Source: Candidatus Chloroploca asiatica (GTDB lineage Bacteria; Chloroflexota; Chloroflexia; Chloroflexales; Chloroflexaceae). From it: a DNA stretch of 64,000 nt. The DNA lies in the NCBI RefSeq assembly GCF_002532075.1, contig NZ_LYXE01000200.1:1-64000 (forward strand). The letters are read 5' to 3'. Below, piece after piece: positions 1 through 64,000 of this stretch. The notes below the pieces were generated by a model. It saw nothing but the letters and a program-made list of their open reading frames with translations, was not told the origin of the DNA and ran no database searches. The translations under genes and the position numbers were made by a program. The first letter of the stretch is position 1. Each line of letters opens with the position of its first letter.

Positions 1-1812
1 TGCATAGCCTGTGTTGAAACAGAACGTGTATCCCGAAGCGATATCATCTAGCCTCACACCTCTGGGCACGCTCCGCCCGAGGTTTTGCTCCATAGCCTCG
101 CGCCCCTGCGCGACCTGCTCTCTGGTGAGCGGCATGTCGGCTGTCTGCCGCATCGTTGCAATAATGCGCAGCGGGTCACTCCGGCGTAGTTCGACGCTGA
201 CCAGTTCCGCATTGGGAAAAGCCGTCCGTAGTTCACGCTCGATCCGTGCATTCGACAGCGGATTGACGGCAAAGCCGACGATCAGGCTGAGGATGAGCCC
301 AAACATTGCAATACTGATCAGTGAGCCGATGCGCCGGACGCGAGCGGCTTCGGCGGGGGGCGGGCGCATGCCAAGGTAGACAAAGGTTGTCGTAGCGGCA
401 AACATGATGGCGCTAATGTTGGTGAGAAAGAGGAGGAGCCCCCCCTGGTAGAGGGGGCTGTCACCAATGGCGACGGCAATGCCGACAGTACAGATAGGCG
501 GCATCAAAGCGGCGGCGATCGCGACGCCAGCCAGGGCAGCCGGAATATCTTTACGGGCTTGCGCGTAGGCGGCGATCACGCCGGCAGCGAGCGCGACACC
601 AAGGTCAACCAGGCTTGGATTGCCCCGCGCCGCCATTTCGCTCGTCACGATCAACCCCGGGCTCAGCAATCCAATTATCCATGCCACCCCAAAGGCAACG
701 ACAAAGCCCTCAACAAGGGTCAACACGGCTTGCCGGATGATGCTCGTGCGCCCCCCGGCGATGCCGGACGCAAAGGCGATCAAGGGCGACATCAAGGGGG
801 CCACGAGCATGGCTCCGATGATGACCGCATTGCTGTTCGATAAGAGACCCAAGGAGGCGAGGATGGCGGCAATCACGACCAGCACGTTGTAATCGAGACT
901 CGTGCGGCTCATCTGGTCGGCACGACTCAACAATTCACGTTGCTCGACTGGGGTCACGGTTGGGCGCAGCCAGCGTTTGATCCAGGTGAACAACGAGGGG
1001 TTCGGGCTTGCCTGGGTCGCGCCTCGCTCGCGAATCACCAGCACGACAGGCCCGTCAGCGCCACGCAATAACGCTTTGGCGACCCGGTTGTAGAACCAGT
1101 CCTCTTCGTCGGCATGGGCGTAGTCGTAGCCCGTCACAAGCATTGTCTGTTCATCGGTACGTTTGAAAATGCCCCGTATCGGATCATCATCGTTGATATG
1201 GGTGCGCGCGAGATTCGGGTCAAGTGCCAGTTCCTCAAGCCTCCGCCGCAGATAACGCCGGGTTGCGCCACCGGTCTGGGCTTCGCCTACCGTCACCATC
1301 TGCATCGGACGCCCCAGATGTTCGGCCAGTTGGCTACCAACCCGTAAGGCTTCCTTCGACAGATCGGTCACATCGCAGGCCACCGTGATCTGCCTGATCT
1401 CGGCTGTGCCTGGACGGTAGATGACCACCGGGCACGGCGAGGTCGCCGCGATATTCTCGGCGATCGAACCAATCCCCGAACGTTGGGCAGGATCGCGACT
1501 GAGGCCAAGAAGAATCAGATTGCTCCCATATTCACGTGCAACATCAAGCACACCCCGTGCTACACTCGATGCATTGACGCCCAGCGTCTTGACCGGCGTG
1601 CCTTGCTCGTTCAGCCGCTTCACGACCTGCTCGATGGCACCGACATTCTCTGCTTCATCTTCCACCGAACCAAGCGAAACGGTTAGGACGATGATGCGCG
1701 CCTGATCGCCTTCCGAGAGCAACTCGGCAAGCCGAACCATCTCTTCAACTGGCTCTGGCTCATCGGCCGCGACAATGACGGTGCTTTTGCGTGAACGAAG
1801 ATTTCGTGCCAC
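1..1812 (-). CDS. Universal-stress-protein / DUF389 fusion membrane protein (3' end outside window)
   Basis: Reading the minus strand from GTG at 1812 gives an open frame to the window edge, about 604 residues, so the C-terminus is missing. The start follows GAGG at a normal distance and lies 13 nt after the stop of the upstream gene, suggesting one transcript. Residues 1 to about 135 and about 140-265 look like two Usp-type alpha/beta domains: the first has LLGLSRD and a SPCPVVIYRP end, the second ends GPVVLVIRE. From about 310 follows a polytopic region typical of DUF389, beginning SRADQMSRTSLDYN and containing IIGAMLVAPLMSPLIA and ALMPPICTVG. A soluble C-terminal part follows. DUF389 proteins are membrane proteins of unknown function. 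A stress- or nucleotide-sensing cytoplasmic module controlling a membrane module is inference. Confidence 0.85.
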   Translation of the reverse strand, partial: MARNLRSRKSTVIVAADEPEPVEEMVRLAELLSEGDQARIIVLTVSLGSVEDEAENVGAIEQVVKRLNEQGTPVKTLGVNASSVARGVLDVAREYGSNLILLGLSRDPAQRSGIGSIAENIAATSPCPVVIYRPGTAEIRQITVACDVTDLSKEALRVGSQLAEHLGRPMQMVTVGEAQTGGATRRYLRRRLEELALDPNLARTHINDDDPIRGIFKRTDEQTMLVTGYDYAHADEEDWFYNRVAKALLRGADGPVVLVIRERGATQASPNPSLFTWIKRWLRPTVTPVEQRELLSRADQMSRTSLDYNVLVVIAAILASLGLLSNSNAVIIGAMLVAPLMSPLIAFASGIAGGRTSIIRQAVLTLVEGFVVAFGVAWIIGLLSPGLIVTSEMAARGNPSLVDLGVALAAGVIAAYAQARKDIPAALAGVAIAAALMPPICTVGIAVAIGDSPLYQGGLLLFLTNISAIMFAATTTFVYLGMRPPPAEAARVRRIGSLISIAMFGLILSLIVGFAVNPLSNARIERELRTAFPNAELVSVELRRSDPLRIIATMRQTADMPLTREQVAQGREAMEQNLGRSVPRGVRLDDIASGYTFCFNTGYA

Positions 1813-1825
1813 GTATGATCCTCAT

Positions 1826-3871
1826 CTACATATCTGGGCGATAGACAAAAAAGAGCGGCTCATCGTCAAGTGGCGACGGCACAACTTCAAGCGTACCATC
1901 GGGGAACCGGGGCGTGATGAACGCAAGCTCATCGCGACGTTCGGGCAGCAAGATAAAGACCAGGGGTTCACCAAGATTGGCAAGTTCGCCTCCGATGGGT
2001 GCTGTCAGTGGCTCGGTCACGTCCAGCCCTCGGCTTTCCCCTGTCAGATACAGAATCGTCCCGAACCCGTAATACATCCGTGGCGCTCCAAGAAAGACGA
2101 CGAGTGCTTCCGGGTCAACCCGTTCAAGCACGTAGCCGGCCATGCTTGTCGCTACCAGGCTATTGGTGTGACCATAGATCCGGCGTGGTGTGTAATCAAC
2201 GACATAATAGCGCACGCTGAGCAGGCTTAAAACAAGCGCAATCGTGCCAATGGTGAGCCAGAAACTGCGCCCCACTTGCACCGCGATCGCTGCCCAGACC
2301 CCGCGCAGAAAGAGCGCGAGGCCAAGGATGACAAAGAAGACCGCCGGCTGCGCCGTGGTGATCAACCGTTGCAATGAGGGCGGATTTTCGGTCAAGACCC
2401 CCCCAATAATGACGGCCCCGCCCCACCAGGCGACGAGTGGAAAGAGCCGCCGGTTCCCCAGATGCAGGATTGCATAGCCCAGGCCGAGAATGAAAAAGGC
2501 TCCTTCGACCAGCCCAAAGAGCGGATCATGCGTACCGTACCAGAACGTCGGATCAGAGATGGCATTGTAGAGCAGGATGGCCTTCCAGAACTGGGTCGTC
2601 ATAATCTCCAACGCACTTTGACCCAGAATGACCTGTTCCCGCTCGAGCCACCCGCTCTGAAAGACGCCAACGGCATTGATGCGGGCGTTGAAATCGTCAG
2701 GAAACCGGAAGGCGTACTGAATCATTGGTGCCGCCGTCACCAGACCCACGCTCAACAGGGCGACGATCCCGCTCTGCTGCTCACGCCACAGCTGCTTCCC
2801 GTCACGGATCAGCAGGAGGAGCAGCACGGCAATCGCCAGCACAACTGTCAGGCGTGCGCCGGCGTAAAAGAAGTGCGCCAGCCCGATCACCATGCCGCTC
2901 AACCCCCATGCCAGTGGGTCGCGCCGATCGTACCCCCGATAGAGCAACAGCAGCATCAGGGCCACAAACAGGCCGTCGGCAATCTGATTCGAGCCGAGCC
3001 GCGAGAAGTGCAGATGGTAGTGAAACCCGGTCAGCAAGATCACCGTTCCCAGCGCAAGACCGGGGTTGGTCAGGCGGGCCACCAACAGATAGGTGACCGG
3101 GATCGTCAGCGTGCCAATCAGCGCCCAGGGCAGTCGCAACCCGACAAAGGTATGCCCAAAGAGCGCGATCGTCGGCGCGTTGAAGTAGAAACTCATCGTC
3201 GGGACGCCAAGCCACCCTGTACTAAAGGGATTGTTGATCTCGCCCCGCAAGACTTTCATTGCTTCGAGACCCTGTGACCCCTCGTCGCCGCCGAGGGTTG
3301 CCGGCATTGCGTCGAGTTGCCAGACCCGCAACACCAGCGCTACCAGCGTCAACCCCGCCAGTGGCATCCAGGGCTGTGCTTTGGCAAGGGTGGGCCAGCG
3401 CAGACGAGGCCATGTGCTCGGCGCTGGCGCAAAGGCCGCCAGACTGCACCCGATGGCGAGGATCCACAAGAGGGCATACCAATTGTATCCACTCGCCGGA
3501 CTTGGCAGCGCCAGACCCGCCAGCAAGATGAGCGTGGCAACGACTGCGGCCATCAGCAACCCGATCCGCCAACGCTCGTCGGTCAATGTCACTGCTGGCA
3601 CCGATGGCTGCGTCTCGCGTGGCGCGGGCCGCAACAGCATCTCGCGACTCACCCCTCTAAGGGCCAGCATCAGTATTGGTACCGCCAGTAAGGCGGACGC
3701 CAGTGCCCAGCCATCAAAAGCACGCAGGCTCAGCCAGCGCATCTGCGCAAAGAGAGCTAGCCCAAAGGCTGCGAGCAGCAACACCGGGATCAGCACCGTT
3801 TCACGATACGAGCTCTTGGCACCCGATGCAACGTTAGAGGGGGAGGGCATCTGACTTGAATCCATGCACAT
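1826..3871 (-). CDS. GT39/ArnT-like polytopic glycosyltransferase
   Basis: A 681-residue membrane protein with about a dozen hydrophobic segments. The first external loop carries GGDEGSQGLEAMKVLRGE, the acidic motif typical of PMT/ArnT-fold (GT-C) enzymes that transfer a sugar from a polyprenyl-phosphate donor outside the membrane. The C-terminal part is a shorter soluble stretch. It starts immediately after the stop of the YihY gene (no gap) and is followed 13 nt later by the Usp-DUF389 gene, so the three are probably co-transcribed. An ATG two codons downstream is an alternative start; neither has a strong ribosome site. The donor and acceptor cannot be told from sequence. Family assignment is firm, specific function is not. 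Confidence 0.8.
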   Translation of the reverse strand: MCMDSSQMPSPSNVASGAKSSYRETVLIPVLLLAAFGLALFAQMRWLSLRAFDGWALASALLAVPILMLALRGVSREMLLRPAPRETQPSVPAVTLTDERWRIGLLMAAVVATLILLAGLALPSPASGYNWYALLWILAIGCSLAAFAPAPSTWPRLRWPTLAKAQPWMPLAGLTLVALVLRVWQLDAMPATLGGDEGSQGLEAMKVLRGEINNPFSTGWLGVPTMSFYFNAPTIALFGHTFVGLRLPWALIGTLTIPVTYLLVARLTNPGLALGTVILLTGFHYHLHFSRLGSNQIADGLFVALMLLLLYRGYDRRDPLAWGLSGMVIGLAHFFYAGARLTVVLAIAVLLLLLIRDGKQLWREQQSGIVALLSVGLVTAAPMIQYAFRFPDDFNARINAVGVFQSGWLEREQVILGQSALEIMTTQFWKAILLYNAISDPTFWYGTHDPLFGLVEGAFFILGLGYAILHLGNRRLFPLVAWWGGAVIIGGVLTENPPSLQRLITTAQPAVFFVILGLALFLRGVWAAIAVQVGRSFWLTIGTIALVLSLLSVRYYVVDYTPRRIYGHTNSLVATSMAGYVLERVDPEALVVFLGAPRMYYGFGTILYLTGESRGLDVTEPLTAPIGGELANLGEPLVFILLPERRDELAFITPRFPDGTLEVVPSPLDDEPLFFVYRPDM

Positions 3872-4768
3872 CTACTCAGTTTTTTGCAAGACCGCGATCG
3901 GCTGCCCTTTGCGTGTCCCAAAGATATAGGTCCAGGCAAACGAGATCTCGCCGCCGATCAAGATGACCTGGGCCGACAGAAAGATCCAGAGCAACAGTGT
4001 CATCATGCCACCAACCGCCCCATAGGAAGCATAATTGATGTTGGCAAAGATCAGGCTTGCCACCGATTGCAGCAGCGCAAAGCCAATTGAGGCGATAAAG
4101 GCAGCCGGAAAAACATCGCGCCAATAGATCCGCTGGCTCGGCAGCAGCTTAAACATCGCCGCAAAGACCAGGGTCAAGAGCACGAGCGTCACCCCAACCT
4201 GACCAAGCAGATACAAGAGATCTTGCCCTGGTAACCAGTCGGTATAGCTACCTACGATGCTCATCGCGACATTCGCCATCATTGCGAGCAGGATCACGGC
4301 GGCACTGATCAACAGCATACCAAACGCCGCCAGCCGATTCAAGATCATTGCGACTGCTGCCGCTACCAGCCCAGGCTTCTTGCCGTTCATCCCCGGTCGG
4401 ATCTCCCAGATTACATCGAAAGAGCGACTGAGCGCGGCAAAGATGCCCGAAGCGGTCATAAAGAGCGTCGCAAAGCCGAGCAAGCCGGCATTGAGCCGAT
4501 TATCGCGAAAATTCGCGAGCGTCTGGGTAATCAATGCCCGCACTTCGTCCGAGCCAACCAGCACCAGCAGTTGCTCTTGCACCTCGACACTATCAACATC
4601 AATCAAAAAGCCGACCAGACTCACGACGACGAGAATCATGGGAAAAAAAGAAAAGACCGCAAAATAGGCAATGGCAGCCGCCAGATTATTCACCAGATCT
4701 TTCTGGTATTTTGCCAACGTAACCTGCCCCAGCCGCACCACGGGATTCGCCCGTACGCGATCAAGCAT
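3872..4768 (-). CDS. YihY/BrkB family inner-membrane protein
   Basis: 298 residues with six predicted membrane segments. It has the usual features of the YihY/UPF0761 (BrkB) family: an N-terminal LAAAIAYFAVFSFFPMILVV segment, then an ALSRSFDVIWEIRPG loop, and a last segment followed by GGEISFAWTYIFG. The start ATG follows AGGAGGAAGGGG. The family was once called ribonuclease BN, but that activity belongs to another protein, so the function is unknown; a transporter or envelope role is likely. It is the first gene of the leftward group 4768 to 1. The upstream space to 5131 is shared with a divergent gene. Confidence 0.88.
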   Translation of the reverse strand: MLDRVRANPVVRLGQVTLAKYQKDLVNNLAAAIAYFAVFSFFPMILVVVSLVGFLIDVDSVEVQEQLLVLVGSDEVRALITQTLANFRDNRLNAGLLGFATLFMTASGIFAALSRSFDVIWEIRPGMNGKKPGLVAAAVAMILNRLAAFGMLLISAAVILLAMMANVAMSIVGSYTDWLPGQDLLYLLGQVGVTLVLLTLVFAAMFKLLPSQRIYWRDVFPAAFIASIGFALLQSVASLIFANINYASYGAVGGMMTLLLWIFLSAQVILIGGEISFAWTYIFGTRKGQPIAVLQKTE

Positions 4769-5006
4769 CGTTATTACCCCTTCCTCCTAAGCTTCGGGTT
4801 GTCACACTCCAAACCCATGCGTGCGCTGGCGCAATGCCTGGGGCCATAAGGTAGCCTAAATGCAATACTTTTCAAATAAGCTCACGCGAAGACGCGAAGA
4901 CGCGAAGGGTGAAGCTCACCTACGCAAAAACCTTTGCGCCTTTGCGCCTTTGCGTCAAAATAGCCGCCTTATTTGCAAGGTATTGAGCCTAAATGCTGCT
5001 ACCTTG
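4769..5006. repeat. Intergenic space with imperfect long inverted repeat
   Basis: This 362-base gap (4769-5130) has no gene. At about 4854-4997 the left arm (TAGCCTAAATGCAATAC, AAATAAG, then GACGCGAAGACGCGAAGG) is mirrored by the right arm (CCTTTGCGCCTTTGCGTC, CTTATTTGCAAG, GTATTGAGCCTAAATGC). It is an imperfect inverted repeat of about 60 bases per arm, like a small MITE-type or interspersed hairpin element. The CTTTGCGCCTTTGCGTC part recurs at 27852-27876, so this is a dispersed family. A separate perfect palindrome (5007-5046) and a promoter (5085-5093) fill the rest. Confidence 0.6.
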
Positions 5007-5046
5007 GCGTGGCGCGAAGCCAGCTTAGCTTGGCTTCGCGCCACGC
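5007..5046. repeat. Long palindrome, GCCAGC family (member a, variant core)
   Basis: A perfect 16-bp stem (GCGTGGCGCGAAGCCA with its complement) around the loop GCTTAGCT. The centre is the GCCAGC-TTA-GCTGGC core seen elsewhere in the window, with one extra T in the right half. It lies in the divergent gap between the YihY and ATP-grasp genes, upstream of the promoter, so it cannot be an ordinary terminator for either. Confidence 0.8.
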
Positions 5047-5084
5047 AAGAAATCCTTGCATACGATACCACAGATAGCACTGTG

Positions 5085-5093
5085 TGGTACAAT
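5085..5093 (+). promoter_or_regulatory. Extended -10 promoter for the ATP-grasp operon
   Basis: TGG followed directly by TACAAT forms an extended -10 element 37 nt before the GTG start at 5131. No good -35 is seen at 17 bp spacing, which is common for extended -10 promoters. Confidence 0.5.
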
Positions 5094-5130
5094 TCAAAGC
5101 GCTTGGCACGCCGGTATAGCAGGAGTAGAT

Positions 5131-6108
5131 GTGAGCACCAAAAAAATTGGCGTCATTGTGGGCCGCGAATGGTCATGGCCCCCCGCCTTTATCGAAGAAG
5201 TTAATCGCCGCGATCAGGGTGTGACCGCTGAGTTTGTGAAACTCGGGGGTACGATGATGGCTGAACCATGTGAATACGATGTGATCATCGATCGAATTAG
5301 CCATGAAATTCCGTATTACCGAACGTATCTCAAAAATGCGGTGCTCTCGGGAACCCATGTTATCAACAATCCCTTCTGGTGGAGTGCCGATGACAAGTTT
5401 TTTGGCGCAAGCATCTGTACGCGGCTTGGCATTGCGCATCCGCGAACGATCGCGCTGCCATCCCACTCTTATGTTGAGGGCGTGGTCGATGAGTCGCTGC
5501 GCAACCTGAAATATCCTATTCCCTGGAGCGACCATGTTGAGTATGTCGGCGGCTTCCCCGTTATTCTCAAACCAGCCTGGGGCGGCGGCTTCAAGCAGGT
5601 CTACCGGGTCAATAATTTTGAGGATCTCTGGCGTGCCTATAATGAGACGACAACCGAGTGTATGATGCTCCAGGAGTATATCGCCTGGGAGAAATACGTC
5701 CGCTGTATCGTGATTGGCCGCAAAGAGATCATGACGATCAAGTTTGATGCCAATGCTCCATGGCCGCATCGCTACTTCCGCGATGACAACTACCTGACCC
5801 CCGAAGAGGGCCAGATCGTCACGGCGAATGCGCTCAAGATCAACGAGGCGCTCGGGTATGATATGAATACCGTCGAGTTTGCGTTGAAAGACGGCGTGCC
5901 TTACGCGATCGATTTTACCAATCCGGCCCCTGATTTTGATGTCAACTCTTTGACCCCGCACTATTTTGACTGGGTCGTCAAGAAGATGGCTGACTTTACG
6001 ATTGATCTGGCGCTCAAGGGTCGTGCTATGCCGAGCGATTATGCCTGGGGCCGACTCATCGCAGCGGCGACCCCGGCCACTCCGCTGGCGTCGTCCCAGG
6101 GTGAGTGA
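5131..6108 (+). CDS. ATP-grasp domain protein (RimK/glutathione-synthetase-like)
   Basis: 325 residues from GTG at 5131, chosen because AGGAG lies 5 nt upstream; the frame is open 75 nt further upstream but without a site. The first 75 residues form a small alpha/beta domain (KKIGVIVG). The ATP-grasp fold follows, with VILKPAWGGGFKQVYRV as the lysine and glycine-rich nucleotide loop, MMLQEYI as the strand before the adenine-binding region, and NTVEFALKDG...IDFTNPAPD as the metal-binding acidic end. Such enzymes ligate a carboxylate to an amine or thiol through an acyl-phosphate. It lies 6 nt upstream of a second, differently arranged ATP-grasp enzyme, so the pair probably act on one product. 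The substrate is unknown. Confidence 0.82.
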   Translation: MSTKKIGVIVGREWSWPPAFIEEVNRRDQGVTAEFVKLGGTMMAEPCEYDVIIDRISHEIPYYRTYLKNAVLSGTHVINNPFWWSADDKFFGASICTRLGIAHPRTIALPSHSYVEGVVDESLRNLKYPIPWSDHVEYVGGFPVILKPAWGGGFKQVYRVNNFEDLWRAYNETTTECMMLQEYIAWEKYVRCIVIGRKEIMTIKFDANAPWPHRYFRDDNYLTPEEGQIVTANALKINEALGYDMNTVEFALKDGVPYAIDFTNPAPDFDVNSLTPHYFDWVVKKMADFTIDLALKGRAMPSDYAWGRLIAAATPATPLASSQGE

Positions 6109-6114
6109 GGTACT

Positions 6115-7494
6115 ATGAGTCTCTCGGCTGCAATTGACGCCTACCATCGTCTGCTCTCCCCCGAATTGGCGACCGCTTCGTGGGCGCATCTTACCAGTGC
6201 CATGCGTGAGCGCCAGCTCTATTTCGGTGACCGTCCGTTGACGACCGTGCTGCGCCCGCGCCTTGTCAGCGAAACGCAATATGCCTGGTTGCAGCAGGGC
6301 GTCAACCTTGTTGCCGAAGCTGCCCGTACGGTCGTGGCCCCCGCTCGTGAGGGCGGGGCCGCTGGTCAGGCGGTGCGCGATATCCTGCTGTTGACGCCCC
6401 AGGAAGAGGCGCTTCTTGCGATGCATCCGGGCTACCTTGAGCCGAGCGCCCATTCACGCATGGATACCTTTCTGACCGTTGATGGCACGTCGCTGCAGTT
6501 TGTCGAGTATAACGCTGAGAGTCCTGCGGCGATTGCGTATGAAGACCTGTTGAGCGAGGTCTTTCTGGCGACGCCGGTGATGCAAGAATTTATGCGTCAC
6601 TATACGCTCCGTGCATTGCCTGCCCGCCACCGTTTGCTCGAGACGTTGCTTGCCTCATGGCGCGAGGCTGGTTCGCCTGGCGGTGAGCCGACGGTCGCGA
6701 TTGTTGATTGGTACGGCTTGCCGACCGCAACCGAATTTGTGCTCTTTGCTGATTTTTTTGCCGCCCATGGCCTCACGGCGGTGATCTGTTCACCTGATGA
6801 GTTGCAGTTCCGTGAGGGGCAACTTCTGGCTGAGGTCGCGGGCAAGACGACGCCTGTTACCATCGTCTTCAAGCGCGTGCTCACGACTGAGTTTTTGCTG
6901 CACTACGGTGATGCGGCGCTTGACCATCCGCTGGTGCAGGCCTATGCCGCCGGGGCGTGTGTCATCGTCAACTCCTTCCAGGCCAAACTGCTCCACAAAA
7001 AATCGCTCTTTGCCCTGCTCTCGGATGCGCAGTTTACCAGCGCGCTTAGTCAAGCGCAGCAAGCCGCTCTCGCTGCCCATATTCCCTGGACCCGTGTCGT
7101 TCGCCCTGGGTCAACAACCTATCAAGACGAGCACATCGACCTGCTCCCCTTTATTCGCGAGAACCGCGATCGTCTGCTGCTCAAGCCCAATGACGACTAT
7201 GGTGGCAAGGGCATTACCATTGGCTGGGAAGCCAGTCGTGATGAGTGGGAGGCAGCCCTCACCGCCGCGCTCCGCGAACCGTTTGTCGTCCAAGAGCGTG
7301 TCCAAATTGCCTACGAACCCTATCCGACGCTTGTTGATGGCAAGGTCGAAATTACTCAGCGACTCGTCGATACTGACCCCTTCCTCTTTGGCTCGCACGT
7401 CGAGGGGAGCCTCTGTCGCTTGTCAACCGTCACGCTGCTCAACGTCACCGCTGGTGGCGGGAGTACCGTGCCCGTCTTTGTTATTGAAGCCTGA
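6115..7494 (+). CDS. Circularly permuted ATP-grasp-type ligase
   Basis: 459 residues starting 6 nt after the previous stop. The motifs HSRMDTFL and FVEYNAESPA in the N-terminal half, VNSFQAKLLHKKSLFALL in the middle, and LLKPNDDYGGKGITIGWE plus FVVQERV in the C-terminal half match the circularly permuted ATP-grasp families related to glutathionylspermidine synthase. In these the nucleotide-binding lysine and glycine loop lie late in the chain. Members form amide bonds in small peptides, and some are secondary-metabolite ligases. Together with the upstream ATP-grasp gene it makes a two-enzyme peptide-ligase cassette. The substrate cannot be inferred; the family call is good. Confidence 0.8.
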   Translation: MSLSAAIDAYHRLLSPELATASWAHLTSAMRERQLYFGDRPLTTVLRPRLVSETQYAWLQQGVNLVAEAARTVVAPAREGGAAGQAVRDILLLTPQEEALLAMHPGYLEPSAHSRMDTFLTVDGTSLQFVEYNAESPAAIAYEDLLSEVFLATPVMQEFMRHYTLRALPARHRLLETLLASWREAGSPGGEPTVAIVDWYGLPTATEFVLFADFFAAHGLTAVICSPDELQFREGQLLAEVAGKTTPVTIVFKRVLTTEFLLHYGDAALDHPLVQAYAAGACVIVNSFQAKLLHKKSLFALLSDAQFTSALSQAQQAALAAHIPWTRVVRPGSTTYQDEHIDLLPFIRENRDRLLLKPNDDYGGKGITIGWEASRDEWEAALTAALREPFVVQERVQIAYEPYPTLVDGKVEITQRLVDTDPFLFGSHVEGSLCRLSTVTLLNVTAGGGSTVPVFVIEA

Positions 7495-7637
7495 TCCGTT
7501 GGGGCGCGGCGTGCGCTTACGGGACGCGCTGGGGCGCCGCGTGCGCTTACTGGGGCGTGGGGTGCGGCACGCCGCGCCCTTACTGGAAGACGGCTATCTA
7601 TCCTGCCCTCATCTCAGGGTCGAGGTTTTTATCTGCT
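7495..7637. repeat. Intergenic short direct repeats
   Basis: The gap before cobU contains GGGGCGCGGCGTGCGCTTAC at 7501-7520 and a copy differing by one base at 7531-7550, with a decayed third start near 7552. This is a 30-bp-period tandem duplication. No gene or clear promoter is visible. Confidence 0.6.
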
Positions 7638-8201
7638 ATGAGCGCAATTACCCTTTTTATTGGTGGCACCCGCAGTGGCAAAAGCCTTTGCGCCGAACGT
7701 TATGCGGCCCAATTCGAACTCCCGGTACTCTACATCGCAACTGCCGAACTTGATGATGATGATATGGAACTGACCATTCGGATCATGGATCACCAGATCC
7801 GTCGTCCTCTCTCTTGGACAACCTTTGAGCAGCCGACGAACCTGGTGATGGCGATGGAACATGCCCCACCTGGCACGGTTGTTTTGCTCGATTGCTTCTC
7901 ACTCCTGGCTCACAACCTGCTGGAAGCTCATCGAGACGCTCCTGCCCAGGCTTCCGCAATCCTTGCCGGGGAACTGGATGCCATTCTTGCCATGACCAGT
8001 GAGCGGAACCTGACCCTGATCATCGTCACCAAAGAGCTTGGGATGGGGTTTGTTGCCGATAGACCCGAAGATCGGGCCTATCACAACCTGCTCGGGCTTG
8101 TCAACCAACGGATCAGCGCCGTTGCCGATGAAGTCTACCTGGTCATTGCCGGGCTTCCCATTGAGTTGAAACACCTCGCACCGGCCTGGCATCGTGCGTA
8201 G
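7638..8201 (+). CDS. cobU: Adenosylcobinamide kinase / cobinamide-phosphate guanylyltransferase
   Basis: 187 residues from ATG at 7638; the open frame extends upstream, but the family begins just before ITLFIGGTRSGKS. That is the P-loop (GGTRSGKS) of CobU/CobP, which phosphorylates adenosylcobinamide and then transfers GMP from GTP, the nucleotide-loop assembly step of B12 synthesis. Also visible are YIATAELDDDDMELTIRIMDHQ with the His of the guanylylation region, WTTFEQP, LLDCFSLLAHN, and the C-terminal IVTKELGMGFVADRP where the family has VSNEVG. No other cobalamin gene is nearby, so it may serve cobinamide salvage. It is followed at 13 nt by an alpha/beta hydrolase gene. Confidence 0.9.
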   Translation: MSAITLFIGGTRSGKSLCAERYAAQFELPVLYIATAELDDDDMELTIRIMDHQIRRPLSWTTFEQPTNLVMAMEHAPPGTVVLLDCFSLLAHNLLEAHRDAPAQASAILAGELDAILAMTSERNLTLIIVTKELGMGFVADRPEDRAYHNLLGLVNQRISAVADEVYLVIAGLPIELKHLAPAWHRA

Positions 8202-8214
8202 CAGGAAGGTGCCT

Positions 8215-9003
8215 ATGCTTCTTCGTCTGCTTGTTCTCTGCCTGTTGCTCTATCTGCTCGTCTGCGTCGTCATCTTTCTCTGGCAAGAGCAGTTGATCTT
8301 CTTTCCTGAGCGCAATCAGCCGGGGACCCGGTATGTCTTTGGCCATCCTGCTGAGGAGGTCTGGTTGAACGCCGAAGGCGCTCAACTCCATGCCCTCTGG
8401 TTTCGTGTCCCAGACCCGCAGGGGGTTATTCTCTATCTCCATGGGAACGCCGGGAGTCTGCGGACATGGGGGGCGGTCGCGCCAGAGCTCGTGGCGTATC
8501 AGTATGATCTGCTCATCATTGATTATCGCGGGTATGGTCAGAGTAGCGGTCAGATCCGCCGTGAAGCGGATGTGTATGCCGATGCTGAAGCTGCCTATGC
8601 CTGGATCCTTGAACGCTATCGCGAGGATCAGGTGGTGCTGTATGGCCGCTCCCTCGGGAGTGCCCCGGCCACGCGCCTAGCGGCTGAGCATCAACCCCGT
8701 ATGCTGATCCTCGAGACCCCTTTTTATAGCCTGGAGGCTCTTGCCCGCCGTCAGTTTCCCTGGTTGCCCCCATTCTTGCTCAAGTATCCGCTGAATGTCT
8801 CGGCCTCGCTTGGTCAGGTGAGTTGCCCGGTGGTCATCATCCACGGCACAGAAGACGAAATCGTACCTTTTGCTGATGGTGAACGTCTGTCCGACAGGAT
8901 AACTGCCCCACTTCGCTTTTATCCTATCGCTGGCGGTCGGCACAATAATCTGGCAACCTTTCCTGCCTATTGGGACGCGATCACTGCGGCACTCGTTCAG
9001 TGA
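8215..9003 (+). CDS. Membrane-anchored alpha/beta hydrolase (BEM46/ABHD13-like)
   Basis: 262 residues from ATG at 8215, which follows AGGAAGG; a GTG at 8194 inside the cobU end is less likely. An N-terminal hydrophobic segment (residues 1-22) anchors the protein. The hydrolase core shows YLHGNAGS as oxyanion loop, the nucleophile elbow YGRSLGSAPA, a late acid in HGTEDEIVPF, and the catalytic His in GGRHNN. This order is typical of the BEM46/ABHD13 group of serine hydrolases of unknown substrate. It follows cobU closely and may share its transcript, with no functional link evident. Confidence 0.85.
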   Translation: MLLRLLVLCLLLYLLVCVVIFLWQEQLIFFPERNQPGTRYVFGHPAEEVWLNAEGAQLHALWFRVPDPQGVILYLHGNAGSLRTWGAVAPELVAYQYDLLIIDYRGYGQSSGQIRREADVYADAEAAYAWILERYREDQVVLYGRSLGSAPATRLAAEHQPRMLILETPFYSLEALARRQFPWLPPFLLKYPLNVSASLGQVSCPVVIIHGTEDEIVPFADGERLSDRITAPLRFYPIAGGRHNNLATFPAYWDAITAALVQ

Positions 9004-9138
9004 CAGCGCGACCGGTAAACGGCGTTACTAGGCTCCGCTCCCAATGCATCGAAGCCATGCCGCATGGTCACCCCGAGTGCAGCGAGGGGTCTTCCGAGGC
9101 ATCACGATTTGGGAGCATGCGTAGCTTGCCAACGACGG
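9004..9138. other. Intergenic space between convergent genes with interspersed-repeat remnant
   Basis: A 135-base gap between convergent genes. It contains GGTCACCCCGAGTGCAGCGAGGGGTCTTCC, one half of the interspersed hairpin family seen whole at 46383-46464. I see no clear intrinsic terminator. Confidence 0.45.
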
Positions 9139-10491
9139 TTACCCAATTAAAATCTGCTCTTCCGGATACCGGATCATCTGCGCCTGACTCTGCCGGCGGG
9201 CAATGGCGATGACGATGGTCAGGGCGCCGAGTCTGCCCCAGAACATGACGCCCATGATGACAAATTGCCCAAAGAGATTCAATTCGCTGGTGAGCCCCAG
9301 CGAAAGACCGCAGGTGGCAAAAGCCGAGACAACTTCAAAGGAGGCGCGATCTAACGAGACATCATGGGTGATCAGAATCAGCCAGATGGCCGTGATGACG
9401 ACGAGCAACGAGACGGTCAGCACGGCTCCGGCCTTGCGCATCGTCCCAACCGCCAGGGTTCGTCCGCCAAATTGCGCCTCACTCAGCCCACGGGCATAAC
9501 TCCAGAGGGAAATCATCAGCGCGGCAAACGTCCCGGTTGTGATGCCACCCCCCATTGAGGCCGGCGCACATCCGATAAACATCAGCACAATCAAGAGCAA
9601 CTCGCTCGCATCAGTAATATGAGCAATGTCGGGTATGCCGGCAAAGCCTGCCGTCCGTGCCGAGACCGACTGAAAGAAGCAGATCAGGAGGCGGCGCAGG
9701 GGCGGTTCATCAACCAGGGTTCCCCCAGGCTGGCCTTCGGCAAAGAAGAAACCGAGGGTTCCGACGACCACGAGAAAGCTGACCACCGTGAGCGTGATGC
9801 GGGTATGTAGGCTAAAGCGACGCTGGCGCCAGAAGAGCAGGAGATCGCCAATGACGGGAATGCCGAGGCCGCCAATGAAGATAAGCCAGCCCATAATCGC
9901 CAGGCTGAAATTGTCACGCGGAATGCCCTCGGGGTAGCCGGGAGTTCCGCTAAAGAGATCAAAGCCCGCATTGCAAAACGCCGAGACTGCGTGAAAAACT
10001 GCATAGAGCAGGGCCTGCCCTTCATTGAGGCGCGGATCGGTGCGCCAGTGCAGGTAGAGCAAGATCGCCCCAAGTGTTTCGATCAGCAAGACCATCGCGA
10101 GCACATTGCGGGTCAAGGTGACAATCGCCCCTGGGGAAAGCAGCCCCAGCGAGTCTTGCAGGGCGAGCCGATCAGTCAGACTGATCCGTCGCCCGATCAG
10201 GCGCAGAACCACCACGGCAATCACCATAAAACCGACCCCGCCACTCTGAATGAGGATCAAGAGTATCCACACCCCAAAGAGCGATAGGTCGGTGATGGGG
10301 GTAATCGTCGAAAGACCGGTCACGGTGAGGGCCGAGGTTGCCGTAAAGAGCGCCTCGTTCCAGGTTAGCCCGCCGTTCTGCCCTGAAATAGGCAGCCAGA
10401 GGAGAAAGGCCCCGATGAACATCAGGGCAACCAGCCCCAATACCAGCCTTAGCGGTGGTGGTAGAGGCCGCAATTGGTTTGCCAATGGCAT
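9139..10491 (-). CDS. K+ uptake pore subunit, TrkH/KtrB family (second paralogue)
   Basis: 450 residues with the four-fold membrane-pore-membrane plan of the TrkH/KtrB/HKT family. The four selectivity-loop segments are SALTVTGLST, HAVSAFCNAGFDLF, SVSARTAGF and SAFATCGLSLG, each with the conserved glycine. The family moves K+ (or Na+ and K+) inward with a cytoplasmic nucleotide-gated ring. It lies 5 nt after a paralogue of identical length, and both end in the same PEEQILIG tail, so this is a recent tandem duplication. Co-transcription with ktrA is very likely. Different ion affinity or selectivity of the two copies is possible but untested. Confidence 0.93.
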   Translation of the reverse strand: MPLANQLRPLPPPLRLVLGLVALMFIGAFLLWLPISGQNGGLTWNEALFTATSALTVTGLSTITPITDLSLFGVWILLILIQSGGVGFMVIAVVVLRLIGRRISLTDRLALQDSLGLLSPGAIVTLTRNVLAMVLLIETLGAILLYLHWRTDPRLNEGQALLYAVFHAVSAFCNAGFDLFSGTPGYPEGIPRDNFSLAIMGWLIFIGGLGIPVIGDLLLFWRQRRFSLHTRITLTVVSFLVVVGTLGFFFAEGQPGGTLVDEPPLRRLLICFFQSVSARTAGFAGIPDIAHITDASELLLIVLMFIGCAPASMGGGITTGTFAALMISLWSYARGLSEAQFGGRTLAVGTMRKAGAVLTVSLLVVITAIWLILITHDVSLDRASFEVVSAFATCGLSLGLTSELNLFGQFVIMGVMFWGRLGALTIVIAIARRQSQAQMIRYPEEQILIG

Positions 10492-10496
10492 AAAAC

Positions 10497-11849
10497 TTAT
10501 CCGATGAGAATCTGTTCTTCAGGAAAGCGTACCATCTGCAGGTTATTCTGCTGGCGTGTGATCGCGACGATCAACGTCAATGCCCCGAGACGGCCCCAGA
10601 ACATCATAAAAACAATCACCAATTCACCAAAGAGATTAAGATCACCTGTCATCCCGAGCGAGAGCCCGCAGGTCGCAAAGGCTGAGACGACCTCGAAGGC
10701 AGCGACATCAAGCGCGACATCGTGGGTCAGCACAAGTAACCAGATGCTCGTGAACACAACCAGGAGCGAGACTGTCAGGACGGCGGCTGCTTTGCGCACC
10801 GTGCCGACGGCGAGCGTGCGCCCTCCAAACTGGGCTTCGGTCAGCCCTCGTGCATAACTCCAGACCGAAATCGTCAGCACGGCAAAGGTTCCTGTCGTAA
10901 TGCCTCCCCCCATCGAGGCGGGTGCGCAGCCAATGAACATCAGCATGATCAGCAATAAACGAGTTGCAATGCTAATCTCGCCAAAATCGGGAATCCCGGC
11001 CAACCCACCCGCCCGTGCCGAGACCGATTGGAAGAGACTCATCACGAGGCGGCGATAGGCTGGTTCTTCGGCAAGGGTGCCACCTGTGCGCCCTTCCGCA
11101 ATAAAAATCCCCACCATGCCCACGAAGACCAGGAAGGCAACCACCGTAAAGGTGATCCGGGTATGCAGTGAAAACCGACGCTGCCGCCAGTAGAGCAAAA
11201 GATCGCCGATCACCGGAATGCCTAGCCCCCCGAGAAAGATCAGCCACCCCATAATCGTCAGGCTCAGCGTATCGCGGGGAATGCCGTCAGGATACCCCGG
11301 GGTACCGCTGAAGAGTTCGAAGCCGGCATTGCAAAACGCCGAGACCGCGTGAAAAATAGCATAGAGGATCACTTGGCCCTCGCTCAGCCGTGGATCGCCG
11401 CGCCAGTGAAAATAGAGCAGGAGCGCTCCGACCGCTTCAATCAAGAGCACTGTTGCCAGCACATTGCGAGTCAGCGTGACAATTGCCGCCGGTGAGAGCA
11501 ACCCAAGCGAATTGCTCAGGGTGAGCCGGTCGGCTAGGCTAATGCGTCGCCCGAGCAAACGCAGAATGACGACGGCAATCACCATAAAGCCGACGCCACC
11601 GATCTGGATCAGGGTCAGCAAGATCAGCATGCCAAAGATCGACAGATCACTGGTCGGGGTGATAATGGTCAATCCGGTTACCGTCAGTGCCGAGGTTGCG
11701 GTAAAGAGCGCCTCATTCCAGGTGAGGCTGCCATCACGTCCCGAGATCGGCAGATGGAGCAGGAAGGCTCCAAGGAACATAAAGCTGACGAGGCCAATGG
11801 CCAGGCGCACCGGTGGTGGTAGCGGTCGTCGTTGGGCAGGCAGGGTCAT
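10497..11849 (-). CDS. K+ uptake pore subunit, TrkH/KtrB family (first paralogue)
   Basis: 450 residues, with the same layout as its downstream neighbour. Selectivity loops are SALTVTGLTI, HAVSAFCNAGFELF, SVSARAGGL and SAFATCGLSLG. The glycine in the third loop is displaced: SVSARAGGLAGI here against SVSARTAGFAGI in the paralogue. This is a concrete difference in the pore that could affect selectivity. The start overlaps the ktrA stop by 4 nt (ATGA), so the pore and its gating subunit are translationally coupled. Confidence 0.93.
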   Translation of the reverse strand: MTLPAQRRPLPPPVRLAIGLVSFMFLGAFLLHLPISGRDGSLTWNEALFTATSALTVTGLTIITPTSDLSIFGMLILLTLIQIGGVGFMVIAVVILRLLGRRISLADRLTLSNSLGLLSPAAIVTLTRNVLATVLLIEAVGALLLYFHWRGDPRLSEGQVILYAIFHAVSAFCNAGFELFSGTPGYPDGIPRDTLSLTIMGWLIFLGGLGIPVIGDLLLYWRQRRFSLHTRITFTVVAFLVFVGMVGIFIAEGRTGGTLAEEPAYRRLVMSLFQSVSARAGGLAGIPDFGEISIATRLLLIMLMFIGCAPASMGGGITTGTFAVLTISVWSYARGLTEAQFGGRTLAVGTVRKAAAVLTVSLLVVFTSIWLLVLTHDVALDVAAFEVVSAFATCGLSLGMTGDLNLFGELVIVFMMFWGRLGALTLIVAITRQQNNLQMVRFPEEQILIG

Positions 11850-12520
11850 GATTGTGTCTGATGGCAGAAACTGCTAATCGAATGATCGGCCCCAATAATC
11901 AGCATCATATCACCACGCGCAAAAAGCATATCCGCTGGCGGGGTGACAATCATCTGGCCGTCCCGTTTAATGGCAAGCAGGTTGATATTGTAGCGTTTGC
12001 GGAGCCCGCTCATCATCAGCGATTGCCCTACGAGCCACTCGGGGACATGGATTTCGGCAACACTGAAACCCGAACCAAGATCAAGATGTTCCAGCACCCG
12101 TGGTTCGGCCAGCCGCCAGGCAAGCCGCGCCCCAGCTTCATGTTCAGGCAGCACTACCTGATCAGCCCCGATCCGCAAGAGGATCTGTTGCTGGCGTTCA
12201 CTGATCGCCTTGCAGACGACACGGCGCACCCCCAGGCCCTTCAGGGTGACGGTGGTCATCAGATTATTCTCGAAATGGGTGCCGATCGCGACCACTACCG
12301 TATCAAACGAGGTAATATCAACGGCGCGTAGCGCATCTTCATTCGTTGAGTCGAGCGCCACTATCTGCGAAATACGATCCGAGAGCGTCTGCACAATCTC
12401 GGGGCTACGGTCAACGCCAAGTACCGTATAGCCCCGCTCGATCAAATTCAAAGCCACAGAACTGCCAAAGCGCCCTAGCCCAATCACAGCAAATTCTTCT
12501 TGCCGACTTGCGCGTGCCAT
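11846..12520 (-). CDS. K+ transport regulatory subunit, KtrA/TrkA family
   Basis: 224 residues. An N-terminal RCK/Rossmann domain has the nucleotide loop VIGLGRFGSS, then GVDRSPE with the acidic residue that binds the ribose, and TVVVAIG. A C-terminal TrkA-C domain (about 140-220) ends near MLIIGADHSI. Such proteins form an octameric ring that opens the pore when ATP or NAD(H) changes. It is first in the operon, with RBS AAGGAT before the ATG, and serves both downstream pores. The divergent gap to tatD contains a long palindrome. Confidence 0.93.
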   Translation of the reverse strand: MARASRQEEFAVIGLGRFGSSVALNLIERGYTVLGVDRSPEIVQTLSDRISQIVALDSTNEDALRAVDITSFDTVVVAIGTHFENNLMTTVTLKGLGVRRVVCKAISERQQQILLRIGADQVVLPEHEAGARLAWRLAEPRVLEHLDLGSGFSVAEIHVPEWLVGQSLMMSGLRKRYNINLLAIKRDGQMIVTPPADMLFARGDMMLIIGADHSISSFCHQTQS

Positions 12521-12578
12521 AGTCTATCCTTCGATCCCCTTAGGGTGACAATGCGGCATCCTCAAAGATGGTGTCACA

Positions 12579-12615
12579 TTGGCAGAGGTGCCAGCGTAGC
12601 TGGCACCTCTGCCAA
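12579..12615. repeat. Long palindrome, GCCAGC family (member b)
   Basis: Perfect 17-bp stem TTGGCAGAGGTGCCAGC, loop GTA, then the exact complement. The centre is the shared core GCCAGC-GTA-GCTGGC. It lies between two divergent genes (ktrA and tatD), so it is not a terminator in the usual sense. Confidence 0.85.
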
Positions 12616-12641
12616 CAGTGAGTCATATTGTACCGCAGCTA

Positions 12642-12650
12642 TGCTACAAT
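12642..12650 (+). promoter_or_regulatory. Extended -10 promoter of tatD, likely leaderless
   Basis: TGC plus TACAAT ends 6 nt before the ATG at 12657. Transcription would normally begin about 7 nt after the -10, that is on the A of the start codon. No ribosome-binding site is visible upstream of the ATG. Confidence 0.55.
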
Positions 12651-12656
12651 GCCTAT

Positions 12657-13442
12657 ATGAGTGACGGTTCTATTCCCTTTATTGATACCCACGCGCATGT
12701 TGCGCTTGCGCAATTTGATGCCGACCGTGAGGCGGTGCTCACCCGTGCTGCCGCTGATGGCGTGACGCGGATCATCGAAATTGGCTACGATCTACCCTCT
12801 TCGCGTGCCGCTTTGGCCCTCGCTGAGGCGTACCCGCAGATCTTTGCGGTCGTTGGCGTGCAACCTAATCATGTTGCCGATCTGCCCCCTGACTGGCTCC
12901 ACCAGGTGCGCGATCTCGCTCGTCACCCCAAGGTGGTTGCCGTTGGCGAGATTGGCCTTGACTACCATTGGATGCGGGCCTCACCTGAGGCTCAGGCGCT
13001 CGTCTTTCGCCAGCAACTCGATCTCGCACGGAGCCTCGATCTTCCGGTGGTGATCCATAGCCGCGATGCCCACGACGATACGGTGCAGGTGCTTGCCGAG
13101 TCCGCTCGGGGTGTGCCAGGGGTAATGCATTCTTTTTCGGGTGACTGGGCTTATGCCCAGATCTGCCTTGAATTGAACTTTTTGCTCTCGTTTTCAGGGC
13201 CGCTTACTTTTCCCAAAGCCACGATTCTGCACGAGGTGGCACGTCGTGCGCCTTTGACGATGCTGCTCACCGAGACTGATAGCCCTTATCTTAGCCCGCA
13301 TCCCTACCGGGGCAAACGTAACGAGCCCGCCCGCGTGCGGCTCGTGACTGAACAACTTGCCGCCCTGCGTGAGCAACCGCTCGCCGAGGTGGCGACAACC
13401 GTAGACGCAAATGCCCAGCGTATCTTTCCACGGATGCGCTGA
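12657..13442 (+). CDS. tatD: TatD-family metal-dependent hydrolase (DNase)
   Basis: 261 residues. The start at 12657 is chosen because it directly precedes the conserved metal motif FIDTHAHVAL and lies at the predicted transcription start; an earlier in-frame ATG lies upstream of the promoter. Metal ligands of the TIM-barrel are visible: the DTHAH pair, VGEIGLDYHW (Glu), VVIHSRDAHDD (His), VMHSFSGDW (His) and LLTETDSPYL (Asp). Length and order match TatD 3'-5' exonucleases acting in DNA repair and turnover. The next gene follows 12 nt later. Confidence 0.93.
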   Translation: MSDGSIPFIDTHAHVALAQFDADREAVLTRAAADGVTRIIEIGYDLPSSRAALALAEAYPQIFAVVGVQPNHVADLPPDWLHQVRDLARHPKVVAVGEIGLDYHWMRASPEAQALVFRQQLDLARSLDLPVVIHSRDAHDDTVQVLAESARGVPGVMHSFSGDWAYAQICLELNFLLSFSGPLTFPKATILHEVARRAPLTMLLTETDSPYLSPHPYRGKRNEPARVRLVTEQLAALREQPLAEVATTVDANAQRIFPRMR

Positions 13443-13454
13443 TCGATAGAACGT

Positions 13455-15842
13455 ATGACAACATTAACCACATCGGCCAACCGGCCTGCTCCCCGTGAGT
13501 GGAGCCGTGAACTGGCTGAGGTTTTACCCGGTTTTCTGCTAATCCTGTTGATGACCGGCGCGGTCGTCTGGTCGCTCTCGGTTTCCAATTGGGCCTCGGG
13601 CCTCGAGGTGTTGCGCCCGATGGCCCTGCTTGGTCTTGTCCTCGGGGCGATCTTTGCTCGCTTGCCCTGGCTTAATCCTGGGTTGGCTCATCTGCTCAGC
13701 GGGATGCTCGGGTTTACCTGGGCGATCCATCTGCTCGGCGAGCTGATGGATGCGCGCCTGATGACCTGGCGTGATCAGGCGACTGATCTCTTGATCCGTG
13801 GCCTGATCTGGACCCGCGTGATCGGTGCCGGTGGGCGCGGTGAGGATATCCTGCTCTTTGTCTTTGTCCTCTGCCTCTTGGTCTGGCTGCTTGCCTATAG
13901 TACGGCATGGATGGTCTTGCGCCGTGGCTGGACCTGGCGGCCCATTTTGCTCAATGCGCTGGTGGCGTTGATCAACTATACCTATGTCTTGCCCAAGCCG
14001 ACGATGCCTTTTTTTGTCTTTCTCTGTGCGGCGCTGCTGCTGCTTGTCTATCAAAATGTTATCCAGCGTCAGGCGTTCTGGGACGCACGCCAGATCGAGT
14101 ATCCCGATCTGCTCCCGCTGCGCTTTCTCTGGTCGGCGACGTTTGTCTGTGGCCTGTTGATCATCCTGACGGCCTTTTTGCCCGGTGAGGTCTCGATTGA
14201 TCGCGCCACGCGTACCTGGACGATGCTCAGTAGTCCGTTTAAGGCCGCCCGCGAGCAGTGGGAGGATATGTTTAGTACAATTACCGCCCCGCCTGGTGCC
14301 GGTAGCGGGGCCTTTACGTCACGTGGCGCAGCCCTTGGTGGCTCTCGTCAGTTGACGGCTGATGCGGTCATGGAGGTGCGCTCGCTCGAGTATGATTACT
14401 GGCGGGCGGTCGCGTTTGATAAGTATACCGGCCAGGGCTGGCAAAATACGGTTGGTGAACAGGCTCGCGCTGCGCTTGGTGTCGGTGCCCCTGAACAGGC
14501 GCGTACCCCTCGCGAGGCTGATGAACCTCTTCCGGTCTCACCTGGGCAGGGCCGCCGTGAAGTTGTGCAGACGTTTACGATGAAGTCGGATCGGCTTGAT
14601 GATCTGGTGATGGTGGGCGGTACACCGTATCAGATTAGCCTCCCTACCCTGGTTGAACATAACTACGCGCTGAGTGGTGGCGTAAATGTGCCCAATTTTG
14701 ATGAACTCGCCCTCGTCGTGGCTCAAGAACGCCTTCGGGCCGAGCAGGTCTATACGGTGACGGCGCTGATGTCTTTTGCCGATGTCGCCAGCCTGCGTGC
14801 CTCGGGTAATGATTATCCGCAATGGGTGCGCGAGCGTTATCTTGCTCTTCCCGAGACGGTCACGCCGCGTACTTATGAACTCGCGGCGCGTCTCATCGCC
14901 GAAAATGGGGCGTTGACGCCCTATGACCAGGCGCTCGTGATCCAGGATTACCTCCGCACGATTCCGTATAGCGAGTCGATCACGACACCTCCACCGGATG
15001 CCGATCTGGTTGATTGGTTCTTGTTTGAAGAGCGAACCGGCTACTGTGATTATTTCGCTTCGGCGATGGTTGTCATGCTGCGCTCACAAGGTATTCCCGC
15101 CCGTTGGGTACGTGGATATGCGGGTGGCGAGTTTGATACCGAGCGCGGTGTCTATGTTGTCCGTGAAAATGTGGCCCATAGCTGGCCCGAGGTCTATTTC
15201 CCTGGTTTTGGCTGGGAGCGTTTTGAGCCAACGGCGGCAAGCTATACGGTTGTCCCGTCGCGCCGCCTTACTGCCAATCTCGGCTCGGATAGCAGTGATA
15301 CTGGTGGCCCGCTTGCCCCGCTCACCCCCGATCCTGGCCGTTTTGATGAGCTCGATGAGGCTCTCGATCAGATTCCTGTTCCTGGTGTCCTGCAGACCGG
15401 CGGAACCTCTGCTAGCTCTGGAAACGCCTGGTCGCTAGGGCCGTTTGGGATGATCCTGGCTGCCCTTGGCTTGCTGGCGCTTGCCTTCTATGCCCGCTGG
15501 CGGTACGAGTTGTATGGGCTGAGTCAGGTGGGCGCAGCTTACGCCGGGATGGCGTTGCTTGCCCGGTGGAGTGGTCTCGGCCAGGCGGAACAAGTGACCC
15601 CGGCTGAATATGGGGCGCTGTTGGCCGCCGCATTGCCCGACCATCAAGCGACGATCGTTCAGCTTGCCAGGGCGTATGCCCGTGAACAGTATGGTGGGCC
15701 AGCTCAGGCTACCGGGCAACTCTTCCGTGGGGCACGTGTCGAACTTCCGTCTGATGAAGCGCGCAAAGCCTTGCATCGGGCGCTTGTCCGGCGCATCTTT
15801 ACGGCTCTGCCCGATCGGATGAGCCAATTCCAACGCTCGTAG
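13455..15842 (+). CDS. TgpA-type membrane transglutaminase-like protein
   Basis: 795 residues. An N-terminal block of membrane segments (about 25-250) is followed by an extracytoplasmic region, a transglutaminase-core domain (about 480-620), another membrane segment near 665 (FGMILAALGLLALAF) and a cytoplasmic C-terminal domain. The catalytic triad region is intact: Cys531 in GYCDYFASA, His575 in VAHSWPEVYF, and an acidic residue shortly after. This is the layout of TgpA (DUF3488, Transglut_core, DUF4129). Family members act on cell-envelope proteins, and the substrate is unknown. In many bacteria tgpA sits beside a MoxR ATPase and a DUF58 gene; here neither is present, and tatD and a sugar-binding lipoprotein flank it. 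Confidence 0.9.
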   Translation: MTTLTTSANRPAPREWSRELAEVLPGFLLILLMTGAVVWSLSVSNWASGLEVLRPMALLGLVLGAIFARLPWLNPGLAHLLSGMLGFTWAIHLLGELMDARLMTWRDQATDLLIRGLIWTRVIGAGGRGEDILLFVFVLCLLVWLLAYSTAWMVLRRGWTWRPILLNALVALINYTYVLPKPTMPFFVFLCAALLLLVYQNVIQRQAFWDARQIEYPDLLPLRFLWSATFVCGLLIILTAFLPGEVSIDRATRTWTMLSSPFKAAREQWEDMFSTITAPPGAGSGAFTSRGAALGGSRQLTADAVMEVRSLEYDYWRAVAFDKYTGQGWQNTVGEQARAALGVGAPEQARTPREADEPLPVSPGQGRREVVQTFTMKSDRLDDLVMVGGTPYQISLPTLVEHNYALSGGVNVPNFDELALVVAQERLRAEQVYTVTALMSFADVASLRASGNDYPQWVRERYLALPETVTPRTYELAARLIAENGALTPYDQALVIQDYLRTIPYSESITTPPPDADLVDWFLFEERTGYCDYFASAMVVMLRSQGIPARWVRGYAGGEFDTERGVYVVRENVAHSWPEVYFPGFGWERFEPTAASYTVVPSRRLTANLGSDSSDTGGPLAPLTPDPGRFDELDEALDQIPVPGVLQTGGTSASSGNAWSLGPFGMILAALGLLALAFYARWRYELYGLSQVGAAYAGMALLARWSGLGQAEQVTPAEYGALLAAALPDHQATIVQLARAYAREQYGGPAQATGQLFRGARVELPSDEARKALHRALVRRIFTALPDRMSQFQRS

Positions 15843-15851
15843 CACCATGCA

Positions 15852-15860
15852 TGCTATACT
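15852..15860 (+). promoter_or_regulatory. Extended -10 promoter for the solute-binding lipoprotein gene
   Basis: TGC plus TATACT, 30 nt before the chosen start, with AGGAG at 15881-15885 between. No clear -35 is seen. Confidence 0.45.
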
Positions 15861-15890
15861 TGCTCATTGTGTAGCCCAAAAGGAGCAGTG

Positions 15891-17201
15891 GTGCAGATGC
15901 TCTTGCAACTTAGATCTCTCCTGCTTGCCTGGCTGATGGGTGTATTGCTCGTTGCCTGTTCAACCGGCAGCACCTCGCCGCCACCGACGTCGCCTGCAGT
16001 TGCCTCGAATGAGCGTACCGTCTTGATCCTCTGGCATGCCTGGCCCCGTGCTGAGGCTCAGGTGCTTGCGGTGCTGATCGAGCGCTTTAATCGTACGACC
16101 CCAGGGGTGCAAATTGTCCTGCAAACTCGCCCTGCCGCGACGCTGCGCAGCGATCTTGCGCTTGCCGTGGCTGAAGGTGGCGGCCCCCATGTTGCGATTG
16201 TGCCGAGTCATACGCTTGGGTTCTTGATCGACGAGGCCGCCTTGCTCCCCGCTGAGGATCTGATCCCCGCGCGAACGGTGGCGCAACTCTTGCCCGTTGC
16301 GGTTGGCGCGGCGCGCACCGCAACCGTTGATGGCCCGGTGCTCTATGGCGTGCCAATCACCTTTGATACGCTGGCCCTCTACTATAATCGAGCGAATTTC
16401 ACCGGAGCGCCGCCCTCTGATCTCGATCCGCTGCTCGCGACGGCGCGTGGCCTGACCGTCACCAGTAGCAACCCACCGATCTGGGGGCTTGCCTACAATC
16501 TCAACCTCGACCGTACGCTTGGTTATCTCTACGCCTTTGGTGGGCGGGTCTTTGATGATGAGGGCGCAATCGTCCTTGGCCTCGATGGGCGCGAGGGCAC
16601 CGAAGCCTGGCTCAACTGGCTGCTGCAACTCCGTGAAGATCCACGGCTGCTTGCGCGACTCGATGGGGTGCGTGTGGACAATGCGGTGATGGCGCAGCAG
16701 GCCGTAATGACGATTGATTGGGCCCATGCCTTGCCGGTCTATCAGACGATCTGGCCCGGTAATCTGGGGGTGATGCCTTTGCCGCATCTGTCGGGGAGCA
16801 ATCAACAGCCGCAACCCCTGGTGCAGAGTGATGTGTTGGTCTTCAATGCCCGCCTCGGCGAACAAGCCGAGCGGACGGCGGCGAGCGCCCTTGCCACCTA
16901 TCTGCTGGACGAGGTCGCCCAGCGCGAATTGTTGCGCGCTGGCCGCCAACCGGTGTTGATGAGCCTCGATCTTGAAGCTGAAGATACCGGCCTTGATCCA
17001 GCCTTGCGTGATGCCGCCATTGCTTTTCGCACCCAGGCCCAGGTCGGCTTGCCAATGCCCAATGGCCGGATCGCCAACGAGGTTGTCTGGAATATTTTGC
17101 TCGATATGCATAGCAGTGTTTTGCGTCGTCTGCTTACCCCTGAGCAAGCAGTTGAACAGGCCGATGGAATGTTGCGTAACCGCCTCGAAACAAGGCCCTG
17201 A
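15891..17201 (+). CDS. Extracellular solute-binding lipoprotein (ABC sugar type, family 1)
   Basis: About 436 residues. The start is GTG 15891 or ATG 15897, both just after AGGAG. The N-terminus is a lipoprotein signal ending LLVAC-STGS, so the cysteine would be lipidated and the protein held outside the membrane. The mature part has the two-lobe binding-protein pattern: ILWHAWPRAEAQVL, then IERFNRTTPGVQIVL, YGVPITFDTLALYYNR, and AVMTIDWAH. This is typical of carbohydrate-binding family 1 proteins. No permease or ATPase gene is adjacent, so it would have to work with transporter subunits encoded elsewhere. A promoter separates it from tgpA. Confidence 0.88.
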   Translation: MQMLLQLRSLLLAWLMGVLLVACSTGSTSPPPTSPAVASNERTVLILWHAWPRAEAQVLAVLIERFNRTTPGVQIVLQTRPAATLRSDLALAVAEGGGPHVAIVPSHTLGFLIDEAALLPAEDLIPARTVAQLLPVAVGAARTATVDGPVLYGVPITFDTLALYYNRANFTGAPPSDLDPLLATARGLTVTSSNPPIWGLAYNLNLDRTLGYLYAFGGRVFDDEGAIVLGLDGREGTEAWLNWLLQLREDPRLLARLDGVRVDNAVMAQQAVMTIDWAHALPVYQTIWPGNLGVMPLPHLSGSNQQPQPLVQSDVLVFNARLGEQAERTAASALATYLLDEVAQRELLRAGRQPVLMSLDLEAEDTGLDPALRDAAIAFRTQAQVGLPMPNGRIANEVVWNILLDMHSSVLRRLLTPEQAVEQADGMLRNRLETRP

Positions 17202-17204
17202 TAA

Positions 17205-17316
17205 TGGTATAATTACGACAAGCGCTAGTCATTACACTTGCACCCGTAGAGTCACCCGTTCTATCCCATTGGCACGAAGTAAACAAGTTGCCCGTAGTCT
17301 CAAGATGTAGTAGAAT
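17205..17316 (+). promoter_or_regulatory. Two tandem promoters before the Roadblock gene
   Basis: The distal element is TGG plus TATAAT (17205-17213). The proximal one is TTGCCC (17288-17293), 17 bp, TAGAAT (17311-17316), a good sigma-70-type match. The proximal one gives a leader of about 100 nt before the AAGGAGG at 17409. Confidence 0.6.
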
Positions 17317-17420
17317 AGGCTAGGACGGTCATCGCGCTATGGCCCGTGTGCTTTGCCGGTAGAGACTGGCACATTCTCGCCTTTACCCCACAACTGGTTG
17401 ATGGCCCAAGGAGGATATAA

Positions 17421-17789
17421 ATGGCAAGCAGAACCGAAGAGATGGTGCGGCATCTGAAGGCCCTGTCAATGAATACGCCTGACATCGAGGCATCGGCTGT
17501 CGTCAGTGTTGATGGTCTCATCATGGCTTCGGCGCTGCCCGCTGATGTTGAGGAAGATCGGGTCTCGGCGATGAGCGCGGCAATGCTTTCGCTTGGTGAG
17601 CGGATTGCCAATGAGTTGCGGCGCGGTCAACTCGATCAAGTCTTTGTTCGGGGTGAAGAAGGATATGTGATTCTAATGGCTATCGGTGACGAGGCCGTCT
17701 TGACCGCTCTTGCGCAGAGTCGTGCCAAGCTTGGCCTGGTCTTCCTCGATATGCGCCGCACCGCCAACGAGTTGATTAATCTCGTCTAG
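17421..17789 (+). CDS. Roadblock/LC7-domain protein (MglB-like)
   Basis: 122 residues, a single Roadblock/LC7 domain: an N-terminal helix (EEMVRHLKALS), then ASAVVSVDGLIMASALP, the helix VSAMSAAMLSLGERIANEL, and strands QVFVRGEEGYVILMAIGDEAVLTALA. These small dimeric proteins act as GAPs or scaffolds for Ras-like MglA GTPases in polarity, motility and vesicle-like processes. No MglA gene lies beside it. The RBS (AAGGAGG) is strong. The gene is monocistronic: its own promoters are upstream and a clean terminator follows at 17818. The partner and function in this organism are unknown. Confidence 0.9.
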   Translation: MASRTEEMVRHLKALSMNTPDIEASAVVSVDGLIMASALPADVEEDRVSAMSAAMLSLGERIANELRRGQLDQVFVRGEEGYVILMAIGDEAVLTALAQSRAKLGLVFLDMRRTANELINLV

Positions 17790-17817
17790 GCTGTTTCCCA
17801 GGCTCTGTGTTACACGC

Positions 17818-17853
17818 GGGCAACGAGTTACGTAGATACTCGTTGCCCTTTTT
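17818..17853 (+). terminator. Intrinsic terminator after the Roadblock gene
   Basis: An 11-bp stem (GGGCAACGAGT with ACTCGTTGCCC), 9-nt loop, then TTTTT. It lies between convergent genes. Confidence 0.85.
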
Positions 17854-17877
17854 GTTGTGGGCAAACCTTGGCTTTTT

Positions 17878-19248
17878 TTAATGCGGCGGCACCGGCAGGG
17901 TAAACCAGAAACATGTCCCCTGCCCTGGCGCGCTGGTGACCCCAAGGGTGCCGTTGTGCAACTTGATTAGTTGTTGCGTAATGGCAAGCCCGAGCCCGCT
18001 TCCCCCTCGATCACGGCTGCGGGATCGATCGGCACGGTAAAAACGCTCAAAGATGTGTGGCAGATCGTCGGCTGCAATGCCTGTGCCATTGTCTTCGACG
18101 GTGACCCGTACCAGCGATCCTTCGGCTGTTGCCTGCAAGGTGATCGTGCCGCCTGCCGGTGTGTGGTGCAGGGCATTGCTCACCAGGTTGCGTAACACTT
18201 GCGTCAGACGTTCAGCATCACCTGTCACCATCGGCAGTTCGGGTGCATACGTGGCGTAGAGCGTGATCTGCTGATTCGCCGCAAGCTCTTCAAAGAGCGT
18301 GACGGTCTGGTCAAGGAGGAGGCCAAGCGCTGTGGGGTTGAGGTGTAGTTCGAGTTGGCCGGCCTCGGCAAGCGAGAGTTCCCGTAGGTCGTCCACGAGT
18401 CGGCGCAAGCTCAACGTGGTATCGTAGATGGTCGCTACTTCGCTTTTGCTGAGCGGGTAGACATCGTCGAGCATGGCGCGCAAATTCCCCTGCACGACGG
18501 TGAGTGGGGTGCGTAGTTCGTGGGCAATGTCGGCGACCATGTGACGACGCTCGGTCTCGCCAGCTTGCAAACTGGCGGCCATTGCGTTGAAGGCCTCGGC
18601 AACCTCGCTTACTTCGGTGGGTCCGCCAGGCGGTACCCGTTCGTCAAGGTTGCCCTGGGCAATGCGTCGTGCGCCATGGGCGAGCCGATTGAGTGGTGCC
18701 GTCAGGCTCCGCGCTAGCAGCAAGCCGAGGATGAGTCCGATGCTGGCAGCAAGGAGTGCCGACCACCAGAAAATATCGTTCAGATCCTCCAAAAAACGCT
18801 CGGCTGCCCCGGGCAAGCTGCCGCCACGTGGGTCGCTGACGAGCAGATAGCCCACAGTCTCGTTGGCGACAGTGATTGGGAGGGCGTTGTTGCGTTCACG
18901 TACTGCCAGGCTGTTGCCCGTTACGATTGCGTTGGGATCGGCGATCAGTTGCCCCTGGGCATCGGCTAGCGCAACACTGCTCCGGGGTGCCCCCGACCCT
19001 TGCGCACCTCGCCCCTGTCCAGGGCCATACTGGGCCGCCAGGATTGTCTCAACCCCCTCCCACGAACCTTGCTCGCTGTAAAAACGCTCAAGGCGCCCGA
19101 TCAGCCCCGAGTCGGTGACCTGACTACGTACGACATAGCCCCGAAAGGTTGTTGCTGCCCGGTTATTCGCCAGCAAGGCTACGGTCACGATGGCCGTCAG
19201 GGCCACTAAGCCGAAGCTCAAGGTCAGTTGGATCCAGAGGCGTTTCAT
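17878..19248 (-). CDS. Sensor histidine kinase (two-component)
   Basis: 456 residues. Membrane segments lie at about 8-27 and 162-180 and enclose a 130-residue sensor domain outside the membrane. A HAMP linker (about 180-232) and HisKA follow, with the phospho-acceptor His243 in ADIAHELRTPLT. The ATPase domain has N-box NLVSNALHH, G1 VEDNGTGI, F-box IFERFYRAD and G2 GGSGLGLAI. The start overlaps the response-regulator stop (ATGA). With the regulator and the small secreted protein upstream it makes an envelope-stress-like group. The signal is unknown. All catalytic motifs are intact. Confidence 0.94.
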   Translation of the reverse strand: MKRLWIQLTLSFGLVALTAIVTVALLANNRAATTFRGYVVRSQVTDSGLIGRLERFYSEQGSWEGVETILAAQYGPGQGRGAQGSGAPRSSVALADAQGQLIADPNAIVTGNSLAVRERNNALPITVANETVGYLLVSDPRGGSLPGAAERFLEDLNDIFWWSALLAASIGLILGLLLARSLTAPLNRLAHGARRIAQGNLDERVPPGGPTEVSEVAEAFNAMAASLQAGETERRHMVADIAHELRTPLTVVQGNLRAMLDDVYPLSKSEVATIYDTTLSLRRLVDDLRELSLAEAGQLELHLNPTALGLLLDQTVTLFEELAANQQITLYATYAPELPMVTGDAERLTQVLRNLVSNALHHTPAGGTITLQATAEGSLVRVTVEDNGTGIAADDLPHIFERFYRADRSRSRDRGGSGLGLAITQQLIKLHNGTLGVTSAPGQGTCFWFTLPVPPH

Positions 19249-19937
19249 AGGTTTCGTAAACGGTACCCGATGCCATAGACCGTCTCGATCAAGGGGCCTG
19301 CATCGATATCACGTTCGATCTTCTTGCGTAAATTTTTGATATGGCTATCCACGGTGCGCTCTAAACCGGCATAGCTATAACCAAGGCCCTGCTCGATTAA
19401 TTCCGTCCGGGTAAAGGCGTGGCCTGGGTTGCGCATCAATAGTGCCAGCAACTCGAATTCTGTAGGCGTGAGTTCGAGCGCAACCCCCGCCACCGTCACC
19501 CGATGGGCATCAAGATCGAGCACGAGATCCCCCAAAGTCAGGCGTTGTGTGGCTACAGGTGTGCCTGCGGTACGGCGTAAGACCGCTCGGACACGCGCGA
19601 CAAGTTCACGCGGATTGAACGGCTTGGTGACATAATCATCGGCCCCCAGTTCAAGCCCGACAATGCGGTCTGTATCGTCAATGCGCGCAGTTAACATAAT
19701 AATAGGAAGTTGCGCATGAGCCGGATCGCTGCGCACCGTACGGGCAATCTCGAAGCCGTCGCGGTCAGGCAGCATGAGATCAAGCACGATGAGATCAGGC
19801 CGTTCAGTGCGGATGGCACGGAGGGCAGTTTCCCCATTATACACACCAGACGCACGAAAGCCTGCCTGCTCGAGATATGCGCAGACAAGCCGGACTATTT
19901 CGCGATCATCATCAACGACAAGGATTGTTTCTGGCAT
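19245..19937 (-). CDS. OmpR/PhoB-type response regulator
   Basis: 230 residues from ATG at 19937, preceded by GAGGAAG; the longer open frame upstream has no site and no homology. The receiver domain has the acidic pair VVDDDRE, the phosphorylated Asp in LIVLDLMLPDRDG, Thr in LTARID, and Lys in TKPFNPRELVARV. A winged-helix DNA-binding domain fills residues about 130-228, with LTPTEFELLALLMRNPGHAF and VDSHIKNLRKKIE as recognition region. It is paired with the overlapping histidine kinase. Its likely targets include the adjacent secreted-protein gene, which lies upstream in the same direction. Confidence 0.94.
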   Translation of the reverse strand: MPETILVVDDDREIVRLVCAYLEQAGFRASGVYNGETALRAIRTERPDLIVLDLMLPDRDGFEIARTVRSDPAHAQLPIIMLTARIDDTDRIVGLELGADDYVTKPFNPRELVARVRAVLRRTAGTPVATQRLTLGDLVLDLDAHRVTVAGVALELTPTEFELLALLMRNPGHAFTRTELIEQGLGYSYAGLERTVDSHIKNLRKKIERDIDAGPLIETVYGIGYRLRNL

Positions 19938-20022
19938 AGACGTTCTTCCTCGATCCTCCGTCTGTCTTCGCTGCGCTGCGGGCAACGAAGGAAGGCTTCG
20001 TTGCCCGCAGCGCTCACCGTAC

Positions 20023-20604
20023 CTATCGCTTGCCTCCACGACGCTGTTGTCCACCACTCTGGTCACACGTTCCCGTGCCATCGCAGGTGCCATCATTGCT
20101 CTGCTGACGTGTACCCTGGTTGGCCCGATCCCGGTTGCCCTGGTTGCCATTGCTTCCCATGCTCAATGGCTGATTGATCCGCTCGGTGAGCTGCGTCTCA
20201 ATTGTTGCCAGACGGGCGTCGGCATCAACCTGGGTCAGATGACCTGCGGCGACAGCGGCCTCAAGGCGCTCGGTACGCGAGGCAACCATTGTCTGCACGA
20301 ATGCGGCTGGATCAACGCCCCCAGATTGGAGCGCGGCAGCAATGGTGCCGTCCGTCCCCAGTTGTGCGACCAATTCGGCACGAGTGAGGCCAAGCGCATC
20401 GGCAGCCTGGGCCACAAGCGATTGATCCGCCCGGCCCATGCGTCCGTTGCTGACCTGACTGCGGTCACGACTACTCGCCCCCTGCTGTGCCGCACTAGTG
20501 GGAGGCCCGCCCTGGGCCGAGGCTGCGGGTGCAAAGCTCAAGGCCACAATGGCAAGCAGCGCGAGGCCGATGCCAGTTGCAAAAAGTGAAAAGATGCGTT
20601 TCAT
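20023..20604 (-). CDS. Small secreted protein upstream of a two-component system
   Basis: 193 residues from ATG at 20604, preceded by GGAGAA. Residues 1-32 are a signal peptide with cleavage expected after APAASA. The mature protein has a helical middle: ALGLTRAELVAQL, then ALQSGGVDPAAFVQTMVASR and AVAAGHLTQVDADARLATIE. The tail is Asn-, Gln- and Gly-rich and contains CDGTGTCDQ with two cysteines, then a basic end. The helical part resembles small extracytoplasmic proteins whose genes often precede two-component systems and may modulate the sensor. That role is inference. I do not recognise a named family with confidence. Confidence 0.75.
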   Translation of the reverse strand: MKRIFSLFATGIGLALLAIVALSFAPAASAQGGPPTSAAQQGASSRDRSQVSNGRMGRADQSLVAQAADALGLTRAELVAQLGTDGTIAAALQSGGVDPAAFVQTMVASRTERLEAAVAAGHLTQVDADARLATIETQLTERINQPLSMGSNGNQGNRDRANQGTRQQSNDGTCDGTGTCDQSGGQQRRGGKR

Positions 20605-20776
20605 GATGGTTCTCCATATTGTTGATCGAAGATCGTCTGGCCATTCCAGTGATCGCGTTCTCTCGATACTTCTACTATAGCAACTCTTTATGGAGAACCT
20701 ATGGAGATAGGGGGTAGCTGTTGTGGATATACCCATATGGAAGGTGGCCCTGCACATCGCAGCGCTACCTTCCATA

Positions 20777-20785
20777 TGCTACAAT
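20777..20785 (+). promoter_or_regulatory. Extended -10 promoter, likely leaderless transcript
   Basis: TGC plus TACAAT ends 7 nt before the ATG at 20793, the same arrangement as before tatD. No ribosome site lies between. Confidence 0.55.
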
Positions 20786-20792
20786 ATCACCT

Positions 20793-21152
20793 ATGCCAAT
20801 CATGATGAACCTGACCACCGCCGAGCACGGCGGCACCCAGCCTTCCTGCGGGACGGGCGATCATAGTAGTTGTGGCCCCAACTGTTCGTGTGGCTGCCCC
20901 TATACTGGTATGCACGAGCGCGGTCTTGTTGAGCCCATTGCGCTCGTCGAGCCGCGCTATCCCAACGAGTGGTTGGCCTTTGTGATTCCCCCTGGTGAAG
21001 ACGAGTATCACCCCGAACATGGCATGCTCGTTGTCCATAGCCCCGACGATAATGAAGTCTGGGACGCCGTCAGCCGCATTACCTTCAACCAGGTGGTGCA
21101 TGTCTATTTTAATGGCTGCTTAGAAGCGTACCTCGAGCTTAATCATTTGTAG
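20793..21152 (+). CDS. Small protein with N-terminal cysteine cluster
   Basis: 119 residues. The N-terminus contains Cys19, Cys27, Cys31, Cys33 and Cys35 (SCGPNCSCGCPYTG), with His12, His24 and His41 nearby, a pattern suited to binding a soft metal. The rest looks like a compact alpha/beta domain (VIPPGEDEYHPEHGMLVVHS, then NEVWDAVSRITFNQVVHVYF). I do not recognise the family. It converges on the copper-exporting ATPase gene, with a perfect palindrome between them. A role in metal handling is suggested by residues and position only. Confidence 0.7.
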   Translation: MPIMMNLTTAEHGGTQPSCGTGDHSSCGPNCSCGCPYTGMHERGLVEPIALVEPRYPNEWLAFVIPPGEDEYHPEHGMLVVHSPDDNEVWDAVSRITFNQVVHVYFNGCLEAYLELNHL

Positions 21153-21172
21153 GACCGAATTTTACATATGAA

Positions 21173-21217
21173 TTGGGCGCGAGAAAAGCCAGCGTAGCTG
21201 GCTTTTCTCGCGCCCAA
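21173..21217. repeat. Long palindrome, GCCAGC family (member c); possible bidirectional terminator
   Basis: A perfect 21-bp stem (TTGGGCGCGAGAAAAGCCAGC and complement) around GTA. It sits between two convergent genes. The A-rich and T-rich arm parts flank the core, so it could end transcription from both sides. Confidence 0.85.
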
Positions 21218-21228
21218 CTTTCTCTAAC

Positions 21229-23856
21229 TCAGTTCAGGTTCACCTTCCGCAAACGCAGCGAATTCGTCACCACAAAAACTGAGCTAAACGCCATCGCCGC
21301 TGCGGCAAGCATCGGGTTGAGTTGCACCTCCGTGAACGGGTAGAGAATGCCGGCGGCGACCGGGATCAGCATGACATTGTAGATAAAGGCCCAGAAGAGG
21401 TTCCAGCGAATGGTGCGCATCGTCGCCCGACTGAGCGTAATCGCCTGGCTGACCCCGGCGAGATCGCCGCGCATCAGCGTGACCGCTGCGGCTTCTATCG
21501 CGACATCAGTGCCTGTGCCAATGGCAATGCCAACGTCGGCCTGTGCAAGCGCCGGCGCATCATTGATGCCATCGCCGACCATTGCCACGACCCGGCCTTC
21601 GCCCTGGATGCGTTTGACTTCATTGGCCTTATCTTCGGGCCGCACCTCGGCCAGTACCCGGTCAACGCCAACTTCGTTGGCAATGGCCTCGGCGGTACGC
21701 TGGTTGTCGCCGGTCAGCATGGCGACTTCGATGCCCCGGCTGCGCAGCAGTGCAATCGCCGCCGCTGAGGTTGGCCGCACCGTGTCGGCGACCCCAATGA
21801 CCCCCAACGGGACGTCGTCTGCCGCGACAATCATCGCGGTCTTGCCTTTGCTCTGCATTGCGCTAATGGCGCTTTCGAGTTGCTCTGTCCCAATGCCGCG
21901 CTCGTCCATCAGACGGGTTGTCCCGATCAAGACGGTTGTGCCCTCGATCTCAGCCTCGACCCCGGCCCCGACGATGGCGGTAAAGCGCGTCGGGCGCGTT
22001 AGTGTCAGGCCCCGCTCGTGGGCCGCCTGGACAATCGCTTCGCCAAGCGGGTGCTCGCTCCGACTCTCGGCGCTCGCCGCTAGTTGCAAGAAGTGTCGCT
22101 CGACCTCTTCTGCGCTTCCGTTCCTGGTGACGCCTTGTTCCAGTAGAAGGCTCGCCTTGCTGACGCCATCCCCCGGGTCTTTCTCGCCTGTTGCGGCAGC
22201 GGCAACCGAGGCCGGCAGGACAGGCTGCACGCCCTGTGCGAGGACAATGATATCCGTCACTGAAGGTTTGCCGGCGGTGATCGTCCCCGTTTTGTCGAGC
22301 ACGACGGTCTGAATCTTGGCAGCACGTTCGAGGCTTTCGGCATTCTTGATCAGAATGCCCCGCCGCGCTCCGACGCCGGTACCGACCATAATCGCGGTCG
22401 GTGTGGCAAGCCCGAGCGCACACGGGCACGCAATCACTAGCACCGAGACCGCAAAGATCATGCTGCGCGTAAAGCCGACATCGCCAATGAAATACCAGAC
22501 CCCAAAGGTTGCCAGCGCGATCACGATGACCACTGGGACAAAGACCGAGGCGACCTGGTCGACGAGGCGTTGCACCGGCGCCCGGCTCCCCTGGGCCTCC
22601 TGAACCAGCCGAATGATCTGCGCCAGCGCGGTCGCCTTGCCCACGCGGGTGGCCCGCATCTGGAAACTGCCACTTCGGTTGATCGTCGCCCCGACGACCG
22701 GGTCGCCAACATGCTTCTCAACCGGCAGGCTCTCACCTGTCAGCATGCTCTCATCAACACTCGAAGCGCCTTCCAGCACCACCCCATCAACTGGGATCTT
22801 CTCGCCCGGGCGCACGATGACCACCTCACCTACGCGGACATCACCCACAGGGATGTCGATCTCTTGCCCGCCGCGTAGCACGCGGGCGGTGCGTGGTTGC
22901 AACCCGATCAGACTCTTGATCGCCGCGCTTGTCTGACTCTTCGCCCGCGACTCGAGGTATTTGCCCACCAGTACGAGCGTGATGATGACGGCGGCGGTCT
23001 CAAAATAGACATGCCCCGGTGCCCCACTGACGAGCAGGGCAATGCTGTAGAGGTAGGCCGTGGTCGTCCCCATGACAATCAGAGAGTCCATGTTGGCCGT
23101 ACGCGCTTTGAGTGCCGTCCATGCGTGGCGATAAAAGTCGGCCCCGCTATAGAACTGCACCGGCGTTGCCAGCAGCAGAAAGAGCCAATTGAGCAGATCG
23201 TCGCGGGCGGCGATCTGGTGCATCATCGCCGCCATGGAAGCCCCGTGATCCTGGCGCATCATCTCGGCCCCGGCCCCGATCAACCAGGGATTGATGAGCC
23301 CGATATCGCGAGCCATCGCGATGAGAAAGAGGGGCAGGCTAAAGATGATGCCCACGGTCAATTGCCGTCGCTTGCGGGCAAGTTCTGCGGCGCGGGCGAC
23401 GGTCTCGGCATCCTCGCTCTCACCCTCTTGCTCGGTCGTCTCGATCACCCCGTAACCGGCTTGTTCGACCGCTGTCTTCAGTTCGCTGAAACCGGTCGCC
23501 GCCGGTGAAAAGACCACGGTTGCGCGCTCAGTTGCCAGGTTCACGTCGGCGGTCAAAACTCCGGGTACCTTGCGCAACGCTTTCTCGACGCGACTGGAAC
23601 ACGAGGCGCAGGTCATCCCTGTGACTGGTAATTCAATGCGATCAGTCACAATGCCGTAGCCAGCCTGCTCGACGGCCGCCTGGATCTGCTGGGGCGCAAG
23701 TTGGGCCGGGTCAAACCGGATACTCGCCTGCTCGGTGGCAAGATTGACGCTGGCGCTTGCTACGCCAGGGAGTTTCTTGACCACCTTTTCGACTCGCATC
23801 ACACACGAGGCGCAGGTCATCCCGGTCACCGGTACAATAAGTTCTTGTTCTGCCAT
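21229..23856 (-). CDS. copA: Copper-exporting P1B-type ATPase
   Basis: 875 residues. There are two N-terminal heavy-metal domains, each with GMTCASC (Cys15/18 and Cys83/86). Membrane segments follow, with CPCALG in the transport site, phosphorylation loop DKTGT, SEHP in the nucleotide domain and [10 protein letters not shown] in the hinge, so it is a complete Cu+ exporter. A Met- and His-rich stretch ([16 protein letters not shown]) lies in the first external loop. Between DKTGT and SEHP there is an unusual insertion of about 45 residues around [14 protein letters not shown]. It is the last gene of the csoR-copZ-copA group. Confidence 0.95.
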
Positions 23857-23892
23857 AGGTTTTTAGGAGCGTTGCTTAGCTGCGAGCTACGC

Positions 23893-24108
23893 TCAGATAA
23901 CTGGAGCAACTTCTTCATAACCCGCCTCGCGAATCGCGGCCACAATCGTTTCCGCTGCGAGCGTGTTCTCCGACGCAACGGTCACAACCTTGCTTGGCAA
24001 ATCGACCGTGATACTGGCCACCCCGACTAGTTTCCCCACTTCGTCGGTGACCGCACGCACACAGTGCTGACACGAAATCCCCGGGACGTGAAATTGTTCG
24101 GTTTTCAT
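23893..24108 (-). CDS. copZ: Copper chaperone, HMA domain
   Basis: 71 residues, one heavy-metal-associated domain with the metal loop GISCQHC (Cys13, Cys16). The variation from GMTCxxC to GISCxHC is common in CopZ-type chaperones, which carry Cu+ to the ATPase domains encoded 36 nt downstream. It lies 15 nt after csoR. Together the three genes form a compact copper-response operon. Confidence 0.9.
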   Translation of the reverse strand: MKTEQFHVPGISCQHCVRAVTDEVGKLVGVASITVDLPSKVVTVASENTLAAETIVAAIREAGYEEVAPVI

Positions 24109-24123
24109 CCTTGCGTTTCCTTC

Positions 24124-24402
24124 CTATGCACTCTGACGTGCTTCAAAGACGTCCAATAATTCGCGCACGACCCGTTCCCGTTCATCAAGGCTCTCACTCT
24201 GGATGGCCGTGGTGACACAGGTGTGCAGATGTTCATCGAGAATGCGCTGGTCAAGACTCGCCAGGGCCTGCCGGATCGCTCGTGTCTGGTTGAGCAAATT
24301 GATGCAATAGGTGTCCGCTTCGACCATGCGCTGCACCCCGCGCACATGCCCCTCGATTGTCTTGAGCCGCTTGAGCAGATCTGCTTTGTGTTCGCTGTTC
24401 AT
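24124..24402 (-). CDS. csoR: CsoR-family copper-sensing repressor
   Basis: 92 residues from ATG at 24402, with GGAGGAG just upstream; an in-frame GTG at 24414 lies inside that site and is not used. The all-helical CsoR fold is evident. The copper ligands are in canonical positions: Cys33 in DTYCINLL, and His58 with Cys62 in EHLHTC. GHVRGVQRMVE is the family signature in helix 1. A G/C-tract palindrome, as expected for a CsoR operator, overlaps the start of its own transcript, so the operon is probably self-repressed and opened by Cu+. Confidence 0.93.
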   Translation of the reverse strand: MNSEHKADLLKRLKTIEGHVRGVQRMVEADTYCINLLNQTRAIRQALASLDQRILDEHLHTCVTTAIQSESLDERERVVRELLDVFEARQSA

Positions 24403-24418
24403 TGCCTCCTCCACCCCC

Positions 24419-24447
24419 TCCCCCCCGGGGGGGGTACAAGTAGTATA
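24419..24447 (-). promoter_or_regulatory. csoR promoter and CsoR-type operator
   Basis: The -10 on the minus strand is TATACT (24442-24447). Just downstream lies GTACCCCCCCCGGGGGGG (24420-24437), a C7/G8-type inverted repeat in the place and style of CsoR operators. Binding there would block transcription start. Confidence 0.65.
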
Positions 24448-24450
24448 CCA

Positions 24451-24495
24451 TTTCTTGGGAAAAAAGCCAGCGTCGCTGGCTTTTTTCCCAAGAAA
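24451..24495. repeat. Long palindrome, GCCAGC family (member d); probable terminator
   Basis: A perfect 21-bp stem (TTTCTTGGGAAAAAAGCCAGC and complement) around GTC. A6/T6 tracts flank the core as in bidirectional intrinsic terminators. It lies 21 nt after the nurA stop and just before the csoR promoter. Confidence 0.85.
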
Positions 24496-24515
24496 GATTT
24501 ATATTGGTCGCCCGT

Positions 24516-25724
24516 TTAGCTCCGCGGAAACTGTTTGCTTGCTTGCTTGGCCGAAGAACTGGCCGGGGCTTCGGCGCGGTAGAGGCTTCCTTCGAGGATG
24601 CGCAGGAACGCACGACGGTCGGCGCTGCGCACGATGGCCTGTTCATGGGCACGGGCGAGCGCTACCGGGTACCCGTCGCCACGTACCGCCTGGTCATAGA
24701 CGAGGGTATGCACCTGGTTCACCAGGTCTGGTTCGCGGGCGACCCATTGCGGGATCTCGATCCGACAGAGTTCACGGGCGACCCGTAGGTAGAAGAAGTG
24801 GATCAGATGCGGCCCGTAGCGTTCCAGGTTGATTCGGCTCATCGAGCAGAAGATTGGCCCGCGTTGCCCTTCGGCCAGCCCCGCCCCGAGAATGTCGGCA
24901 TCAACAAGCCCCTGACAAACCATACACGAGGCTTCGCGTCCGGCACGAATGTCGCTACATTCGGCACAGACTGCACCTTGCCCTGCGGCTACATCGACAT
25001 CGGGGCACAACATCAAGCGGATCATGCCCATCACTTCGGGTGATTGTGGACGGCTGATATACGAGGCAACCGGAAGGGATCGTCGTCGTAACTGTTCAAG
25101 ATACCCAAGATAGGGTTCAAGAAAGAAGTCCTGGACAAAGCGCTCGGCCCCCGCCAGCGCCCAGCGTATCAGCGTTCCATCCTGCAAGGCAAGCGCCGGC
25201 AAGTCGTCGGTCAGGTACTCATCGGCCAGTTCGGCTAGTGCGACCCCTTCTTCGACATCGCGCCGCGCACTCAGGTACGCCCCTTCAATCGCCACGCGCC
25301 GCGACCCTTCCCGCAGATAGAGATCCTCTTCCCGGTAGTAGAGCGTTGGCTGCGAGGTGAGGCGCGCTGTCGGCTGGTGGCCGTACCGCAGAAAGACCTG
25401 GCCGATGTTCAGCAGGTAACAGCTCACGCTCCCGTGGCGATCAAGGTCAATCTGCGATCCATCGGTGGCAACGAGGGCATACGCGGCTGGGGGCGGGGGA
25501 AGATCGCGTACCGTTCCGATCGGCTCAATCGGGCGGGCCAGCAACCACTGGGCGGTCGGGCGGCTCAGGTCAACTGCCTGTGCCCAGTGCGCCTCGTTGC
25601 CATCGGCCTCAAGATAGTGCGCCCGTAGCGCGAGCGCCCGCGAGGCGGTCGCGGCGGCTGCACCAGCTGCTGCCTGGCTCATCTCACGGATCTGTTTGCT
25701 GAGCGTCGAGAGATCAAGTCCCAT
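24516..25724 (-). CDS. nurA: NurA-domain nuclease with internal cysteine cluster
   Basis: 402 residues. The NurA core motifs are present: VATDGSQID (Asp near residue 90), LALQDGTLIRW, SYISRP, and the late CRIEIPQWV. NurA is a 5'-3' nuclease that works with the HerA translocase in DNA end resection. Between SYISRP and the late motif is an insertion with six cysteines, in CPDVDVAAGQGAVCAECSD, SCMVCQG and the following IFCSMS. It looks like a small zinc-binding module, unusual for NurA as I know it. No herA gene is in the window. The acetoacetyl-CoA synthetase gene lies 9 nt upstream. Confidence 0.82.
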   Translation of the reverse strand: MGLDLSTLSKQIREMSQAAAGAAAATASRALALRAHYLEADGNEAHWAQAVDLSRPTAQWLLARPIEPIGTVRDLPPPPAAYALVATDGSQIDLDRHGSVSCYLLNIGQVFLRYGHQPTARLTSQPTLYYREEDLYLREGSRRVAIEGAYLSARRDVEEGVALAELADEYLTDDLPALALQDGTLIRWALAGAERFVQDFFLEPYLGYLEQLRRRSLPVASYISRPQSPEVMGMIRLMLCPDVDVAAGQGAVCAECSDIRAGREASCMVCQGLVDADILGAGLAEGQRGPIFCSMSRINLERYGPHLIHFFYLRVARELCRIEIPQWVAREPDLVNQVHTLVYDQAVRGDGYPVALARAHEQAIVRSADRRAFLRILEGSLYRAEAPASSSAKQASKQFPRS

Positions 25725-25733
25725 AGGCTTCGC

Positions 25734-27716
25734 TTACCGCGCTTTCAACTGCTCGGCCAACTCGACAAAGAAGGGCAGCAATTCGGGATTCTTGAGCGAG
25801 TCGGGATTCGCGGCACGTTCAACGGGTGCACCCATCAGGATCTTCTTGACCGGCACCTCAAGCTTTTTGCCACTGAGCGTGCGCGGCACATCGGGGATCG
25901 CAAAGATCTCATCGGGCACATGGCGCGGCGAAAGCGCTGTCCTGATCGCCGTTTTGATGCGCTGTTCCAGCGCCTTATCGAGGCTCACCCCGTCGCGCAG
26001 CACCACAAAGAGCGGCATATACGAGGCTCCACCCAGCCCTTCGAGGTCAATCACCAGACTATCGAGGACCTCGGGGATCGCCTCGACGGCCCGGTAGATC
26101 TCGCTGGTACCCATGCGAACGCCCTGGCGATTGATCGTGCTATCCGAGCGTCCGTAGATCACGACCCCACCATGCTCGTTAAACACAATCCAGTCACCGT
26201 GGCGCCACAGCCCAGGATAGACCTCAAAATAGCTTTCGCGGTAGCGACGGCCATCAGGATCATTCCAGAAATAGATCGGCATCGAAGGCATTGGCTCGGT
26301 AATCACCAGTTCGCCCATCACCCCCGTGACGCTGCTACCATCGGTATCAAAGGCCTGCGCATTGACGCCCAGCATGCGCCCCTGAATTTCCCCGCTATAC
26401 ACCGGCAACAGGGGCGTGCCGCCCACAAAACAGCCACACACATCGGTGCCCCCGCTGACCGAGGCCAGCCAGAGCTCTGCATTGACTTTGGCATAGACCC
26501 ACTCAAAGCCCTCGGGTGGCAACGGCGACCCAGTTGAACCCATCCCCACAAGCGTATGCAGATCGTACTCGGCACCCGGATGCACATCAGATTTCATTAG
26601 GGACGTAATGTAGCCTGCGCTCGTCCCAAAAAAGGTTATGCCCGCCTGTTCGACATACTTCCAGAGCACCCCCATATCAGGATAGCCCGGGCTTCCATCG
26701 TAGAGCGCAATCGTACTGCCCGTTAACAGCCCACCCACCAGTAAGTTCCACATCATCCAGCCGGTTGTCGTAAACCAGAAAAACCGGTCACCGGGCTTGA
26801 GATTCAGGTGAAGGGTCAACTCTTTTAGATGCTGGATCAGAATGCCGCCCTGGCTCTGCACAATAGCCTTGGGGAGACCGGTGGTGCCTGAGGAATAGAG
26901 TACCCAGAGGGGATGGTCGAATGGGACGTGCTCGAACTGCAACGTCCCGGGGGTTGCGCTTGCCGTCGCCCATGTCAACACCCGGCCTTCGAGATCGTTG
27001 CCAGTCGCTGCTGGATCAAGATAGGGCACCAGGATCGTCGCTTCAAGCGTCGGCAACGCCGCGTGAATCTCGCGCACCGCCCCCAGGCGTTCGTGCGCTT
27101 TGCCGCCGTACCGATACCCATCGACAGCAATTAGCACCTTGGGCTCGATCTGCTGAAAGCGATCAATCACACTCGGACTGCCAAAATCGGGCGAGCAACT
27201 CGACCAGACCGCCCCGAGACTCGCCGCCGCGAGAAAGGCCACTAGCGCCTGCGGAATATTCGGGATATAGCCAACCACCCGATCACCGGCACGCACCCCA
27301 AGTTCACGGAGCGTTGCGGCAACGCCGGTTACCTGGGACTCCAATTCAGCCCAACTCACCTCGGTTAGTGGCCTGCCCTCAGCTTGAAAGATCGCCGCAG
27401 GATGGCTCGTCGTCGCCTGGCGAAAGATATGCTCGGCATAATTGAGCCTTGCCCCCTCAAACCAGCGTGCCCCGGGCATCGTATGGCTCGACAGCACTGT
27501 CGTGTAGGGTGTGGACGACTGAATACCGGAATATTCCCAGATCGACGCCCAGAACGCCTCGATTTCATCAACCGACCAGCGCCATAATTCATCATACGTC
27601 GTAAACTGCAACCCACGGGTCTCGGCAAGCCAGGTCATATAGTGCTGCATATTGCTCTGCTGCTTTAGTTCAACAGAAGGTGACCAGAGCAACATCGGGG
27701 CAGGCTCGTTCGGCAT
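25734..27716 (-). CDS. aacS: Acetoacetyl-CoA synthetase
   Basis: 660 residues, the usual length for acetoacetate-CoA ligase. It activates acetoacetate with ATP and CoA through an acyl-adenylate. Motifs of the ANL superfamily are in place: YSSGTTGLPKAIVQSQGG (ATP loop), GSTGSPLPPEGFEW, WRHGDWIVFNEHGG and GRSDSTINRQGVRMG (hinge), and SGKKLEVPVKKIL with the C-terminal catalytic lysine. The N-terminal LLWSPS and the MQHYMTWLAE stretch are typical of AacS rather than acetyl-CoA synthetase. The upstream region has TACAAT (27759-27764, minus strand). RBS GGAGG precedes the ATG. Role: use of ketone bodies or polyhydroxyalkanoate breakdown products. Confidence 0.92.
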   Translation of the reverse strand: MPNEPAPMLLWSPSVELKQQSNMQHYMTWLAETRGLQFTTYDELWRWSVDEIEAFWASIWEYSGIQSSTPYTTVLSSHTMPGARWFEGARLNYAEHIFRQATTSHPAAIFQAEGRPLTEVSWAELESQVTGVAATLRELGVRAGDRVVGYIPNIPQALVAFLAAASLGAVWSSCSPDFGSPSVIDRFQQIEPKVLIAVDGYRYGGKAHERLGAVREIHAALPTLEATILVPYLDPAATGNDLEGRVLTWATASATPGTLQFEHVPFDHPLWVLYSSGTTGLPKAIVQSQGGILIQHLKELTLHLNLKPGDRFFWFTTTGWMMWNLLVGGLLTGSTIALYDGSPGYPDMGVLWKYVEQAGITFFGTSAGYITSLMKSDVHPGAEYDLHTLVGMGSTGSPLPPEGFEWVYAKVNAELWLASVSGGTDVCGCFVGGTPLLPVYSGEIQGRMLGVNAQAFDTDGSSVTGVMGELVITEPMPSMPIYFWNDPDGRRYRESYFEVYPGLWRHGDWIVFNEHGGVVIYGRSDSTINRQGVRMGTSEIYRAVEAIPEVLDSLVIDLEGLGGASYMPLFVVLRDGVSLDKALEQRIKTAIRTALSPRHVPDEIFAIPDVPRTLSGKKLEVPVKKILMGAPVERAANPDSLKNPELLPFFVELAEQLKAR

Positions 27717-27797
27717 CGAACACCTCCAGAGAGTATTGCATCACGATAAGCGCCTCTTATTGTACCCTATCTTGCCAGGGCAATCACAAGATGGCAA

Positions 27798-27876
27798 GAC
27801 CTCACAGGGCTTCAAGCCCTGTGAGGTCTAGTCTAGCGGATTCATTCGAAGCTTTGCGTCTTTGCGCCTTTGCGTC
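27798..27876. repeat. Intergenic hairpin plus dispersed CTTTGCGCC repeat
   Basis: 27798-27828 is a perfect 15-bp stem (GACCTCACAGGGCTT) with a one-base loop; a related hairpin is at 44605-44629. 27852-27876 contains CTTTGCGCCTTTGCGTC, the same repeat as in the arm of the element near 4940. Both belong to interspersed families. The gap 27717-27909 has no gene. Confidence 0.65.
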
Positions 27877-27909
27877 ACACAATCTGCCTGATGCGCTAAG
27901 GCACTTGTC

Positions 27910-28500
27910 TTAGCTAGACAGCGTCTCTTCCGAAGACTTGACCGTTTCACGTGGTTTGCGCTCGATCCGCTCGACTCCCGAGTTCATCCGTTCAACCAGA
28001 CGGCTCATATCTTCAACAAAGCGGTCAGTATCCTGGATCGGGAAGGCAAAGCGCACTGGCCCGAGCTCGTTGAGGCGGCTCAGGATGTTACGCGGGAAGA
28101 GGGCCAGTTGATCGGCAAAGTCGGTCAGCAGATTCTTGACCAGGGGCTCAAGATTTTGCGCGGTATTCGTGCTCGGAGGCGGGTCAACCAGGGTCAACAC
28201 GAGTTGGCGAATATATTCGGCGTAGCTCTGGATCTTGACTTCGCCCTGTTCACGGACGATCAGTTGACACGCGAGCCGCTGGCCTTCGGCGAGTTTCGCC
28301 TCGGGAATCCAGGCTTTCTCGGCCTCACTCGGCGGGCTCAAATACTCGGCCCCTTCCTGCACCTGGCAGCGACAGAGTTGGCAGGTACCCGCGTTATCGC
28401 ACAGGAAACCGATATGCGCCGCATTGCGTCGGGCAACATTCAAAACCCGCTCGCCGACCTTCGCTTCCATCGCGACATCGTTCATAATGATGGTAGACAT
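27910..28500 (-). CDS. [2Fe-2S] ferredoxin-domain protein with C-terminal extension (possibly chlorosome envelope CsmY-like)
   Basis: 196 residues. Residues 1 to about 95 are an adrenodoxin-type [2Fe-2S] domain with ligands Cys34, Cys40, Cys43 and Cys78 (CDNAGTCQLC and ACQL); Cys45 is extra. The second half, about 100 residues, is not a ferredoxin: it has LVKNLLTDFADQLALFPRN, GPVRFAFPI, and an amphipathic end MSRLVERMNSGVERIERKP. Ferredoxin domains with such extensions are known from chlorosome envelope proteins (CsmI, CsmJ, CsmX in green sulfur bacteria; CsmY in Chloroflexus). The match here is from domain plan only. It has its own strong promoter and RBS (GAGGAGA). Confidence 0.75.
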   Translation of the reverse strand: MSTIIMNDVAMEAKVGERVLNVARRNAAHIGFLCDNAGTCQLCRCQVQEGAEYLSPPSEAEKAWIPEAKLAEGQRLACQLIVREQGEVKIQSYAEYIRQLVLTLVDPPPSTNTAQNLEPLVKNLLTDFADQLALFPRNILSRLNELGPVRFAFPIQDTDRFVEDMSRLVERMNSGVERIERKPRETVKSSEETLSS

Positions 28501-28556
28501 GTCTGATCTCCTCTGGCTGGAGCTTGGGGGGGCCGCATGTACCTAGGTTAGCCTTC

Positions 28557-28585
28557 ACAATAACATAGGCGATAGATCGCGTCAA
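28557..28585 (-). promoter_or_regulatory. Strong promoter for the ferredoxin-domain gene
   Basis: On the minus strand TTGACG (28580-28585), 17 bp, TATTGT (28557-28562). It gives a leader of about 50 nt to the ATG at 28500. Confidence 0.7.
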
Positions 28586-28614
28586 GCAACGTGATGAGGG
28601 TGCTAAGCTTGCGC

Positions 28615-28731
28615 TCACTCCAGCACATCAAACCCAAGGGCAAAGCTTATCGCCTCGCGTAACTCGCGGAGCCTTTCTGGTGCAAGATGTGTAATATAAC
28701 CGGCGAGCTTGGCTTTGGCGATCTGATTCAT
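28615..28731 (-). pseudogene. 38-residue ORF coupled to antitoxin; possible toxin C-terminal remnant
   Basis: ATG at 28731 overlaps the antitoxin stop (ATGA), the normal coupling of antitoxin to toxin. The product is only 38 residues: MNQIAKAKLAGYITHL, then APERLRELREAISFALGF and a short tail. The last 30 residues resemble the C-terminal helix of MazF/PemK-type toxins (QI...K.....G.L......L..AI..ALGL). The nuclease core would be missing. Either the toxin was deleted in frame and only its tail remains, or this is an unrelated small protein. The ORF is real in the sense of position and overlap; identity is uncertain. Confidence 0.45.
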
Positions 28732-28961
28732 TGCTCACCCCATGCTTGCTCAGCGTCCCAAACATCAAACTCACCTGGCGCAACGGGATGTTGCGCATAG
28801 CCTCTGGCATGCTGCTGCTCTTTTTCAAGGATGGCGTGATGGCGTAATGCGAGTTGGAGGGCTGAGCGAATAAATGCCGAACGGGTGGTTTGCAGCGCTG
28901 CCGTCAGATGATCCACTTCAGCCAGCAACTCGTCATCAATGGTCATTTGGATCGTTTTCAC
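28728..28961 (-). CDS. Ribbon-helix-helix antitoxin-like protein
   Basis: 77 residues from GTG at 28961, preceded by GAGGT; the longer upstream frame runs into a palindrome and has no site. The N-terminal strand KTIQMTIDDELLAEVDHLTAAL and the helix TTRSAFIRSALQLALRHH are the CopG/MetJ/Arc DNA-binding fold, typical of MazE/RelB-like antitoxins. The acidic C-terminus (GEFDVWDAEQAWGEQ) would be the toxin-binding part. Its stop overlaps a 38-codon ORF instead of a full toxin gene. Antitoxins of this type repress their own operon. Confidence 0.8.
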   Translation of the reverse strand: MKTIQMTIDDELLAEVDHLTAALQTTRSAFIRSALQLALRHHAILEKEQQHARGYAQHPVAPGEFDVWDAEQAWGEQ

Positions 28962-28994
28962 AATGCACCTCGTACGCTCGGTCGCATCAGCTTC

Positions 28995-29037
28995 TGGTGC
29001 TGGCACCGGCCAGCTACGCTGGCCGGTGCCAGCACCA
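28995..29037. repeat. Long palindrome, GCCAGC family (member e)
   Basis: A perfect 20-bp stem (TGGTGCTGGCACCGGCCAGC and complement) around TAC, the same core read on the other strand (GTA). It starts 4 nt after the HD-domain gene stop and upstream of the antitoxin. It has no T-tract, so it is a poor intrinsic terminator. Confidence 0.85.
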
Positions 29038-29040
29038 TCC

Positions 29041-29673
29041 TTACACCCCCCCAATGCCGAGGCGCGTTGCGTTGCTGCGCAGCGCGACAATGACTTCGGC
29101 GATGAGGTCGTCGAGCGGCATTGCAATCACGTCGGCCCCGTGGCGAATGCCGTCACGACTCACTTTGGCGGCAAAGGCTTTGTCTTTCATCTTTTTCTTG
29201 ACCGACGAGACTTCGACGCTCGCGATGTTTTTGTCGGGGCGTACCAGCGCTACGGCGGTGACAAAGCCGCTCAATTCGTCAACTGCATAGAGTGTCCGTT
29301 CCAGCACCGAGACTGGCGCGATGCCGCTGTAGTCAGCATGACTCAAGACGGCTCGCAAGACTTCTTGATTCCATCCAGTTTCGCGTAGATGCGCGACCCC
29401 GTAAAAGGGGTGCCCTGGCAGCGTCGCCGGCAGAGGCTCGCCAGCAAGGATGGCCTCGGCTAGCGCGGTCGTGGCTGGCCCTGCCTCGGGCATGCTCGGA
29501 TATTGCTCGAAGTCCATGTCATGGATCAGGCCCACCGCTTCCCAGAGATCGGCATCTTCCCCGGTCTTGTGGGCAAAATGAACCATACACGTCGCGACGG
29601 CCTCGCAATGTTTGCGCAGGCTCTCCGCCTTGACCCACTCGTACAGGGTCGCTCGGGCACGCTCACTCAACAT
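29041..29673 (-). CDS. HD-domain hydrolase
   Basis: 210 residues from ATG at 29673, with AAAGAGGA upstream. The HD superfamily pattern is seen: the first His in CMVHFAHKTGED or nearby, the HD pair in AVGLIHDMDFEQYP, His in HPFYGVAHLRETG, and SHADYSG. These residues bind a metal pair and hydrolyse phosphate esters, often of nucleotides. The substrate is unknown. It overlaps the end of the upstream glycosyltransferase gene by 7 nt, so the two are coupled. Confidence 0.85.
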   Translation of the reverse strand: MLSERARATLYEWVKAESLRKHCEAVATCMVHFAHKTGEDADLWEAVGLIHDMDFEQYPSMPEAGPATTALAEAILAGEPLPATLPGHPFYGVAHLRETGWNQEVLRAVLSHADYSGIAPVSVLERTLYAVDELSGFVTAVALVRPDKNIASVEVSSVKKKMKDKAFAAKVSRDGIRHGADVIAMPLDDLIAEVIVALRSNATRLGIGGV

Positions 29674-30449
29674 ACATGATCCTCTTTCTTCTTGATCCCA
29701 CATGCGTTGTGCAGGCTCCATAATAGCAAAAAAGTGACGAGCTCGTGCCATGCCATGGTGGCACAGAGCAAGAAGCCTACGGGCCCGTCGCGCCATCCTC
29801 CGAGTTGTCCATAGCGCCGCCAAAATTCGCGTGCCGGTGCCCCGAGCAGGTTGCGCCAGCGCATGATGCGCCCTTGTCGGTAGAGGGTCTGCGCTTCGGC
29901 GAGCGCGTAGCGGCTCTGTTTGTGCCACAATTCGGCGAGGCGCGTGATATTTTCGTGCCAGAGATGCTCGTGCGTTGAAGCGATGGCTCCGTCCAGGCTC
30001 GCCGCTTCATGCACCAGGCGGCTTTCGTCAAAGTGTGCCGCATTCCGCCGGAGCAGCCGGAGTTGATGATCGGGATACCAGCCGCCTCCCTGCAGGATCT
30101 GGCCGAAAAAGCGATTGTATCGGGGCAGACGAAAACCTGCTGCGGTTGGCTCGTTCTGCAAGGTTGCCCTCAGTTCGTTGGCAAGCGCGGGTGTAACCAG
30201 TTCGTCGGCATCAAGGAAGAGCACCCAGGGTGTACTGGCGAGTTCCAGGCCCCGGTTGCGTTGCGCTGGAAAGCCACGCCAGGGTTCGCAGACGACCCGT
30301 GCCCCGTGACTCTGCGCTCGTTCCGCCGTACGGTCAGTCGTACGGTCGTCGAGCAGCACGATGAGCTCGTCGGTCAGGCCGCTCACACTGCTCAGGCACG
30401 CCTCGATATACGCTTCTTCGTCGCGGGCAATGATCACCACGGCTAGCAT
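29667..30449 (-). CDS. Family 2 glycosyltransferase (WaaE/KdtX-like)
   Basis: 260 residues. The N-terminal GT-A domain begins LAVVIIARDEEAYIEACLSS. It has ELIVLLDDRTTDRTAE, FPAQRNRGLELA and the DXD-type metal motif VLFLDADELV, then RLPRYNRFFGQ and GWYPDHQLRLLRR, typical of the LPS heptose/glucose-transferase group. A hydrophobic segment near the C-terminus suggests membrane contact. It lies between a GT39/87-like membrane transferase gene and an HD hydrolase gene, probably one operon for envelope glycans. Confidence 0.9.
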   Translation of the reverse strand: MLAVVIIARDEEAYIEACLSSVSGLTDELIVLLDDRTTDRTAERAQSHGARVVCEPWRGFPAQRNRGLELASTPWVLFLDADELVTPALANELRATLQNEPTAAGFRLPRYNRFFGQILQGGGWYPDHQLRLLRRNAAHFDESRLVHEAASLDGAIASTHEHLWHENITRLAELWHKQSRYALAEAQTLYRQGRIMRWRNLLGAPAREFWRRYGQLGGWRDGPVGFLLCATMAWHELVTFLLLWSLHNACGIKKKEDHVC

Positions 30450-30461
30450 GGCTGCTCCTTT

Positions 30462-32468
30462 TCAGCGCTGCAATTGGATCGACGCAAGCACAATGCTCCC
30501 GCCGTCACCGACGCCAACGGGATCGAGCCGCAGGCCGGTAATGATCCCCTGCCATCCAGGCGCAGCGGCAAGATCGAGACGATAGGTGGCGAACTCCTCG
30601 CCTTCGATCAGCGTCCAGCGCATTGAACGCGCCTCGTCGGTCTGCCCGTTCTCGTCAAGCCAAAAGAGTTGGGCATCGCGGGCGGCTGTTGTGGCGGCCA
30701 TTGTGATCTCGATATTTGCAAACGCTGCCGTATCGAGGCGCATGGGCGGGCTGATCAGGGCTGGGTCAATGCCTGGTTCGAGCCTCCATCCCTTGGCGTC
30801 GCGCCCGAGCGTGGTTGCATTGAGCACCCGCCAGCCCCACTCCAGACGGGCGAAATCCCAGCCGGGCTCCTCGGCGAGGGTTTGGGTTCCAGGGAGCACC
30901 CCGTACCTCGGCAGGGGCGCGGCAAGTTCAAGAGGGCGTAGGGCCTCTCGGTAGGGCGCATAACAGGCTGCTACCTCTTCGGGGGCCAACCCGAGCCGTT
31001 CGCTGGGTGTCGGTGGCTCACCGGGGGGCGCTGGGGGCGGATGAATTGCATCGTCGGCAATGAAGACGGCGTAGCCGCTGGCGAGCGCCGTCGCAATGTG
31101 TTCCTGGATCAGCGCACACGCGGCAGGCCAATCATTGCCAGTCAGCGCAACCGCCTGATTCAGCGAGATTACGTTGGGGTGTTGCTCGTAAAAGGGGAGG
31201 TAGAGTTCGGCAAGGCCATCAGGTACGACCAACAGATCACCTGGGGCTGCAAGGTCAACCAGGCTCGTCGCGGCAAGGCGTTGCAGATCGCGCTGCGCAT
31301 CGCCACGTTGCTGGATGGTCGCCCAGTTGAGGCCAAGCATCGTCACCCCGATCCCAAGGACGAGCAACTGGGTGAGTTGATGCCTCCAACCGGGAGCCTG
31401 AGGATCGCGCTGGTTGCTGGCAGGATGCGTTGCCAGCAAGAGCAGCAAATAAAACGGTGGCAAGCTCGCGATCCAGAATTCGATATTGTCCGGCTCCCAC
31501 CAGAGAAAAAAGGCCCCATAGACCAGCAACCAGCTCGTAGCGATCACTAGGCTCCCCGGCGGTGCGGTGCGGCGCAGCGGGCGCAGGTGGAGGAGCAGCA
31601 GGCCAAGGAGCAGCAGGCCCAGGATCGCCCCGCCTGGCTGGGCAATGGTGTCGGCGAGCCCCTGCCCCAGCAAGCTGAGTTTCGCCTGATCGACTGGCCC
31701 CCCCCAGAAGCCGGTGGTGGTATAGCCGGCGGCCCAGGTAAAGAGATCGGTTGCGTTGCGGAACCCACTGACTCCCAGGCCAACCCACAGATAGGCCCCA
31801 CCAACCACCAACGCCAGAGGCAACCCATAACTGAGCAGGGTGACAAGAAGGCCACGCCAGTCGGTCGGCCCTGCCTCTTTTTGCTTGACATAACTGTAAG
31901 CTAAAGCAAGACCAGCGGGTACACTCAGCAGCACATTCGTCTGGTGAAAGAGCACCGCCACGCCTTGCACCAGGCCGAGGCCAGCGGCAAGGGTTGGTGA
32001 GGCAGGCCTACGGGCTGCGCGGAGCATCAATGCGAGCGCAACGATCAGGAAGATGGCCGCAATCGTATAGACTTCGACCTCAATCGCATAGTACCAATAG
32101 GCAAAACTGCTCGCGAGCAGTAACGCCCCGAGCAGCGCCGGTTGCCATGCCCACGTCTGCGACTGACCGCGACCGATGAGGCGTCCGATCACCATCCCAA
32201 AGAGCGTCACCCCAAGCGCACCTGCCAGTGCATTGGTCAACTGTAACAAACGTTCGGCCCCACCGGGCCACCCCAGGCCCCTGGCAACGGTGTGGATCAA
32301 TGCCCCGAGAGGGCCATAGGCGAGGTGGTGCGGATGGAACAACTCTTGCCAGGGCTTGCGTTCGACATCAAGGATATACGAGAGCGCATCGTAGGTATGC
32401 ACATCGGTGAGGGTCAGCACATAGAGTGCCGCGCAACAACAGAACGTCAGGAGGGCAAAACTTCGCAT
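30462..32468 (-). CDS. Polytopic GT-C-type glycosyltransferase-like membrane protein
   Basis: 668 residues: about ten membrane segments in residues 1-390, then a long soluble C-terminal domain (about 400-668). The first external loop has LTDVHTYDALSYILDVERKP, with the Asp expected in GT-C/PMT-fold enzymes, and HPHHLAYGPLG. The C-terminal half ends in a small beta domain resembling a carbohydrate-binding or jelly-roll module (RLDTAAFANIEITMAA, FRLDLAAAPGW-like pattern). Its start codon overlaps the stop of the DUF192 gene by one base. Donor and acceptor are unknown. Confidence 0.75.
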   Translation of the reverse strand: MRSFALLTFCCCAALYVLTLTDVHTYDALSYILDVERKPWQELFHPHHLAYGPLGALIHTVARGLGWPGGAERLLQLTNALAGALGVTLFGMVIGRLIGRGQSQTWAWQPALLGALLLASSFAYWYYAIEVEVYTIAAIFLIVALALMLRAARRPASPTLAAGLGLVQGVAVLFHQTNVLLSVPAGLALAYSYVKQKEAGPTDWRGLLVTLLSYGLPLALVVGGAYLWVGLGVSGFRNATDLFTWAAGYTTTGFWGGPVDQAKLSLLGQGLADTIAQPGGAILGLLLLGLLLLHLRPLRRTAPPGSLVIATSWLLVYGAFFLWWEPDNIEFWIASLPPFYLLLLLATHPASNQRDPQAPGWRHQLTQLLVLGIGVTMLGLNWATIQQRGDAQRDLQRLAATSLVDLAAPGDLLVVPDGLAELYLPFYEQHPNVISLNQAVALTGNDWPAACALIQEHIATALASGYAVFIADDAIHPPPAPPGEPPTPSERLGLAPEEVAACYAPYREALRPLELAAPLPRYGVLPGTQTLAEEPGWDFARLEWGWRVLNATTLGRDAKGWRLEPGIDPALISPPMRLDTAAFANIEITMAATTAARDAQLFWLDENGQTDEARSMRWTLIEGEEFATYRLDLAAAPGWQGIITGLRLDPVGVGDGGSIVLASIQLQR

Positions 32469-32833
32469 TAACGCACGGCATCCTGTCGTTCAATGCTTAC
32501 CTGATCCCCAAGGGCGGTACCGGTAGCAGCAATCATGCCAGCGGGCAGTTCAACCACATAATGGGCGCGCCAGGCACCAGCAAAAGGGCGATTGGGGGGC
32601 AGCGCACTGGTCAGACCTACCACACGGTCGTGCCGATTGACAAAGACAACATCAATCGGAAAGCGCATAAAAAAGCTATGCACACTCGAACACGGCACAA
32701 TCAGCAACCCCTCACCGGGTGCAAGGCCGGGGTGCCCAATCAGGCCTTTGCCGCGCGCCAAAAAGCTACGGGCCTCGGTACAGGCCAGGGCGAGTGGAAC
32801 ACCTCGCGTTTGATTATAGACGGCTACGGTCAC
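32468..32833 (-). CDS. DUF192 family protein
   Basis: 121 residues from GTG, right after the TadC stop. DUF192 motifs: ARSFLARGKGLIGHPGL, then LLIVPCSSVHSFFMRFPIDV and FVNRHDRVV. The family has a compact beta fold and no proven function; many members are secreted, but this one has no signal peptide. It is coupled to the end of the Tad operon (4-nt gap to tadC; one-base overlap with the next gene), so it is expressed with pilus genes. DUF192 genes next to pilus or secretion genes are known in other genomes. Confidence 0.85.
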   Translation of the reverse strand: MTVAVYNQTRGVPLALACTEARSFLARGKGLIGHPGLAPGEGLLIVPCSSVHSFFMRFPIDVVFVNRHDRVVGLTSALPPNRPFAGAWRAHYVVELPAGMIAATGTALGDQVSIERQDAVR

Positions 32834-32836
32834 GCT

Positions 32837-33754
32837 TCACCCACCAAAAGACTGCAACAGGCGTGGCACAGCAGGCCCGAGGATCACCACAAAGAGGGCC
32901 GGAAAGATCAAGAAAACCATGGGGAAGAGCATCTTGATCGGGGCCTGTTGAGCCAGGGCCTCGGCGCGTTGGCGGCGTTTGACGCGCATCTGATCGGCCT
33001 GAATGCGCAAGATCTTTGACATCGACACACCGAGCTGATCGGCTTGAATGATCGCCGAGGTAAAGGTCTGCACATCTTCCACACCGGTACGTTCAGCAAG
33101 ATCCTTCAGCGCCTCGCGACGCGTACGACCGAGGCGAATATCGGACAGCACCCGTTTGAACTCACGGCTCAGTTCATCGTCCCATTTTTGCGTAACGCGT
33201 TGGAGGGCAAGATCAAAGGCGAGGCCAGCTTCAACGCTAATACAGAGCAGATCAAGGGCATCGGGCATCGCCTTCTGGATGGCCTTTTTGCGGTCAGCAA
33301 TCTTGCGGCCCAGCCACATCACGGGCAACATATAGCCCAGGACAAAGCCAATGACACTATAGAGCACCGCCTGGCCCGTCTCCATCGTACTGAACGAGAC
33401 GACCATAATAATCAAGCCGAGCATGAGCGTCAGAGCGACGCGCAGGCCGATAAACATCGCCGGGGTAATATTGCCTGGATTACCGGCCAGTTGCAAATTC
33501 AACTTGAGCCGATCCATACTCTGGCGTGGCCCATACTTGCCCATCGTCGTCAAGAGACTGCGCGTAGCCGGCAGAATCACCCGCTGGCTAAAGGGTTGCT
33601 CGAGCTCCATCTCTTCGAGGGTCATCGCCCGTTCAGTAAACTGATTGAGGCGTGCCTCAATCGCATCTGAACGGCGGGAACCCATTAGCACAAACACCAT
33701 GAGCCCGATCCCGCCGAGGATAAGCACCCCAAATACGAGTACCAGAGGACTCAT
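32837..33754 (-). CDS. tadC: Tad pilus inner-membrane platform protein TadC (GspF-like)
   Basis: 305 residues. An N-terminal membrane segment is followed by a cytoplasmic helical region, then the T2SSF domain (about 160-285) with DALDLLCISVEAGLAFDLAL and QADQLGVSMSKILRIQADQM, and closing membrane segments. It pairs with TadB to form the platform that couples the ATPase to pilin insertion. The ATG at 33754 follows GAGG by 7 nt; a GTG two codons earlier overlaps the tadB stop. Confidence 0.92.
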   Translation of the reverse strand: MSPLVLVFGVLILGGIGLMVFVLMGSRRSDAIEARLNQFTERAMTLEEMELEQPFSQRVILPATRSLLTTMGKYGPRQSMDRLKLNLQLAGNPGNITPAMFIGLRVALTLMLGLIIMVVSFSTMETGQAVLYSVIGFVLGYMLPVMWLGRKIADRKKAIQKAMPDALDLLCISVEAGLAFDLALQRVTQKWDDELSREFKRVLSDIRLGRTRREALKDLAERTGVEDVQTFTSAIIQADQLGVSMSKILRIQADQMRVKRRQRAEALAQQAPIKMLFPMVFLIFPALFVVILGPAVPRLLQSFGG

Positions 33755-33756
33755 TA

Positions 33757-34752
33757 TCACACCTCAATATCCATAATCTTCATAATAGCAAAGAAGCCGA
33801 TCACGATCATGACCATTGATGTCACGGGCAGGCAGCACCAGTTTTCGGGGGGAAGGCCAAAGGTAAAGATCGGGGCCATATATTCGGGGTTGACCATAGA
33901 GATAAAGATCGCCAGACCAACGGGCAACCCGGTAATCACCCAGGCCGAGATGCGGCCCTGGGCCGTCAGCGTATTAATCTCACCTTTGATCCGCACCCGT
34001 TCACGGATGGTATGCCCGATCGTATCGAGGATCTGAGCCAGGTTACCGCCCACTTCCATCTGAATGTTCACCGCCGTGATCAACAAATCGAGGTCTTCAG
34101 AAGGCACCCGGCGTTGCAGATTGGTCAGCGCCTCTTCGGTTGAGCGTCCGAGACCGACCTCCTGGACAACCCGATGAAACTCATCATTCACGGGATAGGG
34201 GGCCTCTTTCGAGACCATATCAAGGGTTTGCAAAAAGCTATAGCCACCGCGGAGGGCATTGGCCATCATGGTGACCGTATCACCGAGGCGATCATTAAAT
34301 GACTTGAGGCGTTGCTTCATGCGGATCCCGAGATAGAGATTGGGCAGGAAGGAGAACAGCACCGCCCCAACGAGCCCCGACGCGAGCATTGCCATCGGGG
34401 TTGCACGACCAACAAAAGCGCCGACCCCTGCACCGAGGAGCGCGGTACCGAGTTTGGTGATATAGAACTCGGCCACCGTCAACTTGACGTCAGCGCGGGC
34501 GAGGTCGCGGGCGGTATTGCTCCCCTGTTTGCTTTTGGCAACAACCTTATCAATGCGTTCAAGGGCCTGACGCGGATTAGCTTCATCGGTTGTTTGCTCG
34601 CCACGCCCGGCAAACTCATCGAGGCGTGAAGCGACGCTATCGCCCTGGCCGCTGCGCAGCATCACCACAACTCCAGCAACGATCAACACCAGCAGCAAAC
34701 CCAGGCCACCGAGGGTAATTGGCATCATCTCAGGCGAAAGTAGTCGCTCCAT
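33757..34752 (-). CDS. tadB: Tad pilus inner-membrane platform protein TadB (GspF-like)
   Basis: 331 residues from ATG at 34752, preceded by GAGGAAC. An N-terminal membrane segment (MPITLGGLGLLLVLIVAGVV), a cytoplasmic part, and the T2SSF domain with LGDTVTMMANALRGGYSFLQTLDMVSKE and AVNIQMEVGGNLAQILDTIGHTIRER. These motifs are characteristic of TadB. It lies 81 nt after the ATPase gene and overlaps the tadC start region. Confidence 0.92.
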   Translation of the reverse strand: MERLLSPEMMPITLGGLGLLLVLIVAGVVVMLRSGQGDSVASRLDEFAGRGEQTTDEANPRQALERIDKVVAKSKQGSNTARDLARADVKLTVAEFYITKLGTALLGAGVGAFVGRATPMAMLASGLVGAVLFSFLPNLYLGIRMKQRLKSFNDRLGDTVTMMANALRGGYSFLQTLDMVSKEAPYPVNDEFHRVVQEVGLGRSTEEALTNLQRRVPSEDLDLLITAVNIQMEVGGNLAQILDTIGHTIRERVRIKGEINTLTAQGRISAWVITGLPVGLAIFISMVNPEYMAPIFTFGLPPENWCCLPVTSMVMIVIGFFAIMKIMDIEV

Positions 34753-34833
34753 ACCATGTTCCTCAGGATAGCAGAACCACACACCTGCTCTTGCCCGGAG
34801 GCACCCATCGGCCAGGTACCGGGTTCTCGATCC

Positions 34834-36234
34834 TTAAAAACTAAGTCGATCACTCGAGCCAAAAATTGTTGGCGAGAGATAGATATTCATCGACTCAAAC
34901 TTCTCGATAAATTTGGGGCGTACCCCGGTGGGGCGTAGGGTTCCCACGATCTTACCCTTTTCATCAACGCCCGTCTGTTCAAAGACAAAAATATCTTGCA
35001 TCACGACCACATCACCCTCCATGCCGGAAAGTTCGGTAATCTGAGTGACCTTACGTGAGCCGTCCTGGAGGCGGGACTGTTGGACAATCAACTGCACTGC
35101 CGAGACAATCTGTTCACGGATGGCGCGAGCGGGGAGATCCATCCCGGCCATTAGGCACATCGTCTCGATACGAGCCATCGAGTCTTTGGGGGTATTGGCG
35201 TGCAGCGTCGTCATCGAGCCATCGTGCCCAGTATTCATCGCCTGCAACATATCGAGGGTCTCGCCGCCGCGACACTCACCGACAATAATGCGTTCAGGCC
35301 GCATCCGGAGGCAGTTAATCACGAGGTCACGGATCGTCACCTCGCCGCGCCCCTCAACATTTGGTGGGCGTGACTCAAGGCTAATCACGTGATCCTGGCG
35401 AAGTTGCAACTCAGCCGCATTTTCGACGGTAATAATGCGCTCATCATTGGGAATAAACGACGAGAGCACATTCAGCAGGGTCGTCTTGCCTGAGCCGGTA
35501 CCACCCGAAACGACAATATTGGTCCGCGACTTGACGCAGGCCGCCAGGAACTCGCCCATCTCCTGGCTCATCGAGCCAAAGCGAACGAGGTCATTGATCG
35601 TCAGATTATCTTTGCGAAACTTCCGGATCGTCACGGTCGGGCCATTGAGGGCGAGGGGCCGAATAATGGCATTGACGCGTGACCCATCGGGCAAGCGCGC
35701 ATCGACCATTGGTGACGACTCATCCACGCGGCGTCCAAGGGGGGCGACAATGCGGTCAATAATGCGCATCACGTGGGCATCATTACTAAACGTAATATCA
35801 GTATGGATAAGCTTCCCAGCTTTTTCCACATAGATCTGTTTCGGGCCATTGATCATAATTTCACTGATAGCCGGATCAGCGAGCAACGGTTCAATCGGGC
35901 CAAGCCCAATAATATCAGCCTCGATAGCCTCAAACATACGCTGGCGTTCCGACTTGGTCAGCACAATGCTTTCGCCATCGAGGATCGCCTGAAACGCCTC
36001 TTCGACCTGTTTGCGCACGCGAGCTTTATTGCTCAGATCCATCCGCGGATCGAGTTCACTAATCAAGCGGGTTTGCACCCGTGTTTTCAATTCATTAAAA
36101 CTCGCATCAACGGTCGCCTGATGGGGGCGAAGGGTATTGGTGAGTGGTTGAACCGGGCGAGCGGCGGGTGGGGCTGCGCCAGCCCCGAGTTCACTGGTTG
36201 GAGGAGCGCCCCCTAGTCGTTTGAGTAGTGACAT
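34834..36234 (-). CDS. tadA: Tad pilus assembly ATPase TadA/CpaF
   Basis: 466 residues of the secretion-ATPase superfamily. Walker A is VSGGTGSGKTTLLNVLS; the Asp box is near RIITVENAAELQL; Walker B is IIVGECRGGETLDMLQAM; the His box is GSMTTLHANTP. The N-terminal LPDGSRVNAII and PTVTIRKF segments are typical of CpaF. It powers assembly (and possibly retraction) of Flp/Tad pili. RBS AGGAGG; it starts 10 nt after cpaE. Confidence 0.94.
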   Translation of the reverse strand: MSLLKRLGGAPPTSELGAGAAPPAARPVQPLTNTLRPHQATVDASFNELKTRVQTRLISELDPRMDLSNKARVRKQVEEAFQAILDGESIVLTKSERQRMFEAIEADIIGLGPIEPLLADPAISEIMINGPKQIYVEKAGKLIHTDITFSNDAHVMRIIDRIVAPLGRRVDESSPMVDARLPDGSRVNAIIRPLALNGPTVTIRKFRKDNLTINDLVRFGSMSQEMGEFLAACVKSRTNIVVSGGTGSGKTTLLNVLSSFIPNDERIITVENAAELQLRQDHVISLESRPPNVEGRGEVTIRDLVINCLRMRPERIIVGECRGGETLDMLQAMNTGHDGSMTTLHANTPKDSMARIETMCLMAGMDLPARAIREQIVSAVQLIVQQSRLQDGSRKVTQITELSGMEGDVVVMQDIFVFEQTGVDEKGKIVGTLRPTGVRPKFIEKFESMNIYLSPTIFGSSDRLSF

Positions 36235-36244
36235 CTAGCGCCTC

Positions 36245-37531
36245 CTAGCGCTTAAAAAACCGAAAGAACCCACCCTGAGCGGGCTTCTCTGCCGCTTTGC
36301 CAGTCTTCTCGGGTAGCCCCTTACCGGGATTTCCCTTTGCGCCAGGGGCGCGTGTGGCGGCCGTCAGATCACGGGCGAGATTCAGGATATCACGCGAAAA
36401 CTGGTGATTGGGCTTGCTGATAATCAGGGGCACCCCCTGGTTGATCCAGAAGGTCACATCATGTCCGGCATCACCAATTTGATAACTCACCTTGCGCTGG
36501 AGACTCTTCTCGATATCTTCGGCCTTGATGCCGGTGCGATTCGTTGCTTTATTGAGCACGAGCATCGTCTTTTCTTGCGGATACCCCAGCAAATCGGCGA
36601 CTTCGAGGAAGAGGGTAAGATCGCGGATGCAGTGCATCTCGAGGGTAATCAGCGTCACAATCCGTGTCGCCAGATCGAGTGAGGCCAGGGATCGATCCTG
36701 AAAAGAAGCCGGCGTATCAACGATCACAAAATCAAACGAACGCCGGAGGGCTTCGAGAATGGCACGCACATGCTCGGCATTGACCAGTTCACCGCGTTGG
36801 GGATCAGGCGGGGCAAGTAATACCTTGACCTGCGATGTATGCGTAGCGAGTACATCTTCGAGCAGTTCTTCATCAAGCTCATCCGTCCGCTGGGCAAGAT
36901 CGATGATCGTTTTATCCGAACGCAGATTGAGGATGACCGCGAGATCACCAAAGATGGCATTGGCATCAACCAGGGCCACCTTTTTACTGGTGAGTTGGCG
37001 GATCGCAATCGCAAGATTCGCGGCGACGACCGAGGTACCCACCCCGCCTTTGGGGCTAAAGACTGCAATGATCTGTCCGAGTTCGACCCCCCGCTGAGGC
37101 GCATTGATCCCCCCGCTCTCTGCCAGGTTGATCGTCTTGGGACGGGTGGCAGCGAGTTTATGGACATGGCGAATGGACTTATAGAGGTCATCAGCACTGA
37201 TGGGCTTGGTTAGGAACTCACGTGCCCCGGCAAGCATCGCCCGGCGCAGATAATCCGTTTCGCCCTGCACACTCATGATGATGACCTGGATCGCCGGATC
37301 TTTATTCATGATCGCTTCGGTGGCGGCGATTCCGTCCATATCGGGCATATTGATATCCATGAGGATGACGTTGGGGTGCAGTTGACCAGCCATCGTAATG
37401 GCCTCACGGCCACTACTTGCTTTGCCAACAACCTCAATATCTTTTTCGAAGAAGAGTAACTTCTCGAGTTGTTCGCGTGTGTCAACAATATCGTCGACGA
37501 TCAGCACGCGGATTTTTTCACCCTCGGCCAT
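36245..37531 (-). CDS. cpaE: CpaE/TadZ-type localisation protein (receiver + ParA/MinD ATPase)
   Basis: 428 residues from ATG at 37531, preceded by GAGGAGA. Residues 1-125 are a complete receiver domain: VLIVDDIVD, phospho-Asp in VILMDINMPDMDG, Lys in TKPISADDL. Residues about 165-400 are a MinD/ParA-type ATPase with the deviant Walker A FSPKGGVGTSVVAAN and IVDTPASFQDRS. TadZ/CpaE proteins place the pilus machine at its site and recruit other Tad proteins. Many TadZ receivers are degenerate; here all phosphorylation residues are kept, so it may be phospho-regulated. The C-terminal 30 residues are basic and Gly-rich. Confidence 0.92.
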   Translation of the reverse strand: MAEGEKIRVLIVDDIVDTREQLEKLLFFEKDIEVVGKASSGREAITMAGQLHPNVILMDINMPDMDGIAATEAIMNKDPAIQVIIMSVQGETDYLRRAMLAGAREFLTKPISADDLYKSIRHVHKLAATRPKTINLAESGGINAPQRGVELGQIIAVFSPKGGVGTSVVAANLAIAIRQLTSKKVALVDANAIFGDLAVILNLRSDKTIIDLAQRTDELDEELLEDVLATHTSQVKVLLAPPDPQRGELVNAEHVRAILEALRRSFDFVIVDTPASFQDRSLASLDLATRIVTLITLEMHCIRDLTLFLEVADLLGYPQEKTMLVLNKATNRTGIKAEDIEKSLQRKVSYQIGDAGHDVTFWINQGVPLIISKPNHQFSRDILNLARDLTAATRAPGAKGNPGKGLPEKTGKAAEKPAQGGFFRFFKR

Positions 37532-37592
37532 CGGTCTCTCCTCACTGGTTATCAGGCGGTCACAGCGCACTTCTCAGCCAGAGGCACCGAGC

Positions 37593-38624
37593 TTATGGGG
37601 CGCGTACAGGTGCTGGTGTCCGGGTCGGATCGGGCGTTTCGAGTTCTTCCTGGCTATAGATCCGTGGCGGCAGTGACTCGGGCAAAGGTACGCCAAACTC
37701 GGCCGTGAGCAGATCCAGGGTAGCCCCGATCGTCTGTTCGACGGCATCATCACCGGCCCCACGGAGGACAAGCACCAGGCGTGCCTCTGTTGAAATCGCC
37801 AGTTCCATCAACTCAGCTTCTTGATTATTCAGTGCCAGCACAAGCGTCCAGAACCCTGGGGTAATTGTGCCTGCGGCAGCACTGTCTGGCGGAACGACCG
37901 GATTGTTGATATCCTCGACCGCAACAATCTCTTGACCCGCTTCGCCTTCGGGGGCCGGGGTGCCATCAGCGGGTGGGGGTGCAGGGCGGACAATACGCAG
38001 CACCTGAGCGCGTTGAATAATCGTCTTGGTACTCGGAAGTTGCTGCTGGTTATCCTGGAAGACCAGTTGTGGCGGTCCACCGGGTTCCGAGGGGGGGAGC
38101 AGGACTGGCTCGCGTTCGCGGCGGTTAATCGTGAAGGTTGCCACCACATCGACAAAATCGCCGGGTTTGATCTGATCAGCGACCCCCGAGAGGTTATTGA
38201 CCAGGAAGGGATAGGCTTTATCGGCGGGGCGATCGGGTTCGGCGGTTGGAATTTGTTGAGAGAGCCCTGGTTCCGTCAGCGCACTGCGCGGAATGCGCTC
38301 GCCAGCGCGAAACGCCCGCATCGTCAGTTGGCCGATGACTTCACCGGGGGTCGAAATATCCTGGCGTTCCACAAATTCGGTCTGCGGGATCGCGATGACC
38401 TCGAGGGCGGCCAGATCGTTAATGACCGTATTGGCGGGAATATCAACCCGAGCTCGTACCACATCAACTTCGGGGATGGCCGTTGGCTCAGCGATGATGG
38501 TCGGCAACTCAGGCCCCCCGCCAATCAGGCTACTTCCTCCTGGTTGCAGAAAGAAAAATGCGGCTGCCCCACCAACGATCAAGATCAAGCCAATGAGTAA
38601 GATGAGCACGCCACCACGCTTCAT
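37593..38624 (-). CDS. cpaB: Flp pilus assembly protein CpaB/RcpC
   Basis: 343 residues. One N-terminal membrane segment (LILLIGLILIVGGAAAFFFL), then a SAF-type domain (VRARVDIPANTVINDLAALEV) and the RcpC/CpaB region with NLSGVADQIKPGDFVDVVATF and FWTLVLALNNQEAELMELAI. The protein acts outside the membrane and in diderms links to the secretin. The C-terminus is Pro- and Arg-rich. It is first in the group cpaB-cpaE-tadA-tadB-tadC and has its own promoter. Confidence 0.9.
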   Translation of the reverse strand: MKRGGVLILLIGLILIVGGAAAFFFLQPGGSSLIGGGPELPTIIAEPTAIPEVDVVRARVDIPANTVINDLAALEVIAIPQTEFVERQDISTPGEVIGQLTMRAFRAGERIPRSALTEPGLSQQIPTAEPDRPADKAYPFLVNNLSGVADQIKPGDFVDVVATFTINRREREPVLLPPSEPGGPPQLVFQDNQQQLPSTKTIIQRAQVLRIVRPAPPPADGTPAPEGEAGQEIVAVEDINNPVVPPDSAAAGTITPGFWTLVLALNNQEAELMELAISTEARLVLVLRGAGDDAVEQTIGATLDLLTAEFGVPLPESLPPRIYSQEELETPDPTRTPAPVRAP

Positions 38625-38687
38625 AGCGGGGTATCCTTCCTATTCAGGAGCGGTCGTGCAGATGCACTGACCGTATGCCTGGCTATC

Positions 38688-38696
38688 ATTATAGCA
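38688..38696 (-). promoter_or_regulatory. Extended -10 promoter for cpaB-cpaE-tadABC
   Basis: TGC plus TATAAT on the minus strand, 64 nt before the cpaB start. Confidence 0.6.
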
Positions 38697-38710
38697 TATG
38701 CCTTTAACCA

Positions 38711-41395
38711 TTACCTTACCACTGTGGGCAGGTAGAGCCTGTTGGTTGACAGGATTGTGAACCGACGGATCAACGGCGTCGTGTCGCCCTCGGTCAGGTT
38801 TTCGCCGCGATTATTGGTCTTGCCGAGGCCGCCTTCGGCAACCAGATTGAAGGGGTCAATCAGGGCGGCCACAGCATAGTGGCCTGGTGTTGCGAAGAGC
38901 GTGCGGAGATCGGCGAGCGGTTGATCCTGACCAAGCTCGGGCAAGAGTGGATGGGCATTATAGTTGGTGTACCAGCCTGTATTCAGGGCCAGCGTGACAT
39001 CGGGTGTTGTCTGGGCACGGTTCACCCAGCGGTAGACTGGTGCGCAATCAACGCGGTTATCGTCGTCATTCTCAATGGGGAGGGTCGGCACCACGAGCTC
39101 GGGCTCGGGTTGTTCAAGTTCGCTATAGGCCACACAGAGCACCACGGGGAAGAGGTCGGCCCCGACGAGCGCGGTTTCGCTTCGTCCGTCAGGATGCAGA
39201 TTCTTCATCGCGAGGTCGAAGCTGTCGAAACGACCTTGTTCCGTGACACTGACCTCAAAACGCTCGATCCAGAGGTCGGGTTCACCGGGGATCGTCTTTT
39301 CAACGCTGATATTGAGCAGTTTTGGCGTTCCAGTGATATCAATCGGTGGGATCAAGCCGCCTTCGGCAGTGCGGCCATTCTGGGTCAAGAGGGCGCGATA
39401 CTGGAAGCAGGTTGCATTGAATTTTTCTTCGCCAAACACCTCCTTTAATTCAACGCGGTTGTTGCCAGACTGTGAAAAGAAAGACGAACTGCGATCACCA
39501 TCGAGTTGAACCCAGGGGGTATTGGCCGGAAACGCGCCCTCATCACAGCGTGCATCGGCGCGGCGTACCCGGCGAAACTCGATGATCAGATCAGCGGTCG
39601 AGTTGCGCGACCGGTCGATCTCGGTGGTCCAGTTGATCGCGAGCACGCGGGCGGCCCCATCGGCTGCGGTTGACTCGTCACTATCGATGCGGATATCAAA
39701 AAAGCGTGAATAGTACGACCCCTCGACGCTGCGGCGGGTTGCGTTGGCTTCCGCGAGCCCCCCGATTGAACCACGCCAGAGCACCCCACTGGTAGTGCCA
39801 TTGCGATCACGGCCCCCGAGTGAAATGGCCCAGGCTGTGCCGGCCCCAGCGGGGGCTTGCACGTCTTCGGGGTAGCGGGCGGGTACAATCACAATGCCGG
39901 CATTGGCAAGCGGATCGAGCAGCGGATTGGCGGGATTGTTATTGCCGATGAAATACTCGGTACTCTCTTCGGTGATCGTCTGGAGATCAAAGCGATCATT
40001 GTGGATCGCCGAGGTGATCGAGTCAAGGGCTGAATTGGTGGCACTGGTCGTCGTCCCGCCAACGACATAGAGCCGGTTGTTGTAAGCAAAGCTCGAAAGC
40101 CCAGTACGGGCCACACCCTCGGTATTGACCAGGCGATTGGCGAGATTGGGCCGCTGGCTCCAGGTTAAGGCACCGGTGTCGGGATCGACGCTGGCGCGGT
40201 AGACATACTCGTTACGGAAGGTGCGGGCGGGATTGACATAGCCACCGGCAATGAAGATGGCATCACGTGTCACCGTCACCCCATCCTCAACAACGGTGAT
40301 CCGCGAGGTCATCGCGCTATGATCAAAGAGGCCCGGCGTACCAGCAAAGCCACTTGGTGGCACAACAGGCATATTGCTGGTGCGTAGCCATGGATCATCG
40401 GCGGCATTCGTCTCGGGATGCCTGAGCCTGCCTGTCGTTTGATCAATCTTGGCATAGAAGACGGCTGCTGTGGCAAGGTCGGGAAGATTGGTGGCGACCA
40501 TCAAGCCGCCGGTGACATACAAAAACGCATTATCACTCGATGTCCGCACGATCACGGCGGCAGCATCGGCCACCCCGAGCTTCCGGTCGCCTAGCGCGGG
40601 CGGGCCTTCATCAACAATCGGGGGACTCGGCAGCATAAAGCCGACCCCCTCGTCGTTGGCCGTCCAGGTGATGTTGCCATCAGCCGTCACCGTACCAATC
40701 TGCACCAGCGGGGTAGTCAGGTTGCTCTGCGAACACTGGGTGGCCCGGATAAAGCCGCCAATCGCATAGAGGTACCCGGTGTTGCTGCCCGCCGGTACTT
40801 CGAGCGCGGCTGCGGCAACATCGCTGCGGGGCGCAAGGGTCTGTACCCGCCCACTACATTCGTCAGCGGTGAGCACCACGGCCGGGGGCAAAGGATCATC
40901 GAGGAAAAAATCGTTGGCACTGGTTGCCCCTGTCGGCAGCGTTTCGTCAGTATAGCCGTGCGCAACGACAAAGCCGTTGGCCTGATCGACGGTTGCCCAG
41001 AAGGTCGAACTGATGGTTGTACTCGCCTGGAGCGAACCCTGGCTGCCGGCAAGCGTATAGATCCGGTTGCCGAGCGCTGCGACGCCGTGGCCCTGGACAC
41101 CCGGATTGGGCAGCGTTTGTGGGTCGCGGCTCCACTTATTGAGCAGGCCGATAGGGGTTAGCAAGACGGCCCCTTCGAGATCGGTGCCAGGAGGTGACTG
41201 CACATCGGCGCTGATCGAGGTACGCTGAACCGTGCCTCGGGCGAAATCGCCCTGACTATTGTCAAGCATTTCGGTAAAGATCGTGACAGCGGCTCCGGCC
41301 TGGCCGCCAGGAATCAAGACAACCACCAGCATGAGGATCATGAGGGTGGCATATGCGACCGCACGGGTACGTCGGACACGCGAACGCTTATGCAT
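38711..41395 (-). CDS. Large secreted Kelch-like beta-propeller protein in the Tad locus
   Basis: 894 residues. There is a basic N-terminus, a signal segment (AVAYATLMILMLVVVLIPGGQ), and a series of Kelch-type blade motifs: LGNRIYTLAGS, GYLYAIGGF, AFLYVTGGL, AIFIAGGYV, RLYVVGGTT and AWAISLGGRD. That gives six blades, enough for a closed propeller. The second half is beta-rich with a CARDB-like part near 740-870. The extreme C-terminus is NRLYLPTVVR, like the ends of many secreted Chloroflexota proteins as I recall them. It lies between the TadG-like VWA gene and cpaB, in the same direction, so it is probably a surface or pilus-associated adhesin. No enzyme motif was recognised. Confidence 0.78.
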   Translation of the reverse strand: MHKRSRVRRTRAVAYATLMILMLVVVLIPGGQAGAAVTIFTEMLDNSQGDFARGTVQRTSISADVQSPPGTDLEGAVLLTPIGLLNKWSRDPQTLPNPGVQGHGVAALGNRIYTLAGSQGSLQASTTISSTFWATVDQANGFVVAHGYTDETLPTGATSANDFFLDDPLPPAVVLTADECSGRVQTLAPRSDVAAAALEVPAGSNTGYLYAIGGFIRATQCSQSNLTTPLVQIGTVTADGNITWTANDEGVGFMLPSPPIVDEGPPALGDRKLGVADAAAVIVRTSSDNAFLYVTGGLMVATNLPDLATAAVFYAKIDQTTGRLRHPETNAADDPWLRTSNMPVVPPSGFAGTPGLFDHSAMTSRITVVEDGVTVTRDAIFIAGGYVNPARTFRNEYVYRASVDPDTGALTWSQRPNLANRLVNTEGVARTGLSSFAYNNRLYVVGGTTTSATNSALDSITSAIHNDRFDLQTITEESTEYFIGNNNPANPLLDPLANAGIVIVPARYPEDVQAPAGAGTAWAISLGGRDRNGTTSGVLWRGSIGGLAEANATRRSVEGSYYSRFFDIRIDSDESTAADGAARVLAINWTTEIDRSRNSTADLIIEFRRVRRADARCDEGAFPANTPWVQLDGDRSSSFFSQSGNNRVELKEVFGEEKFNATCFQYRALLTQNGRTAEGGLIPPIDITGTPKLLNISVEKTIPGEPDLWIERFEVSVTEQGRFDSFDLAMKNLHPDGRSETALVGADLFPVVLCVAYSELEQPEPELVVPTLPIENDDDNRVDCAPVYRWVNRAQTTPDVTLALNTGWYTNYNAHPLLPELGQDQPLADLRTLFATPGHYAVAALIDPFNLVAEGGLGKTNNRGENLTEGDTTPLIRRFTILSTNRLYLPTVVR

Positions 41396-41462
41396 GAGGG
41401 GACTCCTGTGGACTACGGGCTGAGAGGGGGGATACGTGAAGACTGTCTGTCAGGAGAAGGGG

Positions 41463-41484
41463 TGGGGAGGGATAACCCTCCCCA
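41463..41484. repeat. Small G/C hairpin
   Basis: TGGGGAGGG, loop ATAA, CCCTCCCCA: a perfect 9-bp stem in the 138-base gap between the VWA gene and the Kelch gene. Without a T-tract it may attenuate or stabilise the message rather than end it. Confidence 0.5.
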
Positions 41485-41533
41485 ACGACATCGCAGGTAC
41501 CCACCCGACCAGGCCGGGCTTGCTTGCTCATAT

Positions 41534-44473
41534 TTATGGCTGCCACGAACGTGGTTTATTATCTGCACAGACATTGACGTCAATGGTGGATGGGAAGCGC
41601 ATATGCAGATCAACTTGGGTTGACGGTTTGAAACTGCCCACCTGGGTGCGTGCCGAGACCTGAATGGTTGTATTTGGTTGGGCCGTCACACCATCCCAGA
41701 GCACATCATAGCGACGGGGCATGGCATAGGGGTCTTGATCATCGCTATCGTGATACAAGAGCCATGCATTCAAGGTATAGGTTCCGGGACGTACACGATC
41801 AGTGAAGCGATAGTAGAGCTGGTTGGTAGCCTCGTTTACCTTGATTTCGGTCACTAGGTTGCCCCCGCTGCCGCCCTCGGTTGGGGTGAGTGTGACCAAG
41901 CCCACCGTCGGCCACTTGATTTCTTTGCCATCTTTGAGTTTAAAAATGAGGTTCGTTGAACCAGGCGAGAGATTCTCCTTCCTCATATCGGTGCGCACAT
42001 CGCCTTCACGGGGCACACAGGCAAGATCCTGCACCTGACGGCCAATTGACTCGAAGAGAATATCGAGGTTGTTCCTGCCCGTCACCGGATCGGTTTCGAG
42101 CGTCGAGACCACATAGCCCGTCTCGAAACCATTAATCGGATCCGAAGCAATCTGCCCACTGCTTAAGCCACCGTACACCTGGTTGAGCGGGGAAATGCCG
42201 ACAGCGTAGACAATCGTTTGTGCTTTGCGATCATCAGGAATATAGTCACGGGTATCGGTCGCGGTACCTTTGAGCCAGGTATTGCTGACCTCAATCGACT
42301 GATTGATCGGACGATTATAGAGTACATTATCTTTCACATAGGTACCCCCACCGCTATTCGTATGGCAGATCGCTGTATCAATGAGTTGTTTCGTCTCCAG
42401 GCCCCGGCAGAAGGCCCGGTGGGTGCCTTCCACCGCACCTGGGCGGCCCTGGCCCCATGTATCGGCTCCATATGTACCCGGCGAACTGAAGGCGTGATAG
42501 TTGCCCGCGTTTTGATTAAAGAACTGATTCGAGACCCCGTCGGTGATGAAGAGCACCACGCGGAGATAGGTAAACTCCCGGGGGGTTACTGTTGGTGGTT
42601 GCCCATCCTTCGGCCAAGGCTCCGTTGTAGCACGAGAAGCGCTTAGCACGCGCGAGGCCCGGAAGAGGCCAGCAGTACCGTTGGTGCCGCCATTGCTGAC
42701 ATAACGCTTGCCGATCTTGTCAGGGCCAAAGGTCGGATGGGTCGTATCGCGCTCTGGTACGTCAATGGTACCGGTTGAATGCTTGTCAATCTCTTTTTTC
42801 AGCACAGCTTTGTTGCTGCTGAAGTAGGATTGGCCGCTGCCCGGCGTGCCAATGCCCACATAGCTCCCGTCACTTTCTTTGAAGATGAAGGCATTACCAT
42901 TACTATTAACATCGCCTGTATACCAGATATAGGCAAACTGATCGGGTGGACGGTTGGGATCGTCTGTGCCAAAGTAGGCCGTATCAATGAGTTGCTGAAT
43001 CGCCTGTTTGGCAATAAACATCCGCCGCTCGGTATATTGCCGCCAGTAGCGTGATGCGCCGGTACCATCAGTCTCCGAATTACCATCAATGGTTGAGCCA
43101 TTAGGGCGGGTATAGACTGGCCCGTTGGTACACTGGGTAAAGACCGAGGGTTGGGGTACACCATCCACCGTCAGAGGCCCCTGACTGGAATAGATATTGC
43201 CGCCACCGCCAACATCGCACTGCCCATTGAAATTGGCGCTCATCGAGCCAGACTGGTCGAGCACAATCACCCACTGGATCGGATTATACTCGGTGGGCCG
43301 ATTCTGATAGGCCGGCGTCAGCGCCACATCGCCCCACACCTCGCAGCAATCTTCCTCGTTGGGTGGCACCGGGCTAAACGAACACGCCCCGAGCAACGCA
43401 TCTTCCTGCCCAAGGTAGACGAGGTCGAAATAGGTATTATTCTTCCCTTTGTTGTCTGAGGCGAGGATCACAAAGACCCCGAAGCCAGTCACGTTATAGC
43501 GGGAATTAGCCCCATTGTCAGCGGCCGGAGGATTATAGAGTGGCAGGATCATCCTGGTGCCAAGGGCTTGATGTTCCTGCATTGCGTCCCATGCTTTGCC
43601 AACCATCATCCCGGTCGAGCCCCAGACCCAGTCACCAGGACTGAGGATGCCAGGGAGGGCGGGATAGTTGACATCCACCACCCCTGAAGGCAAGGGAGCC
43701 TCTTCAAAGCCATCGCTGAGATTGCCAAACCCACGGAGGCTATTCTCGGCATCGACGGCGCTCTTATTGGCTTCCTTCCAGCGCAAGAACCCAAAGTTGC
43801 CAGGGCTATCGTTATCTTTTGGATAGACGCGTCGTGCCGTATAGGTAGCAAAAGGCCCACTGGGAATGACGCGCCAGTTGGCATCATCCACTTGCCTGAA
43901 CTGACCCAAATCATCGGTGAGCGTCTGGCGGTCAATCGCAAATGGATAGACGCCCTGGCCTATCGGGCACTTACCGGCATAGGCACTGGCCCCGATGGGC
44001 AGATCGTTGCGCCCGACGACGCGCGCAAAGTAGGTGTCAACCTGACCTTCGAGGCGCACCTGGATAAAGGCAACATCATTGGTCGGGATCGCGTTGGTAT
44101 TATCAGGGGTGATCGACGAAGCCCCGGCAATAGCCCGGCCATCTTTATCGAGATAGACAGCGGTTAGTTGTAGCTGATTGCTGTTTGGTGTCTGCCCATA
44201 GGCGGCCACGTCAATGCCATTGGCAGTCAGCACCTGCAGGATCTGGTTGTAGACCATTGCGCTGGTATCACCAGCGCGGCTATTGAAGACAAAATTCATG
44301 CCAGCGATCGACGAGGCATTGGCCGCCGCGACCACCCGGCGCTCTTGCGAAAAGGTATTGCCAACATCCACCGAGAGCCCGACCATGGCGACAAGCACCA
44401 CGATCATGAGGGCGATCAGCGGGATGCTTTGGCCTAACGTTCGCCTACGATACTTCTTGGTTCTTGTTTCCAT
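41534..44473 (-). CDS. TadG-like pilus-assembly protein with von Willebrand factor A domain
   Basis: 979 residues. The N-terminus (LGQSIPLIALMIVVLVAMVGLSVDVG) is the TadE/TadG-type membrane segment. An insertion of about 370 residues follows, then a VWA domain whose metal site DQSGSMS lies in WVIVLDQSGSMS. Further along are VLFITDGVSNQF and many Asn- and Gly-rich loops; a beta-sandwich fills the C-terminus, with Cys residues in the last 20. TadG proteins with VWA domains are pseudopilin-like or adhesive tip components. RBS GGAGGG precedes the ATG. It is followed by the Kelch gene in the same direction. The size is at the upper end for the family. Confidence 0.85.
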   Translation of the reverse strand: METRTKKYRRRTLGQSIPLIALMIVVLVAMVGLSVDVGNTFSQERRVVAAANASSIAGMNFVFNSRAGDTSAMVYNQILQVLTANGIDVAAYGQTPNSNQLQLTAVYLDKDGRAIAGASSITPDNTNAIPTNDVAFIQVRLEGQVDTYFARVVGRNDLPIGASAYAGKCPIGQGVYPFAIDRQTLTDDLGQFRQVDDANWRVIPSGPFATYTARRVYPKDNDSPGNFGFLRWKEANKSAVDAENSLRGFGNLSDGFEEAPLPSGVVDVNYPALPGILSPGDWVWGSTGMMVGKAWDAMQEHQALGTRMILPLYNPPAADNGANSRYNVTGFGVFVILASDNKGKNNTYFDLVYLGQEDALLGACSFSPVPPNEEDCCEVWGDVALTPAYQNRPTEYNPIQWVIVLDQSGSMSANFNGQCDVGGGGNIYSSQGPLTVDGVPQPSVFTQCTNGPVYTRPNGSTIDGNSETDGTGASRYWRQYTERRMFIAKQAIQQLIDTAYFGTDDPNRPPDQFAYIWYTGDVNSNGNAFIFKESDGSYVGIGTPGSGQSYFSSNKAVLKKEIDKHSTGTIDVPERDTTHPTFGPDKIGKRYVSNGGTNGTAGLFRASRVLSASRATTEPWPKDGQPPTVTPREFTYLRVVLFITDGVSNQFFNQNAGNYHAFSSPGTYGADTWGQGRPGAVEGTHRAFCRGLETKQLIDTAICHTNSGGGTYVKDNVLYNRPINQSIEVSNTWLKGTATDTRDYIPDDRKAQTIVYAVGISPLNQVYGGLSSGQIASDPINGFETGYVVSTLETDPVTGRNNLDILFESIGRQVQDLACVPREGDVRTDMRKENLSPGSTNLIFKLKDGKEIKWPTVGLVTLTPTEGGSGGNLVTEIKVNEATNQLYYRFTDRVRPGTYTLNAWLLYHDSDDQDPYAMPRRYDVLWDGVTAQPNTTIQVSARTQVGSFKPSTQVDLHMRFPSTIDVNVCADNKPRSWQP

Positions 44474-44676
44474 GATCTTTACCCTCCATCTACCATCAAT
44501 CTACGATCTTGATTTTTGCTTTGAACTGTCTTCGCAGTTCGTAACGTATGTTTCCGGGGTTTGGTCACCCTGAGTACTCCATGGCCTTTGGGCGCTTATC
44601 AGAACTCACAGGTCTTCAAGACCGGTGAGGTCCTAGACCGGTTTTGTTTTTTAGGAGCAAAGGGTCTCAGGCGTCC
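44474..44676. repeat. Intergenic space with interspersed hairpin
   Basis: 203 bases between the TadE-like gene and the VWA gene. 44605-44629 is a hairpin CTCACAGGTCTT/AAGACCGGTGAG with one mismatch, related to the one at 27798. A second short stem GGTC-CTA-GACC follows with T-rich sequence on the plus strand. Nothing else was recognised. Confidence 0.55.
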
Positions 44677-45348
44677 CTAAGGTGTTGTATAGTACTGGCT
44701 GCGTATCGGCATCAGGTGTGAGGCCTGCAAGCGCACCGTATTGCCAAAGGCTGGCGCAAAAGGAAAGAAAAAGCTATATTCATACCGCACCGTCACACGG
44801 ATCCAGCACCCGCTCCCGCCGGCCTGCAGATCACGGCCCCGGACATTGCCAACACAGGAAGGCTGCAGATTACTCGTATCAAAGCCGAACAGGTTTTCGA
44901 CATAAATGTAGCCATTTGCGTTGGTGGCAACGTTCGCGTGCAAATTCTGGGTCAGATCATCAACCCCATTGCCGTCGAGATCGCGCAGATTAGCAAAGCC
45001 ATTGCCTTGATCGCCGGCGGCTCCGTAGACGCGGTTGGCAATTTCGGCATAGGGGATGACAAGTTGGGTAATATTGCCGTCTTTATCTTTCACGGCGTGC
45101 GGATAGCTCCCATAGACGGCCCCCTCCTGGGCGGCGACGCGCAGGGCCTGCATGGTAAAGTAGATCAAGCCCAAGTCAACGACGGCGGCCAGCAGAAAGA
45201 AGATCATCGTGGAGGCAAGGGCAAACTCGACGACGGCCTGGCCCCATTGCTTTGGGTGGCGTTTGGGCAACGTCGGGTGAGCAGGCTCAACCCTGGTCTC
45301 ACCTTGTCGCCTTGCCTTCAGCATTAAGGATGTGATCAACTTCTTCAT
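44677..45348 (-). CDS. TadE-family pseudopilin (second copy)
   Basis: 223 residues. The TadE motif GQAVVEFALASTMIFFLLAAVVDLG follows a basic, Pro-rich N-terminus of about 35 residues. The remainder is extracytoplasmic and contains two cysteines in QPSCVGNVRG and GSGCWIRVTV that could form a disulphide. TadE/TadF are minor pilins processed by a TadV-type peptidase, which is absent here. It follows the first TadE gene by 28 nt. The RBS is weak, which agrees with translational coupling. Confidence 0.87.
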   Translation of the reverse strand: MKKLITSLMLKARRQGETRVEPAHPTLPKRHPKQWGQAVVEFALASTMIFFLLAAVVDLGLIYFTMQALRVAAQEGAVYGSYPHAVKDKDGNITQLVIPYAEIANRVYGAAGDQGNGFANLRDLDGNGVDDLTQNLHANVATNANGYIYVENLFGFDTSNLQPSCVGNVRGRDLQAGGSGCWIRVTVRYEYSFFFPFAPAFGNTVRLQASHLMPIRSQYYTTP

Positions 45349-45376
45349 AGCACTTGCTCACTGCTCACAACATTAT

Positions 45377-45985
45377 TTATGGCGTAGGATCAGGATTGAT
45401 CCGCACCCACTCGGTCTGATTGGCAGCACAGGCCACCCCGATCTGGCGCGTGGGGTCACGTCCAAGGTTTTCGAGCGAGCGACGCTGGGTGACCCGCATT
45501 GTCACCCCATCGTTCATACCAAGCAAGCCAAAGAGAGGGGTCAGGCTATTGACCGGGTAGGTGATCGAGATCTCAATTGGCCCACGCACAGCCAGATTAC
45601 GGGTAGCGCCGCCATTGGGATAACGGATGGTCACATACTGAGCCTGGGCGACCGCATCTTGTTCATTAACCCCCATGCCAAGCAGGGTTAGCTGTGACTC
45701 AATCGCCACATAGATCCCATTGACACAATTATCTGAGCGAATGCTGCGCGGCGCCCAGACATTGGGGTCTTGATTGAACCCAGCAGGATTCTGGTTCAGC
45801 CAGGACTCGTGCGGAGGCAACTGGGCGGCCACTTCGGCACCATTGCGGGCAGCCTGCGAAATGGTCGAATAGGCAAAGATCAGCCAGCCAAACTCGATGA
45901 TGCCAAAGATGACGATCAAGAGAATGGGAAGCATCAAAGCCATCTCAACGATGGACTGCCCTTTTTTGTGTTGCGTATGCGCCAT
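45377..45985 (-). CDS. TadE-family pseudopilin (first copy)
   Basis: 202 residues starting with a basic leader (MAHTQHKKGQS) and the TadE segment IVEMALMLPILLIVIFGIIEFGWL; the Glu of the segment is the processing and assembly determinant. The extracytoplasmic domain has a VTIRYPNGG strand and Cys residues in SDNCVNGIY and IGVACAANQ. First gene of the leftward Tad locus, with a clear promoter and RBS GGAGG. Together with the next gene it gives two minor pilins. Confidence 0.88.
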   Translation of the reverse strand: MAHTQHKKGQSIVEMALMLPILLIVIFGIIEFGWLIFAYSTISQAARNGAEVAAQLPPHESWLNQNPAGFNQDPNVWAPRSIRSDNCVNGIYVAIESQLTLLGMGVNEQDAVAQAQYVTIRYPNGGATRNLAVRGPIEISITYPVNSLTPLFGLLGMNDGVTMRVTQRRSLENLGRDPTRQIGVACAANQTEWVRINPDPTP

Positions 45986-46021
45986 GACCGGCCTCCGTGC
46001 AGGGTCTTCTCGTCCAGCCTT

Positions 46022-46051
46022 ATTATAGCTCTAGGGCAAGGAGATGCTCAA
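46022..46051 (-). promoter_or_regulatory. Promoter of the Tad locus (tadE first gene)
   Basis: On the minus strand TTGAGC (46046-46051), 18 bp, TATAAT (46022-46027), then 36 nt to the ATG at 45985 with GGAGG between. Confidence 0.65.
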
Positions 46052-46063
46052 TAGTCTAATGGT

Positions 46064-46266
46064 ACCGTATTGGGGCACGGCGTCGCCGCGCCCCAACGGC
46101 GGCACGGGGCGGCGGGGCGGGGGCACGGCGGCGGCGTGCCCGTACGGGGGGGCGGCGAGGGCGGCGGGGCCGTGCCCGTACGGCGGGGCGGCGGGGCGGC
46201 GGGGCGGGGGCACGGCAGGGCCGTGCCCGTACGGCGGGGCGGCGAGGGCGGCGGGGCGGGGCAACG
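46064..46266. repeat. GC-rich imperfect repeat tract
   Basis: An almost pure G/C tract with GTGCCCGTACGG at about 46136, 46172 and 46223 (spacings 36 and 51) set in CGGGGCGG runs. The GTGCCCGTAC element is also the junction of each unit in the array at 50251-50593. Confidence 0.7.
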
Positions 46267-46273
46267 CCAGCCA

Positions 46274-46345
46274 TGTCATTCCGAACGGAGTGAGGAATCT
46301 TCGCTGCGGTGCATCGGTGCATAGAAGACCCCTCGCTGCGCTCCT
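46274..46345. repeat. Interspersed hairpin, CATTCCGAACG family (copy 1)
   Basis: TGTCATTCCGAACGGAGTGA at the left, and AGAAGACCCCTCGCTGCGCT at the right, form imperfect arms. Confidence 0.65.
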
Positions 46346-46382
46346 AAGAAACAAACCGTGTTGTCAGTTCCAGTGTGTCCTC

Positions 46383-46464
46383 TGTCATTCCGAACGCAGC
46401 GGAGCGCAGTGAGGAATCTGCACTGATCGTCATGGAAGACCCCTCACTCCGTTCGGGGTGACAT
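46383..46464. repeat. Interspersed hairpin, CATTCCGAACG family (copy 2)
   Basis: TGTCATTCCGAACG at the left is matched by CGTTCGGGGTGACA at the right. This is the most complete copy in the window. A half copy lies near 9065-9095. Confidence 0.7.
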
Positions 46465-46597
46465 GGGCGGGCCGGTGCAACACACTGGTTTCTCTCGGCA
46501 CCACTGGCCCGCGGGCCACTTGGCACTCGGGGTGACAAGGACGCGCGACGGGGGCACGGCGGCGCCGTGCCTGTACGGGGCGGGCCTGTGCAAAAGG

Positions 46598-46626
46598 TGG
46601 ACAATGCACAGATTTGGGGGTATACT
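46598..46626 (+). promoter_or_regulatory. Promoter for the SRPBCC-peroxiredoxin operon
   Basis: TGGACA (46598-46603), 17 bp, TATACT (46621-46626); start codon at 46672. Confidence 0.7.
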
Positions 46627-46671
46627 GGGTGTAAGAGGATGCAAAAAGAAAAAAGATATGGGTGGAGTGGT

Positions 46672-47133
46672 ATGATAGAACGAACGCATTTATTGGAAGA
46701 GTTTGTGGTTGTGCGTGCGCCGATGGGGCGGGTTGAAGCGGTGATGACTGAGCGCGACCCGATGTTGCGTTGGATGTCTGGGGCCGTGCGCTTTGAGCCG
46801 GTGGATGGCGTCTGGACATTTGACCAGGGGACACGGTGGCAGTTGACGTTGAGTGGCCTTGGACGTTTGTTGCAAGCGTCGTATGTTGTCCATGAGCGTC
46901 GGCCTGGATTGATTCTGTGGGCGTTTGATGGGTTTTGGGAAGGTTTTGATGCGTGGCACTGGATGCCGCAGCAAGACCCTGAGCATACATTGATTCAAAA
47001 TCGCATTGAATATCAGCTGCGTGTTCCGGTGATTGATGTCGTCTGGCCAGCGACGGTGGGGCCACTGATGGGCTGGGATGCGCGGGTACAGATGCAACGG
47101 CTCAAGCAGGTTTGCGAAGAGCAAGGAGGCTAG
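46672..47133 (+). CDS. SRPBCC (START-like) superfamily protein
   Basis: 153 residues from ATG at 46672, with GGAG 5 nt upstream and a promoter 46 nt upstream. The N-terminal strand EEFVVVRAPMGRVEAVMTER, the central WTFDQGTRWQLTLSGLGRLLQ and YVVHERRPGLILWAFDGF, and a C-terminal helix (GWDARVQMQRLKQVCEEQ) fit the SRPBCC/polyketide-cyclase fold, which binds hydrophobic ligands. No catalytic residue set is recognisable. The stop is one base before the ATG of the peroxiredoxin-like gene, so the two are translationally coupled and probably functionally linked. Confidence 0.78.
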   Translation: MIERTHLLEEFVVVRAPMGRVEAVMTERDPMLRWMSGAVRFEPVDGVWTFDQGTRWQLTLSGLGRLLQASYVVHERRPGLILWAFDGFWEGFDAWHWMPQQDPEHTLIQNRIEYQLRVPVIDVVWPATVGPLMGWDARVQMQRLKQVCEEQGG

Positions 47134-47134
47134 G

Positions 47135-47716
47135 ATGGCACGTCCGTTTATTCCGATGACCGGCAAATGGCGCCGGGAATTCATTCAGCCCCGTGGGCCT
47201 AAAGGAGTACCGCAGGTAGGTGAACTGGCACCTGATTTCACCCTGCCGTACGCAAAGATGGTCACAGGACCTGAGGGCGAACTACAGATCGAATATGGGC
47301 GAACAATCACGTTGAGTGCGCTGCGCGGTCGTCCGGTGGTGCTGAATTTGTCACGGATTGTGAGTGATCGTTTCTTCTGACCGCACTGTGCGCCGCAGCT
47401 GGATGCTTTGCGGGAAGCTCATGGTGAATTCGTTGCGCGGGGGGCTGAATTGCTGGTCGTCAGCAGCACCGAGCTTGAGATGACGAGCTTTGTTGCTGAG
47501 ACGCTGAATGCCCCGTATCCGGTGTTGAGTGATGGTGACTGGTCGGTCTTTCATCGGTACGGCATGGGTTCGGCGATGGGGGTGCCGTTGCCGAGTACCT
47601 TTGTGATTGATCCCGAAGGGATTATTCGATGGAGTTGGGTCGCCCCGCTCTCGGTCGTTTTTACGCCGCCGACACCCGAGACACTGCTCTCGATTCTGGA
47701 TCAGTTGTTTGGATAG
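47135..47716 (+). CDS. Peroxiredoxin-like protein with in-frame TGA at the catalytic position: probable selenoprotein
   Basis: Read through one TGA (47378-47380), the frame gives 193 residues. The N-terminal half (VGELAPDFTLPY, RGRPVVLNLSRIVSDRFF) and the C-terminal half (PHCAPQLDALREAHGEFVAR, ELLVVSSTELEM, PYPVLSDGDWSVFHRYG, GVPLPSTFVIDPEGIIRW) are contiguous parts of one AhpC/TSA-type thioredoxin fold. The TGA codes position 82, giving U-P-H-C; relatives have C-P-x-C there, in a context like R-I-(V/F)-T-(D/E)-x-x-Y-C-P-F-C as I recall. Nothing else in the frame is interrupted, and there is a strong RBS (AAGGAGG). A hairpin of SECIS type follows the TGA. The alternative is a point mutation or sequencing error of a TGC/TGT Cys codon. 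Expected role: reduction of peroxides or disulphides. Confidence 0.8.
47393..47413 (+). promoter_or_regulatory. Candidate bacterial SECIS hairpin
   Basis: CCGC-AGC, apical loop TGGAT, GCT, bulged TT, GCGG: seven base pairs with a two-U bulge and a GG in the loop. The apical loop begins 20 nt after the TGA, inside the usual 16-37 nt range for bacterial SECIS elements. Known SelB-binding hairpins also use a loop G and a bulged U, though in E. coli fdhF the bulge is on the 5' arm. Confidence 0.55.
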
Positions 47717-47722
47717 TAGTTG

Positions 47723-47775
47723 TTCTGTAGGCAGCAAAAAAGCCAGCTTAGCTGGCTTTTTTGCTGCCTACAGAA
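47723..47775. repeat. Long palindrome, GCCAGC family (member f); probable bidirectional terminator
   Basis: A perfect 25-bp stem (TTCTGTAGGCAGCAAAAAAG then CCAGC, and complement) around TTA. A6/T6 tracts flank the core. It lies between the convergent peroxiredoxin-like and membrane-protein genes, starting 6 nt after the first stop. Confidence 0.88.
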
Positions 47776-47792
47776 TGAAATGACCGGAAGAT

Positions 47793-48491
47793 CTAGAATG
47801 CTGCTGGGCTGACGACCATACGGCGAATGTAGCTGGTCTCGATGGCCTGGCTATACTGCCATGCGCCGAGGGCGAAGAGGGCCTGGGCGATTGTCTGGCT
47901 GATCTGCTCGAACCAGACGACCGCGATAGTATCGAAGGTCATATTGGCCATCTGGGACATCAGCAATACCACAAGCATTGTGGTCAGGAAGAGAGCGCCG
48001 GTTGTCCACATCTTGCGGCCCCAGGCGGCCAGGATGAGCATGATCAGCATCCCGATGTTGCCAATCGAGGCCAACAAAATCAGAGGCACGCGCCACGGGC
48101 CACCAGCCTGACCAATAAAGGCGGAGAAGACGACAAAGAGCCCGATCACAATGGCGGGAACGATCCAGGGGCGCTTGAGGGGGGGCTGTTCGCGGAGCAT
48201 GCGGCGTACCTGATAGAGCGACCAGGCAAAGATAGTAAAACCAGGGGCGATCAAGGGGAAGAGGCCATGGTACATCCAGCTGATCTCGGTACCAGTGGCC
48301 GCAATGATTAGTTTGCCTGAGGCTTTGAGGAGCCCACCGAGCACGATCAAGATGGCACCGATGGTTGCCATGCGCCCAATTGAACGATCCATCTGGATCA
48401 TCATCCGGGTCAAAATGATCAGACCGATCGCCGAAAAGATAACCGTCATGTAGTCCTGCAAGCCCAGTATCACCGTGTATTGATCTTGCAT
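47793..48491 (-). CDS. Seven-helix membrane protein of unknown function
   Basis: 232 residues with seven predicted membrane segments, at about 14-32, 40-58, 72-92, 107-128, 133-155, 162-180 and 188-210. Short polar loops carry few charges: QVRRMLREQPPLKRPW in the middle loop and ETSYIRRMVVSPAAF at the C-terminus. I see no motif of a named transporter or sensor family. It starts with its own RBS (GGAGCGGA) and is separated by a 288-base gap from the divergent E1-alpha gene. Confidence 0.7.
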   Translation of the reverse strand: MQDQYTVILGLQDYMTVIFSAIGLIILTRMMIQMDRSIGRMATIGAILIVLGGLLKASGKLIIAATGTEISWMYHGLFPLIAPGFTIFAWSLYQVRRMLREQPPLKRPWIVPAIVIGLFVVFSAFIGQAGGPWRVPLILLASIGNIGMLIMLILAAWGRKMWTTGALFLTTMLVVLLMSQMANMTFDTIAVVWFEQISQTIAQALFALGAWQYSQAIETSYIRRMVVSPAAF

Positions 48492-48627
48492 CGTCTCCGC
48501 TCCTTTGTGGCAGACACCTTCTACGTAACGTATATTGTATATATGTCACACGATTCTGCAAGTTGATTGTAGTACAGAGTCGGGAGAATCTGGTGGAGAG
48601 ATCTGGAAGAAAGAGGGAGAACTGACA

Positions 48628-48672
48628 ACCAGGGTAGGGGCGAGGGCAGAACGTCCTCGCCCCTACCCTGGT
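48628..48672. repeat. Large hairpin in the divergent gap
   Basis: An 18-bp perfect stem (ACCAGGGTAGGGGCGAGG and complement), 9-nt loop. The GTAGGGGCGAGG style resembles the GGGGCACCCGCGAGGGGTGC units of the 50251 array. It lies between divergent genes and before the promoter at 48701. The rest of the gap 48492-48779 shows nothing else. Confidence 0.75.
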
Positions 48673-48700
48673 GAAAGGGTAGGTAACGGGAGTTGGCGGG

Positions 48701-48730
48701 TTGGCAGAAAGGGTCAAGAGGGCCTACAAT
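48701..48730 (+). promoter_or_regulatory. Promoter of the E1-alpha gene
   Basis: TTGGCA (48701-48706), 18 bp, TACAAT (48725-48730); start at 48780. Confidence 0.6.
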
Positions 48731-48779
48731 AGAGGGAGGCGAACCGGGACGCCCCGGCCGTGTGAGCGAGGGAGCGACG

Positions 48780-49748
48780 ATGCATATGGAACTGACGGCT
48801 GACAAGCTGATTGAGGCGCATTACTGGATGCGGCTGACGCGGGCGTTGGATGACCGAGGAACCTTTTTGCACAAGCAGAGCAAGATTGTCGGGGGCTACT
48901 TCTCGCAGATCGGGCACGAGGCGTTGAGTGTCGCGGCGGGGATGGCACTTGGGCCTGAGGATGTCTGTGCGCCGATGCATCGTGACCTTGGCACATACCT
49001 GGTGCGTGGGTTGACGCCACGGCGGATTGTGGCGCAGTTTCTTGGGCGGAGGACTGGGGTAAGTCGGGGGCGTGATGCGAATCTGCATGGGATGGGTGAT
49101 TTGAGCCTGGGGCTCATCGGTTTTATTAGCCACTTGCCTGCCTCGACCCCGGTCATTGTTGGGGTCGCCCATGCCTTCAAGCTGAAAAGCGAGCCGCGGG
49201 TTGCCATGGCCTTTTTTGGTGATGGTAGTGCGAGTCAAGGCGTGGCGCATGAGGCGCTCAACTGGGCCTCGGTCTTTCAGGTACCGGTGGTTTTTATCTG
49301 TGAGAACAACCAGTACGCCTACTCGACGCCGTTATCGCGGCAGATGCGGATCGAGCATATTGCTGATCGTGCAGCGGGGTATGGCATCCCTGGGCAGATT
49401 GTTGATGGCAATGATTTCGAGGCGGTCTATGCGGTTGTGCATGAGGCCGTCGAACGGGCGCGGGCAGGTGGCGGGCCGACGCTGATCGAAGGCAAGACGA
49501 TGCGCATGCGCGGGCACGCCATTCACGACAACATGGCGTATGTGCCCAAAGAATTGTTGCAAACGTGGGCTGCGCGTGATCCGATTGTGCGCTTTGAGGC
49601 TACGCTGCGGGCGCGAGGGTTGCTTGATGATGTGCGTCTCGCCGCCGTGCTGGAACGGATTGAGACCGAGCTAGATGAGGCCCAGGCGTTTGCGGAAGCA
49701 TCGCCGTATCCTGACGGGGCTGAGGTGCGCGAAGGGGTATATGCCTAG
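48780..49748 (+). CDS. Thiamine-diphosphate-dependent 2-oxoacid dehydrogenase E1 alpha subunit
   Basis: 322 residues from ATG at 48780, following GAGGGAG. The ThDP/Mg motif is VAMAFFGDGSASQGVAHE...ICENNQYAYST. Substrate-side segments are KIVGGYFSQIGHEALSV, MHRDLGTYLVRGLTP, GRDANLHGMGD and MRGHAIHDNMAYVPKE. Length and order match E1-alpha of pyruvate, acetoin or branched-chain 2-oxoacid dehydrogenases. The E1-beta, E2 and E3 genes are not adjacent, which is unusual because alpha and beta subunits are normally encoded together. The substrate cannot be told. Confidence 0.9.
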   Translation: MHMELTADKLIEAHYWMRLTRALDDRGTFLHKQSKIVGGYFSQIGHEALSVAAGMALGPEDVCAPMHRDLGTYLVRGLTPRRIVAQFLGRRTGVSRGRDANLHGMGDLSLGLIGFISHLPASTPVIVGVAHAFKLKSEPRVAMAFFGDGSASQGVAHEALNWASVFQVPVVFICENNQYAYSTPLSRQMRIEHIADRAAGYGIPGQIVDGNDFEAVYAVVHEAVERARAGGGPTLIEGKTMRMRGHAIHDNMAYVPKELLQTWAARDPIVRFEATLRARGLLDDVRLAAVLERIETELDEAQAFAEASPYPDGAEVREGVYA

Positions 49749-49794
49749 GAAGGCTTTGCGTCTGATGCATCGCCTTCACTAGGCATACTGAAGC

Positions 49795-50151
49795 CTAGCC
49801 GAGGACAAAGATTTGAGCGACGGCACGATCCTGGAAGAGCAGGACAACGGCTTCACGGGCGGGATCGTAGTCGTTCAGGATCGCTGCGAGATTGGGAGGC
49901 CACTCATCTGAGCCAGCATCAGCGGGATAGTAGGCGATGGGGGCAGTGCCGGTGGCGGTGCGGAGATCAATGCCACGCAGGTCAATCTCGATGACCCCGA
50001 TGCCATCACGCTTGTACGATTGGGCCGCAAACGCGAGTAACTGTTCACTAATGACGGTTACGTAGCTCCCAGCGATCTCGGTGGGATCACTTTCGGGTGT
50101 TTCGAGTAAACGGCGTAGATAGAGCAAAGCCTCTTGTTGCTGTGAATTCAT
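49795..50151 (-). CDS. Small conserved-looking protein of unknown function
   Basis: 118 residues from ATG at 50151, with GGAGAA just upstream. The frame stays open far upstream through a tandem repeat, which is an effect of repeat composition. An N-terminal helix (MNSQQQEALLYLRRLLE), a second helix (IAGSYVTVISEQLLAFAAQS), then strands GIGVIEIDLRGIDL, TAPIAYYPA and AVVLLFQDRAVAQIFVLG. No family was recognised. It converges on the E1-alpha gene, and a short inverted repeat (CTAGGC...GCCTAG, 49780-49799) covers the meeting point. Confidence 0.7.
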   Translation of the reverse strand: MNSQQQEALLYLRRLLETPESDPTEIAGSYVTVISEQLLAFAAQSYKRDGIGVIEIDLRGIDLRTATGTAPIAYYPADAGSDEWPPNLAAILNDYDPAREAVVLLFQDRAVAQIFVLG

Positions 50152-50685
50152 AGGGTTCTCCGGGTGATACACGCGACTGCCCCTATGATACCGCATGTAG
50201 AGAGGAATGGCACAAGAGAGGGGCGAGCAAGGCTCGCCCCTCTCTTGTGCCCGTATGCCGGGCTGATCGGGGCACCCGCGAGGGGTGCCCGTACGCCGGG
50301 CCTGATCGGGGCCCCCGCGAGGGCCCGTACGCCGGGCCTGATCGGGGCCCCCGCGAGGGGTGCCCGTACACCGGGCTGATCGGGGCACCCGCGAGGGGTG
50401 CCCGTACGCCGGGCTGATCGGGGCACCCGCGAGGGGTGCCCGTACACCGGGCTGATCGGGGCACCCGCGAGGGGTGCCCGTACGCCGGGCTGATCGGGGC
50501 ACCCGCGAGGGGTGCCCGTACACCGGCCTTGACACGGGGCACCCGCGAGGGGTGCCCGTACGCCGGGCTGATCGGGGCACCCGCGAGGGGTGCCCCTACT
50601 TCATCATGCCCATGCTCAGAGCAGGTGAAACCCTTTGGGGTGTAGGATCCTTGCGGCCCTACACCCGTTGGCTTGTGCTTGGTGC
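50152..50685. other. 534-base non-coding region dominated by tandem repeats
   Basis: Between the small unknown gene and hsp20. It holds a hairpin AGGGGCGAGC/GCTCGCCCCT (about 50218-50241) and a nine-copy 38-bp tandem array (50251-50593). About 90 bases of unremarkable sequence follow before the hsp20 stop. Confidence 0.75.
50251..50593. repeat. Nine-copy 38-bp tandem repeat array
   Basis: The unit starts CCGTAC(G/A)CCGGGCTGATC and continues GGGGCACCCGCGAGGGGTGC. Unit starts: 50251, 50289, 50325, 50364, 50402, 50440, 50478, 50516, 50556; lengths 38, 36, 39, 38, 38, 38, 38, 40, 38. Each unit contains a GCACCC-GCGAG-GGGTGC hairpin. From unit 4 onward the seventh base alternates A, G, A, G, A, G, so a 76-bp dimer seems to be the amplified unit. 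There are no spacers, so it is not a CRISPR. Confidence 0.9.
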
Positions 50686-51135
50686 CTAGTTGACGTTGAT
50701 ACTGATGCGGCGCGGCTTGACCTCTTCGGCTTTGGGGATGTTGAGGTGGAGCACACCGTTTTCGAGGTGGGCGGTGATGTTATCGCCGCGCACTGTTGTT
50801 GGCAGGGTAATGCTGCGGGTAAAGCGGCCATAGCGACGCTCGATGCGATGATAGTTGCGCTCTTTGCTCGCTTCGCTCTGCTTGATCTCGCCACTCAAGG
50901 TCAACACTCCATTCTCGAAGGTAATCGCCAGATCCTCAGCCTTCATCCCAGGCACAGCGGCCTCGATGAAATAGGCATCGGCAGTCTCACTCAGATCCAG
51001 GTGCATCGCGAAGGTGCCGCCATTGCCGGTGCGTGCAACGACGCCTGGCACAACACTCTCTTCAAACAGACGATTCATCGCCTCACGCAGGGTCACCGCC
51101 TCTTGCACAGGATCCCACCGGGTCAACGTAGCCAT
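50686..51135 (-). CDS. Small heat-shock protein, Hsp20/alpha-crystallin family
   Basis: 149 residues from ATG at 51135, with AAGGAGG upstream. The N-terminal WDPVQEAVTLREAMNRLFEE is typical of bacterial class A Hsp20. The alpha-crystallin domain spans about 45-140: HLDLSETADAYFIEAAVPGM, FENGVLTLSGEIKQ, RRYGRFTRSITLP, and ITAHLENGVLHLNIPKAE. The C-terminal RRISINVN supplies the I-x-I anchoring motif (ISI). It is an ATP-independent holdase. No clear CIRCE element was found upstream. Confidence 0.95.
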   Translation of the reverse strand: MATLTRWDPVQEAVTLREAMNRLFEESVVPGVVARTGNGGTFAMHLDLSETADAYFIEAAVPGMKAEDLAITFENGVLTLSGEIKQSEASKERNYHRIERRYGRFTRSITLPTTVRGDNITAHLENGVLHLNIPKAEEVKPRRISINVN

Positions 51136-51571
51136 AGGTAACCTCCTTATCATTGCGTTGCTATCTTTTGTTTGTTCGCTTCTTCAGTTGGGCAAGGACG
51201 ATAGATAATTTTGTTGTGCTTACTATAGGCTACGAGTGTTAGATGAGCATCGGTGGGATATTAGAGCGATGTTAGCGTGCGCTTGCCTTGCTTGCGCATG
51301 GGTCGCAGCCCTAAACCGCTAGCTTGGGTTGAGCAAAAGCAAGAGGCAAGTTGGCGTTATGAGTAAATTGTTATCTTGACAGAAAGATCATTCGTTCGGG
51401 TTGTTTCAGGCCTCGCTGGGACTCTCTTCTGAGCGAAGATCTCAACGCTATTTTTATCATAACCTGAGAGTCTTGTTTGAGGAAATGCCGTTTTATGGCG
51501 TTCTGATGGGGGAAATGGTGGATGATGTCGCATCCGCAGTGTCGTGCAAAACGTAAAAATTATTTAACCTT

Positions 51572-51609
51572 AGGTGAAAAGGTGTTTATCTTAACCCACC
51601 TTTTCACCT
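51572..51609. repeat. Inverted repeat AGGTGAAAAGGTG
   Basis: A perfect 13-bp stem with a 12-nt AT-rich loop, ending 31 bp before the -35 box of the promoter at 51640. It may be an upstream activator or repressor site. Confidence 0.6.
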
Positions 51610-51639
51610 GAATGTACGGGTATTAACTTTTTCAAAACG

Positions 51640-51668
51640 TTGACATCTCTGGTGCAGAAAGCTACTAT
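51640..51668 (+). promoter_or_regulatory. Near-consensus sigma-70 promoter
   Basis: TTGACA, 17 bp, TACTAT. It is the best -35/-10 pair in the window. Transcription would start near 51675. Confidence 0.75.
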
Positions 51669-51674
51669 GTTACT

Positions 51675-51859
51675 TGCAAGATATGACACCAAGTCGAGAG
51701 ATTTTCATTCAAGCACAGGTGCCACGGAGCGTACCGTCGAGCAAAAACGGTATCCAGGGCTCAGCCTTGCTGTCCTCATAGCGAGCAACTTGATCTGACG
51801 CAAGTTCACCGAGAGCTGTCGAATAGCTTTATGTAGAGGCAGATTCAGGGGGGACAATC
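51675..51859 (+). other. Long structured 5' leader
   Basis: About 185 nt before the GTG start. Hairpins visible: TACCGT (51732) with ACGGTA (51747), AACTTG (51787) with CAAGTT (51801), and AGCT...AGCT near 51815-51830. I do not recognise a known riboswitch. Confidence 0.4.
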
Positions 51860-52549
51860 GTGCGAATTTTAATTACCAGCGGCGAGTTGATGCAGTCAAA
51901 AATGACTCGCTTCCTGCTAGAGGAAGTTGGTTATAGTGTTGAGCATGCGGCAACTGCATATCAAGCTGAACACATTCTTGATCGTGGCAACATTGATTTA
52001 ATTCTGCTTGATGAGCATTGTCCCGACATTGGTGGTGTGAGTCTTTGCCAGAAATTGCGCTCACAGTATCACATCCCGATCATTTACACCGCTGAAAATT
52101 GCCCGGTTGCCGAACGAGTGATGGCATTGAAGATGGGTGCTGACGATGTCTTGCCCACACCATACAATCCACACGAATTGTTAGCGCGGATTGAAGCGGT
52201 GATGCGCCGCTATGGTGATGAAAGCATCCGGCTCTTTTCAACCTATCAGCCAATCGCGGTCGGCGAGTTGCGGCTTGATCCTGTGCAGCGCCGGGTGGTG
52301 ATTGGCGACAATCGCGAAGAGCTCTTGACCGAGCGAGAATTTCAACTGCTCTATTATCTTGTGCAGAATGCCCGTTGTGTCTTGAGTTCACGCCAGTTGC
52401 TCCAGAAGATCTGGGGGATGGAAGACATCACCGAGAGCAATCTTGTGCCCGTCTACATCGGGCGATTGCGTCGCAAGATCGAACCCAATCCCGTGAAGCC
52501 CAAGCACATTGTGCGGGTGCGTGATCTCGGGTACAGTTATCATCCATAG
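51860..52549 (+). CDS. Atypical OmpR-type response regulator
   Basis: 229 residues from GTG, after AGGGGGGA. It has the receiver fold and a winged-helix DNA-binding domain (about 130-228, with LTEREFQLLYYLVQNARCV and LVPVYIGRLRRKIE). The receiver is altered: the acidic pair after strand 1 is missing (ILITSGELMQ instead of VVDDE), and the conserved Lys of the K-P motif is replaced (LPTPYNPHELLARI). The acceptor-type Asp in LILLDEHCPDIGG remains. With two of the key residues gone, phosphorylation is doubtful; it may respond to another cue. No kinase gene is adjacent. It has a strong promoter, a long leader and a strong terminator, so it is a single-gene unit. Confidence 0.87.
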   Translation: MRILITSGELMQSKMTRFLLEEVGYSVEHAATAYQAEHILDRGNIDLILLDEHCPDIGGVSLCQKLRSQYHIPIIYTAENCPVAERVMALKMGADDVLPTPYNPHELLARIEAVMRRYGDESIRLFSTYQPIAVGELRLDPVQRRVVIGDNREELLTEREFQLLYYLVQNARCVLSSRQLLQKIWGMEDITESNLVPVYIGRLRRKIEPNPVKPKHIVRVRDLGYSYHP

Positions 52550-52569
52550 CACTAACACCTTCTGAATTG

Positions 52570-52609
52570 AAAAACGGGCGCACGCGGTCAACCGCGTGCG
52601 CCCGTTTTT
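52570..52609. terminator. Strong bidirectional intrinsic terminator
   Basis: A stem of 18-19 bp (AAAACGGGCGCACGCGGT and complement) with a CA loop, then T6 on the plus strand and A-tract for the minus strand. It lies between the convergent regulator and Gfo/Idh genes and touches the stop codon of the latter. Confidence 0.9.
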
Positions 52610-53634
52610 TACATTCCTACGGCACGTTCGAGCAGGCCAGGCTGAAAGCGTTCAGCATTGCCTGCGGCGATGATCTGATTGGCGATGGCGAGGGCGGCAA
52701 TGCCGGCTTCGCCGCTGACGACGGGCGGATTACCGGTGCGCACAGCCTCGCAGAAGCTGCGGAGTTCTTCGACGAGCGGCTCGCGGCGCTGCACCTTCTG
52801 GCGAATGCTCCGGCCTTCGCTGACGCCGATCAGCGCCAACTCGGGCCATGCTTTGCCCTGACAGGAGTCATTCTCGTAGAAGGTGAGATCCTGGGTCAGA
52901 TAATTCGCAACGTACATCCCCCGTTCACCCACCACACTCAATTCACGGATCTTGGTCGGGGTCAACCAGTTAATATCGAGCATCCCGACCACCCCATTTT
53001 CAAAACGCAGCACGGCAGACAACATATCCTCGTGCGTCTGATGGACGTGGCGATGGAGTTCGACGTGCATACGTACAATCGGTGAGCCGATGAGATAGTT
53101 GAGGATATCGACCTCGTGGGTTGCCAGGTCAATCACGACGCCAACATCTTCGATGCGGGCGGGAAAGGGCCCGACCCGGCGGGCCGAGATCTGGAAGACA
53201 TTGCCCATTTCGTGGTCATCAATTTGTTCTTTGAGCGAGATGATGGCCGGATTGAAGCGCTCGATATGGCCGACGGTGAGCGTGACACCGCGGCGGCGGG
53301 CGGCGTCCACGAGGGCATAGCCCTCTTCGACAGTGGCAGCGATCGGTTTTTCGATCAAGACGGACACACCATGATCAATCACCTCAGCGGCAACGCGATA
53401 ATGGTGCTTGGTCGGGACAACAATGGAAACGAGGTCGAGATCCATCTGTGCAAGCATCAACCGGAAATCGGTATAGGCGGCACAGCGATAGGTGTGAGCT
53501 ACCTTGCTCACGATTTCGGTGCTGGAATCGCACACGGCGACGAGGTCAACTTCTTCCATACCTGCATAGGCCCGGGCATGATTACGTCCCATACTTCCGA
53601 CACCGATCACCCCAGCGCGAAGTCGTCTCGTCAT
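52609..53634 (-). CDS. Gfo/Idh/MocA-family sugar dehydrogenase
   Basis: 341 residues. The N-terminal Rossmann fold binds NAD(P): AGVIGVGSMGRNHARAY, then VPTKHHYRVAAEVIDHG and the catalytic-region motif EKPIAA. GHIERFNPA and the later AHEVDILNYLIGS-like segment (DLATHEVDILNYL) carry the conserved His used in catalysis. It resembles UDP-N-acetylglucosamine 3-dehydrogenase-type members. With the aminotransferase gene at 56602 this suggests synthesis of an amino sugar for the polysaccharide. RBS AAGGAGGG. Last gene in its group. Confidence 0.88.
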   Translation of the reverse strand: MTRRLRAGVIGVGSMGRNHARAYAGMEEVDLVAVCDSSTEIVSKVAHTYRCAAYTDFRLMLAQMDLDLVSIVVPTKHHYRVAAEVIDHGVSVLIEKPIAATVEEGYALVDAARRRGVTLTVGHIERFNPAIISLKEQIDDHEMGNVFQISARRVGPFPARIEDVGVVIDLATHEVDILNYLIGSPIVRMHVELHRHVHQTHEDMLSAVLRFENGVVGMLDINWLTPTKIRELSVVGERGMYVANYLTQDLTFYENDSCQGKAWPELALIGVSEGRSIRQKVQRREPLVEELRSFCEAVRTGNPPVVSGEAGIAALAIANQIIAAGNAERFQPGLLERAVGM

Positions 53635-53645
53635 CCTACCCTCCT

Positions 53646-55121
53646 TTAGTAAGCACCGTGTCCGTTGAGGACAATCGGAATTGTACGGAAAATAATGTAG
53701 AGATCGAGCCAGATCGAGTAGTTGCGGATATAGTGCATATCAAGACGAACGCGGTCTTCGTAGCCAAGATTGCTGCGGCCACTGATCTGCCAGAGACCGG
53801 TGAGCCCTGGGCGCACCATCAAAAGATTGTGCTGCCAGCGCCCGAAGTGGTGCAGTTCGTCCTGGGTGATCATGCGGGGACCAACCAAACTCATCTGACC
53901 AAGCAAGACATTGAGGAGTTGGGGCAATTCATCGAGGCTGGTGCGGCGCAAAAAGTTGCCCAGGCGCGTCACCCGTGGATCTTCTTTGAGCTTGCCACTG
54001 GTCGCCAATTCCTGCCGCTGTTCAGAGGTCAGGCGGGCATTGCCATCAGCATACATACTGCGGAACTTGAAGGCATCGAAGGTACGGTTGCCTGCGCCCA
54101 TCACGCGGCGGCGATGAATAATTGGCCCCGGACTATCGAGGCGAACGAGCAGGGCAATGAGCAGCAGCAGTGGACTAAAGATGATCAAGGCGGCCAGGGC
54201 CCCGCCGCGATCAAGGATCGCCTTGCCGCAGGCGTGCAGGCCCGTAATACGGGTCTTGTTGAGCGTAAGCAGGGGCACATTCGCCTGCTCGCGCACCTGA
54301 ACCCCGATGGTAAGGAGATCGAAAAGCCCGGGTGAGAGATGCACATTCAGTTGACTGAGGGTTTCGATCGCCCCTCGAATGGTGGACATACGTTCGCGTA
54401 CCAGATTGGTATCAGCGATAATGACCGCATCGGCGCGATGTTGAAGGACAACCTGTTGGAACGTCGTACTACTACCGAGCACATAGACATCGGGCAAGAC
54501 TTCCGTGCCCACGTCGAGGGCATCGTCAACAAAGCCCACGATGTGGGAGCCTGCGATCGGCGCGGCCTTGAGTTGCATTGCCACGGCGCGGCCCTCGGCG
54601 TTGGCCCCGAGCACAACGACACGCTCGGTGAGCCAGCCCTGGCGCCGTAGTTGGTACATCCCACGGCGGGCACTGAAGCGCCAGAGGATCGTGAAGCTGA
54701 CCGACGCAAGCCAGGCGAGCAAGAGCCAGGCGCGGGCGACGACAACATCGGGGATGAGGAAGGTGAGAATGATCACCAGCAACATCCCGAGGGTACAGGC
54801 ATTAAAGACCTTGGTGTACTCTTGGGTACCACCACCGAGATAGTGTGGCTTGTAGAGCCCATAGAGCGCAAAGAGAGCAATCCACGAAGGTACGAGGGCG
54901 AGCATCAAGGTCGCGTAAAAATGGGGTTCATTCGAACCTTCGTTGAAGATCGGCCAATTGGTATAAAAGCGCAGGAGATACGCCAGCATAAAGGCCGCGA
55001 TCAGGGCAATGATATCCCCTATGGCCAGGATCGTGAGCATAGCGGGCCAGCGATCGCGCCAGATACGGGGGTCGTTCTGGAGGCGTTTTCGTGCCACGCG
55101 GTCAATGGTCGGGCTGCTCAT
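53646..55121 (-). CDS. Polyprenyl-phosphate glycosyl-1-phosphate transferase (WcaJ/WbaP type)
   Basis: 491 residues. Four N-terminal membrane segments are followed by a Rossmann-like CoA-binding-type domain (VVVLGANAEGRAVAMQL). A fifth segment (LAALIIFSPLLLLIALLVRL) then leads into the catalytic sugar-transferase domain: HRRRVMGAGNRTFDAFKFRSM, VTRLGNFLRRTSLDELPQLLNVLLGQMSLVGPR and VRPGLTGLWQISGR. This enzyme loads the first sugar phosphate onto undecaprenyl phosphate, starting exopolysaccharide repeat synthesis. RBS GAGG. It heads the pair with the Gfo/Idh gene. Confidence 0.93.
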   Translation of the reverse strand: MSSPTIDRVARKRLQNDPRIWRDRWPAMLTILAIGDIIALIAAFMLAYLLRFYTNWPIFNEGSNEPHFYATLMLALVPSWIALFALYGLYKPHYLGGGTQEYTKVFNACTLGMLLVIILTFLIPDVVVARAWLLLAWLASVSFTILWRFSARRGMYQLRRQGWLTERVVVLGANAEGRAVAMQLKAAPIAGSHIVGFVDDALDVGTEVLPDVYVLGSSTTFQQVVLQHRADAVIIADTNLVRERMSTIRGAIETLSQLNVHLSPGLFDLLTIGVQVREQANVPLLTLNKTRITGLHACGKAILDRGGALAALIIFSPLLLLIALLVRLDSPGPIIHRRRVMGAGNRTFDAFKFRSMYADGNARLTSEQRQELATSGKLKEDPRVTRLGNFLRRTSLDELPQLLNVLLGQMSLVGPRMITQDELHHFGRWQHNLLMVRPGLTGLWQISGRSNLGYEDRVRLDMHYIRNYSIWLDLYIIFRTIPIVLNGHGAY

Positions 55122-55217
55122 AGAAACCTCTTCGCTGTACTATTCCTTCAACCAGCGGCTCGTCTTTGCGAAGCTTGACTTCGCGGGCTACGTAGTGTGT
55201 GAATGATGTTCTCTGAC

Positions 55218-56567
55218 TTAGGATGACGCAGTCAGGGCGATGGCGCCGACAGCCGATGCATTGATCTGCTGGCCGGCAACCCGGGCGGCGACGCCACGGG
55301 CAAAGGCACACACCGATTCGCCGTTGGTCAATTGTGGATAGATCTGCCCGGTATTGGCGAGATAGAGCCCGTTAACCGCACTGGCGACAGGCGGGATCAA
55401 ATCCGTTGCGCCGATAGGATGCAGGGGCTCGACATACCGCTCGCGCCCGATCCGGATAGCGGCGATATCATCGTCGCGCAGATCAGGGAACATTTGGCGC
55501 AGATAGCCAAGGAAAGTTGTCTGCAACTCGTCATCACCCATACGGGCATAGGGACTGCCGGGGGCGACATACTTGGGCAGATAGACCAGATGGTAGCCAC
55601 CGGCATCGCGAGGACTGATCAAGTTGGTTGTTTCGATCACACCGGTGAAGGGGATGCGTTGGTCGGTAATGTTGAGGGTATAGTAGGGCGTGAGCGAGCG
55701 CCGCATCACGAGCAGCATACAGACAATGCCGAGGTAGCCTTCGAGTTGCCCCCAGCGGGCCGAGACGTTGGCGGCTTCGGGTGGCAAGAGGCGGCGGGCG
55801 ATCGGCGTCTGCATCGTAATAACGGTTTTGTCACTACTCAGTTCCTGCCCATTGACCGACAGACCGACGACGCGGTCGCCGACGACGCGGATCTGGTCAA
55901 CCGTCGCGCCAGTCGTAATGGTACCCCCACGGGTGCTGACAGCGTGGGCGAGCGCATCGACCAGTTCCTGGTACCCATTGGGCAGGTAGCACATCAACTC
56001 CTTACCCTTACTACGGGTATCAGTCGTCCGTACGAGGCGTGACCAGATATAGGTTGCTGGCACCTGCGAAAAATCGCCGTCAAACTTGGCGCGCAGCAAA
56101 GGTTCCCAGATATGGCGCACGGTACGTTCGCCGCTGAGCCCAGTCAGCCAGTCAGCGACGGGCATCTGCTCGAGCTGGCGCCAATCTTTGACCTGGCGAC
56201 AGGCAAGAATGGTATAGGCAAGGCGAGCCCGATCCACGAAAGTGAGTGGCGGAAAGCGCAGGAATTCGAGAGGTGTCGTCATCGGGTACGAGCGGCCATC
56301 GTGATAAAAGCCCATTTTGGTCGAAACCATCTTCAGGCGATCACGTAGCTTCACCTCATCCATCAGCCCCATAAGCGTACGATCGCTATTCAAAATCGCA
56401 TGATAATAACGATCGCAACTCATATGACCAAGTTCTGGGAAGGATGTGCGCCCCATCAGCCCACCGAGGGTGGCCGAGCGTTCCCAGACGCGTACGGACT
56501 GACCTTGCTTGAGCAACTCGTAGGCGAGGGTCAGACCAAGAATACCGCCGCCAATCACATCAACCAT
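55218..56567 (-). CDS. FAD-dependent oxidoreductase (amine-oxidase / PPO-like fold)
   Basis: 449 residues. The dinucleotide loop VDVIGGGILGLTLAYELLKQG begins the protein. GGLMGRTSF follows, and a late GLYLANTGQIYPQ supplies the FAD ribityl contact. The overall plan is that of NAD(P)/FAD-linked amine oxidases and UDP-galactopyranose-mutase-like proteins. Similar genes are common in exopolysaccharide loci of diverse bacteria with unproven function. RBS AAGGGAG precedes the ATG. Its C-terminal 20 residues are Ala- and Ser-rich. Confidence 0.82.
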   Translation of the reverse strand: MVDVIGGGILGLTLAYELLKQGQSVRVWERSATLGGLMGRTSFPELGHMSCDRYYHAILNSDRTLMGLMDEVKLRDRLKMVSTKMGFYHDGRSYPMTTPLEFLRFPPLTFVDRARLAYTILACRQVKDWRQLEQMPVADWLTGLSGERTVRHIWEPLLRAKFDGDFSQVPATYIWSRLVRTTDTRSKGKELMCYLPNGYQELVDALAHAVSTRGGTITTGATVDQIRVVGDRVVGLSVNGQELSSDKTVITMQTPIARRLLPPEAANVSARWGQLEGYLGIVCMLLVMRRSLTPYYTLNITDQRIPFTGVIETTNLISPRDAGGYHLVYLPKYVAPGSPYARMGDDELQTTFLGYLRQMFPDLRDDDIAAIRIGRERYVEPLHPIGATDLIPPVASAVNGLYLANTGQIYPQLTNGESVCAFARGVAARVAGQQINASAVGAIALTASS

Positions 56568-56601
56568 GAGCGCATCTCCCTTGAATGGTCATCCCAACTA
56601 C

Positions 56602-57702
56602 TCAGACAGCCTGGGCGAGGGGAGCTTCAATCTGCAAGGCATTGACCGCCCGCGCAATCTGATGAACCTCATCAGGTGTCAGGCCGGGATGCACCGGTAG
56701 GGCCAGAATTTCGGTACTAACGCGGTCGGCAACGGGTGTCGTGGCTTGGTAGCCGAGTTCGCGATAGATCGGTTGATTAGGAATGGTGAGCGGATAGAAG
56801 ATCGCGGTTCCGACGCCAGCTGCGGCGAGTTGTTGTGCGGCGGCATCGCGGTCACCAAGAATGCGGACGGTATACTGGTGAAAGACGTGGTGAATACCCG
56901 GCCGCACCTGCGGCTTGATCACCTGGGGATGCGTGATCAGCTGATTGAGCAGCTGAGCATTGGCGATCCGCCGGGCGTTAAAAGCCTCACACTTGCCAAG
57001 TTGCACCCGTCCGATGGCGGCGTGGAGATCAGTCATACGGCAATTGTAGCCAAGGCACTCGTGGTAATAGCGGACACGGCTGCCGTGATTACGGAGGAGG
57101 CGAAGCTTTTCAGCGATAGCATCGTCATCGGTCGTAATCATGCCACCTTCGCCACTGGTAATATTCTTGGTGGCATAGAGCGAGAAACATGCCGTACTAA
57201 AATTACCGGTTGGGCGCCCGCGATAGCGAGCGCCGACGGCCTGAGCGGCATCTTCAATCACAGCGAGGCCATTGCGGCGCGCGATCACCATAATGGCGTC
57301 CATCTCGGCGGGATGCCCATAGAGATGGACGGGCATAATAGCGCGGGTACGGGGGGTAATCGCCGCCTCGATCTGGCGAACATTGAGATTGAAACAATCC
57401 TCATCAATATCAACAAAGACGGGGCGAGCGCCGGTCATCAAGATGCTATTGGCGGTCGCGACAAAACTAAACGGCGTCGTGATGACCTCATCGTCGGGAC
57501 CGATCTCGTGCGCGAGCAGGGCGAGAAAGAGGGCGGTTGTGCCACTGGTCACCGCGACCGCGTGGCGCACCCCGCACAACTCAGCGAAGCCTTGTTCGAG
57601 CCGTTCCACTTCTTCCCCCTGGGCGAGCTTCCCTGAGCGTAGCACAGCGAGCACAGCGGCTTCTTCTTCGGGGCCAAGCAGTGGGCGAGAGATCGGGATC
57701 AT
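56602..57702 (-). CDS. DegT/DnrJ/EryC1/StrS sugar aminotransferase
   Basis: 366 residues. The PLP-site residues are in place: AVTSGTTALFLAL, VIEDAAQAVGARYRG (Asp), and FSLYATKNITSGEGGMI with the catalytic Lys, then GYNCRMTDLHAAIGRVQL. It transfers an amino group to a keto-sugar nucleotide. Its start overlaps the SIS-gene stop (ATGA). With the Gfo/Idh gene it could make a 3-amino-3-deoxy or 2,3-diamino sugar. Confidence 0.93.
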   Translation of the reverse strand: MIPISRPLLGPEEEAAVLAVLRSGKLAQGEEVERLEQGFAELCGVRHAVAVTSGTTALFLALLAHEIGPDDEVITTPFSFVATANSILMTGARPVFVDIDEDCFNLNVRQIEAAITPRTRAIMPVHLYGHPAEMDAIMVIARRNGLAVIEDAAQAVGARYRGRPTGNFSTACFSLYATKNITSGEGGMITTDDDAIAEKLRLLRNHGSRVRYYHECLGYNCRMTDLHAAIGRVQLGKCEAFNARRIANAQLLNQLITHPQVIKPQVRPGIHHVFHQYTVRILGDRDAAAQQLAAAGVGTAIFYPLTIPNQPIYRELGYQATTPVADRVSTEILALPVHPGLTPDEVHQIARAVNALQIEAPLAQAV

Positions 57703-58331
57703 AGGTTTCCTCCGCCGACGACGCGTTCGAGCAAGACCCCTGTGGGGGCCACTTCAAGGGTATGGGACAGCATGTCTTCGATCTGATAGCCGAGGTTGAC
57801 GGCGAGCGCGTGGCACACTGTGCTATGAATATCTTCAACCTGAGGCATCATCTGATTATCAACGTGCAGCGTGGTCTGCGCGAGGTGAGCGAGCATCCCG
57901 CCATCAAAACCGGTGATCCCGATGGTTGGTGCGCCCATCTCGTTGGCCCATTGGATCGCACGCAGCACATTGGGTGACTTGCCGCTGCCTGAAATGGCAA
58001 AGACAAGATCGCCAGGCCGGTAGAGGCTGCGCAGCTGTTCGACAAAGACATCGGCATAGCCCTGGTCGTTTGACCAGGCTGTCAAGAGGGCCATATTGTC
58101 GGTAAGCGCGAGCGAACGCACGCGGCGTGCACCGTCGCGGATTGTCCACTTGGTTAGATCACAGGCAAAGTGCGATGCAGTTGAAGCACTGCCACCATTA
58201 CCGCAGACAATAATGGTGCCATCGCGTTCATACGTCTCCCAGAGTGCATCAGCAATGCGCCGCAGGGGCAACTGAGGCAACTGATCGAGCGTGTACATAA
58301 TCTGCTGAATATAACGATGCAAGTAGTTCAA
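57699..58331 (-). CDS. SIS-domain sugar-phosphate isomerase (GmhA-like)
   Basis: About 210 residues. The start is uncertain: TTG at 58331 or 58349, or ATG at 58298; TTG 58331 is chosen because a purine-rich GAGAGAGAG lies 4-12 nt upstream. The SIS fold is clear: IIVCGNGGSASTASHFACDL, then FAISGSGKSPNVLRAIQWAN and IGITGFDGGML, ending EDIHSTVCHAL with the His and Glu seen in sedoheptulose-7-phosphate isomerase. It could make the heptose precursor for the polysaccharide or act on a related ketose phosphate. Confidence 0.85.
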   Translation of the reverse strand: MNYLHRYIQQIMYTLDQLPQLPLRRIADALWETYERDGTIIVCGNGGSASTASHFACDLTKWTIRDGARRVRSLALTDNMALLTAWSNDQGYADVFVEQLRSLYRPGDLVFAISGSGKSPNVLRAIQWANEMGAPTIGITGFDGGMLAHLAQTTLHVDNQMMPQVEDIHSTVCHALAVNLGYQIEDMLSHTLEVAPTGVLLERVVGGGNL

Positions 58332-58362
58332 GGGTTCTCTCTCTCTCAATTACAAAGGATGC

Positions 58363-58812
58363 TCAGGAACGAGCAACGAGGATCATCCCAAGACAGATAA
58401 CGGCCACACCCATCGCGCGCATAGGGGTGACATGCTCGCGCAGAATAAGCCAGCCAATAAAGAAGAGCAAGACATGGTTGAGGCTGACGAGGGGGTAGGC
58501 GACGCTGAGGTCAATCCGTGACAGCGTAATGAGCCAGAAGAACGTCCCAAACCCATAGACCATGAGGCCGCCGACCACAAAAGGTGAGCGAATAATCTGC
58601 CAGACGATATTCGGTACGGTTTCGTAACTCACCGTAAGAGCGCCCATCTGGGTCATACCGTGCTTTAACATCGTCTGCCCAACGATGCCCATCACTGTGG
58701 CGACAAGAATCAGGATCCAGGTACTCACCGTTAATCCTCCAATTCGGCGCGGTTCAGCGACCGCCTCGTTTGTCTGGGTCATCACAAAGGTCGCTTCATC
58801 GAGCTTTTGCAT
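58363..58812 (-). CDS. Small four-helix EamA/SMR-type transporter
   Basis: 149 residues from ATG at 58812, preceded by GAAAGG. Four membrane segments: VSTWILILVATVMGIVGQTM, FVVGGLMVYGFGTFFWLITL, AYPLVSLNHVLLFFIGWLIL and MGVAVICLGMILV. Members next to polyisoprenyl-glycosyl genes (such as ArnE/ArnF) flip lipid-linked sugars. The GT2 gene upstream ends 25 nt before it, and the pair resembles a dolichol-phosphate-mannose-synthase-like enzyme with its flippase. Confidence 0.8.
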   Translation of the reverse strand: MQKLDEATFVMTQTNEAVAEPRRIGGLTVSTWILILVATVMGIVGQTMLKHGMTQMGALTVSYETVPNIVWQIIRSPFVVGGLMVYGFGTFFWLITLSRIDLSVAYPLVSLNHVLLFFIGWLILREHVTPMRAMGVAVICLGMILVARS

Positions 58813-58837
58813 CTGCAGCCTTTCAGAATACAGGGTC

Positions 58838-59593
58838 TTAACGGGCCGCAGGGGTCGAAGGTTGCCCCAGCAGGCCACGGGTACGGCGCCCCAGCAAGCC
58901 TGCCATATAGCGCAGGTGGGTTCCCGTAATTCGCACGATTTTGGCTTTGGACTGGCCGTACTGGCGCACACGCAGGACAGCGGGATACTCAACGACCCGA
59001 TACCCGGCGAGCATCGCCTCGACCAGCAACTCGGTCACCATCAAGAAGCCATTAGCCTGGGTATTGATCCGTTCAATGACTTCACGGCGGCAGGCGCGAA
59101 AGAGGGCGGTATAGGTACGGATGCGCCAGTCAATGAGGAGACGATAGCAGAATGAGGCACTTTTGCTGATCGTGACCCGGTAGGCGGGCACATTTTCGAT
59201 GCCGCCATCGGGATGATAGGGTGACGCGGTCACGATATCGACGCCGGGGGTCAACCGATCGAGCAGTGCGGGGATTTCAGCGAAGGGATAGGTACCGTCG
59301 CTGTCACAGGTGACAATGATGGAACCATCGGCGTGGGCAAAACCGGTACGCAGGGCTACCCCGAGGCCCTGATTGCGCTCGTGGTGCGCAATCGTTACAT
59401 GCGGCAGTTCACCAAAAGTCTGGGTCAGGAGGTCGCCTGTCCGATCACTGCTGCCATCATTTACCAGCACGAGTTGCACGCTACCCCGCTGTTGCAAGAT
59501 GGGTAGGACGGCAGTGATGCGCTCGTACATTGCATCAATCCCTTCTGCCTCGTTGTAACAGGGGATAACGACTGAGAGGTCGTATGTTGCCAT
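58838..59593 (-). CDS. Family 2 glycosyltransferase (polyprenyl-phosphate sugar synthase-like)
   Basis: 251 residues. The GT-A core begins LSVVIPCYNEAEGID. It has VLVNDGSSDRTGDLL, HERNQGLGVALRTGFAHADG and the DXD-type motif VTCDSDGTYPF, then a region with SASFCYRLLIDWRIRTYTALFRACRRE that resembles DPM1-like enzymes. These make a polyprenyl-phosphate-linked sugar. It is the first gene of the leftward group down to 52609. The 277-base gap to the divergent hydrolase gene shows no clear feature except the hydrolase promoter. Confidence 0.9.
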   Translation of the reverse strand: MATYDLSVVIPCYNEAEGIDAMYERITAVLPILQQRGSVQLVLVNDGSSDRTGDLLTQTFGELPHVTIAHHERNQGLGVALRTGFAHADGSIIVTCDSDGTYPFAEIPALLDRLTPGVDIVTASPYHPDGGIENVPAYRVTISKSASFCYRLLIDWRIRTYTALFRACRREVIERINTQANGFLMVTELLVEAMLAGYRVVEYPAVLRVRQYGQSKAKIVRITGTHLRYMAGLLGRRTRGLLGQPSTPAAR

Positions 59594-59811
59594 AGGTCAC
59601 CAACCCTTCTCATCAAGCGGGAGCATCCGAGCACAAACGCATGCAAAGGGCAAAGACGGCACGAATGAACCAACGTCTTTGCGTTGACTGTACCTGGAAG
59701 AAGTCTCAGGGAGTTCGTGTATGAAGTATGCACGCTACAGGTAACATTCAATTAAATCTGTATACCTGCTGTGCTGACAATCCATTTAATGCACCCTGCT
59801 GCCGCCGCGTG

Positions 59812-59820
59812 TGGTAGAAT
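59812..59820 (+). promoter_or_regulatory. Extended -10 promoter of the alpha/beta hydrolase gene
   Basis: TGG plus TAGAAT, 50 nt before the ATG. The same TGTGG-TAnAAT form is found at 5083-5093. Confidence 0.5.
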
Positions 59821-59870
59821 CAAAACCCAACTATGCGAAATGATGACAACCTTTAACGGGAGGCTATGCG

Positions 59871-60698
59871 ATGATGACTGCTTCTGTTGGTTCCTATCTG
59901 GAAGTCGCCCCTGGCGTTGAGATCTACTATGAGGAACATGGCACTGGCTCACCACTGGTCTTTGTGCCAGGCTGGACGTTCACAACTGAAGTGTTTGAAC
60001 ATCAAGTCGCCCATTTCGCGCGTTCACACCGGGTTATCGTCGTCGATCCGCGGAGCCAAGGCCGCTCGTCGAAGACGCTCCAGGGGAACGATTACAGTAC
60101 CCATGGTGCCGATCTGGCGAAACTCTTCGCAAGCCTCGAACTCCGGGACGCTGTCTTGGTCGGCTGGTCAACTGGTACGCTGGATGTGCTGGGGTATGTG
60201 CAACACGCTGGTACGAGTGCGCTGAAGGGCGTGGTTGGCATTGATATGTCGCCCAAGCCGCTCTCGGTCAGCAGCGACGACTGGGTAGAGGGGCCGCTTG
60301 ATGAGCTTGCCGGGGCCTGGCGAGCGTTCCTGCGCTCGCCACAGGGTCAACGCGATTTCATCATCTACTACGCCAACGAGGTTATGGTGCAGCGTGCCTT
60401 GAGTCCAGCTGAACAGGATTGGATCGTTCGTCAGTCGCTCACCACCCCGCACTATCTGGCGAGTGCGATCTTTGCCGACGCTATGTTCTGTGACTTTTCG
60501 GCTGAATTGCAGACGCTCGCGCAGGCTGTGCCTACGCTCTATGTGCTTGCCGAGCACTGGGCCGAGACGGCGACTGCTTTCCTCACCCGGAACTTTCCTC
60601 TAGTCAAGACCGAATCCTTTGGCGGGCACATGATGTTTTGGGAGCATGCCGAGCGCTTCAATGCGACGCTTACGAATTTTATTGAAGAGCTCGGGTAA
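59871..60698 (+). CDS. Alpha/beta hydrolase
   Basis: 275 residues; two adjacent ATG codons, with GGGAGG upstream. The core has LVFVPGWTFTTEVF (oxyanion region), VIVVDPRSQGRS, the nucleophile elbow LVGWSTGTLDVLG (Ser of GWSTG), and a late His in FGGHMMFWEHAE. No signal peptide. It resembles haloperoxidase/esterase-type hydrolases. It is the only rightward gene between two leftward glycosyltransferase groups. Substrate unknown. Confidence 0.88.
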   Translation: MMTASVGSYLEVAPGVEIYYEEHGTGSPLVFVPGWTFTTEVFEHQVAHFARSHRVIVVDPRSQGRSSKTLQGNDYSTHGADLAKLFASLELRDAVLVGWSTGTLDVLGYVQHAGTSALKGVVGIDMSPKPLSVSSDDWVEGPLDELAGAWRAFLRSPQGQRDFIIYYANEVMVQRALSPAEQDWIVRQSLTTPHYLASAIFADAMFCDFSAELQTLAQAVPTLYVLAEHWAETATAFLTRNFPLVKTESFGGHMMFWEHAERFNATLTNFIEELG

Positions 60699-60840
60699 AG
60701 GGGTGCGGCAGGGGCGCGAGGATGGGGAGGGCCGAAGCAGGCAGGGGCGCGAGGATGGGAGGGCCGAAGCACGCGCGATGAGATGGGGGTTGGTGCAGGG
60801 GGTGGTCTGGGGGCGCGTACTTCGGCCTTACTTTTTGATC
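60699..60840. repeat. Intergenic direct repeat
   Basis: GCAGGGGCGCGAGGATGGGG at 60708 and GCAGGGGCGCGAGGATGGGA at 60741 begin two 31-32-base tandem copies, both ending AGGGCCGAAGCA. Confidence 0.7.
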
Positions 60841-62040
60841 CTAGACACTCGCGTAGCACGTTTCGAGCAGCATGGCGCTGGCGGCCCAGTTGTGGGCTTG
60901 TTCGACGTAGGTTCGTCCGGCGTTTCCGAGGGTTTGGGCATAGGGTGGTTCAGCGAGGAGTTTGAGGATGGCCTGGGCGAAGTGCTCCGCATGGTCGGCA
61001 ACAAGCAGTTCGTGGTCGGGGCGGGCGGTGAGCGCAACGGTGGTCTGGCGGGTTGTGACGACGGGTGTGGCTGTTGCCATGGCTTCGAGGACCTTGTTTT
61101 GGACGCCGACGCCGTAGCGCATCGGGGCTACGGCCACGGTGGCGCGGGCGAGATAGGTGCGTAGGTCGGGAACAAAACCGGTGACGGTGACTTGTGGGTT
61201 GCGGGCATAGGCGCGTAGGGCTGGGCCGGGGTTGGCACCGGCGAGGATGACCTGGGCATCGGGGCGTTGTGTCCAGACGAGGGGCATAATGCTGTCGAGG
61301 AGGAAGCGTGCGGCCGCTTCGTTGGCGTGATAGCTCATTTTGCCACTGAAGATGATGGTGGCGGGCGCTCGTTCTGCCTCAGATGGTTGAAAATAGGTCA
61401 GATCAACGCCATTGGGGACAACCGTAATCGGTGCGCCCTGAAGCTGCATACCTCGCAAGGTCTGTAAGGCCCAGGCATCTTCGGGCGAGGTGATGATGAT
61501 ATGCTCGACGTGTTGCCCGCAGGTTGCCTCGTAGTGTTTGGTACGGGCGAGATCGAGCAGGGCCATGGCACGGGCGCGTAGCGAGGGGCTAGAGCGAGCA
61601 GCACGTTCAAAGAGCAGGCTGATGCTGTCTACCGCATCGAGGATCATGGGGGGGCGTGTGGGTACCTGAGCAGCGGCGACGCGGGCGATTTCGGCGGCAC
61701 GCAGGTGTTCAATGTGGACCACATCGTGTTGTCCCGAGCGAAATTCGGCTTTGATCGCCTCGATAAAGGCTGGTACGAGGCAATGGGCGGCTTGCAGCGG
61801 CAGATCGCTCACGAGTGCCCGCAGGTAGGCCGCGATGCGGGCCTGCCGCGGTATCGTGATGACCTGGATCTTGGTACAGAGGGGGCGTAGCGTTCCCAGA
61901 TTTGCTTCGTCGTCCGGGCCATCTTCGGCGCAGATCAGGGTGATCTGGTGCCCGCGTTGAGCCAAGTGGCGCAACAACTGATACGAGCGTACGCGGATCG
62001 GCGAAGGAACGTACGGGATGATCATGAGGATGCGCATCAT
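60841..62040 (-). CDS. Family 4-type glycosyltransferase
   Basis: 399 residues; the start ATG at 62040 overlaps the upstream stop (ATGATG) with GGGGAG before it. GT-B fold: MRILMIIPYVPSPIRVRSYQ at the N-terminus, VVHIEHLRAAEIARVAA, then ITVVPNGVDLTYFQ, ATIIFSGKMSYHANE and the donor-site helix VGVQNKVLEAMATATPVVTT. This resembles the PEP-CTERM/EpsH1-type sugar transferases. It is coupled to a paralogue upstream; the two differ in the acceptor half, so they probably add different sugars of one glycan. Confidence 0.9.
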   Translation of the reverse strand: MMRILMIIPYVPSPIRVRSYQLLRHLAQRGHQITLICAEDGPDDEANLGTLRPLCTKIQVITIPRQARIAAYLRALVSDLPLQAAHCLVPAFIEAIKAEFRSGQHDVVHIEHLRAAEIARVAAAQVPTRPPMILDAVDSISLLFERAARSSPSLRARAMALLDLARTKHYEATCGQHVEHIIITSPEDAWALQTLRGMQLQGAPITVVPNGVDLTYFQPSEAERAPATIIFSGKMSYHANEAAARFLLDSIMPLVWTQRPDAQVILAGANPGPALRAYARNPQVTVTGFVPDLRTYLARATVAVAPMRYGVGVQNKVLEAMATATPVVTTRQTTVALTARPDHELLVADHAEHFAQAILKLLAEPPYAQTLGNAGRTYVEQAHNWAASAMLLETCYASV

Positions 62041-63263
62041 CGTCTCCCCACGGTGGCCTGGGTGAGTGCGGCCTCGTAGAGGGCCTCGACCCGAGGATTG
62101 ACGACGCGCCAATCGTAGACCTCTTCGGCGACCTGGCGACCTGCTTGGGCGAGGGCTGCACCCTGTACCGGGTTAGATAACAATGTGATGAGTGCCTGGG
62201 CAAAGGTTTCTGGTGTGTCGCCAACCAGCAAATGGGTGCCCGGGGTCAGGGCAATGCCTTCGTAGCCTATGGTGGTTGAGACAATGGGCAACCCACGAGC
62301 CAGGGCTTCCAGGATCTTCACCCGCATGCCACCGCCGGCGCGGACAGGCACAATCAGGGCGGCGGTCTGCGTCAGGAAGGGTTGCGGATCTTCGACATAG
62401 CCGGTCACTTCAATGCTGGCGTCTTCTTCGGCGAGACGACGCACCGACTGGGGTGGTCGCGCACCCACCACGGCAAAGCGTACCCCGGGCACTGCGCGTT
62501 GCACCAGCGGATAGACCTCGCGGGCAAACCAGAGCACGCCGTCAACATTGGGGGGCCAGAACATGGTCGCCATGCTGAGGATCAGTTGCGGATTGGGCGT
62601 GCGTGCGACGGGTGGGTGGCCCTGGGCATCGACGGCAATCGGGATCACTTCGGTGGGCGGGAGGGTGACCCCGGCTTCGTCGGCGGCAAGTTGGAGGAAG
62701 GCGCGATCAGGCTCGCTGACGACCAGCAAGCCATCAAAGCGTGCACAGATCCGGGCCTCGTAGCGGCGTAGACGACGCGCCTCGATCTCGAGGCCGAGCC
62801 GTCGGGCAGGCGAGCTATGCTCGGCCATGCGCTGCACAATCGTCCAGACGGCATTATGTTCATCAAGCACTCGCGCCCCTGCCGGCAGATCGACGGCGAA
62901 CTGCGCCATATTGAGCTGATCGGCGTGAATGATATCGAACGACTGGCGCCGAGTCAGGTCAGCGAGCAACGCGTGCAGTTCGGGCGAAGCGTCGCGGCGC
63001 ATCAGGAACGAATCGCCAGCGAGGCTACTCGTGATCAGGTAGCCGAGATCACGTAGGCGCGAGCGTTTGAGCAGTACCGTATGGACCTCGGCGCACAACC
63101 CGCGCAACGCAGTGGCGCGTTGGGCCTCGGCCTCAGAGCGTACGAGGGAGACGAGCGTCACCTCGTGATGGCGGGCCAGCGACTGGAGCAGGTGGTAGGT
63201 CTTGACCTTTGGCCCGCTATCGGGTGGGAACGGCAGAATCTGGGTCAGGAGTAAGATGCGCAT
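62037..63263 (-). CDS. Family 4-type glycosyltransferase
   Basis: 408 residues. GT-B fold: MRILLLTQILPFPPDSGPKV, DIIHADQLNMAQFAVDLP, VLDEHNAVWTIVQRM, TEVIPIAVDAQG, ILSMATMFWPPNVDGVLWF and the donor site GGGMRVKILEALARGLPIVSTT. The first residues follow directly on the stop of the membrane-protein gene upstream, with GAGGG as RBS inside that gene's end. It lies in a head-to-tail group of three sugar-polymer genes reaching the window edge. Confidence 0.9.
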   Translation of the reverse strand: MRILLLTQILPFPPDSGPKVKTYHLLQSLARHHEVTLVSLVRSEAEAQRATALRGLCAEVHTVLLKRSRLRDLGYLITSSLAGDSFLMRRDASPELHALLADLTRRQSFDIIHADQLNMAQFAVDLPAGARVLDEHNAVWTIVQRMAEHSSPARRLGLEIEARRLRRYEARICARFDGLLVVSEPDRAFLQLAADEAGVTLPPTEVIPIAVDAQGHPPVARTPNPQLILSMATMFWPPNVDGVLWFAREVYPLVQRAVPGVRFAVVGARPPQSVRRLAEEDASIEVTGYVEDPQPFLTQTAALIVPVRAGGGMRVKILEALARGLPIVSTTIGYEGIALTPGTHLLVGDTPETFAQALITLLSNPVQGAALAQAGRQVAEEVYDWRVVNPRVEALYEAALTQATVGRR

Positions 63264-64000
63264 CTAGCCCTCGGCGCTACGGTTACGGCGGCCTGTTGGC
63301 ACAAAGGCAGGCCAGGGGGGGCGAGTCTGACGAAGAGAGAGGAAGAGCAACATCAGGCCAAGACTGACGAAGGCGATCAGGGGCAGCAGGCTCATCGCGC
63401 CTTGCAGACCAAGGGCCATGCCGAGGTTCCGGGCAATATCGCCCTGTTGCCAGGCGGGCACGACATAGGCCAGCCATGGATTGCGATTATCGTCGGGCGG
63501 AAAGAGTTGCCCGCTGGTGGCTTCCGTCCAGGTCAGGATGACCGAGAGGACGATCAGGCCAGTCGTGGCAACGCGGGTGGCGATGTGCGCATAGGCTCGT
63601 TCGACGGCCCAGCCGGCGGCCAGGGCAAGAAAGGGGATCAACGGAACAATGTAACGAGGCCCGGCGGCAAACCCGCCCCACCACATAATTGATGACCCAT
63701 AGAAGAGGTACATTGCGATGACGGCGAGCAGCGTCACCCACCATTCGGCGCGCAGGCGGCCCGAACGCCACCAGAGCACAAAGCCGGGCAGGGCGAGCAA
63801 GAGCCAGGGCGCACGAATGAAGAGCCCGCGGAAGGGGCTGAACGCCAGACCCCAGAGCGACTCGGGGCGCGGATAGGTCAGGCTCATAAACCCGGTCTGA
63901 TGCTGATCTTGCCAGAGCGCCGAGTGGGCATAGCCAATTGGCCACGGGGTCCCAAAGGCGACCAGGTCATACGTGATCAGCAGGGCACCTGGCATGATGC
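63264..64000 (-). CDS. Polytopic membrane protein, GT-C-like C-terminal part (5' end outside window)
   Basis: An open frame of about 244 residues from the window edge to a TAG at 63264; the start is beyond 64000. Hydrophobic segments: IRAPWLLLALPGFVLWW, WVTLLAVIAMYLFYGSSIMW, YIVPLIPFLALAAGWAV, VATTGLIVLSVILTW and LLPLIAFVSLGLMLLFLSL. GGFAAGPRYIVPLIPFLAL is a pattern common in the late helices of GT39/PMT-like and related membrane transferases. The stop adjoins the next ATG, so the genes are coupled. Confidence 0.75.
   Translation of the reverse strand, partial: IMPGALLITYDLVAFGTPWPIGYAHSALWQDQHQTGFMSLTYPRPESLWGLAFSPFRGLFIRAPWLLLALPGFVLWWRSGRLRAEWWVTLLAVIAMYLFYGSSIMWWGGFAAGPRYIVPLIPFLALAAGWAVERAYAHIATRVATTGLIVLSVILTWTEATSGQLFPPDDNRNPWLAYVVPAWQQGDIARNLGMALGLQGAMSLLPLIAFVSLGLMLLFLSLRQTRPPWPAFVPTGRRNRSAEG

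Follow-up and report, generated by a model that had tools for sequence, protein, structure and literature searches.

The reading frame at 47135-47716 of the DNA analysed here (a stretch of 64,000 nucleotides from Candidatus Chloroploca asiatica, hereafter the window) is interrupted in its read-through translation by a single TGA at 47378-47380, and the locus raises the question of whether this triplet marks a damaged gene or is read as an amino acid, selenocysteine (Sec) in particular, and what kind of enzyme would result. A gene caller that treats TGA as a stop cuts the gene at codon 82, so that anoxygenic phototrophs of a major group may have a conserved redox enzyme hidden in two fragments. 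The features of the region are the following.

46672-47133, plus strand: SRPBCC (Polyketide_cyc2) protein of 153 aa, probably a translationally coupled upstream gene (PF10604, 30.1 bits against a cut-off of 27.4)
47123-47129, plus strand: AAGGAGG ribosome-binding site (window sequence)
47135-47716, plus strand: predicted selenoprotein gene, 193 aa, AhpC/TSA thioredoxin-fold oxidoreductase with Sec82-Pro-His-Cys85 (read-through, PF00578, AlphaFold2, TGA conserved in 27 genomes)
47378-47380, plus strand: in-frame TGA, predicted to be read as selenocysteine (Sec82); aligns with TGC/Cys in two Chloroflexus copies
47393-47413, plus strand: predicted bacterial SECIS hairpin, CCGCAGC-UGGAU-GC(UU)UGCGG (compensatory G-C/C-G change, synonymous freeze, fold of -7.7 kcal/mol, lost in the Cys copies)
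47723-47775, strand not assigned: long inverted repeat with A/T tracts, likely a bidirectional transcription terminator between convergent genes (window sequence)

Re-reading and translation bore out the single broken frame, the ribosome-binding site before it and the U-P-H-C motif encoded across the TGA, all of which the preliminary description had reported. Its claim that the two halves join as one AhpC/TSA-like domain was likewise upheld, as the joined frame scored 89.3 bits against PF00578 (AhpC-TSA; cut-off 26), whereas the separate pieces scored 17.4 and 62.8 bits. An Rfam scan of the gene region generated chance-level matches only, mostly on the terminator hairpin (47723-47775) and including microRNA families. 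Two very G+C-rich repetitive stretches were also observed in the window, one between genes at 46060-46270 (GGGCACGGCGGCG-type) and one at about 50150-50580, where the repeat gives GVRAPLAGAP-like frames.

TGAs flanked by long open frames are no rarity in this DNA, and 17 of them were counted in the window; together with the ordinary folding energy of the hairpin (see below), this leaves the raw pattern alone weak. As such frames are common by chance in G+C-rich DNA, the count also lends something to the reading that the TGA is a mutation or a misread base in a Cys gene, i.e. a pseudogene or sequencing error. We therefore turned to orthologues. Of the 158 genomes of the class that were searched, 28 have the gene, every one belonging to a single family (Chloroflexaceae), and the TGA stands at the Sec codon in 27 of them, the remaining genome (G061) carrying a Cys codon only. 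In the alignment, the TGA column holds Sec in every orthologue save two Cys copies with TGC. The Sec orthologues showed 61-98% identity where full length, with the TGA in the context RI(V/A)SDR(F/L)F-U-P(H/N)C; the closest named relatives, Candidatus Chloroploca sp. Khr17 and Ca. Chloroploca mongolica, showed 97% identity, and the TGA agrees among the three Chloroploca assemblies. Phage records generated one distant match only. The sequence past the TGA is intact rather than decayed, with pN of 0.01-0.21 against pS of 0.16-0.84, a pattern indicating that the downstream half is evolving as protein under purifying selection.

The hairpin starts 12 nt past the TGA, with its loop from the 20th nt, as first described. 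Published criteria for bacterial SECIS elements call for a loop of 3-9 nt with G in the first two loop positions, a stem of 4-16 bp, a position 16-37 nt after the UGA and an MFE of -7.5 kcal/mol or lower (PMC13188914); the hairpin has a 5-nt loop, UGGAU, starting with UG, a stem of 7 bp, a distance of 19 nt and an MFE of -7.7 kcal/mol, which is only just within the published limit. Its energy was unremarkable against shuffles (z of -1.67 for the stem alone and +0.41 for a 42-nt stretch), and because there is no significant excess stability, thermodynamics was left out of the evidence for a SECIS element. Among 25 orthologues, synonymous sites were mostly frozen from codon -2 to codon +11 around the UGA and hairpin: CCG at +5 and CTG at +7 occurred in 25 of 25, and GCG at +4, GAT at +8, TTG at +10 and CGG at +11 in at least 95% of the sequences with the consensus residue. 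With the end of the hairpin, from codon +12 on, synonymous sites vary again. Of 23 distinct sequences, 11 have G-C and 7 have C-G at stem pair 21-29, the change coupling CAG with GCT and CAC with GGT, and five Chloroflexus-type sequences have a shifted apical register in which CAA goes with GCG. The covariation score was reached by none of 500 shuffles, and sliding the partner registers destroyed the pairing. A double change was seen at one stem pair only; most other pairs are invariant and so silent on covariation. A second possible 7-bp helix, which does away with the UU bulge, was rejected, with 84.5% of cells paired against 96.3% and no double change.

The pattern thus goes beyond chance because the TGA is fixed in 27 genomes, synonymous sites are frozen and a stem pair covaries, and on this comparative evidence we conclude that the hairpin is a SECIS element. 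An identical TGA in so many genomes, frames kept intact past it with pN low relative to pS, and the synonymous freeze at the hairpin leave a pseudogene or sequencing error with a vanishingly small chance of being correct.

The machinery for Sec insertion was then searched for. All four components that the preliminary description had named as a check are present in the genome of the window: selA (558 bits), selB (321.5 bits), selD (379 bits) and a tRNA-Sec (70.4 bits; called tRNA-SeC with anticodon tca, i.e. UCA, by ARAGORN). The selD gene has its own in-frame TGA, followed by a stem-loop of five pairs with a five-base loop; lying at 7661-8590 on the minus strand of its locus (L134, G000:C166:6000-10500) and reading SSAG-U-ASK at the TGA, it is a second selenoprotein in its own right. 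Formate dehydrogenase was checked as a further selenoprotein, and its homologues were without an in-frame TGA. Across the family, selA was found in 27 of 27 genomes with the Sec gene, one of them contributing a contig-edge fragment only, versus 8 of 14 genomes without it (Fisher p about 7e-4). The fragment comes from G030, a 1640-contig draft with the Sec gene, in which no tRNA-Sec scored over the cut-off. One family member without the Sec gene, G006, carries a different AhpC/TSA frame broken by a single TGA (G006:C82:31460-31861), which may account for the selA kept there.

Bacteria are known to read through UGA with other tRNAs as well. This UGA might be decoded as Trp, Cys or Ser rather than Sec, by a tRNA that is reassigned or acts as a suppressor, and the Cys aligned with it in the two non-Sec copies would be compatible with such a reading. 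Of 44 long frames in the window, however, 14 end in UGA, so the genetic code as a whole is standard, and reassignment across the whole genome was ruled out on the same ground. The complete Sec machinery and the SECIS-type constraint also argue against another residue, as does the copy with TGC in a closed genome without a selA match (G061). We regard reading as another residue as highly improbable, if a shade less so than a pseudogene or error, and insertion of Sec at UGA-82 as almost certain from the sequence comparisons.

The two Cys copies, which serve as a natural control for Sec reading, were compared further (the genus and species labels on the relatives' genomes, e.g. G022 and G061 as Chloroflexus, are inferred). 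In G022, which is among the 27, a TGC copy stands in tandem with the Sec gene; in G061, a closed 4.68-Mb Chloroflexus genome, the Cys copy stands alone (G061:C1:1420188-1420757, in L128). They form a single clade within the Chloroflexus group, and the hairpin is absent from both, the equivalent stretches folding at -1.4 and -0.7 kcal/mol. G061 generated no match to selA and none to selB over the cut-off, just general GTPase-type matches. Its tRNA-Sec is apparently intact (4496440-4496532, in L133; positive in both ARAGORN and Rfam) and is an apparent orphan. The 4-kb block before the Cys gene of G061 recurs in front of the tandem pair of G022 and of the Sec gene of G036, and thus the Sec copy was probably lost in G061 following duplication and Sec-to-Cys conversion; the Cys replacement may have let the Sec machinery be lost. 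A natural series runs through the Chloroflexus genomes, from Sec alone, by way of Sec and Cys in tandem, to Cys alone, where tRNA-Sec is kept and neither selA nor selB was found. This unusually clean Cys-for-Sec series makes the steps of selenocysteine loss directly testable in close relatives.

What the protein does was approached through its fold and active site. The AlphaFold2 model had a pLDDT of 89.7 and a pTM of 0.87, and the best Foldseek matches of this predicted model were typical 2-Cys peroxiredoxins (Prx; probability 1.00, TM 0.6-0.7), which places it in the Prx fold. These matches and the AhpC-TSA and Redoxin domain matches would suit a canonical selenocysteine peroxiredoxin, with Sec82 peroxidatic and peroxide reduction as the main job, and the preliminary description had indeed proposed a Sec peroxidase with Sec at the catalytic position of peroxiredoxins. 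The family alignment does not bear out that wording, as the Prx Thr falls on Sec82, the peroxidatic Cys on Cys85 and the catalytic Arg on Pro153. The PxxxT/SxxC motif of peroxiredoxins was found in none of 25 orthologues; the window has SRIVSDRFF-U-PHC, with Ile75 at U-7 and Arg79 at U-3 where the motif would need P and T/S. CPHC of ResA aligns with UPHC and PLPTTF with PLPSTF, and the clade has an insertion of 4-5 residues before the motif relative to homologues. From the positions of Sec82, Cys85 and Pro153, the active site would be thioredoxin/ResA-like, which leads to assignment to the Prx-like UxxC thiol:disulfide oxidoreductases. The predicted fold and the UxxC motif are supported by these comparisons, and we consider thiol/disulfide-type chemistry at UxxC likely, ahead of the classic peroxidase cycle; a canonical Sec peroxiredoxin is unlikely, though it deserves more weight than the other alternatives raised so far.

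In the proposed mechanism, SelB with Sec-tRNA(UCA) would bind to the hairpin that begins 12 nt past UGA-82 and insert Sec at this codon, giving a 193-residue AhpC/TSA-superfamily thioredoxin-fold enzyme with a U-P-H-C active site. The Sec82 selenolate would most likely attack a disulfide or peroxide, Cys85 would resolve the intermediate by forming a selenylsulfide, and a donor of the thioredoxin type would regenerate the enzyme in Prx-like thiol:disulfide oxidoreductase chemistry. Taken as a whole, this explanation, a selenoprotein with thiol:disulfide-type chemistry, is very probably correct, and its selenoprotein part is about as strong a claim as sequence allows. Its substrate, electron donor and location, and any SRPBCC partnership, are a matter of inference.

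A single base separates the stop codon of the SRPBCC gene (47131-47133) from the ATG of the selenoprotein gene, in line with the coupling first described; the neighbour is conserved in part of the family only. In a tblastn survey, used since ORF-based clustering was swamped by antisense frames, 16 of 26 orthologue loci had an SRPBCC gene as the immediate upstream neighbour; none was found within the 3-5 kb examined upstream of six Chloroflexus loci and two others, and the remaining two loci have just 123 and 662 upstream bases. The adjacency in the window and in those 16 loci would fit a system of two genes devoted to one task, with a lipid or pigment bound by the SRPBCC protein as the substrate for repair by the Sec enzyme, but the eight loci without the neighbour speak against it, and such a system is improbable. 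Any functional link between the two proteins is doubtful, although less so than that specific form of it. A broader scenario, in which a Chloroflexaceae-wide selenoenzyme and an SRPBCC lipid/pigment-binding partner would repair peroxidised lipids or bacteriochlorophyll, and duplication and Cys conversion in Chloroflexus would have made the Sec machinery dispensable and left an orphan tRNA-Sec, is in its entirety a long shot.

Several known systems resemble the predicted enzyme in part, and no NCBIfam model reaches its cut-off on it. The Sec peroxiredoxin PrxU (NF040737) and TxxU Prx selenoproteins share its superfamily and use of Sec; the PrxU model scored 30.2 bits against a cut-off of 270, and UxxC replaces TxxU and the Prx Arg is absent. 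SelL-related redox protein (NF040769) has partial similarity over residues 80-147, with 31.4 bits against a cut-off of 120. ResA/TlpA-type oxidoreductases align residue for residue at CPHC and PLPxTF, yet the protein has Sec for the first Cys and no obvious membrane anchor, and scored 41 of 170 bits with NCBIfam ResA. A TGA at the first CxxC position was also observed in more distant Prx-like proteins, mostly of Chloroflexota and likely other selenoproteins (L047, L048, L079, L085, L100, L104, L116, L124 and L125; motifs UPDC, UPHC, UPFC, UGIC, UTFC, UTQC and UPPC).

The closest kind is that of the Prx-like thiol:disulfide oxidoreductase selenoproteins, which the Sargasso Sea survey (PMC1088965) named and a 2026 review (PMC13188914) lists as a high-confidence prediction. 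Like them (PMC1088965, PMC1794560, PMC13188914), the predicted enzyme has an AhpC/TSA domain, UxxC and a bacterial SECIS right after the UGA, known forms having PF00578 with UxxC or UxxU; the protein was assigned by this definition (PF00578 and UxxC, both found here) rather than by sequence comparison with the named representative WP_010940744.1. It differs in that the clade has an N-terminal extension and the insertion (S/T-R-I-V-S-D-R-F-F-U), and within the set of genomes searched it turned up in Chloroflexaceae alone. As no NCBIfam model scored over its cut-off and the literature search brought up no paper dealing with the gene in either Chloroflexus or Chloroploca, the clade itself may be undescribed. 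Taken together, the comparisons indicate that the selenoprotein is real, of a kind already known, and conserved across a photosynthetic family.
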